A stretch of 64,000 nt of DNA from an uncultured Polaribacter sp. (GTDB lineage: Bacteria > Bacteroidota > Bacteroidia > Flavobacteriales > Flavobacteriaceae). Every line of letters starts with the position of its first letter. Position 1 is the first letter of the stretch. The DNA is taken from assembly GCF_947496195.1 (NCBI RefSeq), contig NZ_CANMBY010000001.1, positions 62,001 to 126,000 on the forward strand. The letters run 5' to 3'. Under the pieces are notes generated by a model. That model saw only the letters and a list, made by a program, of their open reading frames with translations, was not told the DNA's origin and did not search any database. Positions 1 through 64,000 of the stretch are shown one piece after another. The translations under genes were made by a program, and so were the position numbers.

Positions 1-88
1 AAATAAACCCAATAAAAATACCTGGTTTACGTAAAAAAATATACCCTAGTTTTTTTAAATCGTTTTTTGGAACTTTTAAAATCTTCAT
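1..88 (-). CDS. Partial N-terminus of an unidentified protein
   Basis: A reading frame starts with ATG at 88 on the minus strand and runs off the left edge of the window. Its ATG overlaps the TAA stop of the tag gene by one base (TAATG), so the two are probably translationally coupled. The visible 29 residues begin MKILKVPKNDLKKLG and then turn hydrophobic (YIFLRKPGIFIGFI), which could be the start of a membrane segment. That is too little to name a family. The overlap with tag is the main reason to believe it is real. Confidence 0.5.
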   Translation of the reverse strand, partial: MKILKVPKNDLKKLGYIFLRKPGIFIGFI

Positions 89-645
89 TAACTAGGATAT
101 TTAAAACAATCTGTTGTATGATCATTTACCATACCAACAGCTTGCATAAAAGCATACATTACTGTAGAACCAACAAATTTGAAACCACGTTTTTTTAAAT
201 CTTTTGATATTTTATCTGATAAAGTTGTAGTTGCAGGAACATCTTCTCTTTTATGAAATTTATTTACTATAGGTTTACCATTAACATAACTCCAAATAAA
301 CTTAGAAAAAGAACCATATTCTTTTTGTACTTCTATAAACAACTGAGCATTGGTAATTGCACTTCTAATTTTTAGTTTATTTCTTATAATACCTGCATCT
401 TGTAACAAAGATTGGTACTTAGATTCAGGATATTCTGCAATTTTTTGATAATTAAAATCATCAAAAGCTTTTCTAAAGTTTTCTCTTTTGTTTAAAATGG
501 TAATCCAACTTAAACCTGCTTGAAAAGTTTCTAACAATAAAAACTCAAACAATGTTGCATCATCATAAACAGGTTCTCCCCATTCATAATCATGATAGTC
601 TTGGTACAATTTGCTATCTGTAACCCAAAAACAACGATGTTTCAT
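88..645 (-). CDS. tag: DNA-3-methyladenine glycosylase I
   Basis: Base-excision repair enzyme that removes 3-methyladenine from alkylated DNA in the cytoplasm. At 185 residues it has the usual Tag length. The zinc-binding residues of the family are visible: Cys5 in RCFWV, His18 in YHDYEWG, and the His and Cys of HTTDC near the C-terminus. The conserved Glu lies in LLLETFQAGLSW. The gene directly follows the M24 peptidase gene with no spacing and overlaps the next partial gene by one base, so all three form a tight minus-strand operon. The family call is secure. Confidence 0.95.
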   Translation of the reverse strand: MKHRCFWVTDSKLYQDYHDYEWGEPVYDDATLFEFLLLETFQAGLSWITILNKRENFRKAFDDFNYQKIAEYPESKYQSLLQDAGIIRNKLKIRSAITNAQLFIEVQKEYGSFSKFIWSYVNGKPIVNKFHKREDVPATTTLSDKISKDLKKRGFKFVGSTVMYAFMQAVGMVNDHTTDCFKYPS

Positions 646-1995
646 TTAGTTTACTTTAATTGGTTTTATTGCTGTTTGTCTTTCATTTACATATTCGAAA
701 GTGCCATCTCCAAAATAACCAGCTTCTTCTAACATAATTCTTATGTCTTTATTCCATTCATTTAAAGTAACAGTCGTATTTAATTCAATTGCATAAGCTG
801 TGTTTTTTTGCAAAGGATAATCGCCATTAAAAGGCACACCTTCTTGAGAATCCCACATACCAATTGTGGTACCTGCACTATGCCCATATTTACCTAAAGG
901 ATGTGTATAAATTGATGGTCTTAACCCTTCATTCTTACCTTGTGCTAAAGAAGTTAAAAGTATTTCATTACCTGTTTTACCAGCTTTCATATTCTCTGTT
1001 AAAATATCTTGCACTCTATTTCCTTTTTTAAATGCTTCTTTTAAAAATTGAGGAACTTCGGTTTCATCATCATTTAAAACATAGGCATGTTGTTGGCAAT
1101 CTGTATTTAAACCAATATAAGTAATGCCAAAATCGCAATGCAATAAATCTCCTTTTTGAATGATTTCAGTAGGTTTACTTTTTGAAAAAGATTCTATGTG
1201 TGATTTTAATGCTTCATTACTCCTTTGAATATCAATAGTTGGATGAAACCAAGTTTCTAAACCTAAATCTGTAACTTTTTGTCTTAGAAACCAAACCACA
1301 TCTTCTGTAGATGTTTTTCCTGGAGTTATTATTTTTGCAGAGAAAGCTTCATCAATAATATCGTGTGTAATTTTTACAAGTTTTCTAAACAACTCCATTT
1401 CTTTTTCAGTTCTTGTTTCTATCCATGCAATTCCTAATTTTTCTGCAGATACAAATTTTGATGTTATACTTTCTGGCATATTTGCTTTTAATTCATCAAA
1501 ATCTGTTTTTACTAAACCATCTGCTAATGCAAAATGTGTTGAATAATTTAATCCTATTTTTTCTGGATTTCTTTCAGCTATTATCTTTTCTAACGCTTTC
1601 CATTGATTAGGTTCCTCTTCTTTATTCCAAGCCGATTTTATGCTTTTCCCTATATCATATCTTGCTACTGCCAATCTTTCTAAAGTATCTTTTGTTTTAT
1701 CTCTATAAAAAACAATAATGGTTCTTCTTCTAGCATTTAACCAAGTTGCTGGTAACATGGTTTTTAATATTGGATCTTCATTATATTCTCTAGAAATAAG
1801 AAGCCACATATCTAAACCAGTTTTATCCATTAACTCTGGTAATAAGTTTGTAAATCTATCTTCTAAAAGTTCATCTTTTACTTTTGCTCTTTCAATTTCT
1901 GGAAGTATTTCATAGCCCTGTTTATCTACAAACTCTTTATCTGAACATGAAAAAACAAAAACTAATAGTGTAACAAGTACAATTCTTTTAAACAT
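646..1995 (-). CDS. Lipoprotein M24-family aminopeptidase (Xaa-Pro peptidase-like)
   Basis: Predicted metallopeptidase of the creatinase/aminopeptidase P (M24) fold, 449 residues. The N-terminus MFKRIVLVTLLVFVFSCSD is a lipoprotein signal with Cys at the cleavage site, so the enzyme should be membrane-anchored outside the cytoplasm, which is unusual for M24 enzymes. The C-terminal half has candidates for all five metal ligands in order: Asp in HCDFGI, Asp in NTDCQQ, His in KYGHSAG, Glu in YAIELN and Glu in IMLEEAG. The N-terminal half resembles the creatinase N domain. It heads the operon with tag; a functional link to repair is not evident. Peptide substrate is unknown. Confidence 0.88.
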   Translation of the reverse strand: MFKRIVLVTLLVFVFSCSDKEFVDKQGYEILPEIERAKVKDELLEDRFTNLLPELMDKTGLDMWLLISREYNEDPILKTMLPATWLNARRRTIIVFYRDKTKDTLERLAVARYDIGKSIKSAWNKEEEPNQWKALEKIIAERNPEKIGLNYSTHFALADGLVKTDFDELKANMPESITSKFVSAEKLGIAWIETRTEKEMELFRKLVKITHDIIDEAFSAKIITPGKTSTEDVVWFLRQKVTDLGLETWFHPTIDIQRSNEALKSHIESFSKSKPTEIIQKGDLLHCDFGITYIGLNTDCQQHAYVLNDDETEVPQFLKEAFKKGNRVQDILTENMKAGKTGNEILLTSLAQGKNEGLRPSIYTHPLGKYGHSAGTTIGMWDSQEGVPFNGDYPLQKNTAYAIELNTTVTLNEWNKDIRIMLEEAGYFGDGTFEYVNERQTAIKPIKVN

Positions 1996-2169
1996 AATAA
2001 GGTATTTAGAACTTTAAAATTAATGTTAAAACAACTAATTTCCTATGTTAATTAAAATAAATTTATGGTTTTGAGTTTGTTTACTCATCAAAGAACTAGT
2101 TTTACTCAATTGTAATTTTTTATATTGTAAACGGTTATTATCTTAGTATCAAAATATAAATCCTTTATT

Positions 2170-2607
2170 ATGAAATATTTAAATAATATTATAGCAATTA
2201 TAATTATTTGTTTTCTTGCATATGCTTGCGGATCTTCACCAATAAATCAACAAAAGGATAATATAAAAGAAGAGCCTGTTGTTATTGCTAATGATAGTTT
2301 AGAGTATGAGATTACAATTATAGATATAGGATTTAATAATTATTTAAATTCTATAGCACAACCAAGAGGATTTTATTCACAAGAATACTTAGAAGGTAGA
2401 AATAGACCTTGGGTGATTACTTGGAATCAAAGAGCTCAGAATCCACTAAGATTTAATCCTAATATTTACGAGAACATTATTAATTATCAGCAAAATATAG
2501 ATTATGGTTATGAAGTAAACTATCTTTTATTTAATTACTTTCTATTTGCTCAAAGAAAATACAATATGAGTTTGGGTGGGGGCTTTAGAACTGGTAGAAT
2601 TAATTAA
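2170..2607 (+). CDS. DUF6146-like lipoprotein, unknown function
   Basis: A 145-residue protein with a lipoprotein signal (IIIICFLAYACGSS, lipobox Cys at about residue 20). After a short linker it holds a single domain with motifs PRGFYSQEYLE and WVITWNQRA, and ends in a basic Gly-rich stretch. I recall this pattern from the uncharacterised DUF6146 family of Bacteroidota, without being able to check it. It is transcribed toward folA, and the two coding regions overlap by 4 bp at their 3' ends without a visible terminator. Function unknown. Confidence 0.75.
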   Translation: MKYLNNIIAIIIICFLAYACGSSPINQQKDNIKEEPVVIANDSLEYEITIIDIGFNNYLNSIAQPRGFYSQEYLEGRNRPWVITWNQRAQNPLRFNPNIYENIINYQQNIDYGYEVNYLLFNYFLFAQRKYNMSLGGGFRTGRIN

Positions 2608-3095
2608 ACTCTCTTTTCAAATCTAACAAAGCTATAGTCTAGCTTGTTTTTTTCGTCGGCTTTAAAATCTTCTCTGTTGACCTCTTTCCAAACAGATAAG
2701 TCAATTTCTGGGAAAAAAGCATCTGCATCAAATTCTTTATGCACCAAAGTTATTTCTAAAGCATCTGCTACATCTTTTTGTAAAGCATAATCATAAATTT
2801 GAGCTCCTCCTATAATAAAGATTTCTTCATCTTTAGAAGCTAATTCTAAAGCTTCTTCTAGACTATGAGCTATTAAACAACCATCTTTATAATAATGCTT
2901 ATTTCTTGTAATAATTACAGAAGTTCTATTTGGTAATGGCTTACCTATAGATTCAAAAGTATTTCTACCCATTAAAATATGATGACCACTAGTTAGTTTT
3001 TTAAAACGTTTTAAATCTTCAGGCAAATGCCAAATTAAATCATTGTCTTTTCCTAATGCATTATTTTTTGCAATTGCAGCAATAATTGTAATCAT
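2604..3095 (-). CDS. folA: Dihydrofolate reductase
   Basis: Reduces dihydrofolate to tetrahydrofolate with NADPH, regenerating the cofactor used up by thymidylate synthase. The 163 residues match bacterial FolA. Visible motifs are IAAIAKNNALGKDNDLIWHLP with the Trp-His-Leu-Pro of the active site loop, HHILMGRNTFESIG, and IIGGAQIY in the cofactor-binding region. thyA lies about 650 bp upstream on the same strand, but a plus-strand gene and a bidirectional terminator separate them, so they are probably not co-transcribed. A -7 element (TATTTTTG on the minus strand) lies 17 bp before the start. Confidence 0.96.
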   Translation of the reverse strand: MITIIAAIAKNNALGKDNDLIWHLPEDLKRFKKLTSGHHILMGRNTFESIGKPLPNRTSVIITRNKHYYKDGCLIAHSLEEALELASKDEEIFIIGGAQIYDYALQKDVADALEITLVHKEFDADAFFPEIDLSVWKEVNREDFKADEKNKLDYSFVRFEKRV

Positions 3096-3111
3096 CTATA
3101 AAAAATTTTAG

Positions 3112-3119
3112 CAAAAATA
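3112..3119 (-). promoter_or_regulatory. Promoter -7 element of folA
   Basis: On the minus strand this reads TATTTTTG, an exact match to the Bacteroidota consensus TAnnTTTG. Transcription would begin about 4 bases further on, leaving a leader of about a dozen bases before the folA ATG at 3095. No clear -33 TTG is visible at the usual distance. Confidence 0.5.
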
Positions 3120-3338
3120 ATTGAAATGAGAAGAGATTTGACGAAAACTCATATTTATTGATGATTTTTTTGAAAAACGAATACGTTTTCGCACAGAAAA
3201 TACTGAAAATCAACTACAAAGAATTATTAATATTTTTAAACATCTAGCAATTTATATCATTAAATTTTTATAAAAATGAATAATATATAGTCCATTTTTA
3301 ATAAACTAATAATTCTTCAATATTATTAATTGATTTAG

Positions 3339-3369
3339 TTTGTGTGAAATAAGTTCTTGTATACATTTA
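3339..3369 (+). promoter_or_regulatory. Promoter of the small glycogen-binding-like gene
   Basis: TTTG at 3339-3342 and TACATTTA at 3362-3369 are separated by 19 bases, the spacing expected for the -33 and -7 elements of the Bacteroidota primary sigma factor. The -7 element differs from consensus only in its last base. The predicted start of transcription is about 20 bp before the ATG at 3393. The rest of the 297-bp gap (3096-3392) is AT-rich and shows nothing else I can name. Confidence 0.5.
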
Positions 3370-3392
3370 CAACGTAATTTAATTTAATAATT

Positions 3393-3689
3393 ATGGCAAT
3401 TAAAAAACAATTTTTAAAAAGTAAACCAGTTTGTAAAGTAACTTTTACTGTACCAGCTGAAGAAGCAAAAAATGTTGCAGTAGTAGGAACTTTTAATGAA
3501 TGGAATGATAAAGCAACTCCACTTAAAAAATTAAAAAACGGATCTTTTAAAGGAACTGTTGATTTAGACGCAGGTAGTTCTTATGAATTTAGATATATTG
3601 TAGATGGTGAATATATAAATGAGCAAGAAGCAGATAGTTTTGCTTGGAGCGATTTCGCTGGTGCAGAAAACAGTGTTTTAAGTGTATAG
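3393..3689 (+). CDS. Stand-alone isoamylase early-set (CBM48-like) domain protein
   Basis: A 98-residue cytoplasmic protein made only of an early-set domain of the isoamylase/CBM48/AMPK-beta type. The family pattern is visible in KVTFTVPAEEAKNVAVVGTFNEWN, followed by a Leu-Lys-Gly turn, YEFRYIVDGEY, and a C-terminal NSVLSV strand; the longest run quoted here is split at natural motif borders: VAVVGTFNEWN and YEFRYIVDGEY. Such domains bind alpha-glucans or protein partners. It lacks any catalytic domain, signal peptide or membrane segment. It sits alone between folA and thyA on the opposite strand with its own promoter and a strong terminator. Role unknown. Confidence 0.85.
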   Translation: MAIKKQFLKSKPVCKVTFTVPAEEAKNVAVVGTFNEWNDKATPLKKLKNGSFKGTVDLDAGSSYEFRYIVDGEYINEQEADSFAWSDFAGAENSVLSV

Positions 3690-3711
3690 TAAATAAATGC
3701 TATGAAGATGT

Positions 3712-3748
3712 AAAAAGAGCTTTCAAATTTATTTTGAAAGCTCTTTTT
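3712..3748. terminator. Bidirectional terminator between the glycogen-binding-like gene and thyA
   Basis: A perfect 16-bp inverted repeat (3712-3727 with 3733-3748) around a 5-base loop is flanked by A-tracts and T-tracts on both sides. It can end transcription of the plus-strand gene stopping at 3689 and of thyA, which stops at 3752 on the minus strand. Confidence 0.9.
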
Positions 3749-3751
3749 TAT

Positions 3752-4576
3752 TTAAACTGCAACTACTCCTTTTATGTGTGGATGTGGATTATAATTTAAC
3801 AGCTCAAAATCTTCAAAAGTAAAGTCTTCTATATGTTTTACTTCTTTATTTAATTTCATTGTTGGCAAGGGTCTTATATCTCTAGATAATTGAAGCTCTA
3901 GTTGTTCTAAATGATTATTGTAAATATGAGCATCACCAAAAGTGTGTATAAATTCACCTGCTTCAAAGCCACAAACTTGTGCAACCATCATTGTAAATAA
4001 AGCATATGAGGCAATATTAAAAGGTACTCCTAAAAAAATATCTGCACTTCTTTGATATAATTGACAAGATAGTTTACCATCAGCTACATAAAACTGAAAA
4101 AAAGCGTGACAAGGTGGTAAAGCTGCTTTGCCATTTGCTACGTTTTCTGAAAATGAGACACTAGTATTTGGCAGTACAGAAGGATTCCAAGCAGAGACTA
4201 ACATTCTTCTAGAATTCGGATTTTTCTTTAAAGTTTCTATTACTTCTTTTAATTGATCTACCTCATCACTATTCCAATTACGCCATTGATGACCATAAAC
4301 AGGACCTAAATCTCCATTATCATCTGCCCACTCATTCCAGATTCTTACTCCATTTTCTTGTAAATATTTGATATTAGTATCACCTTTAATAAACCAAAGT
4401 AATTCATAAATAATAGATTTTAAGTGTAACTTTTTAGTGGTAACCATAGGAAAACCTTCACTTAAATCAAATCGCATTTGATAGCCAAAAACACTTTTTG
4501 TTCCTGTACCAGTTCTATCTCCTTTTTCATTTCCGTTAGCTAAAACGTGTTTTACTAAATCGTGATATTGCTTCAT
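3752..4576 (-). CDS. thyA: Thymidylate synthase
   Basis: Makes dTMP from dUMP with methylenetetrahydrofolate, producing dihydrofolate that FolA recycles. The 274-residue length is close to the E. coli enzyme. The catalytic Cys sits in [12 protein letters not shown], followed by [20 protein letters not shown] with the Arg, Ser and Asp that hold dUMP, and the Arg-containing GDRTGTGT and [11 protein letters not shown] motifs. It is monocistronic by appearance: a terminator lies at its 3' side, and another lies between it and the nucleoside transporter gene that follows. Confidence 0.97.
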
Positions 4577-4605
4577 ATTCTTTTCTCTGTTTTGTGTAAA
4601 AATAA

Positions 4606-4636
4606 AAAAGCATCACTTTGTTTAAATGATGCTTTT
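4606..4636 (-). terminator. Hairpin between thyA and the nucleoside transporter gene
   Basis: A perfect 10-bp inverted repeat (4606-4615 with 4627-4636) with an 11-base loop. It is bordered by runs of A on the plus strand at the left, which are runs of T in the minus-strand transcript. It lies downstream of no minus-strand stop other than a read-through from the right, since thyA starts at 4576 and the transporter gene ends at 4658. It therefore terminates the transporter gene. Confidence 0.8.
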
Positions 4637-4657
4637 AAAAATAATATTAAGAAGTTA

Positions 4658-6412
4658 TTAACCAATAATCATTCCTGCAATAGTAGCTGACATTAATGAT
4701 GCAATTGTACCACCAATTAAAGCTTTCATTCCAAATTCTGATAAGGTTTTTCTTTGACTTGGAGCTAAAGAACCAATTCCTCCAATTTGTATTCCAATAG
4801 AAGCAAAGTTTGCAAAACCACATAACATATATGTAGCCATAATTACAGATTTATTGTAATTAAGATGAATTGCATTAGCTGCATTTTTAAGTTCTGCTAA
4901 TTGTATGTAACCAATAAATTCACTTGCTGCTAATTTAATACCTAGTAATTGACCCATCATTGTTGTATCTGATGAAGGAACACCTATTAACCACATTAAT
5001 GGAGAAAAAATTGTACCTAAAATAAACTCAATAGATAACTCATTATAAGAGGTTGTACTTGCTATAATATCATTTAAAGACATAAAAGACCAACCTAAAT
5101 ATTCAATACCTTCAAAGCTACCAAAGGCACTTAAAATACCATTTAACATTGCAATAACAGCAACAAATACTAATAACATTGCACCTACATTTACTGCAAG
5201 TTTTAATCCTTCTGTTGTACCATTTGCAATAGCATCTAAAATGTTAGACCCTATTTTTTCTTGTGATACTTTTACATCAGTATTTACTTTCGCTGTTTGT
5301 GGATAAAGAATTTTAGAAATAACAATAGCACCTGGAGCAGCCATAACTGATGCTGCTAATAAATGTTTAGCAAAAACCAACTCTAAAGTTTTATTACCCC
5401 CTCCTAAAAAACCTATATATGCAGCTAAAACAGCTCCTGCAACTGTAGCCATACCTCCAATCATAACTAAAAGCATTTCAGATCTATTCATTTTATCTAA
5501 ATAAGCTTTTATTAAAAGTGGTGCTTCTGTTTGACCTAAAAAAATATTTCCAGCAACAGATAAGCTTTCCATACCAGAAATACCTAATAACTTAGATAAC
5601 AAAATGGCTAAGATCTTTACTATTTTTTGAATAACTCCTAAATAGAATAATAAAGAAGTTAATGCTGAAAAGAAAATAATTGTTGGTAATACTTGAAAAG
5701 CAAAAATGTAACCAAAGGTATTCATATCACCAACCATACCAGCAAATAAAAACTCACTACCTGCTTTTGTATAGTTTAAAATTTCAATGAATATTTTACC
5801 TATAAAGTTAAAAATACTTTGTATAAATGGAACTTTAAGAACACCAACAGCAATTAATAATTGAAGCGATAAACCTAAAAAAGCTCTTTTCCAATCTATT
5901 GCTTTTCTGTTTTTACTGAATAAAAAAGCAATAAAAATTAAAACAAACATTCCTAATACTCCTCTCCATAAAGTATTTACAGAAAACCCTTCACTTGGTT
6001 TTATATAAATAAATTCATCTTTTTTAGCTTCGTCTTTTTCAACAATAGTTGTTGTATTTTGATTGTTAGCTGAAGAAAAAGAATAAATAACATCATTTTC
6101 TGAAATTACTAAATCATCTTCGGTTAAAGAAATAATATTGTAATACCTAAATGTATCTTTAGGCTGATTGTATTTAAATATTAAAAGGTTATTTTGCTTT
6201 ATAAAACTTCCTGATGCTTTTAAACTATCTTTATCTAATAAAGAATACGAAAATTTATCACCATCTATAGAAAATAAATCTGTTTTGTCTATAGAAAACA
6301 ACTCTACTCCTGCACCATTTTTTACAGAAGTAAAACTCCAATCTTTATTTAACTCTTGTGAAAAGGTAACAAATGAAGTAATTACAAATAAAAAAGTAAA
6401 TAATTTTTTCAT
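4658..6412 (-). CDS. nupC: Concentrative nucleoside transporter with extra N-terminal exported domain
   Basis: Inner-membrane nucleoside importer of the CNT/NupC family, driven by Na+ or H+. From about residue 150 to the end the protein shows the CNT pattern of many membrane segments, with SLLFYLGVIQKIVK, NIFLGQTEAPLLIK and GFANFASIGIQIGG as recognisable motifs. At 584 residues it is about 180 longer than NupC. The extra part is an N-terminal signal peptide (MKKLFTFLFVITSFVTFSQ) and about 120 polar beta-rich residues, which should lie in the periplasm before the first transporter helix. Together with thyA and the deoxynucleoside kinase at 42 kb it fits nucleoside salvage. Which nucleosides it carries cannot be read from the sequence. 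Confidence 0.92.
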   Translation of the reverse strand: MKKLFTFLFVITSFVTFSQELNKDWSFTSVKNGAGVELFSIDKTDLFSIDGDKFSYSLLDKDSLKASGSFIKQNNLLIFKYNQPKDTFRYYNIISLTEDDLVISENDVIYSFSSANNQNTTTIVEKDEAKKDEFIYIKPSEGFSVNTLWRGVLGMFVLIFIAFLFSKNRKAIDWKRAFLGLSLQLLIAVGVLKVPFIQSIFNFIGKIFIEILNYTKAGSEFLFAGMVGDMNTFGYIFAFQVLPTIIFFSALTSLLFYLGVIQKIVKILAILLSKLLGISGMESLSVAGNIFLGQTEAPLLIKAYLDKMNRSEMLLVMIGGMATVAGAVLAAYIGFLGGGNKTLELVFAKHLLAASVMAAPGAIVISKILYPQTAKVNTDVKVSQEKIGSNILDAIANGTTEGLKLAVNVGAMLLVFVAVIAMLNGILSAFGSFEGIEYLGWSFMSLNDIIASTTSYNELSIEFILGTIFSPLMWLIGVPSSDTTMMGQLLGIKLAASEFIGYIQLAELKNAANAIHLNYNKSVIMATYMLCGFANFASIGIQIGGIGSLAPSQRKTLSEFGMKALIGGTIASLMSATIAGMIIG

Positions 6413-6424
6413 GTATATAGAAAT

Positions 6425-7036
6425 TTATGAGCGCTTACTAATTTCGTCTCTTATTTTTGCAGCCAGCTCATAATTTTCATCAACAACTGCTTTGTTTAAT
6501 TGTTCGTTTAATTCTTTTAAAGATAGGCTAGAAAAATCAGACTTTTTTTGTTTGTCTACTTCCTCGAACTCAAGAGAAATATTTTCTGGATCTGTTTTTT
6601 GCTCAATAGCTAATTCTTCTTCTACTTTTAAATAAATACCAGCTTTATCTAAAATATTTTCATAAGTGTAAATAGGAGCATTAAAGCGAACTGCAATTGC
6701 AATAGCATCAGAAGTTCTTGTGTCTATAACCTCTTCTACCCCTTCTCTTTCACATACCAAACTAGAAAAGAAAACACCATCTACTAATTTATGTATGATT
6801 ACTTCTTTGATATTTATTTTAAAAGTATCTGAAAAAGTTTTAAACAAATCGTGTGTTAAAGGTCTTGGAGGTCTTATTTCAGTTTCTAAAGCAATAGCAA
6901 TAGATTGCGCCTCAAAAGCACCAATTATTATTGGTAAAGTTCTAGAACCTTCTATTTCACTTAACACCAAAGCATAAGCTCCACTTTGTGTTTGACTGTA
7001 AGAAATTCCTTTTATCGTTAGTTGTATTAAACTCAT
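6425..7036 (-). CDS. Bifunctional nuclease (DUF151) family protein with C-terminal UVR motif
   Basis: A 203-residue cytoplasmic protein. Residues 1 to about 130 match the DUF151 bifunctional-nuclease domain (MSLIQLTIKGISYSQTQSG, VLSEIEGSRTLPIIIGAFEAQ, RTSDAIAIAVRFNAPIY). The last 35 residues form a UvrB/UvrC-type helical motif (ELNEQLNKAVVDENYELAAK). This arrangement is seen in Bacteroidota. Plant and some bacterial homologues have DNase/RNase activity, but the in vivo role is unclear. It lies 12 bp upstream of the transporter gene and is likely co-transcribed with it. Confidence 0.88.
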   Translation of the reverse strand: MSLIQLTIKGISYSQTQSGAYALVLSEIEGSRTLPIIIGAFEAQSIAIALETEIRPPRPLTHDLFKTFSDTFKINIKEVIIHKLVDGVFFSSLVCEREGVEEVIDTRTSDAIAIAVRFNAPIYTYENILDKAGIYLKVEEELAIEQKTDPENISLEFEEVDKQKKSDFSSLSLKELNEQLNKAVVDENYELAAKIRDEISKRS

Positions 7037-7149
7037 ATTTTATCATACAAAAACATTAATTGTTTATATATTAATGTCTTTTTAAGAGGGCACAATTTAA
7101 TAAAAATAATAGACTGTCATCTTTTATTTTAAGAGTTTTTATCAATAAA

Positions 7150-7175
7150 AAACCACCAAAATAATCTGGTGGTTT
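7150..7175 (-). terminator. Terminator of etfBA
   Basis: A 9-bp perfect inverted repeat (7150-7158 with 7167-7175) with an 8-base loop. In the minus-strand transcript it is followed by a run of U (positions 7149 down to 7146). It lies 26 bp beyond the etfA stop. Confidence 0.85.
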
Positions 7176-7201
7176 AATGTTTGATTTAAATTTAAAAATA
7201 T

Positions 7202-8158
7202 TTAAGCTGCTTTGAAAGCTTTTAATTTTTCGATTAATTTTGGAACAACTTCAAAAGCATCACCAACAATACCATAGTCAGCTGCTTTAAAAAATGGTGC
7301 TTCTGGGTCAGTATTAATAACAACTTTTACTTTAGACGCATTAATACCAGCCAAATGCTGAATAGCTCCAGAAATACCAATAGCTATATATAAATTAGAA
7401 GCTACTGGCTTACCTGTTTGACCAACATGTTCTGCATGAGGTCTCCAACCTAAATCAGAAACTGGTTTAGAACAAGCTGTTGCTGCTCCAAGAACATCTG
7501 CAAGTTCTTCTACCATCCCCCAATTTTCAGGACCTTTTAAACCTCTTCCTGCAGAAACCACAACTTCTGCGTCTGCAATCGTTACTTTACCTGTAACTCT
7601 ATCTACTTTTTCTGATTTCACATTAGATTCAGCAACATTTACATCAAAATCTATAGATGAACCAGAAACAGCAATTTCATGAACTCCAAAAGAATTTTTG
7701 GCTAAACCAATAACTTTTTTATCTGAAGAAATTATTGTATTAGAAAAAGCTTTATTTGAAAAAGCTTTTCTTTTTACTGTAAATGGTGATGTATTTGTTG
7801 GCAATGCAACTACATTAGAAGCATAACCTGCATCCATCTTAACAGCTAATAAAGGTGCTAAGTATAAACCATCTATACTAGAATCTACAATAACTACAGA
7901 AGCATTTTCTGCATCTGCTACTTGTTGTAAAGTTGAAGCATATTTATTTGCATTAAAAGTGTTTAATGCATCATTTGAAACTGCTACCACTTTTTCTGCA
8001 CCATATTTATATAACTCACTTACATCTGCTGCATTTATAGTAGCTACAACTACGCTAGTCCCTAATTGTTCTGCAACTTTATTTCCATAAGAAACAACCT
8101 CAAAAGCACTTTTTTTGAACTTTCCTTCAGTTGAATCTGCATATACTAAAACTGACAT
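7202..8158 (-). CDS. etfA: Electron transfer flavoprotein alpha subunit
   Basis: FAD-carrying half of the electron transfer flavoprotein, which passes electrons from acyl-CoA dehydrogenases and related enzymes to the quinone pool. The 318 residues show the ETF-alpha C-terminal FAD domain: SAGRGLKGPENWG, SKPVSDLGWRPHAEHVGQTG, YIAIGISGAIQHLAG and VVINTDPEAPFFKAADYG. The gene follows etfB by 11 bp and ends at a terminator, so etfBA is a two-gene operon. Confidence 0.97.
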   Translation of the reverse strand: MSVLVYADSTEGKFKKSAFEVVSYGNKVAEQLGTSVVVATINAADVSELYKYGAEKVVAVSNDALNTFNANKYASTLQQVADAENASVVIVDSSIDGLYLAPLLAVKMDAGYASNVVALPTNTSPFTVKRKAFSNKAFSNTIISSDKKVIGLAKNSFGVHEIAVSGSSIDFDVNVAESNVKSEKVDRVTGKVTIADAEVVVSAGRGLKGPENWGMVEELADVLGAATACSKPVSDLGWRPHAEHVGQTGKPVASNLYIAIGISGAIQHLAGINASKVKVVINTDPEAPFFKAADYGIVGDAFEVVPKLIEKLKAFKAA

Positions 8159-8169
8159 ACTTTTATATT

Positions 8170-8916
8170 TTAAATTACTTTAGCTTCGTTATGAAGTAAA
8201 TTGATTAACTCATCTACATTATCTGCATCAACTAATTTTACAGCACCTTTTGGAGCTGGTTTCTCAAAAGTTTCAACAGTAGTTACAGTTGCTACGTTTT
8301 TTGCATCTACAACATTAAGAGGTTTTTTACGAGCCATCATAATACCTCTCATATTTGGTATCCTTAAGTCTTTTTCTTCAACAATACCTTTTTGACCTCC
8401 AACAACTAAAGGTAAAGTAGTTGATAAAGTTTCATTACCACCATCTATTTCTCTAACTGCAGTTACATTTGTTCCATCAATTTCTAAACCAACACAACCA
8501 TTAACAAAATTAAAGTCTGTTAATGCAGCTAACATACCTGGAACCATTTGACCATTATAATCTGCAGATTCTTTACCTGCAAGAATTAAATCATACTCAC
8601 CTTCTTTAACAATTTCTGCTAATTCTTTAGCTACTTGTAATCCATCAACAGGATTTGCATTTATTCTAATTGCATTATCTGCTCCAATTGCTAAAGCTTT
8701 TCTTAATGTTGGTTCTGTAGTTGATTCTCCCACATTTACAACAGTAACTGATGCTCCTTGTTTTTCCTTAAACCACATAGCCCTTGTTAAACAAAATTCG
8801 TCATAAGGGTTAATTACAAACTGAACACCATTTGTGTCAAACTTTGTATTATCGTCTGCAAAATTAATTTTTGATGTGGTATCAGGCACATGACTAATAC
8901 ATACCAATATTTTCAT
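8170..8916 (-). CDS. etfB: Electron transfer flavoprotein beta subunit
   Basis: Partner of EtfA, 248 residues. Motifs of the beta subunit are visible: MKILVCISHVPDT at the start, NPYDEFCLTRA, ALAIGADNAIRI, ESADYNGQMVPGMLA, and LRIPNMRGIMMARKKPL, the recognition loop used for docking on dehydrogenases. It is the first gene of the etfBA operon and is divergent from pdhB across 220 bp. On the minus strand a TAATTTCG sequence near 8950 is one base from the -7 consensus and could be its promoter. Confidence 0.97.
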   Translation of the reverse strand: MKILVCISHVPDTTSKINFADDNTKFDTNGVQFVINPYDEFCLTRAMWFKEKQGASVTVVNVGESTTEPTLRKALAIGADNAIRINANPVDGLQVAKELAEIVKEGEYDLILAGKESADYNGQMVPGMLAALTDFNFVNGCVGLEIDGTNVTAVREIDGGNETLSTTLPLVVGGQKGIVEEKDLRIPNMRGIMMARKKPLNVVDAKNVATVTTVETFEKPAPKGAVKLVDADNVDELINLLHNEAKVI

Positions 8917-9096
8917 AAACTATAATTTTAAACTTATTTTTTTCGCCTACGAAATTACGCCTTTTTTTTAAAAAATACTATGCATGCATAATAAATTTTC
9001 AAGATTTTAACATTTATCGAAATCGATTAAGTAATTAAAGTTAAAAATTAGGTGCAGATTGTAAATTGCATTAAGAAAATTTGACAAATATTTCCT

Positions 9097-9104
9097 TATT
9101 TTTG
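9097..9104 (+). promoter_or_regulatory. Promoter -7 element of pdhB
   Basis: TATTTTTG is an exact match to TAnnTTTG, 32 bp before the pdhB ATG. The nearest TTTG upstream (9080-9083) is only 13 bases away, shorter than the usual 17-23, so the -33 contact is uncertain. The same 220-bp gap holds a 12-bp palindrome (TATGCATGCATA at 8979-8990). Confidence 0.55.
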
Positions 9105-9136
9105 CGCGTAGCAAATTTTATAATTCAAATAAAATA

Positions 9137-10114
9137 ATGAAAACAGTTCAGTTTAGAGAAGCAATATGTGAAGCCATGAGCGAAGAAATGCGCAGAGATG
9201 AAAGCATTTATTTAATGGGTGAAGAAGTTGCAGAATACAATGGCGCTTACAAAGCTAGTAAGGGTATGTTAGATGAATTTGGTCCAAAAAGAGTAATAGA
9301 TACACCTATTGCAGAATTAGGTTTTGCTGGTGTAGCTATTGGATCTGCAATGAATGGTAACAGACCTATAGTAGAATATATGACTTTTAACTTCTCTTTG
9401 GTTGGTATTGATCAAATTATAAATAACGCTGCAAAAATTAGGCAAATGTCTGGTGGCCAGTTTAACTGCCCTATTGTTTTTAGAGGACCAACTGCTTCTG
9501 CTGGTCAGTTAGGAGCAACTCACTCACAGGCATTTGAAAATTGGTTTGCAAATACACCTGGTTTAAAAGTTGTTGTACCATCTAATCCATATGATGCAAA
9601 AGGTTTATTAAAAGCATCTATAAGAGATGATGATCCAGTAATTTTTATGGAATCTGAGCAGATGTATGGTGATAAAATGGAAATTCCTGAAGGAGAATAC
9701 ATAATACCTATAGGAGTTGCAGATATTAAAAGAGAAGGTAGTGATGTAACTATAGTTTCTTTTGGAAAAATAATTAAAGAAGCTTATAAAGCTGCTGATG
9801 AATTAGCAAAAGAAAACATATCTGTAGAAATTATAGACTTAAGAACTGTAAGACCAATGGATCATGCAGCAATTATAAAATCTGTTAAGAAAACTAACAG
9901 GTTAGTAGTTTTAGAAGAAGCATGGCCATTTGGAAGTGTAGCTACAGAAATTACTTATAGAATTCAAGATGAAGCATTCGATTATTTAGATGCACCTGTT
10001 AAAAGAATTACAACTGCAGATACACCTGCTCCTTATTCTCCTGTTCTATTAGAAAAATGGATTCCTAATTCTAATGATGTAGTTAGAGCAGTTAAAGAAG
10101 TTATGTACTTGTAA
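9137..10114 (+). CDS. pdhB: Pyruvate dehydrogenase E1 component, beta subunit
   Basis: Beta half of the alpha2-beta2 type E1 that decarboxylates pyruvate with thiamine diphosphate. The 325 residues match PdhB: YLMGEEVAEYNGAYKASKG, DTPIAELGFAGVAIGSAMNG, EYMTFNFSLVGIDQIINNAAK, FRGPTASAGQLGATHSQ and the C-terminal EEAWPFGSVATEI. The Glu of GEEVAEYNG is the cofactor-activating residue in this family. The alpha subunit and E2 genes are not adjacent, which is common in Flavobacteriia. The gene has its own promoter element and a strong terminator. A 2-oxoisovalerate dehydrogenase E1 beta is the only close alternative. Confidence 0.93.
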   Translation: MKTVQFREAICEAMSEEMRRDESIYLMGEEVAEYNGAYKASKGMLDEFGPKRVIDTPIAELGFAGVAIGSAMNGNRPIVEYMTFNFSLVGIDQIINNAAKIRQMSGGQFNCPIVFRGPTASAGQLGATHSQAFENWFANTPGLKVVVPSNPYDAKGLLKASIRDDDPVIFMESEQMYGDKMEIPEGEYIIPIGVADIKREGSDVTIVSFGKIIKEAYKAADELAKENISVEIIDLRTVRPMDHAAIIKSVKKTNRLVVLEEAWPFGSVATEITYRIQDEAFDYLDAPVKRITTADTPAPYSPVLLEKWIPNSNDVVRAVKEVMYL

Positions 10115-10136
10115 AATATTTCAATATTAAGAATTT

Positions 10137-10171
10137 AAAAATCCTGTTTCTTATTTAGAAACAGGATTTTT
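10137..10171 (+). terminator. Terminator of pdhB
   Basis: Perfect 15-bp inverted repeat (10137-10151 with 10157-10171) with a 5-base loop, followed by a continuing run of T. It lies 22 bp after the pdhB stop. Confidence 0.92.
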
Positions 10172-10231
10172 TTTTCGAAAACAATTGCGTAAAATATATA
10201 AGTAACCCTTTAAAAAACCTCACATATTAAC

Positions 10232-10239
10232 TATTTTTG
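10232..10239 (+). promoter_or_regulatory. Promoter -7 element of ppa
   Basis: TATTTTTG, an exact TAnnTTTG match, lies 21 bp before the ppa ATG. No TTG is present at the expected -33 distance. Confidence 0.5.
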
Positions 10240-10260
10240 TAATGAATTAAAATAACAACT

Positions 10261-10788
10261 ATGATTGGTAAAGATGAATTGACTTTTGATGTATTAATAG
10301 AAATACCTAAAGGAAGTAGAAATAAATATGAGTATGATTTTGAATTAAAAAAAATTCGATTTGACAGAATGTTGTTTTCTTCAATGATGTACCCAGCAGA
10401 TTATGGTTTTATTCCAGAAACTTTAGCTTTAGATGGTGACCCTTTAGACGTTTTAGTTTTAGGGCACGAACCTACTTTTCCTATGTGTGTTAGTGAAGTA
10501 AAACCAATAGGTGTTTTCCATATGGCTGATGAAAAAGGTCCAGATGAAAAAATTATTTGTGTACCAGTTTCTGATCCTATTTGGAATAGAAGAAAAGATA
10601 TTTTTGATTTAAATCCACATCGTTTAAAAGAAATAGAACACTTTTTTCAAGTTTATAAAGATTTAGAAAAGAAAAAAGTTGATGTTGGTGGTTGGGGAGA
10701 TGCTTCTGAAGCTATTAATATTTATCATAACTCTGTAAAGAGATATCAAGAAAGTGAATACAAAAAGACCGATAAATTTAAAATATAA
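10261..10788 (+). CDS. ppa: Soluble inorganic pyrophosphatase (family I)
   Basis: Hydrolyses pyrophosphate to phosphate in the cytoplasm. The 175 residues carry the family I signature DGDPLDVLVL with its three metal-binding Asp residues, plus EIPKGSRNKYEYD and YPADYGFIPETLALDGD, and FQVYKDLEKKKVDVGGWGD near the C-terminus. It is followed by a terminator and then by the membrane pyrophosphatase gene in the same direction, so the cell has both a heat-wasting and an energy-conserving route for the same substrate. Confidence 0.97.
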   Translation: MIGKDELTFDVLIEIPKGSRNKYEYDFELKKIRFDRMLFSSMMYPADYGFIPETLALDGDPLDVLVLGHEPTFPMCVSEVKPIGVFHMADEKGPDEKIICVPVSDPIWNRRKDIFDLNPHRLKEIEHFFQVYKDLEKKKVDVGGWGDASEAINIYHNSVKRYQESEYKKTDKFKI

Positions 10789-10812
10789 TAAAATAATTCT
10801 ATTAAAATTATC

Positions 10813-10843
10813 AACCTCTTAAAATTAAACACTTTAAGAGGTT
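10813..10843 (+). terminator. Terminator of ppa
   Basis: An 11-bp perfect inverted repeat (10813-10823 with 10833-10843) with a 9-base loop, followed by TTTT. It separates ppa from hppA. Confidence 0.85.
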
Positions 10844-10864
10844 TTTTATTTCCACTCATTTTCT

Positions 10865-10872
10865 TACTTTTG
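10865..10872 (+). promoter_or_regulatory. Promoter -7 element of hppA
   Basis: TACTTTTG matches TAnnTTTG exactly and is followed by GCG, a common context. It lies 36 bp before the hppA ATG and just after the ppa terminator, so hppA is probably transcribed on its own. Confidence 0.6.
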
Positions 10873-10908
10873 CGTCCGTTTTAAACTAATCATAATAAAT
10901 AAAATTAT

Positions 10909-13347
10909 ATGGAATCATTAATGATTTACATGCCAATTGCTTTGGCAGTTTTAGGTTTAATCTATATGTGGGTTAAACAGTCTTGGGTAATGAAGCAAGA
11001 TGCAGGAGATGGTAAGATGAAAGAAATTTCAGACTATATCTATGAAGGTGCTTTAGCTTTTTTAAGTGCAGAATATAAGTTGCTTACTATTTTTGTTGTT
11101 ATCGTAAGTGCAGCTTTAGCAGTTGTTTCATTTATTGTACCAACAACTCATATTTTAATTGTTGTCGCTTTTATTTTTGGAGCTGTTTTTTCTGCATTTG
11201 CTGGAAATATAGGTATGAAAATTGCTACTAAAACTAATGTTAGAACAACTCAAGCTGCTAGAACTAGTTTACCAAATGCACTAAAAATATCTTTTGGTGG
11301 TGGTACAGTTATGGGATTAGGTGTTGCTGGCTTAGCTGTTTTAGGTCTTACTACATTCTTTATTTTCTTTTTCCATTTCTTTATGAATGGTACATGGACA
11401 AATACATTGGATATGACTATTGTTTTAGAAACATTAGCAGGTTTTTCTTTAGGTGCAGAATCTATTGCTTTATTTGCTAGAGTTGGTGGAGGAATCTACA
11501 CTAAAGCAGCAGATGTTGGTGCAGATTTAGTTGGTAAAGTAGAGGCTGGTATCCCAGAAGATGATCCAAGAAACCCTGCTACAATTGCAGATAACGTAGG
11601 TGATAATGTTGGTGATGTTGCAGGTATGGGAGCAGATTTATTTGGTTCTTATGTTGCTACAGTTTTAGCTGCAATGGTTTTAGGAAATTATGTAATTAAA
11701 GATATGGGTGGTGCTATAGACGATCTTTTTGGAGGTATAGGACCAATATTATTACCAATGGCAATTGCTGGTGCAGGTATCATTATTTCTATTATAGGAA
11801 CAATGTTAGTAAAAATTAATAGTAATGATGCTAAAGAAGCACAAGTAATGGGTGCCTTAAATAAAGGAAACTGGACATCAATTATCTTAGTTGGTCTTTC
11901 TTGTTTTGGTTTAGTTACTTGGATGTTACCAGAAACTATGCAAATGGAGTTTTTTGGTGAAGGTTTACAAGAAATTTCTTCTATGAGAGTATTTTATGCA
12001 ACTCTTGTTGGTTTAGTAGTAGGTGCAGTAATATCATCTGTAACTGAATTTTATACAGGTTTAGGTAAATCACCAATATTAAAAATAGTACAGCAATCTT
12101 CTACTGGAGCAGGAACAAACATTATTGCTGGTTTAGCTACTGGTATGATATCTACATTTCCATCAGTTTTATTATTTGCTGGTGCTATTTGGGCTTCTTA
12201 TGCTTTTGCAGGTTTTTATGGTGTTGCTTTAGCTGCTTCTGCAATGATGGCAACAACAGCTATGCAATTAGCAATTGATGCTTTTGGACCAATTTCTGAT
12301 AATGCAGGTGGTATTGCAGAAATGTCTGAACAAGATCCAATCGTTAGAGAAAGAACAGATATTTTAGATTCTGTAGGTAATACAACAGCTGCAACTGGTA
12401 AAGGTTTTGCTATTGCTTCTGCTGCTTTAACATCTTTAGCTTTATTTGCTGCTTATGTAACATTTACAGGAATTGACGGAATTAACATCTTTAAAGCTCC
12501 TGTTTTAGCAATGTTATTTGTTGGAGGAATGGTACCTGTAGTTTTCTCTGCTTTAGCAATGAATGCAGTAGGAAAAGCAGCTATGGAAATGGTACAAGAA
12601 GTAAGAAGACAGTTTAGAGATATTCCTGGAATTATGGAAGGAACAGGGAAACCTGAGTATGATAAATGTGTTGCAATTTCTACACAAGCATCTTTAAAAG
12701 AGATGATGTTACCAGGTTTATTAACTATTGGTTTTCCATTAATCATAGCATTTGCTCCTTTAGCTTTTGGTATGGATAAGTTAGCAATCGCAGAAATGTT
12801 AGGTGGTTATATGGCTGGTGTTACTGTTTCTGGTGTATTATGGGCAATCTTTCAAAACAATGCTGGTGGTGCTTGGGATAATGCTAAAAAATCTTTTGAA
12901 GCTGGAGTAGAAATTAATGGTGAAATGACTTATAAAGGTTCAGATGCTCATAAAGCTGCTGTAACTGGTGATACTGTTGGTGATCCATTTAAAGACACTT
13001 CTGGTCCATCAATGAACATTTTAATTAAATTAACTTGTTTAATTGGTTTAGTAGTTGCACCAATTTTAGGTGGTCATACTTCTGATGATAATCATGCAAA
13101 AACTGAAATCAAAAAAGAAGTAAAAATTGAAGTAAACAGTAATAATGATGAGATGGCTGTTGCTACAATTACAATATCTAAAACTGTTGACGGAAAAGTA
13201 GTTACTGAAACAAAAAAAATTGAAGGTTCTTTAGAAGAAATTGAAATGAAAGCTAAAGAATATGGAGATATAATTTCTGTTGATATTAAAAAAACAGGAA
13301 AAGAAACTAAAAAAGAAGTTGAAGTTGTTGTTGAAAAACAAGACTAA
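10909..13347 (+). CDS. hppA: K+-dependent membrane pyrophosphatase (ion pump) with C-terminal extension
   Basis: Integral membrane pyrophosphatase that couples PPi hydrolysis to export of Na+ and/or H+. The 812 residues show the core motifs KAADVGADLVGKVEAGIPED, NPATIADNVGDNVGDVAGMG and GDTVGDPFKDTSGPSMN. GNTTAATGKG at about residue 490 has Ala494 and Gly497, where K+-independent enzymes have Lys and Thr, so this is a K+-dependent type. All known Na+-pumping members are in that group, but ion choice cannot be fixed from the sequence. After the last membrane segment (about residue 730) comes an unusual charged tail of about 75-80 residues rich in Lys, Glu and Val. Confidence 0.95.
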   Translation: MESLMIYMPIALAVLGLIYMWVKQSWVMKQDAGDGKMKEISDYIYEGALAFLSAEYKLLTIFVVIVSAALAVVSFIVPTTHILIVVAFIFGAVFSAFAGNIGMKIATKTNVRTTQAARTSLPNALKISFGGGTVMGLGVAGLAVLGLTTFFIFFFHFFMNGTWTNTLDMTIVLETLAGFSLGAESIALFARVGGGIYTKAADVGADLVGKVEAGIPEDDPRNPATIADNVGDNVGDVAGMGADLFGSYVATVLAAMVLGNYVIKDMGGAIDDLFGGIGPILLPMAIAGAGIIISIIGTMLVKINSNDAKEAQVMGALNKGNWTSIILVGLSCFGLVTWMLPETMQMEFFGEGLQEISSMRVFYATLVGLVVGAVISSVTEFYTGLGKSPILKIVQQSSTGAGTNIIAGLATGMISTFPSVLLFAGAIWASYAFAGFYGVALAASAMMATTAMQLAIDAFGPISDNAGGIAEMSEQDPIVRERTDILDSVGNTTAATGKGFAIASAALTSLALFAAYVTFTGIDGINIFKAPVLAMLFVGGMVPVVFSALAMNAVGKAAMEMVQEVRRQFRDIPGIMEGTGKPEYDKCVAISTQASLKEMMLPGLLTIGFPLIIAFAPLAFGMDKLAIAEMLGGYMAGVTVSGVLWAIFQNNAGGAWDNAKKSFEAGVEINGEMTYKGSDAHKAAVTGDTVGDPFKDTSGPSMNILIKLTCLIGLVVAPILGGHTSDDNHAKTEIKKEVKIEVNSNNDEMAVATITISKTVDGKVVTETKKIEGSLEEIEMKAKEYGDIISVDIKKTGKETKKEVEVVVEKQD

Positions 13348-13365
13348 TAAAATTCTAAATAAATT

Positions 13366-13393
13366 AAAAAGCATCCAAAATTGGATGCTTTTT
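13366..13393 (+). terminator. Terminator of hppA
   Basis: An 11-bp perfect inverted repeat (13366-13376 with 13383-13393) with a 6-base loop, followed by further T residues. Confidence 0.9.
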
Positions 13394-13562
13394 TTTTTAC
13401 AAAATTTTTAAAAAAATCAACCAAAAGAAACCATTGATATTAATAAATATATTCTAATCTTATAATAATTGATAAACTAGATTTGAAATTAATTAATTGA
13501 TTGTTTTAATGCATTTGTTTTTTAATAATTTTTTAAGGAATAAAAAGATTAATTTTACAATA

Positions 13563-13570
13563 TACTTTTG
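13563..13570 (+). promoter_or_regulatory. Promoter -7 element of the AraC-type regulator
   Basis: TACTTTTG, an exact TAnnTTTG match, lies 40 bp before the ATG at 13611. The rest of the 263-bp gap after hppA is AT-rich and holds only the hppA terminator. Confidence 0.5.
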
Positions 13571-13610
13571 ATAAATATTATTAGTAATAAATTAAACAGA
13601 GTAAACCATT

Positions 13611-14636
13611 ATGATACAAATTGAGATTATTGCTGATAGTCCAAAAGATCTTTTAGAGCAAATTCAAGAACAAATAGGAGGTGTAGTCACAGAACAATGG
13701 AGTGAGTACACATTAAAACTAAATAATAAATTTGGGATTGGTTCTATAAAATTTATTCCTTTTGATTGGGGTGTTAACTTATTAGAATTTCAAATTAAAT
13801 TTCATGAAGAAATAGATTTAAAAATTAAATCGATCGAATCATTTAATCCAATTCGATTTATTTATGCTTCTAAAGGAAGTTTTAAACATCGTTTTGGGAT
13901 TCATAAAGAAGAAAAAAAAGTAAGCCAATTTGAATCTTTTATTTTTACGAATAAAGATGGTGGTACCAATCATGTTATTTTTCCTAAAGATGAAAAATTA
14001 GATATTAATGTTATACAAATTGTTAGAAAGCACTTTTTAAAGAAAAGAACAACAAATGTCTCTACATTAAATAAAAAATTATACGAAGTTTTTGTAGATA
14101 CAGACCATGATAATAGGTTTGCAAATTACGGAACCTTAAATCTTAAAATGGCAGATTTAATTAAAGGTTTACATAAGATAAAAGCTAAAGGAATGCTTAG
14201 AATCTTAAAAATCGAATCTCGTGTTTATGAAATATTATCTCTGCATATTCAGCAACATAATAGATTGCTAAATGGAGTTAAATTACCTGAACATATGAGT
14301 AGAAGTGAATTAAAGTTAATAAGAACTTTATCTAGCGATATTATTAAAAACCCTGCTAAAGAATACTCTTTAGAGCAACTATCTTTTAAATCTGGTTTAA
14401 CACAATCTAAATTACAAGAAGGATTTAAATTTTTATATAAGAAAACTGTTACAGAATACATTAGACATGTACGTCTAGAATCTGCAAGAGAAATGCTTAA
14501 AGATTCAGATTTAAATGTATCTCAAATTGTATATAGTGTAGGGTTTAGTAGTAGAAGTTATTTCTCTAAAATTTTTAAAGAGAAATATGGTATTACACCT
14601 AACAGTTTTAAAAAAAAACTAAAAACAGTAGCATAA
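13611..14636 (+). CDS. AraC-family transcriptional regulator
   Basis: A 341-residue DNA-binding protein. The C-terminal 100 residues are an AraC/XylS double helix-turn-helix: LEQLSFKSGLTQSKLQEGFK is the first helix pair and VSQIVYSVGFSSRSYFSKIF with KEKYGITPNSFKK is the conserved second pair. The N-terminal 230 residues match no ligand-binding domain that I recognise and contain a KKRTTNVSTLNKKL segment. It is flanked by terminators and transcribed alone. The neighbours do not reveal its target; the YtxH/holin/DUF6327 trio next door runs in the opposite direction toward it. Confidence 0.92.
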   Translation: MIQIEIIADSPKDLLEQIQEQIGGVVTEQWSEYTLKLNNKFGIGSIKFIPFDWGVNLLEFQIKFHEEIDLKIKSIESFNPIRFIYASKGSFKHRFGIHKEEKKVSQFESFIFTNKDGGTNHVIFPKDEKLDINVIQIVRKHFLKKRTTNVSTLNKKLYEVFVDTDHDNRFANYGTLNLKMADLIKGLHKIKAKGMLRILKIESRVYEILSLHIQQHNRLLNGVKLPEHMSRSELKLIRTLSSDIIKNPAKEYSLEQLSFKSGLTQSKLQEGFKFLYKKTVTEYIRHVRLESAREMLKDSDLNVSQIVYSVGFSSRSYFSKIFKEKYGITPNSFKKKLKTVA

Positions 14637-14669
14637 AAAAGTCTTGATGTTTTTTACATCAAGACTTTT
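14637..14669. terminator. Bidirectional terminator, AraC gene and DUF6327 gene
   Basis: A perfect 14-bp inverted repeat (14637-14650 with 14656-14669) with a TTTTT loop, lying directly after the plus-strand stop. The U-tract is longer in the minus-strand direction, so it probably also terminates the operon ending at 14745. Confidence 0.85.
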
Positions 14670-14744
14670 AAAAAATCAACCAACCATAAATAAGGTAAAC
14701 TTGAGTAAATTACCTTTTAAAGTTTCTTTTTACTTAATCATCTA

Positions 14745-14945
14745 TTATTTAAAAAATCTTTTAATTAGTATTAAAAGGCCATATTTACTGGCAAACTTTA
14801 AAAAATTCCCAACTAAATTAATAGGCTTTAAATGTTCTTCTAAATTATACTTAGTTAATTTTAATTCTTCTATTGCGATTTGTCTTTCTAGATTTAGTCT
14901 TTTTAAATCTAGTTCTATTTCTTCTAAAGATTGATAATTTTTCAT
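14745..14945 (-). CDS. DUF6327-like small protein
   Basis: A 66-residue protein beginning MKNYQSLEEIELDLKRLNLE, with a predicted amphipathic helix (EIELDLKRLNLERQIAIEEL) and a more hydrophobic C-terminal end (LLILIKRFFK). The pattern resembles DUF6327, small proteins that accompany YtxH and holin-like genes in Flavobacteriia. I chose the ATG at 14945, 10 bp after the holin-like stop. A longer frame would overlap that gene by 47 bp and lacks support. Last gene of a three-gene operon. Function unknown. Confidence 0.7.
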   Translation of the reverse strand: MKNYQSLEEIELDLKRLNLERQIAIEELKLTKYNLEEHLKPINLVGNFLKFASKYGLLILIKRFFK

Positions 14946-14955
14946 GGCTCGTATT

Positions 14956-15306
14956 TTAATCAAACACTTTTTTTGATAATTTTTTAATAATAGTTTTCTC
15001 AATTAATTTTCTCATTAAGAAAATTATAATCCCGAAAAAAACATAAACTGAACCTATTATCAAATAACCTAATGCTATATTTTCTAAATAATCTCCAATT
15101 GCTATAGCTCCAGAAATAGATATAAACAACATTCCAATAGAAACTAGACTTCCAATAATCATCATTTTAGTGATACTTGTAGCAGATAAAGCCATCAAAT
15201 GAAAAGCTTTTAATTTTGCATATTCTGCTGTTGTAGTGGCTAGATTTTTACTTGCTTCTAAACCAGAGGTAGATGATTTACTTATAGATTCAAAAATATT
15301 AATCAT
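14956..15306 (-). CDS. Phage-holin superfamily III-like membrane protein
   Basis: A 116-residue protein with an N-terminal helical segment and two hydrophobic membrane segments (about residues 46-70 and 78-100), ending in a Lys-rich tail. This is the pattern of the chromosomal holin-X/phage_holin_3_6 family, which despite its name is not a sign of a prophage. No other phage genes are present. It lies 4 bp after the YtxH gene and 10 bp before the DUF6327-like gene. It may act in the envelope under stress, as YtxH-type operons are usually stress-related, but this is inference. Confidence 0.78.
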   Translation of the reverse strand: MINIFESISKSSTSGLEASKNLATTTAEYAKLKAFHLMALSATSITKMMIIGSLVSIGMLFISISGAIAIGDYLENIALGYLIIGSVYVFFGIIIFLMRKLIEKTIIKKLSKKVFD

Positions 15307-15310
15307 CTAA

Positions 15311-15691
15311 TTAGATTGTTTTATTAGTATTTTTATTGATAGAACCTCCATTTGCACTAGCAAACTCTGTTTTTCCATCTTTTTGCAACTGTTTATTTTT
15401 AGCTTTTAATTCGCTTAATTTCTGTTCTAAAGTAGATATTACATCTTCAGCTTTGTAGCTCATGTTTGACATTACCTCCTCTAATTGACTTTCTAAATTT
15501 GCTTTCTTAGTATTTACTGTAGAAGATACTTGCTCTTTTATTTCAGAGGCTGATTCTTCTATTTTATCTTTTGCTTTAAGAGCTTCATCTTTTAATTTTC
15601 TCCTGGTATTTTCTCCTTTATCTGGAGCAAATAAAATACCTAAAGCAGCTCCTATTGCTGTTCCTAATAATATGTCTGAAAAATTACTCAT
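15311..15691 (-). CDS. YtxH domain-containing protein
   Basis: A 126-residue protein. The N-terminal FSDILLGTAIGAALGILFAP is one membrane helix with small residues, followed directly by the YtxH signature DKGENTRRKLKDEA. The remainder is a long charged helix, likely a coiled coil (KDKIEESASEIKEQVS through LEQKLSELKAKNKQLQ), and ends in an Asn/Ser-rich tail. YtxH proteins are general-stress membrane proteins in Bacillus. First gene of the trio, with a TATCTTTG -7 element 67 bp upstream. Confidence 0.85.
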   Translation of the reverse strand: MSNFSDILLGTAIGAALGILFAPDKGENTRRKLKDEALKAKDKIEESASEIKEQVSSTVNTKKANLESQLEEVMSNMSYKAEDVISTLEQKLSELKAKNKQLQKDGKTEFASANGGSINKNTNKTI

Positions 15692-15757
15692 AATTTATGC
15701 TTTTTTATGGTTAAACTTATTTTTTTTTAAATCAAATCTTATGATTTAATCACTAAA

Positions 15758-15765
15758 CAAAGATA
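15758..15765 (-). promoter_or_regulatory. Promoter -7 element of the YtxH/holin/DUF6327 operon
   Basis: On the minus strand this reads TATCTTTG, an exact TAnnTTTG match. The predicted leader to the YtxH ATG at 15691 is about 63 bases, longer than most in this window. Confidence 0.5.
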
Positions 15766-15811
15766 AATGTAAAGAAAAGTTATACTTAACTCAAAAAAAA
15801 ATAATCTTAAC

Positions 15812-16663
15812 TCAAATGACTTTTAATGTAAATTTAATAACATTATTCGTTGTTTTCTGTGATAATCTATTTATTGAGTTTTCAGAAAGTTGTAAAATTC
15901 TTGGGTATCCACCTGTAATTTGACAGTCTCTTGTAAGCAAAATTAATTTACCTGAAGGTGTTAATTGAACAGTACCAGGTAAAACTGAGGATGTTAATAA
16001 TTGTGGTAATTTATTATTTAAAATTTCATTTAACTGATACCCCATTCTATTATTATTTTTTGATATCGTAAAAATATCTGTAAATAATTTTTCTTTTTGG
16101 GTAGTTGAAAGCCAATCAAATTCTGGTCCCACTTTACATTCTAAAATTTCTGAACTAAAATGTTCTTTATGTATCTTAATAGACGACTTAGAAGAGAAAA
16201 ACTCTTTTGGTTGTTGTTTAATTGGTATTATATCACCATTATTTATCTTAAAACTAAAAGTAACATATTTAAACTGACTTCTACTATTTAGTATTATTGG
16301 AGAATCAATTCCCCCAGAAATTGCTAAATAACATCGAACACCAAAATTGATTTTCCCAAAAGACAATACATCATCTTTTTGAACTCTTATTTTTGAGTTT
16401 AATAAGATTGGCTTATCATTTAATTTAGGTGAAAAATCTGCACCAGAAATACAAATAGTAGTAGTATTCAAAAATTTTAAAATACAACCTCCAAAAGTAA
16501 TTTCTAAAACTGCATTTGTTAAAGGGTTATTTAGAATACTATTGGCTAAATCTGCTGAATAAGCATCCATAACTCCAGAAAACGGAACTCCAAAAGAAGC
16601 AAATCCAAATCTTCCTTTATCTTGTATTGTTGAATAAAAGCCTGCTTTTAAAACTTTAATCAT
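15812..16663 (-). CDS. pxpC: 5-oxoprolinase subunit PxpC
   Basis: Carboxyltransferase-like subunit of the prokaryotic ATP-dependent 5-oxoprolinase, which opens 5-oxoproline (pyroglutamate) to glutamate. The 283 residues show the family start MIKVLKAGFYSTIQDKGRFG and GVPFSGVMDAYSADLANSIL, CISGADFSPKLN, and TRDCQITGGYPRI near the end. It overlaps pxpB by 8 bp and is last in an operon with pxpB, pxpA and a transporter. The Bacillus homologue KipA was first named as a kinase-inhibitor partner; here the full pxpABC set favours the oxoprolinase role. Confidence 0.92.
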   Translation of the reverse strand: MIKVLKAGFYSTIQDKGRFGFASFGVPFSGVMDAYSADLANSILNNPLTNAVLEITFGGCILKFLNTTTICISGADFSPKLNDKPILLNSKIRVQKDDVLSFGKINFGVRCYLAISGGIDSPIILNSRSQFKYVTFSFKINNGDIIPIKQQPKEFFSSKSSIKIHKEHFSSEILECKVGPEFDWLSTTQKEKLFTDIFTISKNNNRMGYQLNEILNNKLPQLLTSSVLPGTVQLTPSGKLILLTRDCQITGGYPRILQLSENSINRLSQKTTNNVIKFTLKVI

Positions 16664-17384
16664 ACTTTAAAGTTTTATGAATTTTAAAAACATTTACTGT
16701 AATATCTTTTTCAATTTGATAAAATTCTTCTTTAGATATAGATCTAAATTTAATTTCATCACCAGCTTTTGCAAAGCAAGGATTTTCTTTGTCAGCATTA
16801 AAAAAGTCAATAGGTGTTTTACCAATAATATTCCACCCACCAGCTGAATTGTTGGGGTAAATTCCTGTTTGCATCCCTCCTATTGCAACAGTTCCTTTAT
16901 TTACATGTAATCTTGGGGTTGATTTTCTATCAAAGAAAAGTTTTTTATCTAGACCTCCCAAATAAAAGAAACCTGGTAAAAATCCAATAAAAAAAATTGT
17001 ATAAGTAGGTGATGTATGAAGTTTTATAATTTCGTCAATAGATATTTTTAATTTTTTGGAAATTTCTTTTAAATCAATTCCAAAATCTAAATCATAACAG
17101 ACAGGTATTTCCCATTTATATAAAGTCTTTTTTTCTATTTCTAATTTAGAGGAGTAAATAGATTGAAGTTTAAAAATCTTATTTTTTACATTGTTAATTT
17201 TAAAATTAAATACAATTGTAAGAGAATTGTATGCTTGAATTATATCTAAATATTCTAAATCACTTTGTAATATTTTTTCTTTATAAGTAATAATATCTGA
17301 TAGTATGTTTTTATCAATAATAGGTTTCCATTCTATTAAAATAGCATTATCTCCAAATTGTTTGTATGTAATTTGATTAGTCAA
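16656..17384 (-). CDS. pxpB: 5-oxoprolinase subunit PxpB
   Basis: Second subunit of the same enzyme, 242 residues, with the KipI/PxpB pattern: QFGDNAILIEW at the start, HTSPTYTIFFIGFLPGFFYLGGLD, TPRLHVNKGTVAIGGMQTGIYP split into FIGFLPGFFYLGGLD and VNKGTVAIGGMQTGIYP, then SAGGWNIIGKTP. It overlaps both neighbours by 8 bp, so translation is probably coupled across all three pxp genes. Confidence 0.93.
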   Translation of the reverse strand: MTNQITYKQFGDNAILIEWKPIIDKNILSDIITYKEKILQSDLEYLDIIQAYNSLTIVFNFKINNVKNKIFKLQSIYSSKLEIEKKTLYKWEIPVCYDLDFGIDLKEISKKLKISIDEIIKLHTSPTYTIFFIGFLPGFFYLGGLDKKLFFDRKSTPRLHVNKGTVAIGGMQTGIYPNNSAGGWNIIGKTPIDFFNADKENPCFAKAGDEIKFRSISKEEFYQIEKDITVNVFKIHKTLKYD

Positions 17385-18108
17385 TATTTAAACCTTCTTT
17401 CTCTAAATTTTGATAAAGATATTTTACAATTTCAACAGCATTTTCTGTGTCTCCATGAACACAAAATGTGTCTGCTTTTATTTTAGATTTAGTATTGTCA
17501 ATAGTTGTTACTAAACCTTTTTGTATAATATTTAAAACGTGTTCTAAAACTTCTTCTTTATTTAAAATTAATGCGTTTTTATATTTTCTAGATACTAAAG
17601 TTAAATCAACATTATAATTTCTATCTGCAAAAGCTTCATACTTAATTTTTATAGCATTCTTTAAAGCAACTTTTTCTATTACAGAATTATAAGGCACATA
17701 TAAATAACTATTTTTTAAATATTTTGCTGCACTACTAATAAATAAAGTAGCCAATTTATTATCAATAGCTATAGCATTATATAGCGCTCCATGTGGTTTT
17801 ATGTGATGTAATTTTCCGTTTTGTAAAGACAATCTTTCTAAAAATAAATCTAACTGAGATTGAATACTTTTTTTTAATGTATCATTAGAAATCTGTATTA
17901 ATTTTCTACCAAAGTTTTCTTGATCTGGAAAAGAAGGATGAGCCCCAATTTTAACTTTATGTTTAATTGCTAATTCTATAGTTTTATCAATAGAATTTTT
18001 ATCTCCAAAATGTCCACCACAAGCAATATTACAAGAAGAGATAAATGGCAATAATAAATGCTCATTATCTAAACCTTCACCAACATCACAGTTAATATCA
18101 ATTTTCAT
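17377..18108 (-). CDS. pxpA: 5-oxoprolinase subunit PxpA (LamB/YcsF family)
   Basis: Catalytic-type subunit of 5-oxoprolinase, 243 residues. Motifs of the LamB/YcsF family are clear: DINCDVGEG at the start, SSCNIACGGHFGDK, KIGAHPSFPDQENFGRK, KPHGALYN, EAFADRNY, and FCVHGDTENAVEI near the end. It follows the transporter gene by a single base and overlaps pxpB by 8 bp. Confidence 0.95.
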   Translation of the reverse strand: MKIDINCDVGEGLDNEHLLLPFISSCNIACGGHFGDKNSIDKTIELAIKHKVKIGAHPSFPDQENFGRKLIQISNDTLKKSIQSQLDLFLERLSLQNGKLHHIKPHGALYNAIAIDNKLATLFISSAAKYLKNSYLYVPYNSVIEKVALKNAIKIKYEAFADRNYNVDLTLVSRKYKNALILNKEEVLEHVLNIIQKGLVTTIDNTKSKIKADTFCVHGDTENAVEIVKYLYQNLEKEGLNID

Positions 18109-18109
18109 T

Positions 18110-19336
18110 TTATAAAAAATTAAACACTTTTAAAATTCCTTTAGCTCCTAAAAAAATAGCTATAGCTAAAATTATAAATCCTAAAATATTTTGAAATTTA
18201 CTGTTTACATAGTTTCCTAAAATATTCTTTTTATTCATAATCCATAATAAAATTCCTGCAATAACTGGTAATAACATACCATTTGCAACTTGAGCAAATT
18301 TTATAATTTCTATAGGTTTTATACCAATTGATGAAAATAAAACCCCTAAACAAAGAATGATAATCCAGACTAATCTAAATGATTTTGATTGTAAACCTCC
18401 TTTAAAACCTAAACAACCTTTTGCAACATAAGCAGCTGCCAAAGGTGCTGTTATTGCAGATGTTATGCCTGCAGCAAACAAACCTATTGCTAAAAAGTAT
18501 TTTGCAAAATTACCATATAAAGGAGCTAAGCCTTTTGCTAAATCTGCTGCGTTTAAAATGTTAGTAGAAGAAATAGAAGCAGCTGAAACTATAATAGCCA
18601 TAGATACTAAACCTCCTAAAAGTATAGAGATAAAAGTATCTTTTTTTGCAAATGTTAAATCTTCTTTTTTATGCCATCTTTCTTTAACTAAAGAAGCATG
18701 TAGAAACAAATTATAAGGTACAACTGTTGTTCCAATTAAACCAATAATGGTTAATAAGCTTTTATCAGGAAATCTAGGAACAAACATTCCTTTTAAAATT
18801 TGTAAAATATTAGGTTTAGTTACAACTGCAGTTATTACAAATGAAAAACTCATCAACAATACTAATGTAACTAGTGCTTTCTCTAGAAATTTATAATTAC
18901 CAATATAGAGTAAAACAAATGCAATTACACCAATAATGATACTCATTAAATTGATAGAAAAATCTCCAAAATTGTACTTAAACTCTCCAAAAATAGTTTC
19001 AAGACCTAAGATACCTCCACTTATATTACCTGCTTCATAAGAGGCATTACCAACAACAATTGCAGATAAAATTAAAATTGTAATACACAGTTTTAAAATT
19101 GGATTTTTTAATTCTTCTCTTATTACTTCAGATAGTCCTTTTTGAGAAATAATACCTAACCTTGCAGCCATTTCTTGCAATACAATAGTTGCAATAATAG
19201 AAAGCAACATAGCCCAAAGTAAATTAAAGCCAAAATTAACACCTGCTAAAGTACACAGGGTTACTGTACCTGGACCAATAAAAGCTGCTGCAACTAAAGT
19301 ACCTGGTCCTATATTTTGAAACCACTTTTTAATCAT
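18110..19336 (-). CDS. NRAMP-like transporter of the 5-oxoprolinase operon, lacking canonical metal ligands
   Basis: An 11-helix-type membrane protein of the NRAMP (SLC11) fold, 408 residues. In true Mn2+/Fe2+ carriers helix 1 has DPGN and helix 6 has MPH. Here the equivalent sites read GPGT (Gly21, Thr24) in AAFIGPGTVTL and VPY (Val206, Tyr208) in GTTVVPYNLFLHASL, so the side chains that hold the metal are gone while the surrounding fold is kept. It is the first gene of the pxpABC operon, one base before pxpA. Bacillus subtilis has a similar gene order (ycsG next to ycsF and kip genes). A role in 5-oxoproline or related substrate uptake is my inference. TATCTTTA at 19359-19366 on the minus strand is a near-consensus promoter. 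Confidence 0.85.
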   Translation of the reverse strand: MIKKWFQNIGPGTLVAAAFIGPGTVTLCTLAGVNFGFNLLWAMLLSIIATIVLQEMAARLGIISQKGLSEVIREELKNPILKLCITILILSAIVVGNASYEAGNISGGILGLETIFGEFKYNFGDFSINLMSIIIGVIAFVLLYIGNYKFLEKALVTLVLLMSFSFVITAVVTKPNILQILKGMFVPRFPDKSLLTIIGLIGTTVVPYNLFLHASLVKERWHKKEDLTFAKKDTFISILLGGLVSMAIIVSAASISSTNILNAADLAKGLAPLYGNFAKYFLAIGLFAAGITSAITAPLAAAYVAKGCLGFKGGLQSKSFRLVWIIILCLGVLFSSIGIKPIEIIKFAQVANGMLLPVIAGILLWIMNKKNILGNYVNSKFQNILGFIILAIAIFLGAKGILKVFNFL

Positions 19337-19381
19337 AAAAAAAAGAATTTTTACTGACTAAAGATACTTTTTTATAAAGAA

Positions 19382-19405
19382 AAACACCTCAAATTTGAGG
19401 TGTTT
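19382..19405 (-). terminator. Terminator of pckA
   Basis: A 9-bp perfect inverted repeat (19382-19390 with 19397-19405) with an AAATTT loop. In the minus-strand transcript it is followed by UUUUCUUU. It lies 28 bp beyond the pckA stop and before the pxp operon promoter. Confidence 0.85.
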
Positions 19406-19433
19406 CTGTGTAAATTAATAATTATGAACTTTA

Positions 19434-21044
19434 TTAATAAGCATATCTTTGAGGACCACCTCTTCTAATTTCTTCATTCGCATATTCTTCGAATTGCTTA
19501 AAATTATTTCTAAACGCATTAGATAACTTAAAAGCTGTTTCATAGTAAGCCTGATCATTATTCCAAGTAGCTCTAGGACTTAGTAATTCAGTTGGAACAC
19601 CAGGACAAGATCTTGGTTGTGCTACTCCAAAAACAGAATGTATATGATAGTCTTCGTATGTGTAATCTCCTAATTTCCCATCTAAAACAGCGCTAATCAT
19701 GGCTCTTGTATATTTTAATGGCATTCTTCTACCTACACCATATTTACCTCCAGACCAGCCTGTATTTACTAACCAAACATTAACCCCAGCTTCTTTCATT
19801 TTTTTGCTTAACATTTCAGCATATCTTGTTGGATGTAAAGGCATAAATGGTGCACCAAAACAAGCTGAAAAACTTGGCACTGGCTCAGTAACACCAGCTT
19901 CTGTACCAGCTACTTTTGCTGTATAACCAGAAATAAAGTGATAAGCTGCTTGTGCAGGTGTTAACTTTGAAATTGGAGGCAACACTCCAAATGCATCAGC
20001 TGTTAAAAAGAAAATATTCTTTGGGTTTTTTCCTATTGAAGGTTTTTGAATATTTTCTATATGATAAATAGGATAACTAACTCTTGTATTTTGTGTAATA
20101 GAAGTATCAGCAAAATCTACATTGCCTTCACTATCCATAATAACATTTTCTAAAATTGCTCCTTTTTTAATAGCAGCATAAATTTCTGGTTCTTGTTCTT
20201 GTGATAAATTAATCACTTTTGCATAACATCCACCTTCAAAATTAAAGACAGTATTTTCTGCTGTCCAACCATGTTCATCATCTCCAATTAAACTTCTATT
20301 TGGATCTGTAGAAAGAGTTGTTTTTCCTGTTCCTGAAAGTCCAAAGAAAATAGCTGTATCACCAGCTGCACCAACATTTGCAGAACAATGCATTGGTAAA
20401 GTATTTTTATCTACTGGTAATATGAAATTTAGGGCAGAAAAAATTCCTTTTTTAATTTCACCTGTATAACCTGTACCTCCAATTAATGCAATCTTTTTAG
20501 AAAAATTTAAAATTGCAAAATTATGTTGACGAGTACCATCTACTTCAGGATTTGCCATAAAACCAGGGGCATTAATAACTGTCCATTCAGGAGAAAAATC
20601 TTTTAACTCTTTTTCTGTTGGTCTTAAGAACATATTGTAAGCAAACATATTGCTCCAAGGATATTCGTTAACCACTCTTATATTTAGCTTGTAGTTTTCA
20701 TCTGCACAAGCGTAACTGTCTCTAACATAAATTTCTTTTTCTGATAAGTAGTTTACAACTTTATCATACAATTGGTCAAACTTATCTTCTTCAAATGGTA
20801 AGTTAATATTACTCCACCAAACTTCATCTTTTGTAACATTATCTTTTACAATAAATCGATCCATTGGAGAACGACCTGTAAATTCACCAGTATTTACAGC
20901 AATTGCACCTAAAGAAGATTCTACTCCTTGTTTTTTTAGTAAAGTTTCTTTGTGTAAATCTGCAGAAGAAAGTTGATAATTAATTTTTGCATTTTTGATT
21001 CCTAGACTATTTAACGAAATCGATTTCGTATTTGTATCTACCAT
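19434..21044 (-). CDS. pckA: Phosphoenolpyruvate carboxykinase (ATP)
   Basis: Converts oxaloacetate to phosphoenolpyruvate with ATP, the entry step of gluconeogenesis. Visible motifs: NTGEFTGRSPMDRFIV, the P-loop FFGLSGTGKTTLS, LIGDDEHGW with the metal-binding Asp pair, and YTAKVAGTEAGV. I place the start at the ATG at 21044, giving 536 residues, close to the E. coli length. A TTG 33 bp further upstream would fall inside the predicted -7 element and adds no conserved sequence. Monocistronic, with its own promoter and terminator. A 16-bp palindrome lies just inside the coding region. Confidence 0.96.
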   Translation of the reverse strand: MVDTNTKSISLNSLGIKNAKINYQLSSADLHKETLLKKQGVESSLGAIAVNTGEFTGRSPMDRFIVKDNVTKDEVWWSNINLPFEEDKFDQLYDKVVNYLSEKEIYVRDSYACADENYKLNIRVVNEYPWSNMFAYNMFLRPTEKELKDFSPEWTVINAPGFMANPEVDGTRQHNFAILNFSKKIALIGGTGYTGEIKKGIFSALNFILPVDKNTLPMHCSANVGAAGDTAIFFGLSGTGKTTLSTDPNRSLIGDDEHGWTAENTVFNFEGGCYAKVINLSQEQEPEIYAAIKKGAILENVIMDSEGNVDFADTSITQNTRVSYPIYHIENIQKPSIGKNPKNIFFLTADAFGVLPPISKLTPAQAAYHFISGYTAKVAGTEAGVTEPVPSFSACFGAPFMPLHPTRYAEMLSKKMKEAGVNVWLVNTGWSGGKYGVGRRMPLKYTRAMISAVLDGKLGDYTYEDYHIHSVFGVAQPRSCPGVPTELLSPRATWNNDQAYYETAFKLSNAFRNNFKQFEEYANEEIRRGGPQRYAY

Positions 21045-21074
21045 ATCAATGTTTTTTTGTTTTTTAATTACAGA

Positions 21075-21082
21075 CAAAATTA
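21075..21082 (-). promoter_or_regulatory. Promoter -7 element of pckA
   Basis: On the minus strand this reads TAATTTTG, an exact TAnnTTTG match. Transcription would start near 21071, about 27 bases before the chosen ATG at 21044, and this excludes the upstream TTG at 21077 as a start codon. Confidence 0.6.
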
Positions 21083-21130
21083 AACAATATTTTTAGACGG
21101 GCATATTTTCGTGCGATTTTTATAAAAAAA

Positions 21131-21511
21131 TTAATTCTTATTCATTTTTTTTGCGAATATCACAATCATAAGCAACCAACCTATTATAAAAAATAAGCCA
21201 CCTAAAGGTGTAATAAACCAAATTGATTTTGCTGTTATTTGAGTTAATTGAATAAGATATATAGAGCCAGAAAAAAGTAGAATGGCAATAAAAAATAAAA
21301 TACTAATAGTATTTTTTTGTTTTGTAGTAAAACCATCAAAGAGATTAACTATTAATAAAACAATAACATGATACATTTGGTATCTAACAGCAGTTTCAAT
21401 ACTATTAAGCTGTTCTACTGACAATATTTCTTTTAAAGCATGTGCTCCAAAAGCTCCTAAAATAATTGCAGTTAATCCTAAAAAACAAGTAATAATTAAA
21501 TTTTTAAACAT
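21131..21511 (-). CDS. DUF423 membrane protein (YgdD-like)
   Basis: A 126-residue inner-membrane protein with four hydrophobic segments. The DUF423 signature is visible in the first part: LGLTAIILGAFGAHALKEIL and QLNSIETAVRYQMYHVIVLL, and later TPLGGLFFIIGWLLMI. Function of the family is not established. It lies between pckA and the divergent saccharopine dehydrogenase-like gene. Confidence 0.9.
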   Translation of the reverse strand: MFKNLIITCFLGLTAIILGAFGAHALKEILSVEQLNSIETAVRYQMYHVIVLLIVNLFDGFTTKQKNTISILFFIAILLFSGSIYLIQLTQITAKSIWFITPLGGLFFIIGWLLMIVIFAKKMNKN

Positions 21512-21582
21512 TTATTGAGGTTTTTGTTTAATTTTAAACAATTATAGTATCTTCGTTATTATACAAAAATACGTTAATCCTT

Positions 21583-22950
21583 ATGAAAAACATTTTGATT
21601 ATTGGTGCAGGTAAATCTAGTTCATCACTTATAAAATATTTGTTAGAAAAATCTGATGAAGAAAAACTAAAGATAATTATTGCAGATATTTCTATAGAAA
21701 ATGCTTTAGAACTTATAGATAATCATAAAAATGCAAGTGCAATTATTTTTGATGTTTTTAATAAAAATCAAAGAAAACAAGAAATAGAAAAGTCTGATAT
21801 TGTAATTTCTATGTTGCCTGCAAGATTTCATATAGAGGTAGCTAAAGATTGCTTATTATTTAATAAGCATATGGTTACTGCTTCTTACATTTCTAAAGAA
21901 ATGAAAGCTTTAGATAGTGAAGCCAAACAAAAAGGGTTAATTTTTATGAATGAAATTGGTTTAGACCCTGGTTTAGACCATATGAGTGCCATGCAAGTTA
22001 TTGATAGAATAAGAGATAATAATGCTAAGATATTATTATTTGAATCTTTTTGTGGAGGATTAGTGGCACCAGAAAGTGATAATAATCTTTGGAATTATAA
22101 ATTTACTTGGAATCCAAGAAATGTAGTATTAGCAGGTCAAGGAGGAGCTGCTATGTTTATTCAAGAAGGCACTTATAAGTACATCCCTTATCACAAACTA
22201 TTTCGTAGAACTGAGTTTTTGAATATTAATAATCAAAAATTTGAAGCTTATGCTAATAGAGATTCTTTAAAATACAGAAGTGTTTATGGGTTAGATAATA
22301 TACCTACAATGTATAGAGGTACAATAAGAAAAGTTGGTTTTTCAAGAGCTTGGAATATTTTTGTTCAATTAGGGATGACAGATGATTCTTACATCATAGA
22401 AGATTCAGAAAACATGAGTTACAGAGATTTTGTTAATTTATTTTTAGCTTATTCTCCTTCAGATTCTGTAGAATTAAAATTACGCTCATATCTAAAAATT
22501 GATCAAGATGATGTAATGTGGGAAAAATTAGTTGAATTAGATCTTTTTAATCCAAATAAAAAAATTGGATTACAGAATGCAACTCCAGCACAAATGCTTC
22601 AGAAAATCTTACAAGATTCTTGGACTTTACAAAAAGATGACAAAGATATGATAGTTATGCAGCATTTATTTGGATATGAAATTGATGGAGAAAAACGACA
22701 AATAGAAAGTAGTTTAATTGTAGAAGGAGAAAACCAAACCTATACAGCTATGGCTAAAACTGTTGGTTTGCCTGTTGCAATTGCTACTTTAAAAATTTTA
22801 AAAGGTGAAATAAAAACACCAGGAGTTCAATTACCAATATCAAAAGAAGTTTATATTCCTATTTTAAAAGAATTAGAATTACATGGGATAAAATTTACTG
22901 AACGAAAAGTAAAATACTTAGGTTATAATCCCAATCATGTAATGGGTTAA
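21583..22950 (+). CDS. Saccharopine dehydrogenase-family protein
   Basis: A 455-residue NAD(P)-dependent oxidoreductase. The N-terminus has a Rossmann fold (ILIIGAGKSSSSLIKYL, then IVISMLPARFHIEVAKDC), and the remainder is the saccharopine dehydrogenase C-terminal domain with FMNEIGLDPGLDHMSAMQ and FCGGLVAPESDNN. That pattern is closest to the glutamate-forming saccharopine reductase used in lysine metabolism. Homospermidine synthase-type enzymes share the fold, so the substrate is not certain. No lysine-pathway neighbour is present. Its stop abuts that of trmN6 on the other strand. Confidence 0.85.
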   Translation: MKNILIIGAGKSSSSLIKYLLEKSDEEKLKIIIADISIENALELIDNHKNASAIIFDVFNKNQRKQEIEKSDIVISMLPARFHIEVAKDCLLFNKHMVTASYISKEMKALDSEAKQKGLIFMNEIGLDPGLDHMSAMQVIDRIRDNNAKILLFESFCGGLVAPESDNNLWNYKFTWNPRNVVLAGQGGAAMFIQEGTYKYIPYHKLFRRTEFLNINNQKFEAYANRDSLKYRSVYGLDNIPTMYRGTIRKVGFSRAWNIFVQLGMTDDSYIIEDSENMSYRDFVNLFLAYSPSDSVELKLRSYLKIDQDDVMWEKLVELDLFNPNKKIGLQNATPAQMLQKILQDSWTLQKDDKDMIVMQHLFGYEIDGEKRQIESSLIVEGENQTYTAMAKTVGLPVAIATLKILKGEIKTPGVQLPISKEVYIPILKELELHGIKFTERKVKYLGYNPNHVMG

Positions 22951-23673
22951 TTACATTTTTAAATAAAAATCTTTAGTTAAATTGATATATTCATCTGTGT
23001 ATTGATGACGTTTAATCTCAATTGTTAAATTTTCTTTTTTAAGTTTTTTATCTTCAAAAGAAAATTCTAAAAGACTTCTTTTAAATGCTGATGAAGGATT
23101 TCCTTTAACATGGCAAACCCTATTTAAAAATAGATTATTTTCTTTTGCTAATTCAACAAAAACTTGTTCTTCTTTAAAAGGTATAATTACCGCAAATTTT
23201 CCTTTTTTAGATAAAATTTTTGACACTCCTTTTAGCAATTCATTAAATGATAAAGAAGTGGTAAACCTAGCTTTATTTCTAGCATCGTTTTTAGACTCAA
23301 ACTCATCTGTATAAAAAGGAGGATTAGATATGATTAAATCATAAGTTTCATCTTCCACTGCAATTTCGTCAGCAAAATTTTGAAAAGAAGAATGATAACA
23401 ATACAAACGATCTCCCCAATTAGAATTTTCAAAATTAGTTACGGTTTGCTCATATGCATCATTATCAATTTCAACTGCATCAATGGTTAATGCAAAAGAA
23501 CGTTGTGCTAACATTAATGCTATAATTCCAGTTCCAGAACCTACATCTAATATTGAATCTATCTCATTTTCTAAGAAAACCCAAGCACCTAATAAAACTG
23601 CATCTGTACCAATTTTCATAGCAGTTTTATCTTGATGTATTGAAAATTCTTTAAACTTAAATAATGTACTCAT
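22951..23673 (-). CDS. trmN6: tRNA1(Val) (adenine(37)-N6)-methyltransferase
   Basis: SAM-dependent methyltransferase, 240 residues, of the YfiC/TrmN6 type that modifies A37 of tRNA-Val. Motif I is ILDVGSGTGIIALMLAQRS and the catalytic adenine-methylating motif NPPFY follows in DLIISNPPFYTDEF. KFKEFSIHQDKTAMKIGTDA (residues 6-25) is typical of the family start. A -7 element ends 4 bases before the ATG, so the mRNA may have no leader. Confidence 0.9.
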   Translation of the reverse strand: MSTLFKFKEFSIHQDKTAMKIGTDAVLLGAWVFLENEIDSILDVGSGTGIIALMLAQRSFALTIDAVEIDNDAYEQTVTNFENSNWGDRLYCYHSSFQNFADEIAVEDETYDLIISNPPFYTDEFESKNDARNKARFTTSLSFNELLKGVSKILSKKGKFAVIIPFKEEQVFVELAKENNLFLNRVCHVKGNPSSAFKRSLLEFSFEDKKLKKENLTIEIKRHQYTDEYINLTKDFYLKM

Positions 23674-23677
23674 AGAT

Positions 23678-23685
23678 CAAAAATA
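23678..23685 (-). promoter_or_regulatory. Promoter -7 element of trmN6, giving a possibly leaderless mRNA
   Basis: TATTTTTG on the minus strand, an exact consensus match, with its last base only 4 bases from the ATG at 23673. Since the element is centred near -7, the transcript would begin at or next to the A of the start codon. Confidence 0.55.
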
Positions 23686-23709
23686 CTGTAAAATTAACTT
23701 AATTATAGG

Positions 23710-23731
23710 TTTTGTATTGGTTTTGTATTGG
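23710..23731 (+). repeat. Tandem 11-bp repeat upstream of the GH16 gene
   Basis: TTTTGTATTGG occurs twice, head to tail and without mismatch (23710-23720 and 23721-23731), about 55 bp before the chosen GH16 start. It may be a regulator site or part of the promoter, since each copy holds a TTTTG, or a replication slippage product. Confidence 0.7.
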
Positions 23732-23786
23732 TCTATCATTTCAAAAATCAAACTACAACAGATATCTTTGGCTTGATTACAAAAAA

Positions 23787-25355
23787 ATGAACATGTCTCA
23801 AAAATACTTTTCAACTTTACTTACTTTAATATTAATTACTTCATCAATATTTTCTCAGCAAATGCCAATTGATTTTGAAAACAACAATCATGTGTTTTCA
23901 GGTTTTAGTGGTGCAAGTTTTTCTAAAAGAAATGATCCTAATAATGCATCAAATAAAGTAGGTCAATTTAACAATAATGGCAATGATGCTAATCAAGGTT
24001 TTTGGATTGATTTAACAAGAGATATAGACATTACAAATCAAAAAGAAATAACATTGTCTTTTTACGCTTTTGATCCAAATACGCATACTATTTTATTAAA
24101 ATTAGAAAACGGTACAAATGCTGATGTAGAAGTTTCACAATCAGTAACAAGTGGTAATGCAAATACTTGGCAAAATTTTACTTTCGATTTTTCTAATGCA
24201 AAATTATCAGGAACTAACAATACTATAAATGCAACTGGAACATATAGAAAACTAGTTATTTTTATTGATATAGGAGTACCAACTGCTGGTACTTATTTAT
24301 TAGAAAACATTACTGACGGATCAACACCTACAGATCCAAATGCTTTAGATGTTGAGTATACAACCCTTGTTTGGTCAGATGAATTTGATGGCAACATATT
24401 AGACACTAATAAATGGCATCATCAAACTTTTGGGCCAAATGGAGGAAGATGGTTTAATGGAGAATTACAACACTATACAGATAGCCCAACAAACTCATTT
24501 GTTTCTAATGGTAATTTAAATATAGTTGCTAAAAAAGAAACTAAAACTCTAAATGGAGTTACTTTAGATTATACTTCTGCAAGATTAAACTCTAAATATG
24601 CTTTTACATATGGTAGAGTTGATGTTAGAGCAAAATTACCAGAAGGTGCTGGAACTTGGCCAGCAATTTGGACTCTTGGTAAAAATATAAGTGAACCAGG
24701 AGCTTATTGGGAAACACAGGGTTTTGGAACGACACCTTGGCCAGCTTGTGGGGAAATTGATATTATGGAACATGGTTTACACGCAACTAATGTGGTTTCA
24801 AGTGCCTTGCATACACCATCTAGTTCTGGAGCTACTGTTAACACAGCAACAAAAATGTTAACAGATGTAGCTAATAATTATCATGTTTATTCTATGAATT
24901 GGTCTCCAAATCAAATTGCTTTTTTAGTTGATGGTGAAGTTTATTATACTTATAAACCATCTACACAAAACAGTAGTACATGGCCTTTTGATTTAGATCA
25001 ATTCTTATTGCTAAATGTTGCTCTAGGAGGAATTGGTGGTACTGTAGATCCAAATTATACAGAAAGTAGTATGATCATCGATTATGTAAGAGTATACCAA
25101 CAAAGTACAGCAAGTACTGACGACTTTTTTAGCTCAAAATTTGTGGTTTATCCAAATCCTGCTAAAGAAAGTGTAAAAATAAAAACTAAAGAAAATATAG
25201 ATAAAATAGAGATTTATTCATCATTAGGACAAAAAGTATATTCTAAAAGTTCTAAAATAAATGAAATAAATACAAGAACTTTAACATCAGGTGTGTACCT
25301 TGTAAAGATTCACTCAAATAACAAGGTAGTAAACAAAAAACTTATTAAAGAATAA
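23787..25355 (+). CDS. Secreted GH16 beta-glucanase (laminarinase-like) with T9SS domain
   Basis: Predicted endo-beta-glucanase for laminarin-type algal glucan. I start at the ATG at 23787 (522 residues); it gives a signal peptide (SQKYFSTLLTLILITSSIFS), whereas the longer frame uses TTG and adds no export signal. After the signal comes a beta-rich carbohydrate-binding-like region of about 160 residues, then GH16 with LVWSDEFDG at its start and the catalytic CGEIDIMEHG, whose first Glu is the nucleophile and last Glu the acid/base. The last 75 residues (VYPNPAKESVKI to the end) are a T9SS type A sorting domain, so the enzyme is exported and probably surface-bound or released. Confidence 0.9.
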   Translation: MNMSQKYFSTLLTLILITSSIFSQQMPIDFENNNHVFSGFSGASFSKRNDPNNASNKVGQFNNNGNDANQGFWIDLTRDIDITNQKEITLSFYAFDPNTHTILLKLENGTNADVEVSQSVTSGNANTWQNFTFDFSNAKLSGTNNTINATGTYRKLVIFIDIGVPTAGTYLLENITDGSTPTDPNALDVEYTTLVWSDEFDGNILDTNKWHHQTFGPNGGRWFNGELQHYTDSPTNSFVSNGNLNIVAKKETKTLNGVTLDYTSARLNSKYAFTYGRVDVRAKLPEGAGTWPAIWTLGKNISEPGAYWETQGFGTTPWPACGEIDIMEHGLHATNVVSSALHTPSSSGATVNTATKMLTDVANNYHVYSMNWSPNQIAFLVDGEVYYTYKPSTQNSSTWPFDLDQFLLLNVALGGIGGTVDPNYTESSMIIDYVRVYQQSTASTDDFFSSKFVVYPNPAKESVKIKTKENIDKIEIYSSLGQKVYSKSSKINEINTRTLTSGVYLVKIHSNNKVVNKKLIKE

Positions 25356-25394
25356 TTAAGGATTTTTTTATTTTTGCCTTTTAAATAATTTTTA

Positions 25395-25805
25395 ATGAAA
25401 AATCTTTTATTGCTTTTAAGTATATTCTTCTTTATTTCTTGCACACCTGTTGGTGAAACTGTAGAAGAAATTCCATTAACTGAAACAGATGTTAGGTTAG
25501 AATTTTACACTCAAGAGTCTAACTACGATGAAATAGAGTTCTCTTATTATGACAATAAAACAGATAAATTTAATAATGAAACTTTAGTTTTTAACTATGA
25601 CAATAGTGGTAATCCACTACCATTAATTGTAAATTGGGAAGACTTTGGCTATAAATATGTGAGAGGTGAAGCTTATAGAAATAATTTCAGTATCGCAGAA
25701 CTTACGTTAAAGCTTTATGTAAATGATGAATTAGTTTACGAAGAAACTCAAGCTGGAAATAGCAACGCTTATGCACGAGTTGTTTTTGATCATACTATAA
25801 ATTAA
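25395..25805 (+). CDS. Small lipoprotein, unknown
   Basis: A 136-residue protein with a lipoprotein signal (LLLLLSIFFFISCTPVGE, Cys at about residue 16). The rest looks like a single beta-sandwich: alternating short strands such as EFYTQESNYDEIEFSYYD and LTLKLYVNDELVYEE. I do not recognise a family. It starts 39 bp after the GH16 stop in the same direction, so a surface role linked to glucan use is possible but unproven. Confidence 0.7.
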   Translation: MKNLLLLLSIFFFISCTPVGETVEEIPLTETDVRLEFYTQESNYDEIEFSYYDNKTDKFNNETLVFNYDNSGNPLPLIVNWEDFGYKYVRGEAYRNNFSIAELTLKLYVNDELVYEETQAGNSNAYARVVFDHTIN

Positions 25806-25816
25806 ATAAGTTTTTG

Positions 25817-25903
25817 CAGAGAGGAAGGGATTCGAACCCTCGATACTATTTCTAGTATACTACCTTTCCAGGGTAGCCAGATAAACCACTCTTGCACCTC
25901 TCT
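25817..25903 (-). tRNA. tRNA-Ser(GGA)
   Basis: On the minus strand the sequence folds as a class II tRNA: 7-bp acceptor stem AGAGAGG/CCTCTCT, anticodon stem CTACC/GGTAG around loop CTGGAAA with anticodon GGA, a long variable arm (TATACTAGAAATAGTAT), and a T arm GAGGGTTCGAATCCCTT. The discriminator base is G, as in serine tRNAs, and no CCA is encoded. Its 5' end lies 2 bases after the rimM stop codon in the same direction, so it must be cut out of the rpsP-rimM transcript or have a promoter within rimM. Confidence 0.97.
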
Positions 25904-25905
25904 AA

Positions 25906-26430
25906 TTATAAATACAACTCTATAAGACCTGCTGGAGTCTCTACTTGTATTTGATTGTTTTTTCTATCTACTTTTTTGATAAAATCATCAATCATTGGAA
26001 TAAAAATAGTTTTACCTTCTCTATCAATTTCAAAAAGAGGTTGTGCAGCTTTATCATTAATATGTATAACTGTGCCTACTTCACCAAAATTTGAGTCAAA
26101 AACTGAAAAACCTATTACTTCATGGTAATAGAATTTATCTCCTTCTAGTTTTGGTAATAATGTAAGTGGTAAATAAACATCAGATTTTAAAATAGAATCT
26201 GCCTCTTCCTCAGAATATACATCTTCAAATTGAACCCTTAGTTGATTTCCTTTGTGTAGTGAACTTTTATCAATAAAAAATGGAACCAGATTATTGCCAA
26301 GTTCGACATAAACTGATTCCATATTTTTATAAAGTTCTGGTTCGTCTGTATCTAATTTGATAACAACCTCACCTTTAAAACTGTGCTTTCTTACGATTTT
26401 GCCTAAATAAAAACAATCTTCTTTACGCAT
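25906..26430 (-). CDS. rimM: Ribosome maturation factor RimM
   Basis: Binds S19 and helps assemble the 30S head. The 174 residues start with YLGKIVRKHSFKGEVVIK, typical of the RimM N-domain, and the C-terminal PRC-barrel part has YYHEVIGFSVFDSNFGEVG and IFIPMIDDFIKKVD. It follows rpsP by 14 bp, the order found in many bacteria, and tRNA-Ser begins 2 bases after its stop. Confidence 0.95.
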   Translation of the reverse strand: MRKEDCFYLGKIVRKHSFKGEVVIKLDTDEPELYKNMESVYVELGNNLVPFFIDKSSLHKGNQLRVQFEDVYSEEEADSILKSDVYLPLTLLPKLEGDKFYYHEVIGFSVFDSNFGEVGTVIHINDKAAQPLFEIDREGKTIFIPMIDDFIKKVDRKNNQIQVETPAGLIELYL

Positions 26431-26444
26431 TATCGCTTAAAAAA

Positions 26445-27005
26445 TTACTCAGCTTTTTTCTCTTCAGCAACTTCTGTATCTGCAGCAGCAGCTCCTTCTT
26501 CAGCAGCTGTTTCTAATGCTTCAACTTCTTCTGTAGCTTCAACTGCTTCTTCAACTTCTGGAGTTGCAGCAGCAATTCTTGCTTCATTTACAGCTTTTTC
26601 AGCTTCTAAAGCTTTTGCTTTAGCTTCTGCTTGAGCTTTTGCTAATTTTTCTTCTTTAGTAGAAACTTTATTTTCTTTTTCTTCTAACCAAGCTTTAAAT
26701 TTTTCTTCAGCTTGCTCTTCAGTTAAAGCACCTTTTCTAACACCACCTGCTAAATGATTCTTTAATAAAGCACCTTTATAAGATAAAATACCTTTTGCAG
26801 TGTCAGTTGGTTGTGCACCATTCTGTAACCATTTTACAGCTCCATCAACATCTAAATCAATAGTTGCTGGGTTTGTGTTTGGATTGTAAGTTCCAATTTT
26901 TTCTAAGTAACGACCATCTCTTTTTGCACGTGCATCTGCAGCTACAATCCAATAGAATGGTTTACCTTTTTTACCATGTCTTTGTAATCTAATTTTTACT
27001 GGCAT
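26445..27005 (-). CDS. rpsP: 30S ribosomal protein S16 with long C-terminal tail
   Basis: The first 80 residues are S16 ([46 protein letters not shown]). The remaining 100 residues are an extension rich in Ala, Glu and Lys that should form helix, ending in [15 protein letters not shown]. coli S16 is only 82 residues; long acidic tails are usual in Bacteroidota. First gene of rpsP-rimM-tRNA-Ser. The 66-base leader folds into two small hairpins with the same CGAGA loop, a candidate control element. Confidence 0.96.
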
Positions 27006-27071
27006 AATTTGTTAATGTTGTAAGGTTCTCGACCTTGGTTATTAAAAATCTTATTATCTCGTAATAAGTGG
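27006..27071 (-). promoter_or_regulatory. rpsP mRNA leader with two hairpins, candidate r-protein leader
   Basis: In the transcript, the first hairpin (27068 down to 27050) has 7-bp arms CUUAUUA/UAAUAAG and the second (27036 down to 27022) has 5-bp arms AAGGU/ACCUU. Both carry the identical pentaloop CGAGA. The first begins within a few bases of the predicted transcript start and the second ends 17 bases before the ATG. The geometry resembles ribosomal-protein autoregulatory leaders; the function is inferred. Confidence 0.5.
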
Positions 27072-27074
27072 GCG

Positions 27075-27082
27075 CAAAAGTA
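27075..27082 (-). promoter_or_regulatory. Promoter -7 element of rpsP-rimM-tRNA-Ser
   Basis: TACTTTTG on the minus strand, an exact TAnnTTTG match followed by GCG. The predicted transcript start is near 27071. No -33 TTG is visible. The rest of the gap up to 27278 is AT-rich and shows nothing further. Confidence 0.6.
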
Positions 27083-27278
27083 CAAAATACTTTTAATTTA
27101 TCACCATAAAAATAACTCTAAAATTTTATTAAATAAAAAACTGATAGTAAATGAGTTAAGACTTACATCATTTGCAATAAAGATAACTTTATAAACACCT
27201 TAAATTTGTAATAACAAAAAGATGTGAAACAATACGCATCTCAAAAAAATTTATTGAAATTTTAAATGAAAAGATAAA

Positions 27279-27728
27279 ATGAAGTATAGTGAAAAAATTT
27301 CTAACAAGTTAAACGAATTATTAGAAAAAAATTATGATGCTGAGAAAGGTTATTTAAACGCAGCAGATAATGTAGAAAGTAAAAAGTTAAAAATATTTTT
27401 TAAAAAAAGAGCTTCTGAAAGAAGTGAGTTTGCTAAAAATTTAAGAACAGAAATTTTATCTTATGGACATATTCCAGAAGATAATGGATCTTTCAAAGGA
27501 ACAATGCATAGAAATTGGATGTCATTAAAATCTATGTTTAATTCTAATGATGAAGAAGCTATTTTAGAAGAAGCATTAAGAGGAGAAGCAGCAAGTTATG
27601 ATGAATATTTTGAAATATTGAAAGAAGATGACTTTGCTCCATCAACAAGAAAAATGTTAGAAATGCAAAAACAGACCATACAGTCTGCTATTAATTCCTT
27701 AAAATATCAAGAAGAATTAGTATCATAG
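27279..27728 (+). CDS. PA2169/DUF2383-like four-helix bundle protein
   Basis: A 149-residue, wholly helical cytoplasmic protein. The order KLNELLEKNYDAEKGYLNAA, KIFFKKRASERSEFAKNLRT and EEALRGEAASYDEYFEIL matches the ferritin-like PA2169/DUF2383 family. Glu and Tyr residues recur in the helices, but a full ferritin-type diiron site cannot be claimed by eye. Stands alone with a strong terminator. Stress-related expression is common for the family. Confidence 0.82.
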   Translation: MKYSEKISNKLNELLEKNYDAEKGYLNAADNVESKKLKIFFKKRASERSEFAKNLRTEILSYGHIPEDNGSFKGTMHRNWMSLKSMFNSNDEEAILEEALRGEAASYDEYFEILKEDDFAPSTRKMLEMQKQTIQSAINSLKYQEELVS

Positions 27729-27750
27729 AATTCTAATTATTTAAATTAAT

Positions 27751-27784
27751 AAAAAAGTCAATCCTTAGTTGGGTTGACTTTTTT
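27751..27784 (+). terminator. Terminator of the PA2169-like gene
   Basis: A 14-bp stem (27751-27764 with 27771-27784, one G-T pair) with a 6-base loop, followed by more T residues. Confidence 0.9.
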
Positions 27785-27874
27785 TTTGTTAATAAGTCAG
27801 TATAATTAATTCAGGGTAAATCTTTAATGATTTTGTACATTTAACTCTCCAAATTTACTTCATAAAATTCGTGT

Positions 27875-30800
27875 ATGTACTTAATTTTTGATACTGAAAC
27901 TACTGGTTTACCCAAAAGTTGGAATGCCCCAATTACAGATACAGATAACTGGCCAAGGTGTATTCAAATTGCATGGCAGTTGCATGATGATATGGGTAAT
28001 TTATTAGACAGAAACGATTTTCTAATACAACCAGATGGATTTAACATTCCTTATGATGCTGAAAGGATTCATGGTATTTCAACAGAATTAGCGCAAGAAA
28101 AAGGAATTTCTTTAGATGAAGGATTAAGGCTATTTAATGAAGCGCTTTCTAAAACAACATTTATTGTTGGTCAAAACGTTGAATTTGATGTAAATATAAT
28201 GGGATGTGAATTCCATAGATTGGGTGTTGAAAACAACTTAACAAAACTACCTGTTTTAGACACTTGTACAGAAAAAACAGCATTACTTTGTCAACTTCCT
28301 GGAGGTAGAGGAGGAAAATTTAAACTACCTACATTAACAGAGTTACACAAACACTTATTTGGGATAGATTTTGCTGAAGCACACAATGCAACAGCAGATG
28401 TAGAAGCAACAACTCGTTGTTTTTTAGAACTAATTCGTTTACGAGAATTTACCAAAGAAGAATTAGATGTAGATGCAGATTATTTTAAAAATTATGCTGA
28501 AGCCAACCCAAAACCTATTCAGTTAATTGGTATACAACATATCAATTTAAAAAAGGAAAGTGATAAAATTAGAAAACGTCTAGAAAAACTAAAAGACGTA
28601 GAAGATACCAAATCTACTAAAGAAGGTTTAGCTGAACTTAAAGATGTACAATTTGCTCACTTACATAATCATACACAATTTTCTGTTTTACAATCTACTA
28701 TTCAAATTGGTAATATTGTAAAAGCAGCTGCAAAAGATAATATGTCTGCTGTTGCTATGACAGATACAGGTAATATGATGGCTGCTTTTCATTTTGTAAG
28801 TGCAGTATTAAACCACAATAAAAATGCAGAAACACCAATTAAACCAATTGTTGGTTGTGAATTTAATGTTTGTGAAGATCATACTAATAAATCACAAAAA
28901 GACAATGGATATCAAGTTGTTTTATTAGCCAAAAATAAAAATGGATACCACAACTTAGCAAAAATGTCTTCTATTGCCTTTGTAGATGGGTTTTACTATG
29001 TTCCAAGAATTGATAGAGAGGTTATTAAAAAGTACAAAGACGATATTATTGTTTTAACAGGTAATTTATATGGTGAAGTTCCTAGTAAAATTTTAAATGT
29101 TGGAGAGCTTCAAGCAGAAGAAGCACTTTTATGGTGGAAAGATCAATTTAAAGATGATTTATATATTGAGTTGATGCGTCATAATCAACAAGATGAAACC
29201 ATTGTAAATGAAACCTTATTAAAATTTTCTAAAAAACATGATATAAAAGTAGTTGCTACAAACAATACTTTTTACTTACAAAAAGAAGATGCAAATGCAC
29301 ATGATATTTTACTCTGTGTAAAAGACGGAGAAAAACAAGCTACACCTAAAGGTAAAGGTCGTGGTTATAGATATGGTTTACCAAACGAAGAGTATTATTT
29401 TAAATCAACTAAAGAGATGAAAACGCTCTTTGCAGATTTACCTGAAGCCATTATCAATATCCAAGAAGTTGTAGATAAAATAGAAGAATTTACTTTAGCT
29501 AGAGATGTATTATTACCTGCTTTTGATATTCCTGATGAATTTAAAGATGCAAAAGATAATGAAGATGGAGGTAAAAGAGGAGAAAATAATTACTTGCGCC
29601 ATCTAACTTATGAAGGTGCAAAAAAACGTTATGGAGAAATAACTCCAGCCATAAAAGAACGTTTAGATTTTGAGCTAGATGTAATTGCCAAAACTGGTTA
29701 TCCTGGATATTTTTTAATTGTTGAAGATTTTATTAGAGAAGCCAGAAATATGGATGTTTCTGTAGGTCCAGGTCGTGGTTCTGCAGCTGGTTCTGTAGTT
29801 GCATATTGTTTATGGATTACCAATATAGATCCTATTAAATACGATTTACTTTTTGAGCGTTTCTTAAACCCTGAGCGTGTTTCTATGCCAGATATTGATA
29901 TCGATTTTGATGATGAAGGACGAAGCAGAGTTATGGATTATGTAATTAACAAATATGGTGCAAATCAAGTAGCACAAATTATTACTTATGGAACCATGGC
30001 TGCTAAATCATCTATTAGAGATACAGCAAGAGTGTTAGATTTACCTTTATTTGAAGCAGACAGAATTGCAAAATTAATACCTGGGGTAAAACTTCAAAAC
30101 ATATTTGGAGATGATGAAAAAAGTAAAGGAAAAATTGCTGGCTTACGTAGTGAAGAAAAAGCTATGGTTGAAGAATTACAAACTATTGCTGCTGGTTCTG
30201 ATTTAGCTTCAGAAACTGTAAATAAAGCTGCAATTTTAGAAGGCTCTGTTAGAAATACTGGTATTCATGCTTGTGGTGTAATCATCACTCCTGGAGATAT
30301 TACCAATTATGTACCTGTAGCTTTAGCAAAAGATTCAGACATGTATGTAACTCAGTTTGACAACTCTGTTGTTGAGTCTGCTGGGTTATTAAAAATGGAT
30401 TTCTTAGGATTAAAAACACTAACATTAATCAAAGACACTGTTAAAATTGTAAAAGCCAAACATGGTGTTGCCTTAGATCCTGAGAGTTTTCCTTTAGATG
30501 ATGAAAAAACATATGAACTCTTTCAAAGAGGAGAAACTGTAGGTATTTTTCAATATGAATCTCCAGGAATGCAAAAACATATGCGTTCTTTAAAACCTAC
30601 TGTTTTTGGAGATTTAATTGCTATGAATGCACTGTACAGACCTGGACCCATGGAATATATTCCTAGTTTTATCAACAGAAAACATGGTACAGAAGAAATA
30701 GAATACGACTTACCAGCCATGGAAGAATATTTGGCTGAAACTTATGGTATTACAGTTTACCAAGAGCAAGTGATGTTGCTCTCTCAAAAGTTAGCAGATT

Positions 30801-32212
30801 TTACAAAAGGTGAAGCTGATGTTTTACGTAAAGCCATGGGTAAAAAGCAAGCTGCTGTTTTGGCTAAGATGAAACCTAAGTTTATAGAACAAGCCAAAGC
30901 TAATGGACATGATGAAGAAAAGCTAGAAAAAATCTGGAAAGATTGGGAAGCCTTTGCAAGTTATGCCTTTAATAAAAGTCACTCTACTTGTTATGCTTGG
31001 ATTGCCTATCAAACAGCGTATTTAAAAGCACATTATCCTGCAGAATATATGGCATCTGTACTTTCTAATAACATGAAAGATATAAAAGCTGTATCCTTTT
31101 TTATGGAAGAGTGTAAACGAATGGGATTAGAAGTTTTAGGCCCAGATATTAATGAATCTTACCTTAAATTTTCTGTAAATGCAGCAGGAGCTGTACGTTT
31201 TGGAATGGCAGCAGTAAAAGGTGTTGGAGAATCTGCAGTAAAAGCTATCATAAAAGAACGCAAAGAAAATGGCAACTACACTTCTATTTTTGATTTGGCA
31301 AAACGTGTAGATTTACGTGCAGCAAATAAAAAATCGTTTGATAGTTTAGTAAAAGCTGGTGCTTTCGATTCTTTTACAGATACACATAGAGCTCAATATT
31401 TTGCTTTAGATGAAAAAGGAATGACGTTTTTAGAACGTGCCATGAAATTTGGTAGTAAATATCAAGAAAATCAAAATTCAGCACAGGTTTCATTATTTGG
31501 TGAAGCTTCTACAGTGCAATTTCCTGAACCAGATATTCCTAATTGTGATAGTTGGGGAACCATGGAATTATTATCGCAAGAAAAAGAAGTGATTGGCATG
31601 TATATTTCTGCTCATCCTTTAGATGATTTTAAAAACGAAATGATTTTTTGCAATGCAAGATTAAAAGATTTTAAAGGAGAACTTCAAAAAATAGTGGGTA
31701 ACAATTTATCGTTTGCTGGTATTATAACAGATGTACAACATCGAGTTTCTAAAGCAGGAAAAGGTTGGGCTGCATTTACTATTGAAGATTATAATGATAG
31801 TCATGAATTTAGAGTTTTTGGAGAAGAATATTTAAAGTTCAAGCACTTTTTAGTACCTAATTCTTTCTTGTATGTAAGAGCTACAATTCAACCTGGTTGG
31901 ACCAATAAAGATGGAGTAACTGGAGAGCCAAGAATTAAGTTTACAGACTTTAAATTACTGCATGATATTATGGATGAGTTGTGCAAAAAACTCACTATAA
32001 AAATTCCAGTTAATGACGTAAACGAAGAAAATATACTTAATTTAGAAAGCATATTAAAAAACAATGCTGGCAAGCAATCTTTACGATTTACCATTTGGGA
32101 TGCTCAAGAAAAAATTGAAGTGAATTTACCAAGTAGAAACACTAAAATTAAAGTATCAAATGAACTTTTATCAACTCTTGAAAGGCAGCAAATAAATTAT
32201 AAATTAAACTAA
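27875..32212 (+). CDS. dnaE: DNA polymerase III alpha subunit with fused DnaQ-like exonuclease
   Basis: Replicative polymerase of 1445 residues, about 285 longer than E. coli DnaE. Residues 1 to about 190 are a DEDDh 3'-5' exonuclease: YLIFDTETTGLP (Asp6, Glu8), GQNVEFDVNIMG, and HNATADVEATTR. The alpha subunit follows: the PHP domain begins at FAHLHNHTQFSVLQS, and the polymerase active site is PDIDIDFDDEGR with its catalytic Asp residues. VGPGRGSAAGS and MGKKQAAVLAKM are further DnaE motifs. Proofreading is thus built into the polymerase chain, a layout known from Bacteroidota. The next gene starts 1 base after its stop. Confidence 0.95.
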   Translation: MYLIFDTETTGLPKSWNAPITDTDNWPRCIQIAWQLHDDMGNLLDRNDFLIQPDGFNIPYDAERIHGISTELAQEKGISLDEGLRLFNEALSKTTFIVGQNVEFDVNIMGCEFHRLGVENNLTKLPVLDTCTEKTALLCQLPGGRGGKFKLPTLTELHKHLFGIDFAEAHNATADVEATTRCFLELIRLREFTKEELDVDADYFKNYAEANPKPIQLIGIQHINLKKESDKIRKRLEKLKDVEDTKSTKEGLAELKDVQFAHLHNHTQFSVLQSTIQIGNIVKAAAKDNMSAVAMTDTGNMMAAFHFVSAVLNHNKNAETPIKPIVGCEFNVCEDHTNKSQKDNGYQVVLLAKNKNGYHNLAKMSSIAFVDGFYYVPRIDREVIKKYKDDIIVLTGNLYGEVPSKILNVGELQAEEALLWWKDQFKDDLYIELMRHNQQDETIVNETLLKFSKKHDIKVVATNNTFYLQKEDANAHDILLCVKDGEKQATPKGKGRGYRYGLPNEEYYFKSTKEMKTLFADLPEAIINIQEVVDKIEEFTLARDVLLPAFDIPDEFKDAKDNEDGGKRGENNYLRHLTYEGAKKRYGEITPAIKERLDFELDVIAKTGYPGYFLIVEDFIREARNMDVSVGPGRGSAAGSVVAYCLWITNIDPIKYDLLFERFLNPERVSMPDIDIDFDDEGRSRVMDYVINKYGANQVAQIITYGTMAAKSSIRDTARVLDLPLFEADRIAKLIPGVKLQNIFGDDEKSKGKIAGLRSEEKAMVEELQTIAAGSDLASETVNKAAILEGSVRNTGIHACGVIITPGDITNYVPVALAKDSDMYVTQFDNSVVESAGLLKMDFLGLKTLTLIKDTVKIVKAKHGVALDPESFPLDDEKTYELFQRGETVGIFQYESPGMQKHMRSLKPTVFGDLIAMNALYRPGPMEYIPSFINRKHGTEEIEYDLPAMEEYLAETYGITVYQEQVMLLSQKLADFTKGEADVLRKAMGKKQAAVLAKMKPKFIEQAKANGHDEEKLEKIWKDWEAFASYAFNKSHSTCYAWIAYQTAYLKAHYPAEYMASVLSNNMKDIKAVSFFMEECKRMGLEVLGPDINESYLKFSVNAAGAVRFGMAAVKGVGESAVKAIIKERKENGNYTSIFDLAKRVDLRAANKKSFDSLVKAGAFDSFTDTHRAQYFALDEKGMTFLERAMKFGSKYQENQNSAQVSLFGEASTVQFPEPDIPNCDSWGTMELLSQEKEVIGMYISAHPLDDFKNEMIFCNARLKDFKGELQKIVGNNLSFAGIITDVQHRVSKAGKGWAAFTIEDYNDSHEFRVFGEEYLKFKHFLVPNSFLYVRATIQPGWTNKDGVTGEPRIKFTDFKLLHDIMDELCKKLTIKIPVNDVNEENILNLESILKNNAGKQSLRFTIWDAQEKIEVNLPSRNTKIKVSNELLSTLERQQINYKLN

Positions 32213-32213
32213 T

Positions 32214-32831
32214 ATGATTTTTTATCATCAAGGAAGTAAAAAGAAATCAAATGAATTAGGTGTTGCAAGTGGTTGTGTATTATTTATAGGTTTTGGAGCA
32301 ATCATTTTCTTTTTCACATTACTAGATGACATTGATGATTTAAGCGATTATTTATTTGAGATTATTGCAGTTTTAGTGATGGCAATAAGTGTTACTTATG
32401 GCTTATTTTCAAAAAAAGGAAAGATTGCTAATAAACATATTACTATTAAAGGTGACTACTTTAAAATTGATAAAGTAAGTGTTCTTTTAGATACAATTAC
32501 CATTGATTGTTTTATGATAGAAGGTAAATTTTCAAGATATTTTTTAAGAGATTCTCAAGGAAAAATTGCTATTTACTCCGTTTTAAATGATGATTTAATT
32601 GCTTATTTTTTAGAGAAAAAACCTCAACAAGTTACTATTTTAGAAGAAACTTATCATAAATACGAAGGACCATACATTACTGTAAAAGCAAATCATAACA
32701 GTTTATATTATGATTTAGAAAGTGGTAAATACACTATTAAAAAACAAGATGAGCCTTCTGTTAGTTTTACTCCTGATGTTTATGATTATGATGCCAAATA
32801 CAAATTAGGAAAACCTTTATTTAAAAAATAA
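32214..32831 (+). CDS. Membrane-associated protein, unknown
   Basis: A 205-residue protein with two hydrophobic segments near the N-terminus (SGCVLFIGFGAIIFFFTLLD and IIAVLVMAISVTYGLF), then about 140 polar residues with many Tyr, Lys and Asp and likely beta strands. It resembles small Flavobacteriia-specific proteins without a named family. It starts one base after the dnaE stop and is probably translated from the same transcript, though a link to replication is not implied. Confidence 0.65.
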   Translation: MIFYHQGSKKKSNELGVASGCVLFIGFGAIIFFFTLLDDIDDLSDYLFEIIAVLVMAISVTYGLFSKKGKIANKHITIKGDYFKIDKVSVLLDTITIDCFMIEGKFSRYFLRDSQGKIAIYSVLNDDLIAYFLEKKPQQVTILEETYHKYEGPYITVKANHNSLYYDLESGKYTIKKQDEPSVSFTPDVYDYDAKYKLGKPLFKK

Positions 32832-32897
32832 TACATTTTTAACTGGTTTACATAAAATGGTTTTGTAATTTAATAAAATCAACCAAAAACCATTAAA

Positions 32898-33266
32898 ATG
32901 AAAACTACTAAAATTTTATCACTATTGATATTATGTTGCTTTACCTCTATTTTTCAATATTGTAAATCTAGCAAAGAAACTACTAAAACTATAAAAAAAG
33001 TTTTTGAAAACCCAGTTACTTATACCAATAACATTAAACCTATAATGTTGCAAAAATGTACTCCCTGTCATTTTCCTGAAAGAGGTAGAAAAAAAATGCT
33101 AAATACCTTTAGTTCAACAAAAGAAAATATAAAGGATATAATGAATAGGGTACAATTACCTATAGGAGATAAAAAATTTATGCCTTTTAAGAATAAAAGA
33201 CCTGCCTTAACTAAAGAAGAAATTCAATTATTTTCTGATTGGATTGCACAAAGTATGCCTGAATAA
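32898..33266 (+). CDS. Small exported mono-heme cytochrome c-like protein
   Basis: A 122-residue protein with an N-terminal export signal (ILSLLILCCFTSIFQYCKSS). The Cys at residue 22 may be a lipid-attached one, though the site is not a strict lipobox. One heme-binding motif CTPCH covers residues 54-58, and Met95 in KKFMPFK may be the second iron ligand. The C-terminal helix LTKEEIQLFSDWIAQ is typical of small c-type cytochromes. The partner is unknown. Its stop lies 2 bp from that of the convergent GldA-like gene. Confidence 0.8.
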   Translation: MKTTKILSLLILCCFTSIFQYCKSSKETTKTIKKVFENPVTYTNNIKPIMLQKCTPCHFPERGRKKMLNTFSSTKENIKDIMNRVQLPIGDKKFMPFKNKRPALTKEEIQLFSDWIAQSMPE

Positions 33267-33268
33267 AT

Positions 33269-33964
33269 TTAATTTGTTACTTCTCTAAACAAAGTCTCTA
33301 AGCTTTTATTTGTTGATTTTAACTGATTCATATCAGTCTTAAAAACAATATTGCCTTTATTTAGTATAATTACTTTATCTGCAACTGCTTCTACTTCTTG
33401 CATAATATGTGTAGAAAAAAGCACTGTTTTTTCTTTACCTAATTCTTTAATTAAAGTCCTAATTTCTACTAATTGATTTGGATCTAATCCTGTTGTAGGT
33501 TCATCTAAAATTAAAACAGTTGGATTATGTAATATAGCTGCAGCTAACCCTACTCTTTGTTGATATCCTTTAGACAATTGATGTATTTTTTTATGAGCCT
33601 CTAGTGATAAACCAACTTTATCTATACACGCTTCTATTTTTGTTTTATCAACTTTAAAAATAGCCGCCTGAAAATGTAAATATTCTCTAACATACATATC
33701 TGCATACAGAGGATTATGCTCAGGCAAGTAACCAATATTTTTCTGAGCTTCTAAAGCAGAAGTTAAAACGTCTATTTCATCAACTAAAACCTCTCCAGAA
33801 TTTGGTTTTATAAAGCCTGTTAATATCTTCATCATCGTAGATTTACCTGCCCCATTTGGACCCAAAAAACCTACAATTTCACCTTTACCAACTTCAAATG
33901 AAACCTCTTTTAAAGCTTGTTGTTGATTATAAAATTTATTAACTGATGAAACTTGTATAGACAT
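33269..33964 (-). CDS. GldA-like ABC transporter ATP-binding protein
   Basis: A 231-residue ABC ATPase. Walker A is GFLGPNGAGKSTMMK, the signature motif is QLSKGYQQRVGLAAAILHN, and Walker B is VLILDEPTTGLDP followed by the switch His in FSTHIMQ. The segment GYLPEHNPLYADMYVREYL is very like GldA of gliding flavobacteria. It lacks the C-terminal extension of about 60 residues found in GldA and has no permease gene beside it, so it could be a GldA or a relative serving another exporter. Confidence 0.85.
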   Translation of the reverse strand: MSIQVSSVNKFYNQQQALKEVSFEVGKGEIVGFLGPNGAGKSTMMKILTGFIKPNSGEVLVDEIDVLTSALEAQKNIGYLPEHNPLYADMYVREYLHFQAAIFKVDKTKIEACIDKVGLSLEAHKKIHQLSKGYQQRVGLAAAILHNPTVLILDEPTTGLDPNQLVEIRTLIKELGKEKTVLFSTHIMQEVEAVADKVIILNKGNIVFKTDMNQLKSTNKSLETLFREVTN

Positions 33965-34003
33965 TAAATGTGTGTTTGCATATTAAACGAAACTAATATA
34001 AAA

Positions 34004-34765
34004 TTAGTTTACTGATTTAGATCTAATTTTTCTAATATTTTTCATGCGTAACCAAGCTAATTTATGTCGTTGTTTATACAACCATAAAGAGCCTAAATCT
34101 AATCCAAAATAGAAGAAACTAATGCCACTTGGTGGATTGTAACTTGGCAAAAAGTCAAATACACCCCAAGCAGTAGAAGGCCATTTCCAGCATAAATAAT
34201 TTGTGCCTATAATTTCTAAAACAGCAACTGTTATATACATAGTTAAGTAAAACAAACGTTCTCTTGGTTTATTTCTTAAAATAAACAAAGTAGCTACTGT
34301 CATGACAAAACCAAAAACATCATTCTTAAAGATTAGAAATACAGAGGCATATATAAATATAAAAATGGTAAATATTTTTTCTAAAGAAATTTTATGTTTG
34401 GTTATTGAGCTTGCTTTAGAAAAATACAATACAGAAATATAAACTAGTGCATGACCTAGAGGAATATAATGAGGTACATTTTCTAACCTATAGGTATACA
34501 TCCCTAAAACAATAGAAAATAAATATTCGCCTATTATTGCAATAAGAATTGCAGTAATCATTTGCTCTTGGTTTCTTTTTGTTACATTAAAAAACACAAT
34601 ACCAGTAATAATAAACATAGCTGCATTTGCAAACCACTGTGCATGTGCTGTTATTTTTACAAAATGGTAACTATCTAAAAAAAGACCAGTAAGTATAAAC
34701 AAATACAACAGCCCTAAACTTTTACCTGTTGCATACCAAGGAGATTTTGATGCTAATAAACTCAT
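34004..34765 (-). CDS. Multi-pass membrane protein, unknown
   Basis: A 253-residue protein with about seven or eight hydrophobic segments and a basic C-terminal tail (MKNIRKIRSKSVN). Distinct stretches are TNYLCWKWPSTAWGVFDFLPSYNPPSGISFFYFGLD, which in parts (YLCWKWPSTAWGVFDFLP) looks conserved because of its aromatic and Pro content. I do not recognise a family. On the minus strand TATTTTCG ends 4 bases before the ATG, a possible leaderless promoter one base off consensus. Confidence 0.65.
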   Translation of the reverse strand: MSLLASKSPWYATGKSLGLLYLFILTGLFLDSYHFVKITAHAQWFANAAMFIITGIVFFNVTKRNQEQMITAILIAIIGEYLFSIVLGMYTYRLENVPHYIPLGHALVYISVLYFSKASSITKHKISLEKIFTIFIFIYASVFLIFKNDVFGFVMTVATLFILRNKPRERLFYLTMYITVAVLEIIGTNYLCWKWPSTAWGVFDFLPSYNPPSGISFFYFGLDLGSLWLYKQRHKLAWLRMKNIRKIRSKSVN

Positions 34766-34790
34766 GCTGCGAAAATACTAAACAAAACAA

Positions 34791-34815
34791 AAAAAGACTC
34801 TAAAAGAGCCTTTTT
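34791..34815 (-). terminator. Terminator of the outer-membrane barrel gene
   Basis: A hairpin with 6+4 bp arms and a single internal mismatch (34791-34801 with 34805-34815), followed by a U-run in the minus-strand direction. It lies 20 bp after the stop at 34836. Confidence 0.7.
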
Positions 34816-34835
34816 AATTAATTCAAATTAGATGA

Positions 34836-37604
34836 TTATAACTGATAACGTACTCTAAAAGTTATTAACCTAGGTAATATAAATGTTTCGTTAATAGAGT
34901 TTGATATATTTCCATTATTAACAGAAATTCTAGATTCTGTTCCTAAAATGTTACTTGCTTCAAATTCGTATTCCCATTTTGCATCTCTATCTTTTCTATA
35001 AGACATAGAAAAATTCCAAACGTCAAAAGAGTTTTGATGTTGACCATTTTGTCTTACTTCATTATAACTATAGTCTGAACGAATAGTTAAAGAATTCCAT
35101 AAGTAAGCATCAAAATCTATAGATGGTGCATGAGTAACTGTCTTAAAATTAAGTATTGACCCACTAGTTAAATTTAAGTTATCTTGATCAATAAAACTAG
35201 CACTATACCTTAAGCTCACATTTGGCGCTTTTATATAATTTGTTCTTATACTTGGACTTACTGAATAAACTTGAGAATTAATTTTATTAGTTGTTGGCCC
35301 AAATAACTGATATCTTTCAGAATCTGCATAACTACCTCTTAAACTTGTTCTAATTTTACCAAAAGTTTTAGTAACAGTACCTAATGCACTAAAGTTTTGG
35401 GTATCAAAAGGTAAGTTTAAATTTGTGCTTGTAGATACAACAGAACCAGGTACAAAATTAGCTATTGAAGATATTTGTTCTATAGTTTTAGTATAAGATA
35501 AACGTGCAAAAACAAAAGTGTTATTGAATAAATTAAAACTTCTATAATTTAAGTTTGCTGAATGTGCACGAGCGTTCATAATATCATTATTCCCAAAGAA
35601 AAATGAGTTAAAACTATTAGCTACAATACCTTCTGCTATTTGGTTAACATCTGTAAAATTTACGCTCTGTCTATAATCAAAAGTCATGTTTTCACTTTTC
35701 TTAAATTGAGCAATAATATTCAACTCAGGTAACACTCTTACAAATGTATCTTTAAAATAATTTGTACCATATTGTGTATTATTAGCATTGTAAGAATGTA
35801 CAGTAAAACCAGGTCTAAAAGTAAAAATACCAGACTTTACTCTATAACGCATTCCAGCATATAAATCTATAAAATTATACTCAGTGTCATTTGTATTTTG
35901 CGCATTAGCTACATTAGGAATATTCAAATTTGGGTCTAAAGAATTTCCATTATCTAATACTTGAAAAAATCTTGAATCAAAATTTTGTTGACTTAAAATT
36001 GTACCTCCAACAAAATTTAAGTTACTCTTGTCATTTAAAATATAATAGTAATCTAATTTCGCATCTAATTGATTCGATTTTACTCTTCTATTTTGATCTA
36101 ATCTATAAAACTGTTGAGATTTATTTAAACCTAAAACATCTGCTACATCATCAAAACCATCTACATTATTGTTTGGGTCTGTATCTGCATTTTCTATAGA
36201 CGCCATATAAAAAGGGTCTTCATCTTGCATTGCATGTTGCATCTCTAGTGCAAAAATACTTTTTTCACTAGCTGTGTAGAAATAACTTAAGTTTTGAGTA
36301 ATGGTAAAAGGTGTTGCATTTTCATTTTCTGTAATTGGTGTATTGCTACCAATAACTTGAGAAAAACCAACATCATTTCTAAACTCGTTTGTAAAACGAC
36401 CATTTAAATCGTAGTTTAATTGGTTGTCTACATTCTTCTTATAAATTGCTTTAAAGTTTAATAACCCAGAATTACTGGTTTGGTCTGTAGTATTATCAGT
36501 AATATCGTCAGGAATACTTGGATCATTATAATCAACAATGTTACGATTTCTTTGTCCATTAGAATTACCAGACCAAATTAAATATCCACTTAAATCTAAT
36601 TTTTTATTTGGTGAGTAGCTAAAGTTTAAAGCTGTTAATTTTGTTTCAATTCGGTTTGCATTTCTTGCAGTTGCTGTTAAAAATCCAATACCTGCACTTG
36701 CTAAACTAATATTTGTTCCATTAGATGGACTTTGACTTCTAAAACCACCTCTTAAACCTCTTACATCTCTTCTATCTAAAACAGCTTCTCCAATATTATT
36801 AATATCACCTATAATATTTAAAGTATATTTTGGAGTGTAATAAAATAATTTTGGCTGAAAAAGGTATAATTCATCACTAGGTGAAAAACCACCTCCTGCA
36901 TAAACATCTCCAAACCAAAAATTCTTTTTACCTTCTTTTAATTTAATGTTTATAGCAACTCTGTCTTGATTATCTTGTACACCTCTTAACTGGTTTACAT
37001 CTGCAAAGTTTCTTAAAACTTGAATTTTATCTACAGCATTAGAAGGTATGTTTTTAGATGCCAGTTTTGTATCTCCACTAAAAAACTCTTTACCATCAAC
37101 TGTAATTTTTTCTACAGCTTTACCTTCTACTTCTATTTGGCCAGCATCGTTAATTTCTACTCCTGGTAATTTTTTTAGTACGTCTTCTAGTTTACGTTCT
37201 GTTCCATTTTTAAAGGAGTCTGCATTATATATAATTGTATCTCCTTTAACAGTAACAGGCATTTTAGAAACTATATTAATACCATCTAACATGTTGTCTT
37301 CGTACATGGTATAGTTTTTTGAAATATTAGTAGTGCCTGTTTTAATAAACTCACTAATTTCTTTAAAACCTATGTAACTTATTTTTACATTATATACCTT
37401 GTTTTCATCTAAATCTAATTTAAAATTACCTTTAGCATCTGTAAAACCAAATGAGCTAATTTTTTTAGCAACAGTATCTAAAGCGATTACATTTGCCATT
37501 TCTAGTGGTGCACCTATAGAATCTTTTACAACCCCTGTAAGTTTAATTTGAGCACTAGTTACTAATGACACCATAAAGATGGTGATAAGTAATATTTTTT
37601 TCAT
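34836..37604 (-). CDS. Outer-membrane beta-barrel protein with CarboxypepD-regulatory-like N-domain
   Basis: A 922-residue outer-membrane protein. A signal peptide (MKKILLITIFMVSLVTSA) is followed by a carboxypeptidase-regulatory-like beta-sandwich (IKLTGVVKDSIGAPLEMANV), then a plug-like region (GTERKLEDVLKKLPGVEIND), and a long barrel with many Asn-rich loops, ending in TFRVRYQL with a terminal hydrophobic residue. This is the OMP_b-brl_3 / TonB-receptor-like class. No SusD partner is present. It follows two GLPGLI genes, a pairing that recurs in Bacteroidota. Substrate unknown; a TonB box is not evident to me. Confidence 0.88.
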   Translation of the reverse strand: MKKILLITIFMVSLVTSAQIKLTGVVKDSIGAPLEMANVIALDTVAKKISSFGFTDAKGNFKLDLDENKVYNVKISYIGFKEISEFIKTGTTNISKNYTMYEDNMLDGINIVSKMPVTVKGDTIIYNADSFKNGTERKLEDVLKKLPGVEINDAGQIEVEGKAVEKITVDGKEFFSGDTKLASKNIPSNAVDKIQVLRNFADVNQLRGVQDNQDRVAINIKLKEGKKNFWFGDVYAGGGFSPSDELYLFQPKLFYYTPKYTLNIIGDINNIGEAVLDRRDVRGLRGGFRSQSPSNGTNISLASAGIGFLTATARNANRIETKLTALNFSYSPNKKLDLSGYLIWSGNSNGQRNRNIVDYNDPSIPDDITDNTTDQTSNSGLLNFKAIYKKNVDNQLNYDLNGRFTNEFRNDVGFSQVIGSNTPITENENATPFTITQNLSYFYTASEKSIFALEMQHAMQDEDPFYMASIENADTDPNNNVDGFDDVADVLGLNKSQQFYRLDQNRRVKSNQLDAKLDYYYILNDKSNLNFVGGTILSQQNFDSRFFQVLDNGNSLDPNLNIPNVANAQNTNDTEYNFIDLYAGMRYRVKSGIFTFRPGFTVHSYNANNTQYGTNYFKDTFVRVLPELNIIAQFKKSENMTFDYRQSVNFTDVNQIAEGIVANSFNSFFFGNNDIMNARAHSANLNYRSFNLFNNTFVFARLSYTKTIEQISSIANFVPGSVVSTSTNLNLPFDTQNFSALGTVTKTFGKIRTSLRGSYADSERYQLFGPTTNKINSQVYSVSPSIRTNYIKAPNVSLRYSASFIDQDNLNLTSGSILNFKTVTHAPSIDFDAYLWNSLTIRSDYSYNEVRQNGQHQNSFDVWNFSMSYRKDRDAKWEYEFEASNILGTESRISVNNGNISNSINETFILPRLITFRVRYQL

Positions 37605-37645
37605 GAATAATTTATTTGATTAGTTTTTTTGTTTGGGTAATCTTA

Positions 37646-38512
37646 TTAGAATCTTCCTCTACCTCCTCTACCTCTACCTCTAAAATTTTGGCGCATTTCC
37701 TCCATTTTTTGAGTGATAGTCTTAGTATATTTTTCTCTTTTAATTTTTTCTCCTTTAGTTGGAGCTTCTATTTCGATTTTTTCAGAAGGATTTAAAACAA
37801 GTTCTGTACATAAAACAGTTGTTCTGCCTGAATTAACCTCTAAGATTAAACCTGGTAATCCCCAATATTCTCCAGGACCATTACTAATTGGAATTTGTGG
37901 AGTATACCAAGCTGTAACTTCAATTTGTTTTGGCACTTCTATTTCATCAGAAATTTTAGTAACGTTACTCGAATCTTTTTTAGATTCATCTTTTTTGTTA
38001 TCGTTATTTCTTCTTCTTCTCATGTTAGTCCAGTCTAAAGGATTAACATCTTTCATCATAGTTGCTTTATAACAAGTGTAGTTTCCAATTTTTTTAGTTT
38101 CTGTAGACATCTCCCATTTTGGTTGATCCATTTCATCAGAAACTAAAAAGTTTTTACCAAAAAACTCAGTAGATTCTAAGGCTACTTTATCTTTAGTATT
38201 TTTATATTGTGTTCCACTGCCACCAAAACCACCAAATCTAAATCCTCCTCCAGCACCAGGTGCTTCTAATTTTTCATCTTCTTTGTATACAGATTCGTTT
38301 TTTGTGAATGTTAAAGTGTATGTTTTTTCTAACATGTTTTTCATTCTTGCAGCAATTTGCTTTTTTTGAGCTTCAGACATTTGTCCATTTCTTCCCCAAG
38401 AACTCATATCTACTGTTGTTTTAGACATGTAAGTTGCTTTACCAGTAATTTCTTTTTGTGAAAAAGTTGTAATAGATACTGCTAAAAACAGTAGTGTTAA
38501 AAGGTTTTTCAT
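37646..38512 (-). CDS. GLPGLI family protein 1, with Arg-Gly tail
   Basis: A 288-residue exported protein (signal MKNLLTLLFLAVSITTFSQ) of the GLPGLI family. The naming motif is at residues 218-223 in EYWGLPGLILEVN, preceded by VTAWYTPQIPISNGPG. KWEMSTETKKIGNYTCYKA (132-150) is shared with the second copy downstream of it. A Gly-rich loop covers residues 86-100. The tail (278-288, RGRGRGGRGRF) is an Arg-Gly repeat, unusual for a periplasmic protein. It has its own -7 element and lies 41 bp before the barrel gene. Biochemical role of the family is unknown. Confidence 0.92.
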   Translation of the reverse strand: MKNLLTLLFLAVSITTFSQKEITGKATYMSKTTVDMSSWGRNGQMSEAQKKQIAARMKNMLEKTYTLTFTKNESVYKEDEKLEAPGAGGGFRFGGFGGSGTQYKNTKDKVALESTEFFGKNFLVSDEMDQPKWEMSTETKKIGNYTCYKATMMKDVNPLDWTNMRRRRNNDNKKDESKKDSSNVTKISDEIEVPKQIEVTAWYTPQIPISNGPGEYWGLPGLILEVNSGRTTVLCTELVLNPSEKIEIEAPTKGEKIKREKYTKTITQKMEEMRQNFRGRGRGGRGRF

Positions 38513-38534
38513 TTTGTAGTGTTTAATTTTTTAT

Positions 38535-38542
38535 CAAAAGTA
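38535..38542 (-). promoter_or_regulatory. Promoter -7 element of GLPGLI gene 1 and barrel gene
   Basis: TACTTTTG on the minus strand, an exact TAnnTTTG match, 22 bp before the ATG. The 113-bp gap between the two GLPGLI genes thus holds an internal promoter, so the barrel gene may be expressed from here as well as from the operon promoter. Confidence 0.5.
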
Positions 38543-38625
38543 CTTTTAATTTATAGGGGTAAGACTTAAAAAAAACTTAAAAGTTTAATCTTATCAAATA
38601 AAAATAAAACAGCTTTAACAAAATT

Positions 38626-39465
38626 TTAACCTCCTATTTTTATATTGATTCCATTACCCATATCTACTCCATTTCTACTTTTAAAACGCTCCATCATCTC
38701 TTTAGATTTTTTTCTGCTAATTTCATCATATTCTGTTTGGTTCACTACAGTTCCTTTTTCAGGTTCATTTATTTTTATTTTATCTGAAGGATTTAAAACA
38801 ATTTCTGTGCATACAATAGTGGTTGTACCATCATTTATTTCTAATATTAAACCAGGTAATCCTTGATAATCATCTGGACCATTACTTACAGGTATTTGAG
38901 GTGTATACCAAGCAGTAGTTGTTACAGATACAGTTTCTTTTACTTCTTTAGAATCCCCATTAACTATGCTCATTTTTACATTTTCTACATCTCTTGTAAA
39001 TGAAGCTTTATAGCAAGTATAATTACCTATGTTTTTAGTTTCTGAAGACATTTCCCATTTGTAAGTAGGTAAAGAATCTTTTACAAGAAAACGCTTACTC
39101 ATAATTTCTGTTTGGTTTGTAAACCTGTCTTCTTTAATGTTTTTGTAATAAATACTACCTTCTCCAGAACCACCAAAAGACATTACCATAACATTTGCAC
39201 CTCCAACATTTGGTTTTGGAGCTTTTAATTTTACATCTTGCTTATACGTAGATGTATATTTATCAAAGTTTAAAATGAATGTTTTTTGATTCATTTTTTG
39301 AAATCTTGCTTGTAATTGTTCTTTTTGCTGATCTGTTAATTTTGAATCACCACCAATTTTAAAGTTAGATTTTCTACTAGTTTTATAAATTGCTTTACCT
39401 GTAAAATCTTGTGCATTTATAGAAAATGATAAGACTAAAGTTAAAAATGTAATAATAGTTTTCAT
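38626..39465 (-). CDS. GLPGLI family protein 2
   Basis: A 279-residue exported protein (signal MKTIITFLTLVLSFSINAQ), paralogous to the neighbouring GLPGLI protein. Motif at residues 202-207 in YQGLPGLILEIN, with TTAWYTPQIPVSNGPD before it and KWEMSSETKNIGNYTCYKA at 136-154. It also has a Gly-containing loop (VMVMSFGGSGEG) where the paralogue has a Gly-rich one, but lacks the Arg-Gly tail. It begins 3 bp after the small secreted protein gene, so both share the promoter facing the two-component system. Confidence 0.92.
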   Translation of the reverse strand: MKTIITFLTLVLSFSINAQDFTGKAIYKTSRKSNFKIGGDSKLTDQQKEQLQARFQKMNQKTFILNFDKYTSTYKQDVKLKAPKPNVGGANVMVMSFGGSGEGSIYYKNIKEDRFTNQTEIMSKRFLVKDSLPTYKWEMSSETKNIGNYTCYKASFTRDVENVKMSIVNGDSKEVKETVSVTTTAWYTPQIPVSNGPDDYQGLPGLILEINDGTTTIVCTEIVLNPSDKIKINEPEKGTVVNQTEYDEISRKKSKEMMERFKSRNGVDMGNGINIKIGG

Positions 39466-39468
39466 GAT

Positions 39469-39828
39469 TTAGTTTTTGTATTTATTAGATATTTTTATGA
39501 TTGATTTTACGCCTTTTTTAGCTCTAAAAATTAAAGAATCTATATCTTTTGTTTGTCCAGATACTTTAATTGAACTTTTAATTTTGTATTTAGAATTTGG
39601 ATAATTTAATGCAAAGCTCATTTCAATTTTTTCTGAACCCTTATTTGTATTAAAAACTTCTTTTATTTCTCTCCAATCTATACTCTGTAATTCTTTTGCA
39701 CTATTAACAGCGTAAGAAACAGCTGTAATTTTTACTTCTGACTTTTCATTTATTATTGATAAGTTATTTTTTTGACTGTAAGCAAAAAAAGAAAAACTTA
39801 ATAATAGAATTAATAAAATTACTTTCAT
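39469..39828 (-). CDS. Small exported protein, unknown
   Basis: A 119-residue protein starting at the ATG at 39828 (MKVILLILLLSFSFFAYS is a signal peptide). A longer frame would need a GTG start and put a polar stretch before the signal. The mature part is basic, with LQSIDWREIKEVFN and two likely beta-hairpins, ending in SIIKISNKYKN. No family recognised. First gene of the minus-strand group small protein-GLPGLI-GLPGLI-barrel, divergent from the sensor kinase gene. Confidence 0.7.
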   Translation of the reverse strand: MKVILLILLLSFSFFAYSQKNNLSIINEKSEVKITAVSYAVNSAKELQSIDWREIKEVFNTNKGSEKIEMSFALNYPNSKYKIKSSIKVSGQTKDIDSLIFRAKKGVKSIIKISNKYKN

Positions 39829-39854
39829 AATATAGGTTTTATAGTTATACACTA

Positions 39855-39862
39855 CAAAGATG
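39855..39862 (-). promoter_or_regulatory. Near-consensus -7 element facing the GLPGLI operon
   Basis: On the minus strand this reads CATCTTTG, one base from TAnnTTTG. It predicts a transcript start near 39851, 23 bases before the ATG at 39828. Confidence 0.4.
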
Positions 39863-39884
39863 CTTATGAATTATATATTTTATA

Positions 39885-39914
39885 GTTAATGAATGTTAAC
39901 GAGTGTTAACCAGC
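39885..39914. promoter_or_regulatory. Three 10-bp tandem repeats between divergent operons, candidate response-regulator site
   Basis: GTTAATGAAT, GTTAACGAGT and GTTAACCAGC follow each other with an exact 10-bp period, one DNA helical turn. OmpR/PhoB-type regulators bind direct repeats of 10-11 bp. The centre of the array is about 49 bp from the predicted transcript start on both sides. The OmpR-type regulator encoded downstream is the obvious candidate to bind here. Confidence 0.6.
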
Positions 39915-39936
39915 TGTTTTTCTATTTTTTACATCC

Positions 39937-39944
39937 TATATTTG
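39937..39944 (+). promoter_or_regulatory. Promoter -7 element of the two-component operon, possibly leaderless
   Basis: TATATTTG, an exact consensus match, ends 4 bases before the ATG at 39949. The transcript would start at or next to the start codon. Confidence 0.6.
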
Positions 39945-39948
39945 CTAT

Positions 39949-41550
39949 ATGAACACCAAAAAATACACTTGGCTTTTCTATTTTATTACACTTACAATTA
40001 TTACAACGATTGGAGTGCAGTTCTATTGGAATTACAAAAACTACGAAGAAAATAAACAAAGGGTTGCCAACGAAATTCAATTAAGTTTAGACAATGCAGT
40101 AGAAGAATATTATTCTTCTTTAGCGAAAAGTAATTTTATTACTATTATAGGTAAAAACACTACAGATAGTAAAAAACTTAAAATTTTTGATGCTATTAGT
40201 AATGACAGTAATAAACTAAAAAAGAGTAATAAGAAATTTGGCAGTAAAATCACTTTAAATAGTATAAAAATTACTACAGATGAAAACTATTCAAAAGAAA
40301 AGATTGACTCTATTTTACTAACCACTAAAGATTTTGTGACCGAGTTTAATTTAAAAGAAGATTCAACAAAATCTAAATCATTTTTAGACACCTATAAACC
40401 ACAAACACAATTTAAAGATTCTATTAACGGCCTTCATATTGATAACCATGGAAATAAATCTGAGATTAAATATTTTAAAGGTAAAGCTGCTGCAGACAGT
40501 TTAAAACTACTTACCAATTTAAAACCCATTTTTATTTCATTTTTAGACCAATCTATTGAATATAAAAAACTAGATTCTTTAATTGAAAACCAACTAAACA
40601 AAAAGGGTATAGATTTAAAAACTAGTTTTCATCACATAAAAAATGATTCTATTCTTAAAAAAACAAAAGACACTACTTTAATATCAGATCTTTTTTCTGT
40701 GGATTCTAAATCTACCTATTTAAAAAAAGGAGAAGCCTTTAAATTGTACTATGCTAATACTAATTTCGAAGCTCTAAAAAGAGGGTTTGGAGGCATTTTA
40801 TTATCTTTTATTTTAGCATTATTAATTGTTTCTTGTTTGTTTTATTTATTAAAAATCATCAAAGAACAAAAAGAGCTTTCTATAATTAAAAATGATTTAA
40901 TTAGTAATATTACTCACGAATTTAAAACCCCAATAGCTACAGTTTCTACTGCTATAGAAGCCATAGAGAATTTTAATGTATTAGATGATAAAGAAAAGAC
41001 TCAAAAATATTTATCATTATCATCTATTCAGTTAAAAAAATTACATCAAATGGTAGAGAAACTTTTAGAAACAGCTACTCTTGATAGTGAACAATTATTA
41101 TTAAAAAAAGAAACAATAGATATTACAGAAGTAGTTCAAAAAATAGTAACTAAACACCAGCTACTAGCAAATAATAAAACACTTAATTTTTCTACCAATC
41201 TAAAACCTATATACATAAATGTTGATGCTTTTCATTTCGAAAATGTAGTTTCTAATTTAATAGATAATGCTGTTAAATATGGAGGAGATACAATAGAAAT
41301 AAATATAAATTCAATTTTAAACAATACAGAAATTACAGTTGCAGATAATGGAAATGGAGTAGAAAAAAATCAACAAGAAAAGATTTTTGATAAATTTTAC
41401 AGGGTGCCAAAAGGTAATACACATAATGTTAAAGGTTTTGGTATTGGCTTATATTATTGTAAAAAAATTATTGAAAAACATTTTGGAACTATAAGTTTAG
41501 TTTCAGATAAAAACAACACCATTTTTAAAATAAATATTCCAAATGAGTAA
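39949..41550 (+). CDS. Sensor histidine kinase
   Basis: A 533-residue membrane kinase. Helix 1 is about residues 8-27 and helix 2 is 281-300, which places a large sensor region (28-279) in the periplasm; it is Lys- and Ser-rich and I do not recognise its fold. The HisKA box has His323 in NITHEFKTPIATV, and the ATP-binding domain shows NLIDNAVKYGG, VADNGNGVE and GFGIGLYYCKKII. It overlaps the response regulator gene by 8 bp, so they form a pair. It is divergent from the GLPGLI/barrel genes, and may sense envelope conditions. Confidence 0.93.
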   Translation: MNTKKYTWLFYFITLTIITTIGVQFYWNYKNYEENKQRVANEIQLSLDNAVEEYYSSLAKSNFITIIGKNTTDSKKLKIFDAISNDSNKLKKSNKKFGSKITLNSIKITTDENYSKEKIDSILLTTKDFVTEFNLKEDSTKSKSFLDTYKPQTQFKDSINGLHIDNHGNKSEIKYFKGKAAADSLKLLTNLKPIFISFLDQSIEYKKLDSLIENQLNKKGIDLKTSFHHIKNDSILKKTKDTTLISDLFSVDSKSTYLKKGEAFKLYYANTNFEALKRGFGGILLSFILALLIVSCLFYLLKIIKEQKELSIIKNDLISNITHEFKTPIATVSTAIEAIENFNVLDDKEKTQKYLSLSSIQLKKLHQMVEKLLETATLDSEQLLLKKETIDITEVVQKIVTKHQLLANNKTLNFSTNLKPIYINVDAFHFENVVSNLIDNAVKYGGDTIEININSILNNTEITVADNGNGVEKNQQEKIFDKFYRVPKGNTHNVKGFGIGLYYCKKIIEKHFGTISLVSDKNNTIFKINIPNE

Positions 41551-42220
41551 AGTTAAAGTTCTATTAGCAGAAGATGAAGCTAGCTTAGGAATGATTGTTA
41601 AAGAAAGCTTAGAAACAAGAGATTTTTTAGTTTTTTTAGCTGAAGATGGAGAGCAAGCAATCGAGATTTACAAAAAAGAACAACCAGATATTTTAGTGTT
41701 AGATGTAATGATGCCTAAAAAAGATGGATTCTCTGTTGCAGAAGATATAAGAAAAGAAAACAAAAAAATTCCCATAATTTTTTTAACAGCCAAATCGCAA
41801 ACAAGTGATGTTTTAGAAGGTTTTCATAAAGGAGGAAATGACTACTTAAAAAAACCCTTTTCTATGGAGGAATTAATTGTTAGAATTAAAGCTTTATTAG
41901 ATAGAATAGAAATTAAAAGTAATGTAGATCACATAAATATTGGAAAATATATTTTCAATTTAACCAAACAAACTCTAGAAATAGATAATAATTTAGAGCA
42001 ATTAACTCATAGAGAAGCAGAATTGTTATTTTATCTATTTGAGAAAAAAAATGAAATCTTAGATAGATCTTTTATCCTTAATAAACTTTGGGGTAATGAT
42101 GATTTTTTTAATGCTAGAAGTATGGATGTCTTTATAAGTAAATTACGTAAAAAATTAAAAAAAGACGAAACCATACAAATACTTAATGTTAGAGGTTTTG
42201 GATATAAATTAATCTGTTAA
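41543..42220 (+). CDS. OmpR/PhoB-family response regulator
   Basis: A 225-residue two-domain regulator. The receiver domain has the acidic pocket at Asp11/Glu12, the phosphorylation site Asp54 in LVLDVMMPKKDG, and Lys104 in YLKKPF. The C-terminal winged helix has LTHREAELLFYLFEKKNEIL and VRGFGYKL. It overlaps the kinase gene by 8 bp. The 10-bp tandem repeats upstream of the kinase are a candidate binding site. Confidence 0.95.
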   Translation: MSKVKVLLAEDEASLGMIVKESLETRDFLVFLAEDGEQAIEIYKKEQPDILVLDVMMPKKDGFSVAEDIRKENKKIPIIFLTAKSQTSDVLEGFHKGGNDYLKKPFSMEELIVRIKALLDRIEIKSNVDHINIGKYIFNLTKQTLEIDNNLEQLTHREAELLFYLFEKKNEILDRSFILNKLWGNDDFFNARSMDVFISKLRKKLKKDETIQILNVRGFGYKLIC

Positions 42221-42244
42221 GCTTTTAAAATCTTTTATTTTTAG

Positions 42245-42252
42245 TAACTTTG
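42245..42252 (+). promoter_or_regulatory. Promoter -7 element of the deoxynucleoside kinase gene
   Basis: TAACTTTG, an exact TAnnTTTG match, 34 bp before the ATG at 42287. It lies just after the response regulator stop. Confidence 0.5.
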
Positions 42253-42286
42253 ATTTCTCTTTTTTAATCATAAGATACTATAACAT

Positions 42287-42901
42287 ATGCATGTTGCAAT
42301 TGCAGGAAATATTGGTGCAGGTAAAACAACACTAACCAAACTTTTAGCCAAACATTATAAATGGAAACCACATTTTGAGTCTGTTGATGAAAATCCTTAT
42401 TTAGATGATTTTTATGCAGAAATGGAACGTTGGTCTTTTAACTTACAAGTCTATTTTTTAAATAGTCGATTTCGACAAATATTAGAATTACGCGAATCTG
42501 GTAAAAATATCATTCAAGATAGAACCATTTACGAAGATGCCCATATTTTTGCACCAAACCTACATGCAATGGGCTTAATGACAAATAGAGATTACAGTAA
42601 TTATAGCTCTTTATTTGAATTGATGGAAAATTTAGTGTCACCTCCAGATTTATTAATTTACTTAAGAGCAGACATCTCTACATTAGTAGGTCAAATTCAT
42701 AAAAGAGGTAGAGAATATGAAAACTCAATATCTATAGATTATTTGAGTAGATTAAACGAACGTTATGAAGCTTGGATATCTACTTACACAAAAGGAAAAT
42801 TATTAGTTATTGATGTAGATAATTTAGACTTTGTGAAAAATCAAGAAGATTTAGGATATATTATAGATAGAATAGATTCACAAATAAACGGACTTTTCTA
42901 A
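42287..42901 (+). CDS. Deoxynucleoside kinase
   Basis: A 204-residue kinase that phosphorylates deoxynucleosides for salvage. P-loop AIAGNIGAGKTT at the N-terminus, DENPYLDDFY with the Glu that binds the sugar nearby, IIQDRTIYEDAHIF (the Asp-Arg motif), and the lid KRGREYE with Arg residues. It resembles deoxyadenosine/deoxyguanosine kinases of Firmicutes and Bacteroidota; base preference cannot be read out. It fits functionally with nupC and thyA at 4-6 kb. It is transcribed with its own promoter and terminator. Confidence 0.9.
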   Translation: MHVAIAGNIGAGKTTLTKLLAKHYKWKPHFESVDENPYLDDFYAEMERWSFNLQVYFLNSRFRQILELRESGKNIIQDRTIYEDAHIFAPNLHAMGLMTNRDYSNYSSLFELMENLVSPPDLLIYLRADISTLVGQIHKRGREYENSISIDYLSRLNERYEAWISTYTKGKLLVIDVDNLDFVKNQEDLGYIIDRIDSQINGLF

Positions 42902-42922
42902 AAATCTAATAGTTATAAATAT

Positions 42923-42950
42923 AAAGAGACCGCATTTCTGCGGTCTCTTT
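42923..42950 (+). terminator. Terminator of the deoxynucleoside kinase gene
   Basis: A 12-bp perfect inverted repeat (42923-42934 with 42939-42950) with a TTTC tetraloop and a following T-run. The GC content of its core is high for this window. Confidence 0.93.
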
Positions 42951-43337
42951 TTTTGTGAAATAAATCACTCATGATAGATAGTCCCCCAACTTTCTATCAA
43001 ATTGTAATTGAATGATTATATTCAATTGGCATATTATAAAGCAATTTTAGAAATTAAAATTGGTTAGTATTTCAAAAAATTTAGCAAATATAATTTATAA
43101 AAACTTAATTATCAAGTTCATATTTATAAAAAAAGAAAATTTATTTTATAATACTAGATATAGCCAATATAATTAAAAAATATAAAAATAGAACATAAAT
43201 ATCAATAAATCAGATTTATAGGTTTTATTATTAATAATAAAAAAAATATTTTTTAACTTTTTTGTAACAAAAACAATCTTTGTTACGTATAATAATTTGA
43301 GCATTAGTATTAATCCTTAAAAAATGCAAATTATTAG
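42951..43337. other. Gene-free 387-bp region upstream of rpoD with three inverted repeats
   Basis: The only gap of more than 300 bp. It is extremely AT-rich and I find no convincing gene. It contains three inverted repeats: 7-bp arms at 42972-42978 and 42993-42999 around a C-rich loop, 8-bp arms AATTGAAT/ATTCAATT at 43006-43027, and 8-bp arms GTAACAAA/TTTGTTAC at 43264-43286. The last lies about 50 bp before the rpoD start and could be a regulator site. I found no exact TAnnTTTG for rpoD. Confidence 0.5.
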
Positions 43338-44201
43338 ATGAGACAGCTTAAAATTACAAAGCAGGTTACTAACAGGGAAACTGCATCTTTAGACAAATAT
43401 TTACAAGAAATTGGAAAAGTAGACTTAATTACTGCTGATGAAGAAGTAGAATTAGCACAGCTTATTAAAGCAGGTGATCAAAGAGCATTAGAGAAATTAA
43501 CAAAAGCTAATTTAAGATTTGTTGTATCAGTTGCAAAACAATACCAAAATCAAGGATTAACTTTACCAGATTTAATTAACGAAGGAAACTTAGGTTTAAT
43601 TAAAGCCGCAAAACGTTTTGATGAAACACGTGGTTTTAAATTTATATCATATGCAGTTTGGTGGATTCGTCAATCTATATTACAAGCATTAGCAGAGCAA
43701 TCTAGAATTGTACGTTTACCATTAAATAAAATTGGTTCTATTAATAAAATCAATAAAATGTATGCATTCTTAGAGCAAGAAAATGAGCGCCCACCAAGTG
43801 CTGAAGAAATTGCTAAGAAATTAGACATGACTGTAAATGATGTAAAAGAATCTATGAAAAATTCAGGACGTCATGTATCAATGGATGCACCTTTAATAGA
43901 AGGTGAAGATTCTAACTTATATGATGTTTTAAACTCTGGTGAGTCTCCAAATCCAGATAGAACTTTATTACACGAATCTTTAAGAATCGAGATTAATAGA
44001 GCTTTAGAAACATTAACTCCAAGAGAAGCAGATGTTGTTAAATTGTATTTTGGTTTAGGTGAGCACCAACCAATGACTCTAGAAGAAATTGGTGAAACTT
44101 TTGATTTAACAAGAGAACGTGTTCGTCAAATTAAAGAAAAAGCAATTCGTAGATTAAAACATACATCTAGAAGTAAAATTTTAATGACTTATTTAGGATA
44201 A
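43338..44201 (+). CDS. rpoD: Primary RNA polymerase sigma factor
   Basis: Sigma-70 group 1 factor of 287 residues, less than half the E. coli length because region 1.1 and the non-conserved part are absent, as is normal in Bacteroidota. Visible regions: 1.2 ([19 protein letters not shown]), 2 ([54 protein letters not shown]), 3 and 4 ([15 protein letters not shown] and [20 protein letters not shown]). This factor is expected to recognise the TAnnTTTG elements noted throughout. Confidence 0.97.
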
Positions 44202-44222
44202 TCATTATATAAATATTTTATT

Positions 44223-44253
44223 AAAAACTCTCGAACTAAATTCGAGAGTTTTT
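44223..44253 (+). terminator. Terminator of rpoD
   Basis: A perfect 13-bp inverted repeat (44223-44235 with 44241-44253) with a CTAAA loop, followed by T residues. Confidence 0.93.
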
Positions 44254-44266
44254 TATTTTATATACC

Positions 44267-44274
44267 TATTTTTG
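44267..44274 (+). promoter_or_regulatory. Promoter -7 element of rpe and the exonuclease fusion gene
   Basis: TATTTTTG, an exact match, 26 bp before the rpe ATG and directly after the rpoD terminator. Confidence 0.6.
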
Positions 44275-44300
44275 TAACCTTAAAACACAACTTTATACAA

Positions 44301-44957
44301 ATGAGTAATTTAATTGCACCTTCAATCTTAGCAGCAGATTTTGCTAACTTACAGAGAGACATAGAAATGGTAAATAATAGTGAAGCAGATTGGTTTCATA
44401 TAGATATTATGGATGGGGTTTTTGTACCTAATATTTCTTTTGGAATGCCTGTTTTAAAAGCTATTTCTAAACATGCTAACAAAACAATTGACGTGCATTT
44501 AATGATTGTAGACCCTGATAGATACATACAAACTTTTGCAGATTTAGGTGCAGATATTTTAACTGTGCATTATGAAGCTTGCACACATTTACACAGAACT
44601 GTACAAGCTATAAAAGCTGCAGGAATGAAAGCTGGTGTAGCTCTTAACCCACATACACCAATTGCTGTTTTAGAAGACATCATAGCAGATTTAGATTTAG
44701 TGTGTTTAATGAGTGTAAATCCAGGTTTTGGTGGGCAGTCGTTTATAGAAAACACCTATAAAAAAGTAAGCCAATTAAAACATTTAATTGAGTTTTCTGA
44801 ATCTAATTGTCAAATAGAAATTGATGGTGGTGTAACTAATAAAAATGCAAATGCTTTAATTGAAGCTGGTGCAAATGTATTAGTGGCAGGAAGCTATGTT
44901 TTTAAAAGCGATGATCCAACAGCAACCATTGCAGACTTAAAAAACATAGTTGGATAA
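44301..44957 (+). CDS. rpe: Ribulose-phosphate 3-epimerase
   Basis: Interconverts ribulose 5-phosphate and xylulose 5-phosphate in the pentose phosphate pathway. The 218 residues form a TIM barrel with the family motifs IAPSILAADFANL, WFHIDIMDGVFVPNISFG, VHLMIVDPDRYI, LMSVNPGFGGQSFI and EIDGGVTNKNA, containing the metal-binding His and Asp residues. The TTG start of the next gene follows its stop without a gap. Confidence 0.97.
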   Translation: MSNLIAPSILAADFANLQRDIEMVNNSEADWFHIDIMDGVFVPNISFGMPVLKAISKHANKTIDVHLMIVDPDRYIQTFADLGADILTVHYEACTHLHRTVQAIKAAGMKAGVALNPHTPIAVLEDIIADLDLVCLMSVNPGFGGQSFIENTYKKVSQLKHLIEFSESNCQIEIDGGVTNKNANALIEAGANVLVAGSYVFKSDDPTATIADLKNIVG

Positions 44958-46325
44958 TTGTACAGTGTTGTAGACATAGAAACCACAGGAAATGGCTATA
45001 AAGGTCAAAAAATTACTGAGATTTCTATTTTTTTATTTGATGGTAAAAATATTATTGATGAGTTTACCTCATTAGTAAATCCAGAGCAACACATCCCTCC
45101 TTTTATTACCAATTTAACAGGCATAACAGATGCTATGGTTAGGTATGCTCCAAAGTTTTACGAAATAGCAAAACAAGTAGAAGAATTTACCAAAGACACC
45201 ATATTTGTTGCTCATAATGTTAACTTTGATTATAACATAATTAAAGATGAGTTTAAAAACTTAGGTTTCGATTATAAAAGAAAAAAACTCTGCACAGTTC
45301 GTTTATCTAGAAAAATTATGCCAGGTTTACGTTCTTATAGCTTAGGAAATATTTGTTCTGGAGAAAATATACCAATAAATGGCAGGCATAGAGCTAAAGG
45401 TGATGCAGAAGCAACTACAGAATTATTTAGAAGATTAATAGAAAGAGATGACCAGTTTATCATCAACTCGTTTTTAAACCCACGTTCTAAACAAGCTACT
45501 TTACCCCCTCTTTTAAATAAAAGTGATGTTGAAAATTTACCATCAACACCTGGAGTTTATTATTTTAAAAATGAAGCCAAAGAAATCATTTATATTGGTA
45601 AAGCTATTAATATTAAGCAAAGAGTAATCAGTCATTTTTACGATAAAAAAAAGAAAGAAAGAGAAATGTGTATAGAAACAGCAAGTATTTCTTTTTTTGA
45701 AACTGGTAGCGATTTGTTAGCCTTGTTATTGGAATCATCAGAAATTAAAAAGAGGTATCCTAAATATAATAGAGCTCAAAAAAATAATAAAGAAAGTATA
45801 GGGTTATTTACTTACGAAGATCAGAAAGGAATTATTCATTTGGCTTTTAATAAAATAAAATTGGTTTCTAATGCAATAATGACTTTTTACTCAATTCAAG
45901 AGTGTAGAAACTTTTTAGAAAAACTTTGTGAAGAGTATAAATTATGTCCAAAATATTGTCATTTACAGACCAATGTTAAAGTATGTTTTCATCATCAATT
46001 AAAAGAATGTAAAGGGGTTTGTTGTGATAAAGAATCACCAAAAGAATATAATCAAAGAGTAAAAGAAGCTATTAATTCTATTAGTTTAGCTTCAGAAAAT
46101 TTAGTCATCAAAGAAAAAGGTAGATTTAAAAATGAAATTGGTTTTGCCTTAATTTTAGGAGGTGTATACCAAGGATTTGGTTATATAGATAAAGAATTAG
46201 ACAATCAATTAGAGTTAGCTGAAGATTATCAATTTTATGTACAACCTAAAAGAGATAATAGAGATGTGCAGAGAATTTTAAGTGCTTATTTAAAAAAAGA
46301 AAAAGAGCTTTTAAAAAGCTCTTAA
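44958..46325 (+). CDS. DEDDh exonuclease fused to a GIY-YIG (UvrC/Cho-like) nuclease domain
   Basis: A 455-residue fusion. Residues 1-170 are a DnaQ-type 3'-5' exonuclease (YSVVDIETTGNG with Asp5 and Glu7, FVAHNVNFDYNII, RHRAKGDAEATTELF). Residues 195-280 are a GIY-YIG endonuclease domain as in UvrC and Cho (STPGVYYFKNEAKEIIYIGKA). The rest is UvrC-like up to a Cys-containing segment (ECKGVCCDKESP). The start is TTG, directly after the rpe stop; no ATG occurs before the first catalytic Asp. Similar fusions are known in actinobacteria and Bacteroidota. A role in repair is likely, not shown. Confidence 0.9.
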   Translation: MYSVVDIETTGNGYKGQKITEISIFLFDGKNIIDEFTSLVNPEQHIPPFITNLTGITDAMVRYAPKFYEIAKQVEEFTKDTIFVAHNVNFDYNIIKDEFKNLGFDYKRKKLCTVRLSRKIMPGLRSYSLGNICSGENIPINGRHRAKGDAEATTELFRRLIERDDQFIINSFLNPRSKQATLPPLLNKSDVENLPSTPGVYYFKNEAKEIIYIGKAINIKQRVISHFYDKKKKEREMCIETASISFFETGSDLLALLLESSEIKKRYPKYNRAQKNNKESIGLFTYEDQKGIIHLAFNKIKLVSNAIMTFYSIQECRNFLEKLCEEYKLCPKYCHLQTNVKVCFHHQLKECKGVCCDKESPKEYNQRVKEAINSISLASENLVIKEKGRFKNEIGFALILGGVYQGFGYIDKELDNQLELAEDYQFYVQPKRDNRDVQRILSAYLKKEKELLKSS

Positions 46326-46332
46326 TCTATTA

Positions 46333-46752
46333 TTAGTTTAATTGTGCTACTAAATAGCGACTTAAATCTGTAGAAGTTACTATACCTAAAAGTTTTTCAT
46401 CTTTAACTATAGGTAATGCATGAAACTCTTTTTCTACTAACATTTGAGCAACCTTTTTAATTGTAGTATTAGGTGGCACCATTGTTAAGTTTTTTGCCAT
46501 TATTTGTTTTATGGTAAACATCTCATAAATAAAAGCATCTATTTGAAATTCTTCATTTGTTAAGTCTGCAAAACTTAATCTTAATAAATCTGAATAACTT
46601 AACATCCCTACTATTTCACCATTATCAACAATAGGTATATGTCTAATATTATTTTTCTTAAATAATTTTTCTGCGTTTTCTAACTTATCACTACTACTTA
46701 ACGTTATTACATTTGTAGTCATAATATCTTTTACTGTTGCTGTATTTTTCAT
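46333..46752 (-). CDS. CBS-domain protein
   Basis: A 139-residue protein made of two CBS repeats: VKDIMTTNVITLSSSDKLEN with RHIPIVDNGEIVGMLSYSDL, then IMAKNLTMVPPNTTIKKVAQ with HALPIVKDEKLLGIVTSTDL. Such stand-alone pairs bind adenosine nucleotides and regulate partner proteins. It is convergent with the exonuclease fusion gene. A -7-like element (GAAATTTG at 46785-46778, one base off) and an FNR-type box centred about 40 bp from the predicted start suggest control by a Crp/Fnr regulator. Confidence 0.92.
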   Translation of the reverse strand: MKNTATVKDIMTTNVITLSSSDKLENAEKLFKKNNIRHIPIVDNGEIVGMLSYSDLLRLSFADLTNEEFQIDAFIYEMFTIKQIMAKNLTMVPPNTTIKKVAQMLVEKEFHALPIVKDEKLLGIVTSTDLSRYLVAQLN

Positions 46753-46806
46753 GACTATAAGTTTTAAAATCTTACATCAAATTTCAATAATTATTTTATT
46801 AAAAAA

Positions 46807-46822
46807 GATGATTTATGTCATC
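46807..46822. promoter_or_regulatory. FNR/CRP-type box between CBS gene and flavin oxidoreductase gene
   Basis: GATGAT and GTCATC flank a TTAT spacer, giving five of six symmetric pairs with the 4-base spacing typical of Crp/Fnr-family sites (5-4-5). The centre lies about 40 bp upstream of the predicted CBS gene transcript start, the class II activator position. A further ATGTCAT follows 4 bases later. Confidence 0.45.
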
Positions 46823-46884
46823 CTTATGTCATTTTTTTTATTTATAAATAACAAAAATTCACAGTTAATAGCTAATTGATATAT

Positions 46885-46892
46885 TATCTTTG
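46885..46892 (+). promoter_or_regulatory. Promoter -7 element of the flavin oxidoreductase gene, possibly leaderless
   Basis: TATCTTTG, an exact match, ends 5 bases before the ATG at 46898. An apparent GTG start at 46892 would lie inside this element, which supports the ATG. Confidence 0.55.
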
Positions 46893-46897
46893 TGATT

Positions 46898-48178
46898 ATG
46901 AAAAAGTCTGACTATAAAATTCATATCATTGGAGCTGGAGTTAGTGGTTTAATTGCTGCTCAAATTTTAGAAAATCATGGATATTCGCCAATTATAATAG
47001 AAAGTTCTAAAACTGTTGGTGGTCGTGTAAAATCTGATGTTGTTAATAATTACATATTAGATCATGGATTTCAAGTATTATTAAGTGCTTATCCAGCAGC
47101 AAAAAAATATTTGAATTATGAAAGTTTAGATTTACAAGAGCTATTGCCTGGTGCCACTATTTATAAAGAAGGAAAATCTCAATCAATAGGCGATCCTTTA
47201 AGAAGTTTTTCTTTGTTGTTTCCAACATTATTCTCAACAATTGGTCATTTTTCTGATAAACTTAAAATCTTAAAATTAAATTCAATTTTAAAGAAAAAGA
47301 AAACAGCTGATATTTTTAAAGAGAAAGAAAAAACAACCTTACAATATTTACAAGATTTTGGTTTCTCTGAGGATATCATTAATAACTTTTTTAAACCCTT
47401 TTTTACTGGAATTTTTCTTGAACCCAACTTAGAAACTTCAAGCAGAATGTTCGAGTTTGTGTATAAAATGTTTGGAGATGGCTTAGCTGTTATTCCAAAA
47501 GAAGGAATACAAGCTATTCCTAATCAATTAAAGAATAATTTAAAAAAGACAACTTTTAAATTCAATCAAAAAGTTAAAGAAGTATTAGATGCTAAAATTA
47601 TTTTATCAGACAATTCAGAAATAAAAAGCCATATTACAATTATTGCTACAGAAGCTTCTCAATTAATTTCAAATTTAAAAAACCAAGAAACTGAGTGGAA
47701 ATCTTGTAATACTTTATATTTTGAAACAAATAAAAAACAAATAAATAAAGCTTTAATTGGTTTAATTGCAGATAAAGATGCTTTAATAAATAATATTTTT
47801 TATCCTACTTCTGTTGCAACAGCATCTAAAGGAAATAAAGAATTATTATCTGTCACTGTTGTTAAAGATCATGATTTAAATGAAACAGAATTAATTGAAA
47901 CTGTACAAAAAGATTTAGAAAAATATTGTTCTATTTCAAATACTACTTTTTTAAAATGCTATCAAATTAAAAAAGCTTTACCAAAATTAAGTAACTTACA
48001 ATACGAAATTTCAAGTACAGAAACCAAGTTGAAATCTACTATATTTTTAGCAGGAGATCAATTATTAAATGGTTCTTTAAACGCAGCTATGATTGCTGGA
48101 GAAAGAGCTGCATTAGGTGTGATACAAACTTTAGAAGATGGCTTAATTGTAGACGAGCTTACTTCTGAATATCAATAA
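46898..48178 (+). CDS. FAD/NAD(P)-dependent oxidoreductase, amine-oxidase fold
   Basis: A 426-residue flavoprotein. The dinucleotide-binding motif is HIIGAGVSGLIAAQILENHG, followed by IIIESSKTVGGRVKSD, the Gly-Gly-Arg pattern of the amine oxidase/protoporphyrinogen oxidase group. The C-terminal LAGDQLLNGSLNAAMIAGERA holds the FAD. Phytoene desaturase-like enzymes share the fold, but no carotenoid genes are near. It starts at ATG 46898 and ends 3 bp before the Crp/Fnr gene, so the two are likely co-transcribed. Substrate unknown. Confidence 0.85.
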   Translation: MKKSDYKIHIIGAGVSGLIAAQILENHGYSPIIIESSKTVGGRVKSDVVNNYILDHGFQVLLSAYPAAKKYLNYESLDLQELLPGATIYKEGKSQSIGDPLRSFSLLFPTLFSTIGHFSDKLKILKLNSILKKKKTADIFKEKEKTTLQYLQDFGFSEDIINNFFKPFFTGIFLEPNLETSSRMFEFVYKMFGDGLAVIPKEGIQAIPNQLKNNLKKTTFKFNQKVKEVLDAKIILSDNSEIKSHITIIATEASQLISNLKNQETEWKSCNTLYFETNKKQINKALIGLIADKDALINNIFYPTSVATASKGNKELLSVTVVKDHDLNETELIETVQKDLEKYCSISNTTFLKCYQIKKALPKLSNLQYEISSTETKLKSTIFLAGDQLLNGSLNAAMIAGERAALGVIQTLEDGLIVDELTSEYQ

Positions 48179-48181
48179 TTA

Positions 48182-48832
48182 ATGATTAAAAAAGATTTTA
48201 TGAATCAAAATTTTGATACTTACTACAGTTACTTATTTGAAGAAGATTTATTAAACGAAATTAAAGAAAAAGGCGTTTTTAAAAAGTTTTCTGCTGATAC
48301 AAATATTATTGAAATTGGCGACTATATAAAATCTATGCCCTTATTAATAAATGGAGCTATAAAAATACTAAGAGAAGACGAAAATGGTGATGAACTTGTA
48401 TTGTACTATTTAGAAAAAGGAGACACTTGTGCAATGACTTTATCTTGTTGTATGGGTGAAACAAAAAGTAAAATTAGAGCTGTTGCAGAAAATGATGTAG
48501 AGCTAATTTTAGTTCCTAAAAACAATATGAATAGCTGGTTAAGTAAATACACTTCTTGGCAATCATTTATTTTACAAAGTTATCATAATAGAATGGACGA
48601 ACTTCTTGAAGCCATAGATACTATTGCTTTTTTAAAGATGGATGATAGACTTTTTAAGTACCTAAAAGATAAAGCCATGGTTACTAATAATGACGTAATT
48701 ACAACTACACATAAAAAAATCTCTGATGACTTACACACTTCTAGAGTGGTTGTTTCAAGAATTCTAAAAAAGCTTGAGAACGAGAAAAAAATTAAACTGT
48801 TTAGAAACAGTATTCAAGTTCTCGAATTATAG
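48182..48832 (+). CDS. Crp/Fnr-family transcriptional regulator with Cys cluster
   Basis: A 216-residue regulator. The N-terminal cNMP-binding-like beta-roll includes IEIGDYIKSMPLLINGAIKI and LYYLEKGDTCAMTLSCCMGE; the usual cAMP-contact Arg-Ser pair is not evident. Cys83, Cys89 and Cys90 cluster in this region, suggesting a thiol or metal sensor rather than cAMP. The C-terminal HTH is THKKISDDLHTSRVVVSRIL. ATG at 48182 or at 48200 are both possible starts. It lies between a flavin oxidoreductase gene and an RND efflux operon whose promoter has a matching palindrome. Confidence 0.9.
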   Translation: MIKKDFMNQNFDTYYSYLFEEDLLNEIKEKGVFKKFSADTNIIEIGDYIKSMPLLINGAIKILREDENGDELVLYYLEKGDTCAMTLSCCMGETKSKIRAVAENDVELILVPKNNMNSWLSKYTSWQSFILQSYHNRMDELLEAIDTIAFLKMDDRLFKYLKDKAMVTNNDVITTTHKKISDDLHTSRVVVSRILKKLENEKKIKLFRNSIQVLEL

Positions 48833-48868
48833 ATGTCTCTATAAAATAGAAAATCTTCTTAGTATTAC

Positions 48869-48888
48869 TAAGTAACTTTTGTTACTTA
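48869..48888 (+). promoter_or_regulatory. Palindrome at about -41 of the RND operon, candidate Crp/Fnr site
   Basis: TAAGTAAC and GTTACTTA are perfect 8-bp arms around TTTT. The 4-base spacer equals that of FNR-type sites. Its centre (48878.5) is about 41 bp before the predicted transcript start at 48919, the class II activator position. The Crp/Fnr gene ends 36 bp upstream of it, so autogenous or local control is plausible. Confidence 0.65.
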
Positions 48889-48907
48889 TAGAAATAGTTT
48901 TTGACTC

Positions 48908-48915
48908 TAATTTTG
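48908..48915 (+). promoter_or_regulatory. Promoter -7 element of the RND efflux operon
   Basis: TAATTTTG, an exact TAnnTTTG match, 19 bp before the TolC-like ATG at 48935. No -33 TTG is visible at the normal spacing, consistent with dependence on an activator. Confidence 0.6.
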
Positions 48916-48934
48916 CATCATAAAAATGATGTAA

Positions 48935-50245
48935 ATGAAGAACATAACTTTTTTTATTACCACTTATTTTATGCTACTTTTTATAAAAGTAGACGCCCAA
49001 GAATATACTTTGTTAGATAAATCTGATGTCTTAACTAAAGTAAAAGCAGAGAATTTAAGTCTTAAAATTTCTCAAGAAGAAATTAATAAAGCAAAAGCAG
49101 AATATGTGCAAACCAAAGCTGTTTTTTTACCTTCTGTATCTGCAAGTCACACAGGGTTTTCTACCACAAATCCTTTAATGGCATTTGGTTCAAAACTTAA
49201 TCAAGGTATACTTACACAAGCAGACTTCAATCCATCTCTTTTAAACAATCCAAATAAAACGCAAAACTTTGCTACTAGGTTAGAAGTGCAACAACCTATT
49301 TTAAATTTAGATGGAATCTATCAAAGAAAAGCAGCTAAAAATATTTTAGAGGCAACAATTTTACAAAAACAAAGAGCAGAAGATTATTTAATTTTTGAAA
49401 TAGAAAAAACATTTATGGAGCTACAGCTTGCCTATAAAACTTTAGAAGTATTGAAAACTAGTTTAAAAGCAGCAAATGAAAATAAAAAAATAATTGAAAA
49501 TTACTTTGAGCAAGGGTTAGTGCAAAAATCTGAAGTTTTAAATATAAATGTAAACGTCACAGAAAATCAAAATCAAATATTAGCAGCTAAAAGCAACATA
49601 CAAAACATATCTAATTACCTATCTTTTTTAATGAATGAGAATAGTTTTAAAGTTTACAAACCTGTAAAAGAATTAGCTTTACATACTGCTGATGTTACTG
49701 CGAATGCTGTACCTGGCAATAGAAGTGACATTAAAGCAAATGAACTTTCTGTACAGGCTTATAGTGCTATGAATAAAGCAGATAAAATGGCATTTTTACC
49801 ACGTTTAAATGCTTTTGGCTCTTACGAATTATATGATAATACTCTTTTTAATGGAAATGCAAATGGTTATTTAATTGGTGCTTCTCTAAGTTGGGATATT
49901 TTTAAAGGATCTAAAAACATTGGTAAGGCACAAAAGAGTAAAGCTGCATTAGAACAGCAAAAATTAGAATATAAAAAATATGTTTCTAAAAGTAATTTAG
50001 AATTAGAAAAAGCAAAAAGAATGCTTTTTGATGCTCGAAACAATTTATCGCTAAATAAATTGGCAGTAGAACAATCTCAAGAATCACTTAGAATTTTAAA
50101 AAACAGATTTACTCAAGGTTTAGAAAAATCGAATGATATTCTAGTAGCTGAAGCTAAATATGCTCAAAAGCAATTAGCCTATTATGCTACAATTTACCAA
50201 TACAATTACGCACTTATATACACCCAGTTTTTAACAAAAGAATAA
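48935..50245 (+). CDS. TolC-family outer-membrane efflux protein
   Basis: A 436-residue outer-membrane channel protein with signal peptide (ITFFITTYFMLLFIKVDAQ). Long helices with heptad-like patterns (LKISQEEINKAKAEYVQTKA and YAQKQLAYYATIYQYNYALI) and the repeated half-structure of the TolC fold are visible. It lies 4 bp before the adaptor gene and is the first gene of a four-gene operon with adaptor, pump and a DUF2892 protein. Confidence 0.92.
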   Translation: MKNITFFITTYFMLLFIKVDAQEYTLLDKSDVLTKVKAENLSLKISQEEINKAKAEYVQTKAVFLPSVSASHTGFSTTNPLMAFGSKLNQGILTQADFNPSLLNNPNKTQNFATRLEVQQPILNLDGIYQRKAAKNILEATILQKQRAEDYLIFEIEKTFMELQLAYKTLEVLKTSLKAANENKKIIENYFEQGLVQKSEVLNINVNVTENQNQILAAKSNIQNISNYLSFLMNENSFKVYKPVKELALHTADVTANAVPGNRSDIKANELSVQAYSAMNKADKMAFLPRLNAFGSYELYDNTLFNGNANGYLIGASLSWDIFKGSKNIGKAQKSKAALEQQKLEYKKYVSKSNLELEKAKRMLFDARNNLSLNKLAVEQSQESLRILKNRFTQGLEKSNDILVAEAKYAQKQLAYYATIYQYNYALIYTQFLTKE

Positions 50246-50249
50246 AAAA

Positions 50250-51326
50250 ATGAAAAACATATACTACACACTAAGTCTTTTAATTTTAATAGCAAGTTGT
50301 ACATCTAAACCTGAAACAATAACTGAAAATGAAAATCCAGTAATAAAAGTTAAGGTTGCAAAAGTGGAAAAAAACTCATTAAATAATTTCTTTACTGCTA
50401 GTGGAAAAATACAAGCAGTACAAAGTGCTGATTTAAGTACTAGAATAATGGGTTTTGTAGAAAAGGTAAGTGTAAATGTTGGAGACAAAGTAACTAAGGG
50501 ACAACAATTAATTAGCATAAATAATACTGATTTAAAAGCTAAAATAGGTCAAGTTAAATCGAGTATTCTAGAGGCAGAAGCAAGCTTTAAAAATGCTGAA
50601 AAAAATTACTTGAGATTTAAAAAATTACATGCTCAAAATAGTGCTTCAGATAAAGAGATGGATGATATTACAACTAATTATAATATGGCAAAAGCTCGTT
50701 TAGAATCTGTAAATGAACTAAAAAATGAAGTACAATCTCAATTTGATTATGCCAATATTAAAGCTCCATTTACAGGTATAATAACAAATAAATATATTAA
50801 AGAAGGAGATATGGCTAATCCTGGTATGTCATTACTAACTATTGAAAACGGAAATGATTTAGAGGTTATAGCTACAGTTTCAGAAAACGAAATTATTGAT
50901 GTTAAAAAGAATACTAACGTATATGTATCTATCTCTTCAGTTAATAAAAGAATTGAAGGAAATATAACTGAAATAAGTAGTTCTTCAAAAAATACTGGAA
51001 ATCAGTTTTTAGTAAAAATTGAATTAAAAAACACACCAAAAGAAATATTATCTGGCATGTTTGCCACTGTTGAATTTTATTTACCTAAAAAAATAGAAAA
51101 GCAAAATTCTAAAATATTAATCCCAACAGCATCAATCATAAAAAAAGGTGAATTAACAGGTGTATACACAGTTAGTCAAACCAACAAGGCTTTATTACGA
51201 TGGTTAAGATTAGGAAAAGTTTATGGTGAAAAAGTAGAAGTGCTTTCTGGGTTAAATACAACTGAATCTTATATTATTTCATCTGAAGGTAAACTTTTTA
51301 ACGGTGCTAATATTAGCATTCAATAA
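50250..51326 (+). CDS. RND efflux periplasmic adaptor, lipoprotein
   Basis: A 358-residue membrane fusion protein with lipobox in SLLILIASCTSK. The lipoyl-like halves are GFVEKVSVNVGDKVTKGQQL and YANIKAPFTGIITNKYIKEG, which flank a helical hairpin. The beta-barrel and membrane-proximal domains follow. It connects the TolC-like channel and the RND pump. It starts 4 bp after the channel gene and ends 17 bp before the pump gene. Confidence 0.94.
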   Translation: MKNIYYTLSLLILIASCTSKPETITENENPVIKVKVAKVEKNSLNNFFTASGKIQAVQSADLSTRIMGFVEKVSVNVGDKVTKGQQLISINNTDLKAKIGQVKSSILEAEASFKNAEKNYLRFKKLHAQNSASDKEMDDITTNYNMAKARLESVNELKNEVQSQFDYANIKAPFTGIITNKYIKEGDMANPGMSLLTIENGNDLEVIATVSENEIIDVKKNTNVYVSISSVNKRIEGNITEISSSSKNTGNQFLVKIELKNTPKEILSGMFATVEFYLPKKIEKQNSKILIPTASIIKKGELTGVYTVSQTNKALLRWLRLGKVYGEKVEVLSGLNTTESYIISSEGKLFNGANISIQ

Positions 51327-51343
51327 ATCTAAAAAATTATAAA

Positions 51344-54300
51344 ATGAAAGAAGGTTTTGCAGGTAAAATTGCCAAAGTATTTATAGACTCAAAATTAACC
51401 ATACTCTTAATGATTGTTTTTATGGTTATTGGAGTGTATAGTTCTTTTTTAATTCCACGTGAAGAAGAACCTCAAATAGATGTGCCTATGGCAGATATAT
51501 TTGTAGGATATCCTGGAGCTAGTCCAAAAGAAATTGAATCTAAAGTGATAAAACCTTTAGAAAAAATCATCTCTAATATTAAAGGTGTAGAATATGTTTA
51601 CTCTACTTCTATGCAAGAAAAAGGGATGGTAATTGTACAGTTTTTTGTAGGTGAAGACATAGAAAGATCGTTTGTAAAACTGTATAATGAGATCAATAAA
51701 CATATGGATGAGATACCAAAAGGAGTCTCTTTTCCATTGATAAAATCGCGTTCTATAGATGATGTACCTATGCTTGGTTTAACATTATGGAGTGAAAATT
51801 ATGACGATTATGAACTTAGAAAAATCACACAAGAATTAGAAACCGAAATTAAAAAAGTAAATGATGTTTCTATTACTAAAACCATTGGAGGTAGAAATAA
51901 ACAAGTAAGAGTTGTTTTAGATAAAGAAAAATTAGCTGCAAGCGGATTAGATTTTTTATCTGTTTCAGAAATGATTAAAGCTAATAATGCACAATTAAAT
52001 TCAGGAAAATTTCAAAGTAATGATACAGAATACTTTGTGAAAACAGGTAATTTTTTACAATCTAAAAATGATGTGGAAAATTTAATTGTTGGTACACAAG
52101 ACAACAATCCTATTTATTTAAAACAAATTTCTGAAGTAATTTACGGTCCAGAAATATCTCAAAATTATGTCTCTTTAGGCTTTGGAAAAGGAAGTGATAA
52201 AATAGCATCTTACAATTCAGAATATCCAGCAGTAACACTCTCAATAGCTAAAAGAAAAGGTGCAGATGCTATGCAAATTGCAGAAATTATCATCAATAAA
52301 ATAGATAAATTAAAAACAACTTTAATTCCTGATGATGTTCATGTAGAAATTACAAGAAATTATGGAGAAACTGCTTCTCATAAAGTATCAGAATTATTAC
52401 TTCATTTAATTGGGTCTATTATAGCTGTAACTTTAGTAGTAATGTTAGCTATGGGCTGGAGAGGTGGTTTAGTTGTTTTCTTATCTGTACCCATAACTTT
52501 TGCTTTGACTTTGTTAAGTTATTACATGCTAGACTATACATTAAACAGAATAACCTTATTTGCTTTGGTTTTTGTTACAGGTATAGTTGTAGACGATTCT
52601 ATAATTATTGCAGAAAATATGCATAGGCATTTTAAAATGAAAAAATTACCTTTTAAAAAGGCAGCTTTATTTGCAATTAACGAAGTTGGTAACCCAACCA
52701 TATTAGCAACATTTACAGTAATCGCTTCTGTTTTACCTATGGCTTTTGTATCTGGCTTAATGGGTCCTTATATGGCTCCAATGCCAATTGGTGCTTCTAT
52801 TGCAATGATTTTATCATTATTTGTAGCATTAACAATTACTCCTTATTTAGGTTATTTATTTTTAAATGAAAAGCATAAAACAGATGATAAATTCTCTTCT
52901 GATAAACCAATAGAAGATACTTTTATTTATAAAATTTATAATAAAATTGAAAGACCTTTACTAGATAGTAATAAAAAAAGGTGGTCTTTTATAGCTGTAA
53001 CTTTTATTTTATTAATAGCCACAATGACATTGTTTTTTACAAATGCTGTAGTTGTAAAAATGTTGCCTTTTGATAACAAAAATGAATTTCAAGTGGTTAT
53101 AGATATGCCAGAAGGCACCACTTTAGAAAGAACAAATTTAGTGGCTAAAGAAGTAGGTTTGTATCTATCTACAAGACCAGAAGTAGTAAATTATCAAAAT
53201 TATGTTGGCACTTCTGCACCAATTACTTTTAATGGTTTAGTAAGACATTACGATTTAAGAGGTGGTAGTAATATGGCTGATATTCAAGTAAATTTAAAAG
53301 ATAAAAAAGACAGAAGTATTCAAAGTCATGATATTGTTAAATTACTTCGTTCAGATATTCAAAAGATTGGCAGAAAATATAATGCAAATATAAAGTTGGT
53401 AGAAGTTCCTCCTGGACCTCCAGTATTGTCTACAATTGTTGCAGAAGTATATGGCCCTGATTATAATGAGCAAATAAAAATTGCTAAAAATGTTCAAAAC
53501 ATTCTTACCAATACAAATGATGTTGTAGATGTAGATTGGATGGTGGAAGATGACCAAAAAGAATATCAGTTTGAAGTAAATAAAGAAAAAGCGATGTTGT
53601 ATGGTGTAACACCAAAACAAATTGTTTATACCATAAATATGGTATTATCTAACAATGCTATTACACAATTATATAACGAAAATGCTGCAAATCAAGTTAG
53701 TTTGATTTTAACTTTAGATGAAAAAGAAAAATCGTCAATTACAAATATTGCGAAGTTAAAGGTTAAAAATAATCAAGGTAATTTAATTCCAATTATTGAT
53801 TTAATCAGTATTCATCAAAATAAAACCCCTAAAAGTATTTATAGAAAAAACCAAAAAAGAGTGGTTTATGTAATGGCAGATATGGCAGGCAAATTAGAAA
53901 GCCCAGCGTATGCTATTCTTGGAATGGAAGCTAAACTTAAAAAGATAAATATACCTAAGGGATATTCTATAAATGAACTGTATATAAATCAACCAGATTT
54001 TGAAGATGATTATACTGTAAAATGGGATGGTGAATGGCAAATAACTTTAGAAGTTTTTAGAGATTTAGGTATCGCTTTTATTGGTGCAATAATCTTAATT
54101 TATATTCTGATTGTGGGTTGGTTTCAAAACTTTAAAGCTCCTTTAGTGATGATGGTTGCTATACCCCTATCATTAATTGGAATTATCTTGGGTCATTGGT
54201 TAATGAACGCCTATTTTACAGCAACTTCTTTTATTGGTATGATTGCTTTAGCAGGCATAATGGTTCGTAATTCTGTTTTATTAATCGATTTTATAAATTT

Positions 54301-54538
54301 AAGAACAGCAGAAGGTATTTCTTTAAAACAAGCTGCTATAGAAGCTGGTGCTGTTAGAACAACACCAATATTATTAACAGCTGGTACAGTAGTAATTGGA
54401 GCATTTGTTATTCTTTTTGACCCAATTTTTCAAGGCTTAGCTATTTCTTTAATGGGTGGTACAATAGTATCAACAGTTTTAACTTTAATAGTTGTGCCTT
54501 TAGTCTATTATATGATTGAACGTAAAAATTATAAATAA
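51344..54538 (+). CDS. RND-family efflux pump permease
   Basis: A 1064-residue inner-membrane pump of the AcrB type with 12 membrane segments in two halves. Characteristic motifs are IPREEEPQIDVPMADIFV after helix 1 and the proton-relay VTGIVVDDSIIIAEN with the adjacent Asp pair in helix 4. IMVRNSVLLIDFINLRT is the corresponding part of helix 10. The PREEEPQI type is a branch common in Bacteroidota; substrates cannot be read out. The operon order channel, adaptor, pump is complete. Confidence 0.95.
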   Translation: MKEGFAGKIAKVFIDSKLTILLMIVFMVIGVYSSFLIPREEEPQIDVPMADIFVGYPGASPKEIESKVIKPLEKIISNIKGVEYVYSTSMQEKGMVIVQFFVGEDIERSFVKLYNEINKHMDEIPKGVSFPLIKSRSIDDVPMLGLTLWSENYDDYELRKITQELETEIKKVNDVSITKTIGGRNKQVRVVLDKEKLAASGLDFLSVSEMIKANNAQLNSGKFQSNDTEYFVKTGNFLQSKNDVENLIVGTQDNNPIYLKQISEVIYGPEISQNYVSLGFGKGSDKIASYNSEYPAVTLSIAKRKGADAMQIAEIIINKIDKLKTTLIPDDVHVEITRNYGETASHKVSELLLHLIGSIIAVTLVVMLAMGWRGGLVVFLSVPITFALTLLSYYMLDYTLNRITLFALVFVTGIVVDDSIIIAENMHRHFKMKKLPFKKAALFAINEVGNPTILATFTVIASVLPMAFVSGLMGPYMAPMPIGASIAMILSLFVALTITPYLGYLFLNEKHKTDDKFSSDKPIEDTFIYKIYNKIERPLLDSNKKRWSFIAVTFILLIATMTLFFTNAVVVKMLPFDNKNEFQVVIDMPEGTTLERTNLVAKEVGLYLSTRPEVVNYQNYVGTSAPITFNGLVRHYDLRGGSNMADIQVNLKDKKDRSIQSHDIVKLLRSDIQKIGRKYNANIKLVEVPPGPPVLSTIVAEVYGPDYNEQIKIAKNVQNILTNTNDVVDVDWMVEDDQKEYQFEVNKEKAMLYGVTPKQIVYTINMVLSNNAITQLYNENAANQVSLILTLDEKEKSSITNIAKLKVKNNQGNLIPIIDLISIHQNKTPKSIYRKNQKRVVYVMADMAGKLESPAYAILGMEAKLKKINIPKGYSINELYINQPDFEDDYTVKWDGEWQITLEVFRDLGIAFIGAIILIYILIVGWFQNFKAPLVMMVAIPLSLIGIILGHWLMNAYFTATSFIGMIALAGIMVRNSVLLIDFINLRTAEGISLKQAAIEAGAVRTTPILLTAGTVVIGAFVILFDPIFQGLAISLMGGTIVSTVLTLIVVPLVYYMIERKNYK

Positions 54539-54539
54539 A

Positions 54540-54731
54540 ATGAAAGTAGAACAAATTATTAGAGCAATCGCAGGAACTTTTATACTTATAAGTCTAATAT
54601 TGGCCATAAAAGTAAATATCAATTGGCTTTGGTTTACAGCCTTTGTAGGTGCCAATCTATTACAATCTTCGTTTACTAAATGGTGTTTAATGGAAGATAT
54701 TTTAGTTAAAGTTTTTAAAGTAAAAAAGTAA
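54540..54731 (+). CDS. DUF2892 small membrane protein (YgaP-like)
   Basis: A 63-residue protein of two membrane helices (IIRAIAGTFILISLILAI and WLWFTAFVGANLLQSSFTKW), matching the DUF2892/YgaP membrane domain, including the short charged link and the Cys in KWCLMED. The ATG at 54540 overlaps nothing and lies 1 base after the pump stop. DUF2892 domains often accompany rhodaneses and sulfur-responsive Crp/Fnr regulators, so its place in this operon hints at sulfur or redox stress. Its stop codon is inside the terminator stem. Confidence 0.88.
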   Translation: MKVEQIIRAIAGTFILISLILAIKVNINWLWFTAFVGANLLQSSFTKWCLMEDILVKVFKVKK

Positions 54732-54751
54732 GGTAAAATACCTTACTTTTT
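54723..54751. terminator. Bidirectional terminator, RND operon and GH53 gene
   Basis: A perfect 13-bp inverted repeat (54723-54735 with 54739-54751) with an AAA loop and flanking A- and T-tracts. The left arm overlaps the last codons of the DUF2892 gene. The GH53 gene stops at 54764 on the other strand. Confidence 0.88.
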
Positions 54752-54763
54752 TAACTAAAAGAA

Positions 54764-56431
54764 TTAATTCTTAATAAATTTTAAAGTATCATTATTTACT
54801 TTAATAAAATATACGCCTTTAGATAATTTAGAAATATCTATATTTTCAGTAAAGCCCTTTGACTTTATTTTATAAATTAAATTACCTTTTACATCATAAA
54901 TTTCTATATTATTTAAAACATCATTTTTATGAGATAAGGTTATAAAAGTATTACTTGGATTTGGATATAATTCTATAACATCAAGTGTTTGTAAATCATT
55001 TTTATTTATGCTTAAAGTTGCCTCATTTTTAAAAGCATCCATGGCTACAGAAGGGCTACCATCTGCATCCCAAGCCCCTTTGTTATAGGAACGCCAATTA
55101 TTGTGTGCTATAGGCTCCCAATAGAAAACACCTAAACCATTTGCTTGTTTTGTTTTTTCTATCATATAAATTAAAAATTGATAGGTAACATCAAAATTGT
55201 CATTTGGGCATCCTACTTCTACCATCATTACCTGTTTATTGTAACGAGTTTGTAAATCTAAGAGATTGTTATAGGTTTCATCTACTTTTAATTTCCATTC
55301 TCCTAAAGAAGGGTAAAGAGAAAGGCCAATAATATCTAAATTTGAAAACACAACTCCATTAGAAATTAATCCATCAATATTCCATCTATACAAAGCATTA
55401 TTATCGCCATTTGCTAAATGTAATATGGTTTTAATACTTGAATCAAATGTTTTTACAGCATTAGCACCTGCATTTATAAACTTTGCATAATTTGCAAAAC
55501 CTCCTGTAGAAGCTTTTCCTGTATTCCATAACATTCCATCATTAGTTTCATTTCCAATCTGAACCCATTTAGGGGTTATACTTTTAGTATTAAGAGCTGT
55601 TAATACATCTATTGTATGATTTGCAACAGCAGTTTCTAACTGACTTACAGAATAATTTATCCAAGTATCTGGTTTGTTTTGTTTTCCTGGATCTGCCCAC
55701 CAATCACTATAATGAATGGTTAACATTATATCTAGTCCAGCATCGTTTGCTAATATTGCTTTTTCTACTAAATCATCTATATCACACCACCCATTTGCTC
55801 CAGAATTTTCAGGATTAACCCAAACTCGCAAACGAACAGCATTCATATCATATTCTTTTAACAATGGCATTAATTCTTTTTGATTACCATTATTATCTTT
55901 CCATGTAAAATTAAAAGATTCCATTTCTGTCATCCAACTTATATCAGCTCCTTTGCTTATAGATTTTGTGCTAAAATTATAAGTGTTATTATTTTCTAAG
56001 ACCAAGGCTGGAGTATTCCAATATCCTGCCCAAGCATTTTCTGTCCATGTACCACTTTTATACAGAATTGCTTTAGCTTGATAGTAATGACCTGAAGGTA
56101 AATTTTTAGAAAGTTTATGCAAACTAGCTATAAAAAGAGGAACAGATAATTGTAAATTTTGACCAGAAACTTGATTTTCTAAGGTTACTTCAGCAATAGT
56201 TTTAACAAAATTATTATTGCTATCTAACTCCTCTAAACCAATATAAATATGATTATTTGTGGCTCCAGATTCACTAGAATATTGAATAGTTAACTCTAGA
56301 TTTGCGCCTAATAAAGGACTTACTTCTAGTGGGTTTTGACTATAGGATTTGATTTCTATAGATTGTGAAAAAAAAGTAGTTCTAATTACTAAAATCAGTG
56401 AACAAAAAATAATTCTTTTTAAGTCTAACAT
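54764..56431 (-). CDS. Secreted GH53 endo-beta-1,4-galactanase with T9SS domain
   Basis: Predicted galactan hydrolase. The start is the ATG at 56431 (555 residues). A signal peptide (FCSLILVIRTTFFSQ) is followed by an unassigned beta-rich domain of about 130 residues, then GH53: KGADISWMTEME, MNAVRLRVWVNPENSG, LTIHYSDWWADPGKQ, WVQIGNETNDGMLW with the acid/base Glu, and MMVEVGCPND with the nucleophile Glu. The last 70 residues (IELYPNPSNTFITL to the end) are a T9SS sorting domain. No SusCD pair is near, so it stands alone. Confidence 0.92.
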   Translation of the reverse strand: MLDLKRIIFCSLILVIRTTFFSQSIEIKSYSQNPLEVSPLLGANLELTIQYSSESGATNNHIYIGLEELDSNNNFVKTIAEVTLENQVSGQNLQLSVPLFIASLHKLSKNLPSGHYYQAKAILYKSGTWTENAWAGYWNTPALVLENNNTYNFSTKSISKGADISWMTEMESFNFTWKDNNGNQKELMPLLKEYDMNAVRLRVWVNPENSGANGWCDIDDLVEKAILANDAGLDIMLTIHYSDWWADPGKQNKPDTWINYSVSQLETAVANHTIDVLTALNTKSITPKWVQIGNETNDGMLWNTGKASTGGFANYAKFINAGANAVKTFDSSIKTILHLANGDNNALYRWNIDGLISNGVVFSNLDIIGLSLYPSLGEWKLKVDETYNNLLDLQTRYNKQVMMVEVGCPNDNFDVTYQFLIYMIEKTKQANGLGVFYWEPIAHNNWRSYNKGAWDADGSPSVAMDAFKNEATLSINKNDLQTLDVIELYPNPSNTFITLSHKNDVLNNIEIYDVKGNLIYKIKSKGFTENIDISKLSKGVYFIKVNNDTLKFIKN

Positions 56432-56540
56432 CAATTTTTTATTAATGTGATAAGATTAGCAACTAAACTTCAGAACCTAAAACTGATTGTAAATTCTTTA
56501 AAAAAGAATAGTTTTCTACTGATTTTTTAAAAAATAAATT

Positions 56541-56993
56541 TTACTTCATTAAATTCTTTTTGACTAAAGTAGAAATTGTTTTACCATCTGCTTGGCCTGC
56601 TAATTCTTTAGAAACAATACCCATAACTTTACCCATATCTTGCATACCTGTTGCTCCAAGGCTATCTATTGTTGCAATAACCACACCTTCTATTTCTTCT
56701 TCTGTTAAGGCTTCTGGTAAAAACTGCTCTAACACAGCAACTTCGTCTAATTCTGGTTTTGCAAGGTCTTCTCTACCTTGTTTGATAAAAATAGCTGCAC
56801 TATCTTTTCTTTGCTTAACTTGCTTTTGTATAATTTTTATCTCTTGAGTTTCTGATAAATCATCTCCTGCTCCACTTTCTGTTTTAGCTAATAAAAAAGC
56901 AGATTTTACAGCTCTTAATGCTTGTAAGGCAACTGTATCTTTAGCTTTCATTGCTTCTTTCATTTTCTCCATTACTTGTTTTTGCAAACTCAT
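56541..56993 (-). CDS. GatB/YqeY domain protein
   Basis: A 150-residue helical protein of the YqeY family, with MSLQKQVMEKMKEAMKAKDT, LRAVKSAFLLAKTE, LEQFLPEALTEEEIEGVV and MGKVMGIVSKELAGQADGKT, which matches the tail domain of GatB. YqeY is tRNA-binding-like but its cellular role is unclear. It starts 18 bp after the retropepsin-like gene and is probably co-transcribed with it. Confidence 0.93.
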   Translation of the reverse strand: MSLQKQVMEKMKEAMKAKDTVALQALRAVKSAFLLAKTESGAGDDLSETQEIKIIQKQVKQRKDSAAIFIKQGREDLAKPELDEVAVLEQFLPEALTEEEIEGVVIATIDSLGATGMQDMGKVMGIVSKELAGQADGKTISTLVKKNLMK

Positions 56994-57011
56994 ATTTCTT
57001 ATTTTAATTAT

Positions 57012-57458
57012 TTATTTTTTCTTTTTTAAATATAAGATATTCTTATTGTAATCTATAAATGCTTTTCCTTTTTGTAGAACATCTGCCCCAATAATTCCAT
57101 CTACTTTTTTTGCATTATGTTGCTCTAAAGCACTATTTACATGAGATAAATCAAATAAAATTAAGTGGCTCTTTTTAGTTTTCCAATCACCTATTTTAAG
57201 TATATTATTTTTAGATTGCTGTGTTTCCATATCTATAGCTCCAGCTCCAGCAGCTTTAGTTTCACTAACTTCTGCTGTAAGTTTAAAATGTTCAACTAAA
57301 TCTATTCCAACACAAGTATTTGAAGCGCCTGTATCTAAAATAAACCTACCTTTTATACCATTAATCGTTGCTTTTAATTCTAAATGATTGGTTGCAATTT
57401 TTTTTAATTTAATTGTAACGTAATTGTTTTTCTTTAGAATTTTCTGAATGCCTTTCAT
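57012..57458 (-). CDS. Retropepsin-like aspartic protease
   Basis: A 148-residue single-domain aspartyl protease of clan AA. The catalytic motif is GRFILDTGASNTCVGI, and the flap/second motif is VDGIIGADVLQKGKAFIDY. As in retroviral proteases, a dimer would be needed for a complete active site. No signal peptide. I chose the ATG at 57458 (MKGIQKILKK), because the longer frame adds a stretch that overlaps the predicted promoter. An inverted repeat overlaps the promoter. Substrate unknown. Confidence 0.87.
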   Translation of the reverse strand: MKGIQKILKKNNYVTIKLKKIATNHLELKATINGIKGRFILDTGASNTCVGIDLVEHFKLTAEVSETKAAGAGAIDMETQQSKNNILKIGDWKTKKSHLILFDLSHVNSALEQHNAKKVDGIIGADVLQKGKAFIDYNKNILYLKKKK

Positions 57459-57475
57459 TATATATATTATATCAT

Positions 57476-57483
57476 CAAAAATA
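57476..57483 (-). promoter_or_regulatory. Promoter -7 element of retropepsin-yqeY
   Basis: TATTTTTG on the minus strand, an exact match, predicting a transcript start near 57472 and a leader of about 14 bases. Confidence 0.55.
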
Positions 57484-57488
57484 CGACT

Positions 57489-57516
57489 TATAATCATCAT
57501 AAAAAAGATGATTATA
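57489..57516. promoter_or_regulatory. Perfect 10-bp inverted repeat upstream of the retropepsin gene
   Basis: Arms TATAATCATC and GATGATTATA are separated by ATAAAAAA. The element lies directly upstream of the -7 sequence, between about -17 and -44 of the retropepsin-yqeY promoter, where a repressor would block polymerase. It could also act on the divergent gene starting at 57601. The pattern is clear; its role is inferred. Confidence 0.5.
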
Positions 57517-57600
57517 GTATATCAAACTCATCAATTTTAACATAGATGATTTTATAATATCTTTATTATTTGTTATTTTTAGAGTAATAAAAGATGATGA

Positions 57601-58068
57601 ATGAAAACTACAAAACGTTTAGAAGCAGCCCTTATAAAGCTATATAATGCTTATCATAACAACAAATTAAATCCAGAAGATTGCACTGCATGTGCAGTAG
57701 GTAATATTTTAGATAATCATGATAGTTGGAAACATCTTTCCAATCAACATGGGTCTTTAGAATTAAGTTATGTGGGTAGAGTACATCAAAATTTAGGAAG
57801 AAAATTTAATGGGTATTCTCCTCAAGAAATCTTACAAATAGAGAAAGTTTTTTTAGATGCTTGTGGGTTTAAAACACCTCTTTGTCATTACAATAAAAAA
57901 CCAGAAAATCCGACTGCAAACGAAGTGCTTTTTAATGGTTTAGCAGCAGTTGTAGATTTATTATGTGCTTTAGACAACATACCAAATGTAATGGATTATT
58001 CTAAGCTTTTTGAACAAGAAAATGGTGAACCTATTTATCATGTTGAAACTTTTTTAGCAGAAGTATAA
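57601..58068 (+). CDS. Cys-containing conserved protein next to the nqr operon
   Basis: A 155-residue cytoplasmic protein; as I recall, close relatives in Flavobacteriia carry the name of NADH-quinone reductase subunit F, but the sequence has no [2Fe-2S], FAD or NAD motif, so that name is not supported. Four Cys are placed as two pairs, Cys28/Cys31 (DCTACAVGN) and Cys88/Cys95 (CGFKTPLCH), with His96, which could bind a metal ion. HNNKLNPEDC and SWKHLSNQHG are other distinct stretches. It is convergent with nqrF. Function unknown. Confidence 0.7.
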   Translation: MKTTKRLEAALIKLYNAYHNNKLNPEDCTACAVGNILDNHDSWKHLSNQHGSLELSYVGRVHQNLGRKFNGYSPQEILQIEKVFLDACGFKTPLCHYNKKPENPTANEVLFNGLAAVVDLLCALDNIPNVMDYSKLFEQENGEPIYHVETFLAEV

Positions 58069-58086
58069 ACTTTATTAATTATAAAT

Positions 58087-58115
58087 AAAAAACCGAGCAA
58101 ATTGCTCGGTTTTTT
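58087..58115. terminator. Bidirectional terminator beside nqrF
   Basis: A 13-bp perfect inverted repeat (58087-58099 with 58103-58115) with A- and T-tracts on its flanks. It can serve both the gene stopping at 58068 and the nqr operon stopping at 58139. Confidence 0.9.
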
Positions 58116-58138
58116 ATTTTTATTTGTGATTTTAGATA

Positions 58139-59446
58139 TTATCCTCCAAAATCATCAAATCTGATATTCTCATCAGGAATTCCAAAGTCTTCTCCCATCT
58201 TTTGAACTGCTTTGTTCATTAATGGAGGACCACAGAAGTATAATTCGATATCTTCTGGAGCTTCATGATGATTTAAGTAATTATCTATTACACAGTTGTG
58301 AATAAATCCAACAAAACCATCACCTTCATCATTAATATCTTTTTTAACTTTCCAATTATCTTCTTCTAAAGGCTCTGAAAGTGCCATGTAAAATTTAAAG
58401 TTTGGAAAATCTTTTTCTAAAGATTTAAAGTGATCTATATAGAATAATTCTCTTTTAGAACGACCTCCATACCAATACGTTACTTTTCTACCAGTCTTTA
58501 ATGTTTTGAATAAGTGGTATAAGTGAGAACGCATTGGAGCCATACCTGCACCACCACCAACATATAACATTTCTGCATCAGACTCATTAATAAAGAATTC
58601 TCCATAAGGTCCAGAGATAGTTACTTTATCTCCTTTCTTTTGATTAAATATATAAGATGATGCAACACCTGGGTTTACATCCATCCAACCATTTTTAGAT
58701 CTATCCCAAGGTGGAGTAGCTATACGTACGTTTAGCATAATTTCTCTACCTTCTGCAGGATAAGAAGCCATAGAATAAGCTCTTTCTACAGTTTCAGTGT
58801 TTTTCATTACTAAAGGCCATAAACCGAATTTATCCCACTCAGCTTGAAACTTATCTGGAGTTTCATGCTCTTCTGGATGTGCTGTAATATCCATATCTGC
58901 ATATTTTACTTCACAAGGTGGAATTTCTATTTGTATATAACCCCCAGCTTTGTAACCCATATCTTCAGGAATTTCTACAACAAACTCCTTAATAAATGAT
59001 GCTACATTGTAGTTTCTAACCACTGTTGCTTCCCATTTTTTAATTCCGAAAACTTCTTCAGGAATCGTAATGTTCATGTCTTGTTTTACTTTAACTTGAC
59101 ATGCTAAACGTGCTCCAGCTTTTAATTCTTTTCTTGTAAAGTGTGGTACTTCTGTAGGTAAAGCTTCTCCTCCACCTTCTAAAACGTGACACTCACACTG
59201 AATACAAGAACCACCTCCACCACATGCAGATGGTAAGAATATTTTTTCGTTACCTAACGTAGTTAATAATGTACTACCAGAACCAACTTCTATTTTCTTT
59301 TCTCCATTAATGGTAATAGTTACTGGACCTGAAGGAGATAATTTTTGCTTAACAAATAATAATAAAGCTACTAATAACAGAGTTAATAATAAAAAAGCTG
59401 CTACTGTTGCTATAATAGTACCTGTTGTACCTGCTGCTAATATCAT
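58139..59446 (-). CDS. nqrF: Na+-translocating NADH:quinone reductase subunit F
   Basis: NADH-oxidising subunit, 435 residues. One N-terminal membrane helix (about residues 4-28) is followed by a plant-type ferredoxin domain with CGGGGSCIQC (three of the iron ligands) and a fourth Cys in ARLACQV. The FAD domain has RAYSMASYP and the NADH domain GGGAGMAPMRSHL, ending in ELYFCGPPLMNKAV and a terminal FDDFGG. Last gene of the nqrABCDEF operon. Confidence 0.97.
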   Translation of the reverse strand: MILAAGTTGTIIATVAAFLLLTLLLVALLLFVKQKLSPSGPVTITINGEKKIEVGSGSTLLTTLGNEKIFLPSACGGGGSCIQCECHVLEGGGEALPTEVPHFTRKELKAGARLACQVKVKQDMNITIPEEVFGIKKWEATVVRNYNVASFIKEFVVEIPEDMGYKAGGYIQIEIPPCEVKYADMDITAHPEEHETPDKFQAEWDKFGLWPLVMKNTETVERAYSMASYPAEGREIMLNVRIATPPWDRSKNGWMDVNPGVASSYIFNQKKGDKVTISGPYGEFFINESDAEMLYVGGGAGMAPMRSHLYHLFKTLKTGRKVTYWYGGRSKRELFYIDHFKSLEKDFPNFKFYMALSEPLEEDNWKVKKDINDEGDGFVGFIHNCVIDNYLNHHEAPEDIELYFCGPPLMNKAVQKMGEDFGIPDENIRFDDFGG

Positions 59447-59452
59447 TCTTCT

Positions 59453-60175
59453 TTAATTTATATTTGTGTTTTCAGCTACAATTTCTTTAGCCTCTTTTTT
59501 AATTTCTTCTTTCTCTACTTTGGCTTCAACCTTAGGTTTTTCTTCTTTCTTTTCATCACCACCTGTTAACATTCCTCCAAAACTCATAAAGCCAATAGCC
59601 ATTAAACCTGTAATAATAAAAGTAATTCCTAAACCTCTTAATGCAGGTGGCACAGCAGAATATCTAATTTTTTCACGAATAGCTGCAATAGCTAAAATCG
59701 CTAAAAACCAACCAATACCAGAACCAACACCATAAGTTAATGCTAAACCAATACTTGGTATTTCACGAGATTGCATAAATAAACTACCACCTAAAATGGC
59801 ACAGTTTACAGCAATTAATGGTAAGAAAATACCTAATGAGTTATATAATGATGGTGAAAATTTTTCTACGATAATTTCTACCAATTGTACCATTGTTGCA
59901 ATTGTTGCAATAAACATGATAAATGATAAGAAACTTAAATCGTAACTCGCATATTCTTCACCTAACCAAGATAAAGCCCCTTCTTGTAAAATATATTGAT
60001 CTAATAACCAGTTTAAAGGAACTGTTACTGCTAATACAAAGATAACAGCAGCACCTAAACCAACAGCTGTAGATACTTTTTTAGATACAGCTAGGTAAGA
60101 ACACATCCCTAAAAAGGTTGCAAAAACCATGTTATCTATAAATATCGATTTGAAAAATAATTCTATATGTTCCAT
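59453..60175 (-). CDS. nqrE: Na+-translocating NADH:quinone reductase subunit E
   Basis: Membrane subunit, 240 residues, of which about 205 match NqrE with six membrane helices. Cys residues expected to bind an iron centre are in [12 protein letters not shown] and [12 protein letters not shown]. The last 35 residues are an extra tail of Lys and Glu ([20 protein letters not shown]), longer than in Vibrio. It follows nqrD after a 47-bp gap that is the largest in the operon. Confidence 0.95.
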
Positions 60176-60189
60176 AATTTTATTTTAAG

Positions 60190-60223
60190 ATTCTGAAGCA
60201 AGTTCAGAATGACGCTAAGCGTC
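60190..60223 (-). repeat. Tandem hairpins in the nqrD-nqrE gap
   Basis: ATTCTGAA/TTCAGAAT (60190-60197 with 60203-60210, loop 5) is followed immediately by GACGC/GCGTC (60211-60215 with 60219-60223, loop 3). The last base is the first base of the nqrD stop codon. The sequence has the style of the dispersed intergenic repeats I recall from Flavobacteriia genomes, but this is the only copy I saw in the window. Confidence 0.65.
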
Positions 60224-60870
60224 TAATTTTCTTCTATTAATGCTTTATTCTTAGTTCTCTGTACCCAAATTATGATACCTACCACAATTAATGCCATTGG
60301 CGATAATAACATAAAACCGTTATTTTCGTAACCAAATGCATACAATCCTGTTTTTTCTATTGGGTCTCCTAACACTTTAATACCTAATAGAGTACCAGAA
60401 CCTAATAATTCTCTAAAGAAACCAACAGCAATTAAGATTAATCCATAACCTACAGCGTTTCCAATACCATCTAAGAAAGATCTCCAAGGTCCATTTCCTA
60501 ATGCAAAGGCTTCAAAACGTCCCATAATTATACAGTTTGTAATAATTAATCCAACAAATACAGATAGTGTTTTACTTAATTCATAAGCAAAGGCTTTTAG
60601 CACTAAATCAACTATAATTACTAATGTTGCAACAACTATTAATTGTACTATAATTCTAATTTTAGAAGGAATAATATTTCTCATTAAAGAAATCACTACG
60701 TTTCCTAAACCTAATACAAACATTACAGAGATAGACATTACTATAGATGCCTTTAACTCTGCTGTAATAGCTAAAGCAGAACAAATACCTAATACCTGAA
60801 TAGTAATAGGGTTGTTATCAAATAATGGATCTTTAATTAATGCTGCGTCTTTTTTTGATAAAAGTCCCAT
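60223..60870 (-). CDS. nqrD: Na+-translocating NADH:quinone reductase subunit D
   Basis: Membrane subunit, 215 residues, pseudo-symmetric with NqrE. The iron-binding Cys residues are in LGICSALAITAELKASIVM and TNCIIMGRFEAFALGNGP. It ends in TAG at the edge of the hairpin element and follows nqrC by 3 bp. Confidence 0.96.
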   Translation of the reverse strand: MGLLSKKDAALIKDPLFDNNPITIQVLGICSALAITAELKASIVMSISVMFVLGLGNVVISLMRNIIPSKIRIIVQLIVVATLVIIVDLVLKAFAYELSKTLSVFVGLIITNCIIMGRFEAFALGNGPWRSFLDGIGNAVGYGLILIAVGFFRELLGSGTLLGIKVLGDPIEKTGLYAFGYENNGFMLLSPMALIVVGIIIWVQRTKNKALIEEN

Positions 60871-60873
60871 AAA

Positions 60874-61620
60874 TTATTTTTTTAATGTTTTAAAATAAGG
60901 CACGTATAATGCTAAATCGTTTTTAATCATTGCAGAAACTCCATCACCTGTAATGGTTGCTCCAGCAATTGCATCTACCTCATAATCTGTTTTGTCTTCG
61001 TTTTTAGGATCGTTATTTCCTTTTGCTACAGTAATTCCTTTAAAAACTCCTGCTTCTGTTAATAGATGCTCTCCGTAAAAATCATCCATAAAATAACGTT
61101 GCTTTATGTTTGCACCTAATCCAGGAGTTTCTCCTTTATGATCAAAATAAGCTCCTTGAACAACCATGTTTTCATCCATAGAAACATAACCCCAAATAGC
61201 ATCCCATAAACCTTTACCGTAAATAGGTGCTACATAAAAAGTGTTTCCATCTTTTTCACCAACAAATAAAGGCAATCTTCTAGTACCTCCTTTTTTTGCT
61301 TTAGCTTGTTCTTTTTTAACGTCTATTAAATAAGCTTTTTCATCTTCAGTAATATTGTCTCCTTCTATTACTAATTGTTTTTTGATGTACTTATTAAACT
61401 CTTGACCAGCAACTGCAGTTGAAACAAAGTTTGCACTTGATTCATCATTTTCATTTACACCCATTGCGTAAAGAATATTTTGTTGCTTTTCTATTCTTTT
61501 ATTTTCATCAATATTTGGTTTTAATGACGATGCAAAAAATGCCAACATTGACCCCACTACTATTACCATAACAATGGCAAATATTAGTGTATATACATTA
61601 CTATCTGTTCTCTTACTCAT
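60874..61620 (-). CDS. nqrC: Na+-translocating NADH:quinone reductase subunit C
   Basis: Subunit with one N-terminal membrane helix (LIFAIVMVIVVGSMLAFFA) and a periplasmic FMN domain, 248 residues. The covalent FMN site is the last Thr of AIAGATITGDGV. KGETPGLGANI is a further family motif. It follows nqrB by 2 bp. Confidence 0.96.
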   Translation of the reverse strand: MSKRTDSNVYTLIFAIVMVIVVGSMLAFFASSLKPNIDENKRIEKQQNILYAMGVNENDESSANFVSTAVAGQEFNKYIKKQLVIEGDNITEDEKAYLIDVKKEQAKAKKGGTRRLPLFVGEKDGNTFYVAPIYGKGLWDAIWGYVSMDENMVVQGAYFDHKGETPGLGANIKQRYFMDDFYGEHLLTEAGVFKGITVAKGNNDPKNEDKTDYEVDAIAGATITGDGVSAMIKNDLALYVPYFKTLKK

Positions 61621-61622
61621 AA

Positions 61623-62822
61623 TTAGGCAGTTTTAACTTTAGCACGTTTTAATCTTCTTTTTACGTTTCCTTGAACTACATAGTGGTCTATGGTTGGAGC
61701 AAAAACATTCATTAATAAAATGGCTAAGAATACTCCTTCTGGATATGCAGGATTAAATACACGAATCATAATAGATATAAAACCAATTAAGAAACCATAA
61801 ATCCATTTTCCTCTATTAGTTTGTGATGCAGTTACAGGGTCTGTTGCCATATATACAGCTCCAAAAGCCAAACCACCTATGATTAAGTGTTCCCAAAAAG
61901 GAGCACTCATTAATCCATAAAATTTACTAGACTCTGTAATAATATCTGCGCTTACAACCCAGTTAAAAATTAAACCCATTGCAGCTGCTCCAATAAAAGT
62001 AGAAACGATAATTCTCCAGCTTCCAATCTTAGTAAAAATTAAAAATGCAGCACCTAATAAAATTAATAAAGTTGATGTTTCACCCACTGAACCAGGAATG
62101 AATCCCATAAACTTATCCCAAGTAGAATAAACAACTTCTTGGTTTTGTGCATAGCTACCTAAAATAGTTTCACCAGAAATTGCATCAGCAGTTCCTGCTC
62201 TGTTTACAGCATCATATACCCAAACTTTATCTCCAGACATCCAAGTTGGATATGCAAAGAATAAGAATGCTCTTATTGTTAATGCAGGGTTTAAGATATT
62301 CATACCTGTACCTCCAAAAACTTCTTTACCAATAACAACACCGAAAACTACTGCTACAGATAACATCCAAAGAGGTGTATCTACTGGCACAATTAATGGC
62401 ACTAACATACCAGTTACTAAGTAACCTTCTTCTACTTCATGACCTTTTATGACAGCAAAAATAAATTCTACTAAAAGACCTACTGCATAAGAAACTACAA
62501 CCAATGGTAATACTTTTATGATACCTATCCATAGGTTATCCCAAGTAAAGAAATTTGCTAATGGATCTAAACGTAGAGAATTGTCTATAGCTGCATAATG
62601 TTGGTAACCAGCATTAAACATTCCGAAAATTAAAATCGGAATTAAAGCCATGATTACAGTATTCATAGTACGCTTTAAATCGTCTGCAGCTTTTATATGA
62701 GTTCCTCCATGAGTCACTTCATTTGGTAAATATAAAAAGGTATGGATTGCATTAAATGCAGGTGCCATTTTTGTTCCTTTATATTTCTCTTTTAAATTAT
62801 GTAAATTTTGTTTTAAGCCCAT
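61623..62822 (-). CDS. nqrB: Na+-translocating NADH:quinone reductase subunit B
   Basis: Main membrane subunit with about ten helices, 399 residues, carrying covalent FMN at the Thr in GSVGETSTLLILLGA and contributing to the ion path. GTGMNILNPALTIRAFLFFA and DPVTASQTNRGKWIYG are conserved motifs. It follows nqrA by 4 bp and precedes nqrC by 2 bp. Confidence 0.97.
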   Translation of the reverse strand: MGLKQNLHNLKEKYKGTKMAPAFNAIHTFLYLPNEVTHGGTHIKAADDLKRTMNTVIMALIPILIFGMFNAGYQHYAAIDNSLRLDPLANFFTWDNLWIGIIKVLPLVVVSYAVGLLVEFIFAVIKGHEVEEGYLVTGMLVPLIVPVDTPLWMLSVAVVFGVVIGKEVFGGTGMNILNPALTIRAFLFFAYPTWMSGDKVWVYDAVNRAGTADAISGETILGSYAQNQEVVYSTWDKFMGFIPGSVGETSTLLILLGAAFLIFTKIGSWRIIVSTFIGAAAMGLIFNWVVSADIITESSKFYGLMSAPFWEHLIIGGLAFGAVYMATDPVTASQTNRGKWIYGFLIGFISIMIRVFNPAYPEGVFLAILLMNVFAPTIDHYVVQGNVKRRLKRAKVKTA

Positions 62823-62826
62823 AATC

Positions 62827-64000
62827 TTATCCTAATTCTTCTCTCATTAAATCTAAACCTTCACGAATTATTTTTTGATGTGGTTGTTTAGACACACAAA
62901 TAAATTCAGTTAATGCAAAATCTTCAGGGGCTACTTCATAACCTCCTAAAGCTTCCATTTCATCTAAATCTTTATACATAAATGCTTTTAATAATTGCAT
63001 TGGATAAATATCTAGTGGAAATACATTTTCGTAAGAACCAGTAACAACAAATGCTCTGTGTTCTCCATTTGTATTGGTAGTTAAATCGTATTTTTTATTT
63101 GGGTTTAACCAAGAAAAAGTTAATGCTCTTGAAGGCGAAATTTTATCAAAAACAGGTTTATTCCATCCAAAGAATTCGTAATCATCACCTTCTGGAATAG
63201 CCGTAATTTGATTGTCATAATAACCTAAAAAGCCATCTTCTTCTACTTGAGTACCAGTAAGAACATTTCCACTAATAACTCTAGTATTGTCATTTTCTAA
63301 GTTACCTTTTACCACATCAGAAATAGTTGCTCCTGCAATTGCAGTAACATATTGTGGTTTATTTATTTTAGAACCTGTAAGTGCAATTGTTCTAGTGATG
63401 TTAAATCTACCAGTTAAAAACAATTCACCAATTACAACTAAATCTATTGGGTTAACAGTCCAAACAACTTCACCTTTGTTAATAGGATCTATTTTTGCAA
63501 TTTGGGTACCTACGTTTCCTGATGGATGTGGTCCTGAAACTTTATGTAATTCAATTCCTTCTACACCATCAAAAACAGTAGTTTCGTTTTTACCAACAGA
63601 AACATGTACTTTACCTTCTGTTAATTTAGAAAGAGCAGCTAAAGCTGTTTTTATTTCTAAATCTTTACCTTGAAGTGTATATGTTAAATCTGCAGCTAAA
63701 GGTGCACTTGCGTATGCAGAAATAAAGATAGCCTTTGGTGCTTGATTTGGATTTGCAACAACATCATAAGGACGTTGCTTAACAAATGGCCAGCACCCAG
63801 AAGTAAACATGTGAGTTTTTACTTCTTCAGCAGTCATTTCTGATGGTTTTTTAACACCAAAATCTACGTGTTCATTTTTAGCATCAGCAGCAATTTTAAT
63901 GGCTAATACTTTTCTTCTTGCCCCACGAACAACCTCTACAACTTTACCAGAAACAGGACTTGGAAATAAAATACGCTCATCACTTTTTGAATAAAAAAGA
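62827..64000 (-). CDS. nqrA: Na+-translocating NADH:quinone reductase subunit A, N-terminus cut by window edge
   Basis: Quinone-binding cytosolic subunit. The open frame continues without a stop to the right edge at 64000 (391 codons visible), and the part beyond 63837 reads SPVSGKVVEVVRGARRKVLA, the biotinyl-lipoyl-like N-terminal region of NqrA. About 55-60 N-terminal residues are missing. Downstream are SGCWPFVKQRPYDVVANP and GPHPSGNVGTQIAKIDPIN. First gene of nqrABCDEF in order; its promoter lies outside the window. Confidence 0.96.
   Translation of the reverse strand, partial: LFYSKSDERILFPSPVSGKVVEVVRGARRKVLAIKIAADAKNEHVDFGVKKPSEMTAEEVKTHMFTSGCWPFVKQRPYDVVANPNQAPKAIFISAYASAPLAADLTYTLQGKDLEIKTALAALSKLTEGKVHVSVGKNETTVFDGVEGIELHKVSGPHPSGNVGTQIAKIDPINKGEVVWTVNPIDLVVIGELFLTGRFNITRTIALTGSKINKPQYVTAIAGATISDVVKGNLENDNTRVISGNVLTGTQVEEDGFLGYYDNQITAIPEGDDYEFFGWNKPVFDKISPSRALTFSWLNPNKKYDLTTNTNGEHRAFVVTGSYENVFPLDIYPMQLLKAFMYKDLDEMEALGGYEVAPEDFALTEFICVSKQPHQKIIREGLDLMREELG

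Follow-up and report, generated by a model that had tools for sequence, protein, structure and literature searches.

The window analysed here is a 64-kb stretch of Polaribacter DNA in which an array of three short boxes separates a kinase-regulator operon from a divergent operon for a small protein, two GLPGLI proteins and a barrel. From left to right, the locus comprises the following features.

34836–37604, minus strand: outer-membrane beta-barrel protein, 922 aa (CarboxypepD_reg, OMP_b-brl_3)
37646–38512, minus strand: GLPGLI protein 2, 288 aa (TIGR01200, Porph_ging)
38626–39465, minus strand: GLPGLI protein 1, 279 aa (TIGR01200, Porph_ging)
39469–39828, minus strand: small protein, 119 aa counted from ATG, with a signal-like N-terminus (no family match)
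39855–39862, minus strand: CATCTTTG, the −7 element predicted for the GLPGLI-side promoter, whose first base is off the consensus TAHHTTTG
39885–39910, no strand assigned: three GTTAA(C) boxes in 10-bp register (starts 39885, 39895 and 39905), the proposed shared operator
39937–39944, plus strand: TATATTTG, the −7 element predicted for the kinase promoter, separated from the ATG by 4 bases (rule of PMC6847099)
39949–41550, plus strand: sensor histidine kinase, 533 aa (HisKA, HATPase_c)
41543–42220, plus strand: OmpR/PhoB-type response regulator of 225 aa that resembles RprY but scores under the RprY cut-off (Response_reg, Trans_reg_C)

Domain and family matches confirmed the gene identities given in a preliminary description for the kinase, the regulator, both GLPGLI proteins and the barrel. 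The kinase and regulator genes share an 8-bp overlap. The regulator matches PF00072 (99.8 bits) and PF00486 (70.4 bits) and so has the domains of the OmpR/PhoB type. Its best NCBIfam match is RprY (NF051850) at 271.6 bits, yet this misses the cut-off of 370, as do the matches of all 20 relatives scored; another regulator of the same genome outscores it on this model (280 vs 272 bits). In a tree with 44 inner branches, 12 of them starred, the regulator is separate from the core RprY-like rows; the places of L081, L372, L376, L080 and L122 are unsure because of their long branches. Both GLPGLI proteins are members of TIGR01200 (188.5 and 173.6 bits; cut-off 50). In the barrel, CarboxypepD_reg and OMP_b-brl_3 score above cut-off and Plug below it. 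The structure prediction for the kinase was set aside (mean pLDDT 70.5, pTM 0.43, low in the periplasmic part). Beyond the barrel gene, positions 33269–33964 encode a 231-aa GldA-like ABC ATPase (379 bits, under the GldA cut-off of 402.6), possibly shortened here, since the frames in relatives are 297 aa.

TRF detects the array as a period-10 repeat of 2.6 copies (87% matches, score 38). The repeats had been described as three 10-bp units with an exact helical period. Three boxes in 10-bp register are indeed present; the array is, however, a conserved GTTAA(C) core in that register and not three identical 10-mers, and its TRF span is 39885–39910. The exact GTTAA triple occurs once in the 64-kb window and in none of 200 first-order Markov simulated windows. 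When up to three mismatches were allowed, the window gave 10 matches, not above shuffles. Just one further exact triple exists in the whole genome, at G000:C1:1441300; a gene for a 1051-aa SusC-like TonB receptor starts 68 bp away from this triple (L083, 5002; GTTAAAAA type).

Promoter positions were predicted with the Flavobacterium johnsoniae rule, by which the −7 element occupies −12 to −5, as given in the available part of PMC6847099. Applied to TATATTTG, the rule places the predicted kinase transcription start on the A of the ATG itself (39949), and the predicted leftward start falls at about 39850. The array then spans about −64 to −39 relative to the kinase start and −60 to −35 relative to the GLPGLI-side start. 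Its centre had been put at about 49 bp from both starts, and the computed distances of 51.5 bp (kinase side) and 47.5 bp (GLPGLI side) agree with this. On the GLPGLI side, NAHHTTTG and the array are exactly 22 bp apart in 20/21 genus rows and 47/54 family rows, the window being counted in both sets, compared to 7.7% of shuffled flanks with any NAHHTTTG within 60 bp. In most rows the first base of this element is C instead of the consensus T, a departure that would fit an activator-dependent promoter and that also weakens the −7 prediction. On the kinase side, TTTG ends 4 bases before the ATG in 19/21 genus and 45/54 family rows in a loose test, and in 55 of 74 rows in a strict one. In Roseivirga an apparent GTG start of the kinase lies four bases past the −7 element. 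The kinase mRNA is thus predicted from these spacings to be leaderless. Such a conserved leader-free transcript would be unusual for the group: in the available part of PMC9723704, leaderless mRNAs make up 5.5% of those mapped in F. psychrophilum.

A search at E ≤ 1e-60 gave a regulator orthologue for 22 of the 36 genomes of the genus. Three in-register GTTAA boxes are present in all 21 readable kinase upstream regions (the window and 20 same-genus loci); in the 22nd regulator genome, G012, the array stands next to GLPGLI on a different contig. Wherever the contig extends far enough, the locus includes the barrel gene together with one divergent GLPGLI gene or two. The small protein was not found in several of the same-genus loci. 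Outside the boxes, the intergenic columns are mostly variable across the genus; the row of L075, whose upstream region is short, is off-register and accounts for a single odd letter in many columns of the alignment.

Conservation extends through the family set of 199 genomes from 198 genera. Searching them for the exact triple yields 129 matches in 74 genomes, compared to 13 for the reversed pattern; a subset of the 129 was inspected, the first 60 stretches mostly picked as canonical and more added later. The regulator (E ≤ 1e-75) occurs in 65 of the 199 genomes. Among these 65 loci, 57 have the exact triple no more than 400 bp from the kinase start, and G061 has it farther away, still in the same intergenic region. 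Three loci keep 14/15 array letters, one of them at −271, and G060 keeps 13/15, with box 1 lost. Another three, where the kinase N-terminus is missing (G073, G170, G227), are untestable; in G073 an exact array adjoins GLPGLI. The exact triple is therefore present in 58 of 62 testable family loci, and the proposal that relatives with the divergent gene order would keep the repeats has stood up in both the genus and the family. Of the 60 rows that keep 14–15 letters, 53 place the first G of the array at −64 to −66 relative to the kinase start. The consensus is approximately GTTAAC-NAGT-GTTAAC-G(A/T)GT-GTTAA(C/G), with box letters partly chosen by the search. Two loci, L178 and L189, have the regulator and the array (14–15/15 letters) without the divergent GLPGLI-barrel genes. 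Second arrays were seen within the GLPGLI-barrel operon, upstream of an additional GLPGLI gene or the barrel, in L168 (7001) and L181 (1865).

Contigs were also scanned with the site alone, using the pattern GTTAACN3TGTTAACN3TGTTAAC, which selects perfect boxes. At least 118 stretches were obtained, and 102 of the 118 matches listed have kinase and/or GLPGLI matches. Among the matches listed, the locus also occurs in Algoriphagus (Cyclobacteriaceae) and Roseivirga (Roseivirgaceae), according to the labels of the tree tool. In L236 (Chryseobacterium pennae), a perfect array is followed by TACATTTG, and the 914-bp stretch matched no gene of the locus. In G052, which belongs to another family and has a regulator of 46% identity, the boxes number six (five GTTAA, one ATTAA), again in 10-bp register; they separate the kinase gene from a divergent gene for 790 aa, in which the N-terminal half, the part scanned, has a CarboxypepD_reg match. 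At the class level, a strict pattern matched one of 247 genomes, G461, a count that tells little about looser sites, as the pattern misses the window's own array. The G461 array precedes a kinase-regulator pair, and the regulator of that pair clusters with the core RprY-like rows.

The regulator is absent from 14 of the 36 same-genus genomes, some of which are incomplete. Eight of the 14 retain a barrel orthologue (66–74% identity; partial in G019) adjoined by one or two GLPGLI genes, and seven of these eight keep the deoxynucleoside kinase gene that is normally downstream of the regulator. A site of at least 13/15 letters was found in none of the seven readable regulator-less barrel loci; L435, where the stretch stops at the GLPGLI start, was left out of this count. 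Array and regulator are thus missing jointly, and the operon stays. In L436 and L437, a 10-bp TTTAAC ladder near the expected place looks like array decay, and in the remaining loci the array may have been deleted together with the kinase. In L437, L438 and L440, the interval from GLPGLI to the deoxynucleoside kinase gene still contains short regulator matches, pointing to in-place loss of the system. The persistence of GLPGLI and barrel genes without the regulator in eight genomes, together with L178 and L189, argues against a strictly dedicated module.

In the family set, the exact triple occurs in 60/65 genomes with the regulator versus 14/134 without it, and none of these 14 carries the canonical form. 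Canonical sites away from the locus were found in 6/65 genomes with the regulator and 0/134 without (p 0.001, with a post hoc definition). At 20 loci of other RprY-type regulators, searched over as much as 4.5 kb of upstream sequence, the exact triple was not found. A few such loci show 13–14/15 letters, near the kinase start in L366, L377 and L381; these weak arrays and G461 suggest that the regulator may not be the sole array binder.

Arrays elsewhere in the genomes were surveyed for further targets. Within the window's own genome no regulon was readable from two-box sites, with 85 matches against 117 for the reversed pattern, which is background; the second exact two-box site falls within a 444-aa reading frame. 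Among 20 inspected places (19 same-genus and one in the own genome), a gene for a protein with a signal-like N-terminus adjoins the array in 10, including L350, which is the locus itself; the other places are inside genes or by other genes. Non-locus arrays of 14–15 letters adjoin genes whose products look exported: thioredoxin/AhpC-TSA type proteins (G180, G252, G013), retropepsin-like proteins (G117, G213, G180, G013, G016), a lumazine-binding protein (G011), a weakly DUF4440-like protein (G148), an unassigned protein (G140), a PNGase-N type protein (G015), an S9 peptidase (G002), HtrA (G176) and a barrel (G177). The non-local sites followed in relatives (HtrA, AhpC/TSA, retropepsin-like) are not conserved. 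HtrA was rejected as a conserved second target: none of 30 HtrA loci from relatives exceeds 12/15 letters within 300 bp upstream, and the less canonical exact array upstream of HtrA in G176 (L143) is found in one genome. AhpC/TSA loci reach 15/15 in 2 of 20 (G180 and G252, already known) and 13 in one. The retropepsin-like target was also rejected, the protein being present in 1 of 35, the genome it came from. In two genera (L116 and L124, ~7001), an array lies between a retropepsin-like gene and a regulator gene with Trans_reg_C only, the absence of a receiver domain resting on a scan of L116. The regulator probably has further exported targets in some genomes; the sequences suggest that the non-local arrays are lineage-specific extra targets, with no regulon established.

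On this comparative evidence, we consider it very likely that the array serves as operator of a two-way promoter region, through which the regulator controls the kinase and GLPGLI-barrel operons. The regulator very probably binds this operator, because the array is conserved, fixed in position and absent along with the regulator. The preliminary description held that the regulator controls both operons. In favour of this, the array is fixed relative to both promoters and is absent together with the regulator in the seven readable loci; against it, the GLPGLI-barrel operon outlives regulator and array. The same persistence speaks for a rival reading in which the array would serve only autoregulation of the kinase-regulator pair, with the neighbouring GLPGLI promoter outside its control, and the arrays kept in L178 and L189 without divergent genes point the same way. 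However, an array devoted to autoregulation needs no element at a fixed 22 bp on the GLPGLI side, and the regularity of that spacing in both the genus and the family rows makes this restricted role unlikely.

It also appears quite improbable that the main binder is some other protein, for example a core RprY-like paralogue or a further regulator. Core RprY-like regulators are similar in the C-terminal helix region, the array of G461 stands at a core-like pair, and those of L116 and L124 are beside a different regulator gene. Nevertheless, a core RprY-like paralogue is present in the regulator-less genomes G007, G008 and G010, and the array is found at none of the readable regulator-less loci; canonical non-local sites, in their post hoc definition, were likewise confined to genomes with the regulator. 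A chance repeat in AT-rich DNA would agree with the background level of two-box matches in the genome, but it is refuted by the conservation of the array, whose position is fixed across tens of genera and which the simulated windows failed to produce.

OmpR-family regulators bind boxes head to tail. If the array is the shared operator, the phosphorylated RprY-like regulator would occupy the three boxes in this manner and, bound just upstream of both promoters, would activate both. The system would thereby raise its own level and, alongside, the levels of all products of the divergent operon (small protein, both GLPGLI proteins, barrel). The GTTAAC box, being nearly palindromic, could permit binding in either direction, and the signal, at a guess, would be an envelope cue. 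The fixed geometry of array and promoters would make the locus a clean case for activation at Bacteroidota −7 promoters. Moreover, GLPGLI genes would become testable here, because the regulator, the operator and the conserved partner barrel provide a simple genetic handle.

The name GLPGLI is rare in the literature searched, which leaves most subscription journals outside, and the Pfam entry PF09697 describes GLPGLI as of unknown function. A structure predicted from 33 sequences (mean pLDDT 77) was aligned with solved structures. The best matches are the N-domains of PNGases, 7zgn (Z 15.8) and PNGF-II (Z 14.8), followed by LolA, RseB and ependymin-type proteins at Z of about 9–10; for LolA and RseB this is a modest excess over the usual best Z of the tool. 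Identity to the PNGases, LolA and RseB is 6–20%. In sequence, the window's GLPGLI proteins score 20.9 and 20.4 bits against the PNGase F-II N-domain (PF22252), below its cut-off of 27.6, although the predicted fold agrees with that domain. The single PDB match by sequence is 7zgn, with an E-value of 0.058. By analogy with these folds, GLPGLI may be a periplasmic protein of beta-sheet type that contains a pocket.

No published description of the locus was found in the literature searched, again with most subscription journals outside, so comparison is with systems that share parts of it. With RprXY it has in common its best family model, and P. gingivalis RprY binds its own promoter by EMSA in the available part of PMC3646045; the window regulator differs in scoring under the cut-off and in standing apart in the tree. 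The Cpx system offers a closer parallel in layout. According to the accessible text of PMC3158067, the CpxR consensus is GTAAA(N)4-8GTAAA and CpxR bound the divergent cpxR/cpxP region. Both cases would thus have an OmpR-type regulator and pentamer direct repeats between the regulator operon and a divergent gene for an exported protein. The likeness is one of analogous layout: the locus here is kinase-first, with an RprY-like regulator and GTTAAC boxes at a strict 10 bp, and it has GLPGLI and barrel genes where Cpx has cpxP. The proteins are not members of the Cpx families (100.5 of 486 bits for CpxA, 124.5 of 341 for CpxR). A far-reaching and rather doubtful extension is a Cpx-like envelope stress system in at least two Bacteroidota orders, in which one locus-specific three-box operator would drive a leaderless kinase mRNA and the divergent operon, and GLPGLI proteins with an RseB/LolA-like fold would serve in the periplasm as sensors or as feedback inhibitors of the kinase, besides being carriers for the barrel.

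The nearest published regulon, by motif, self-binding and GLPGLI targets, is that of the OmpR-type PhoPR system of Riemerella anatipestifer. The accessible text of PMC9603813 reports a DAP-seq motif that is best conserved at the letters TTTAACA, EMSA binding of PhoP upstream of its own operon, and 50 direct targets that include five GLPGLI genes and an outer-membrane barrel gene; in the mutant, two GLPGLI genes were up and three down. That text gives hundreds of peaks, whereas the Polaribacter genome has essentially one strong site, and in the part available it describes no triple-box locus. The present locus thus resembles what is known already in two respects: an OmpR-type regulator with probable GLPGLI targets, recalling Riemerella, and a divergent logic like that of cpxR/cpxP.
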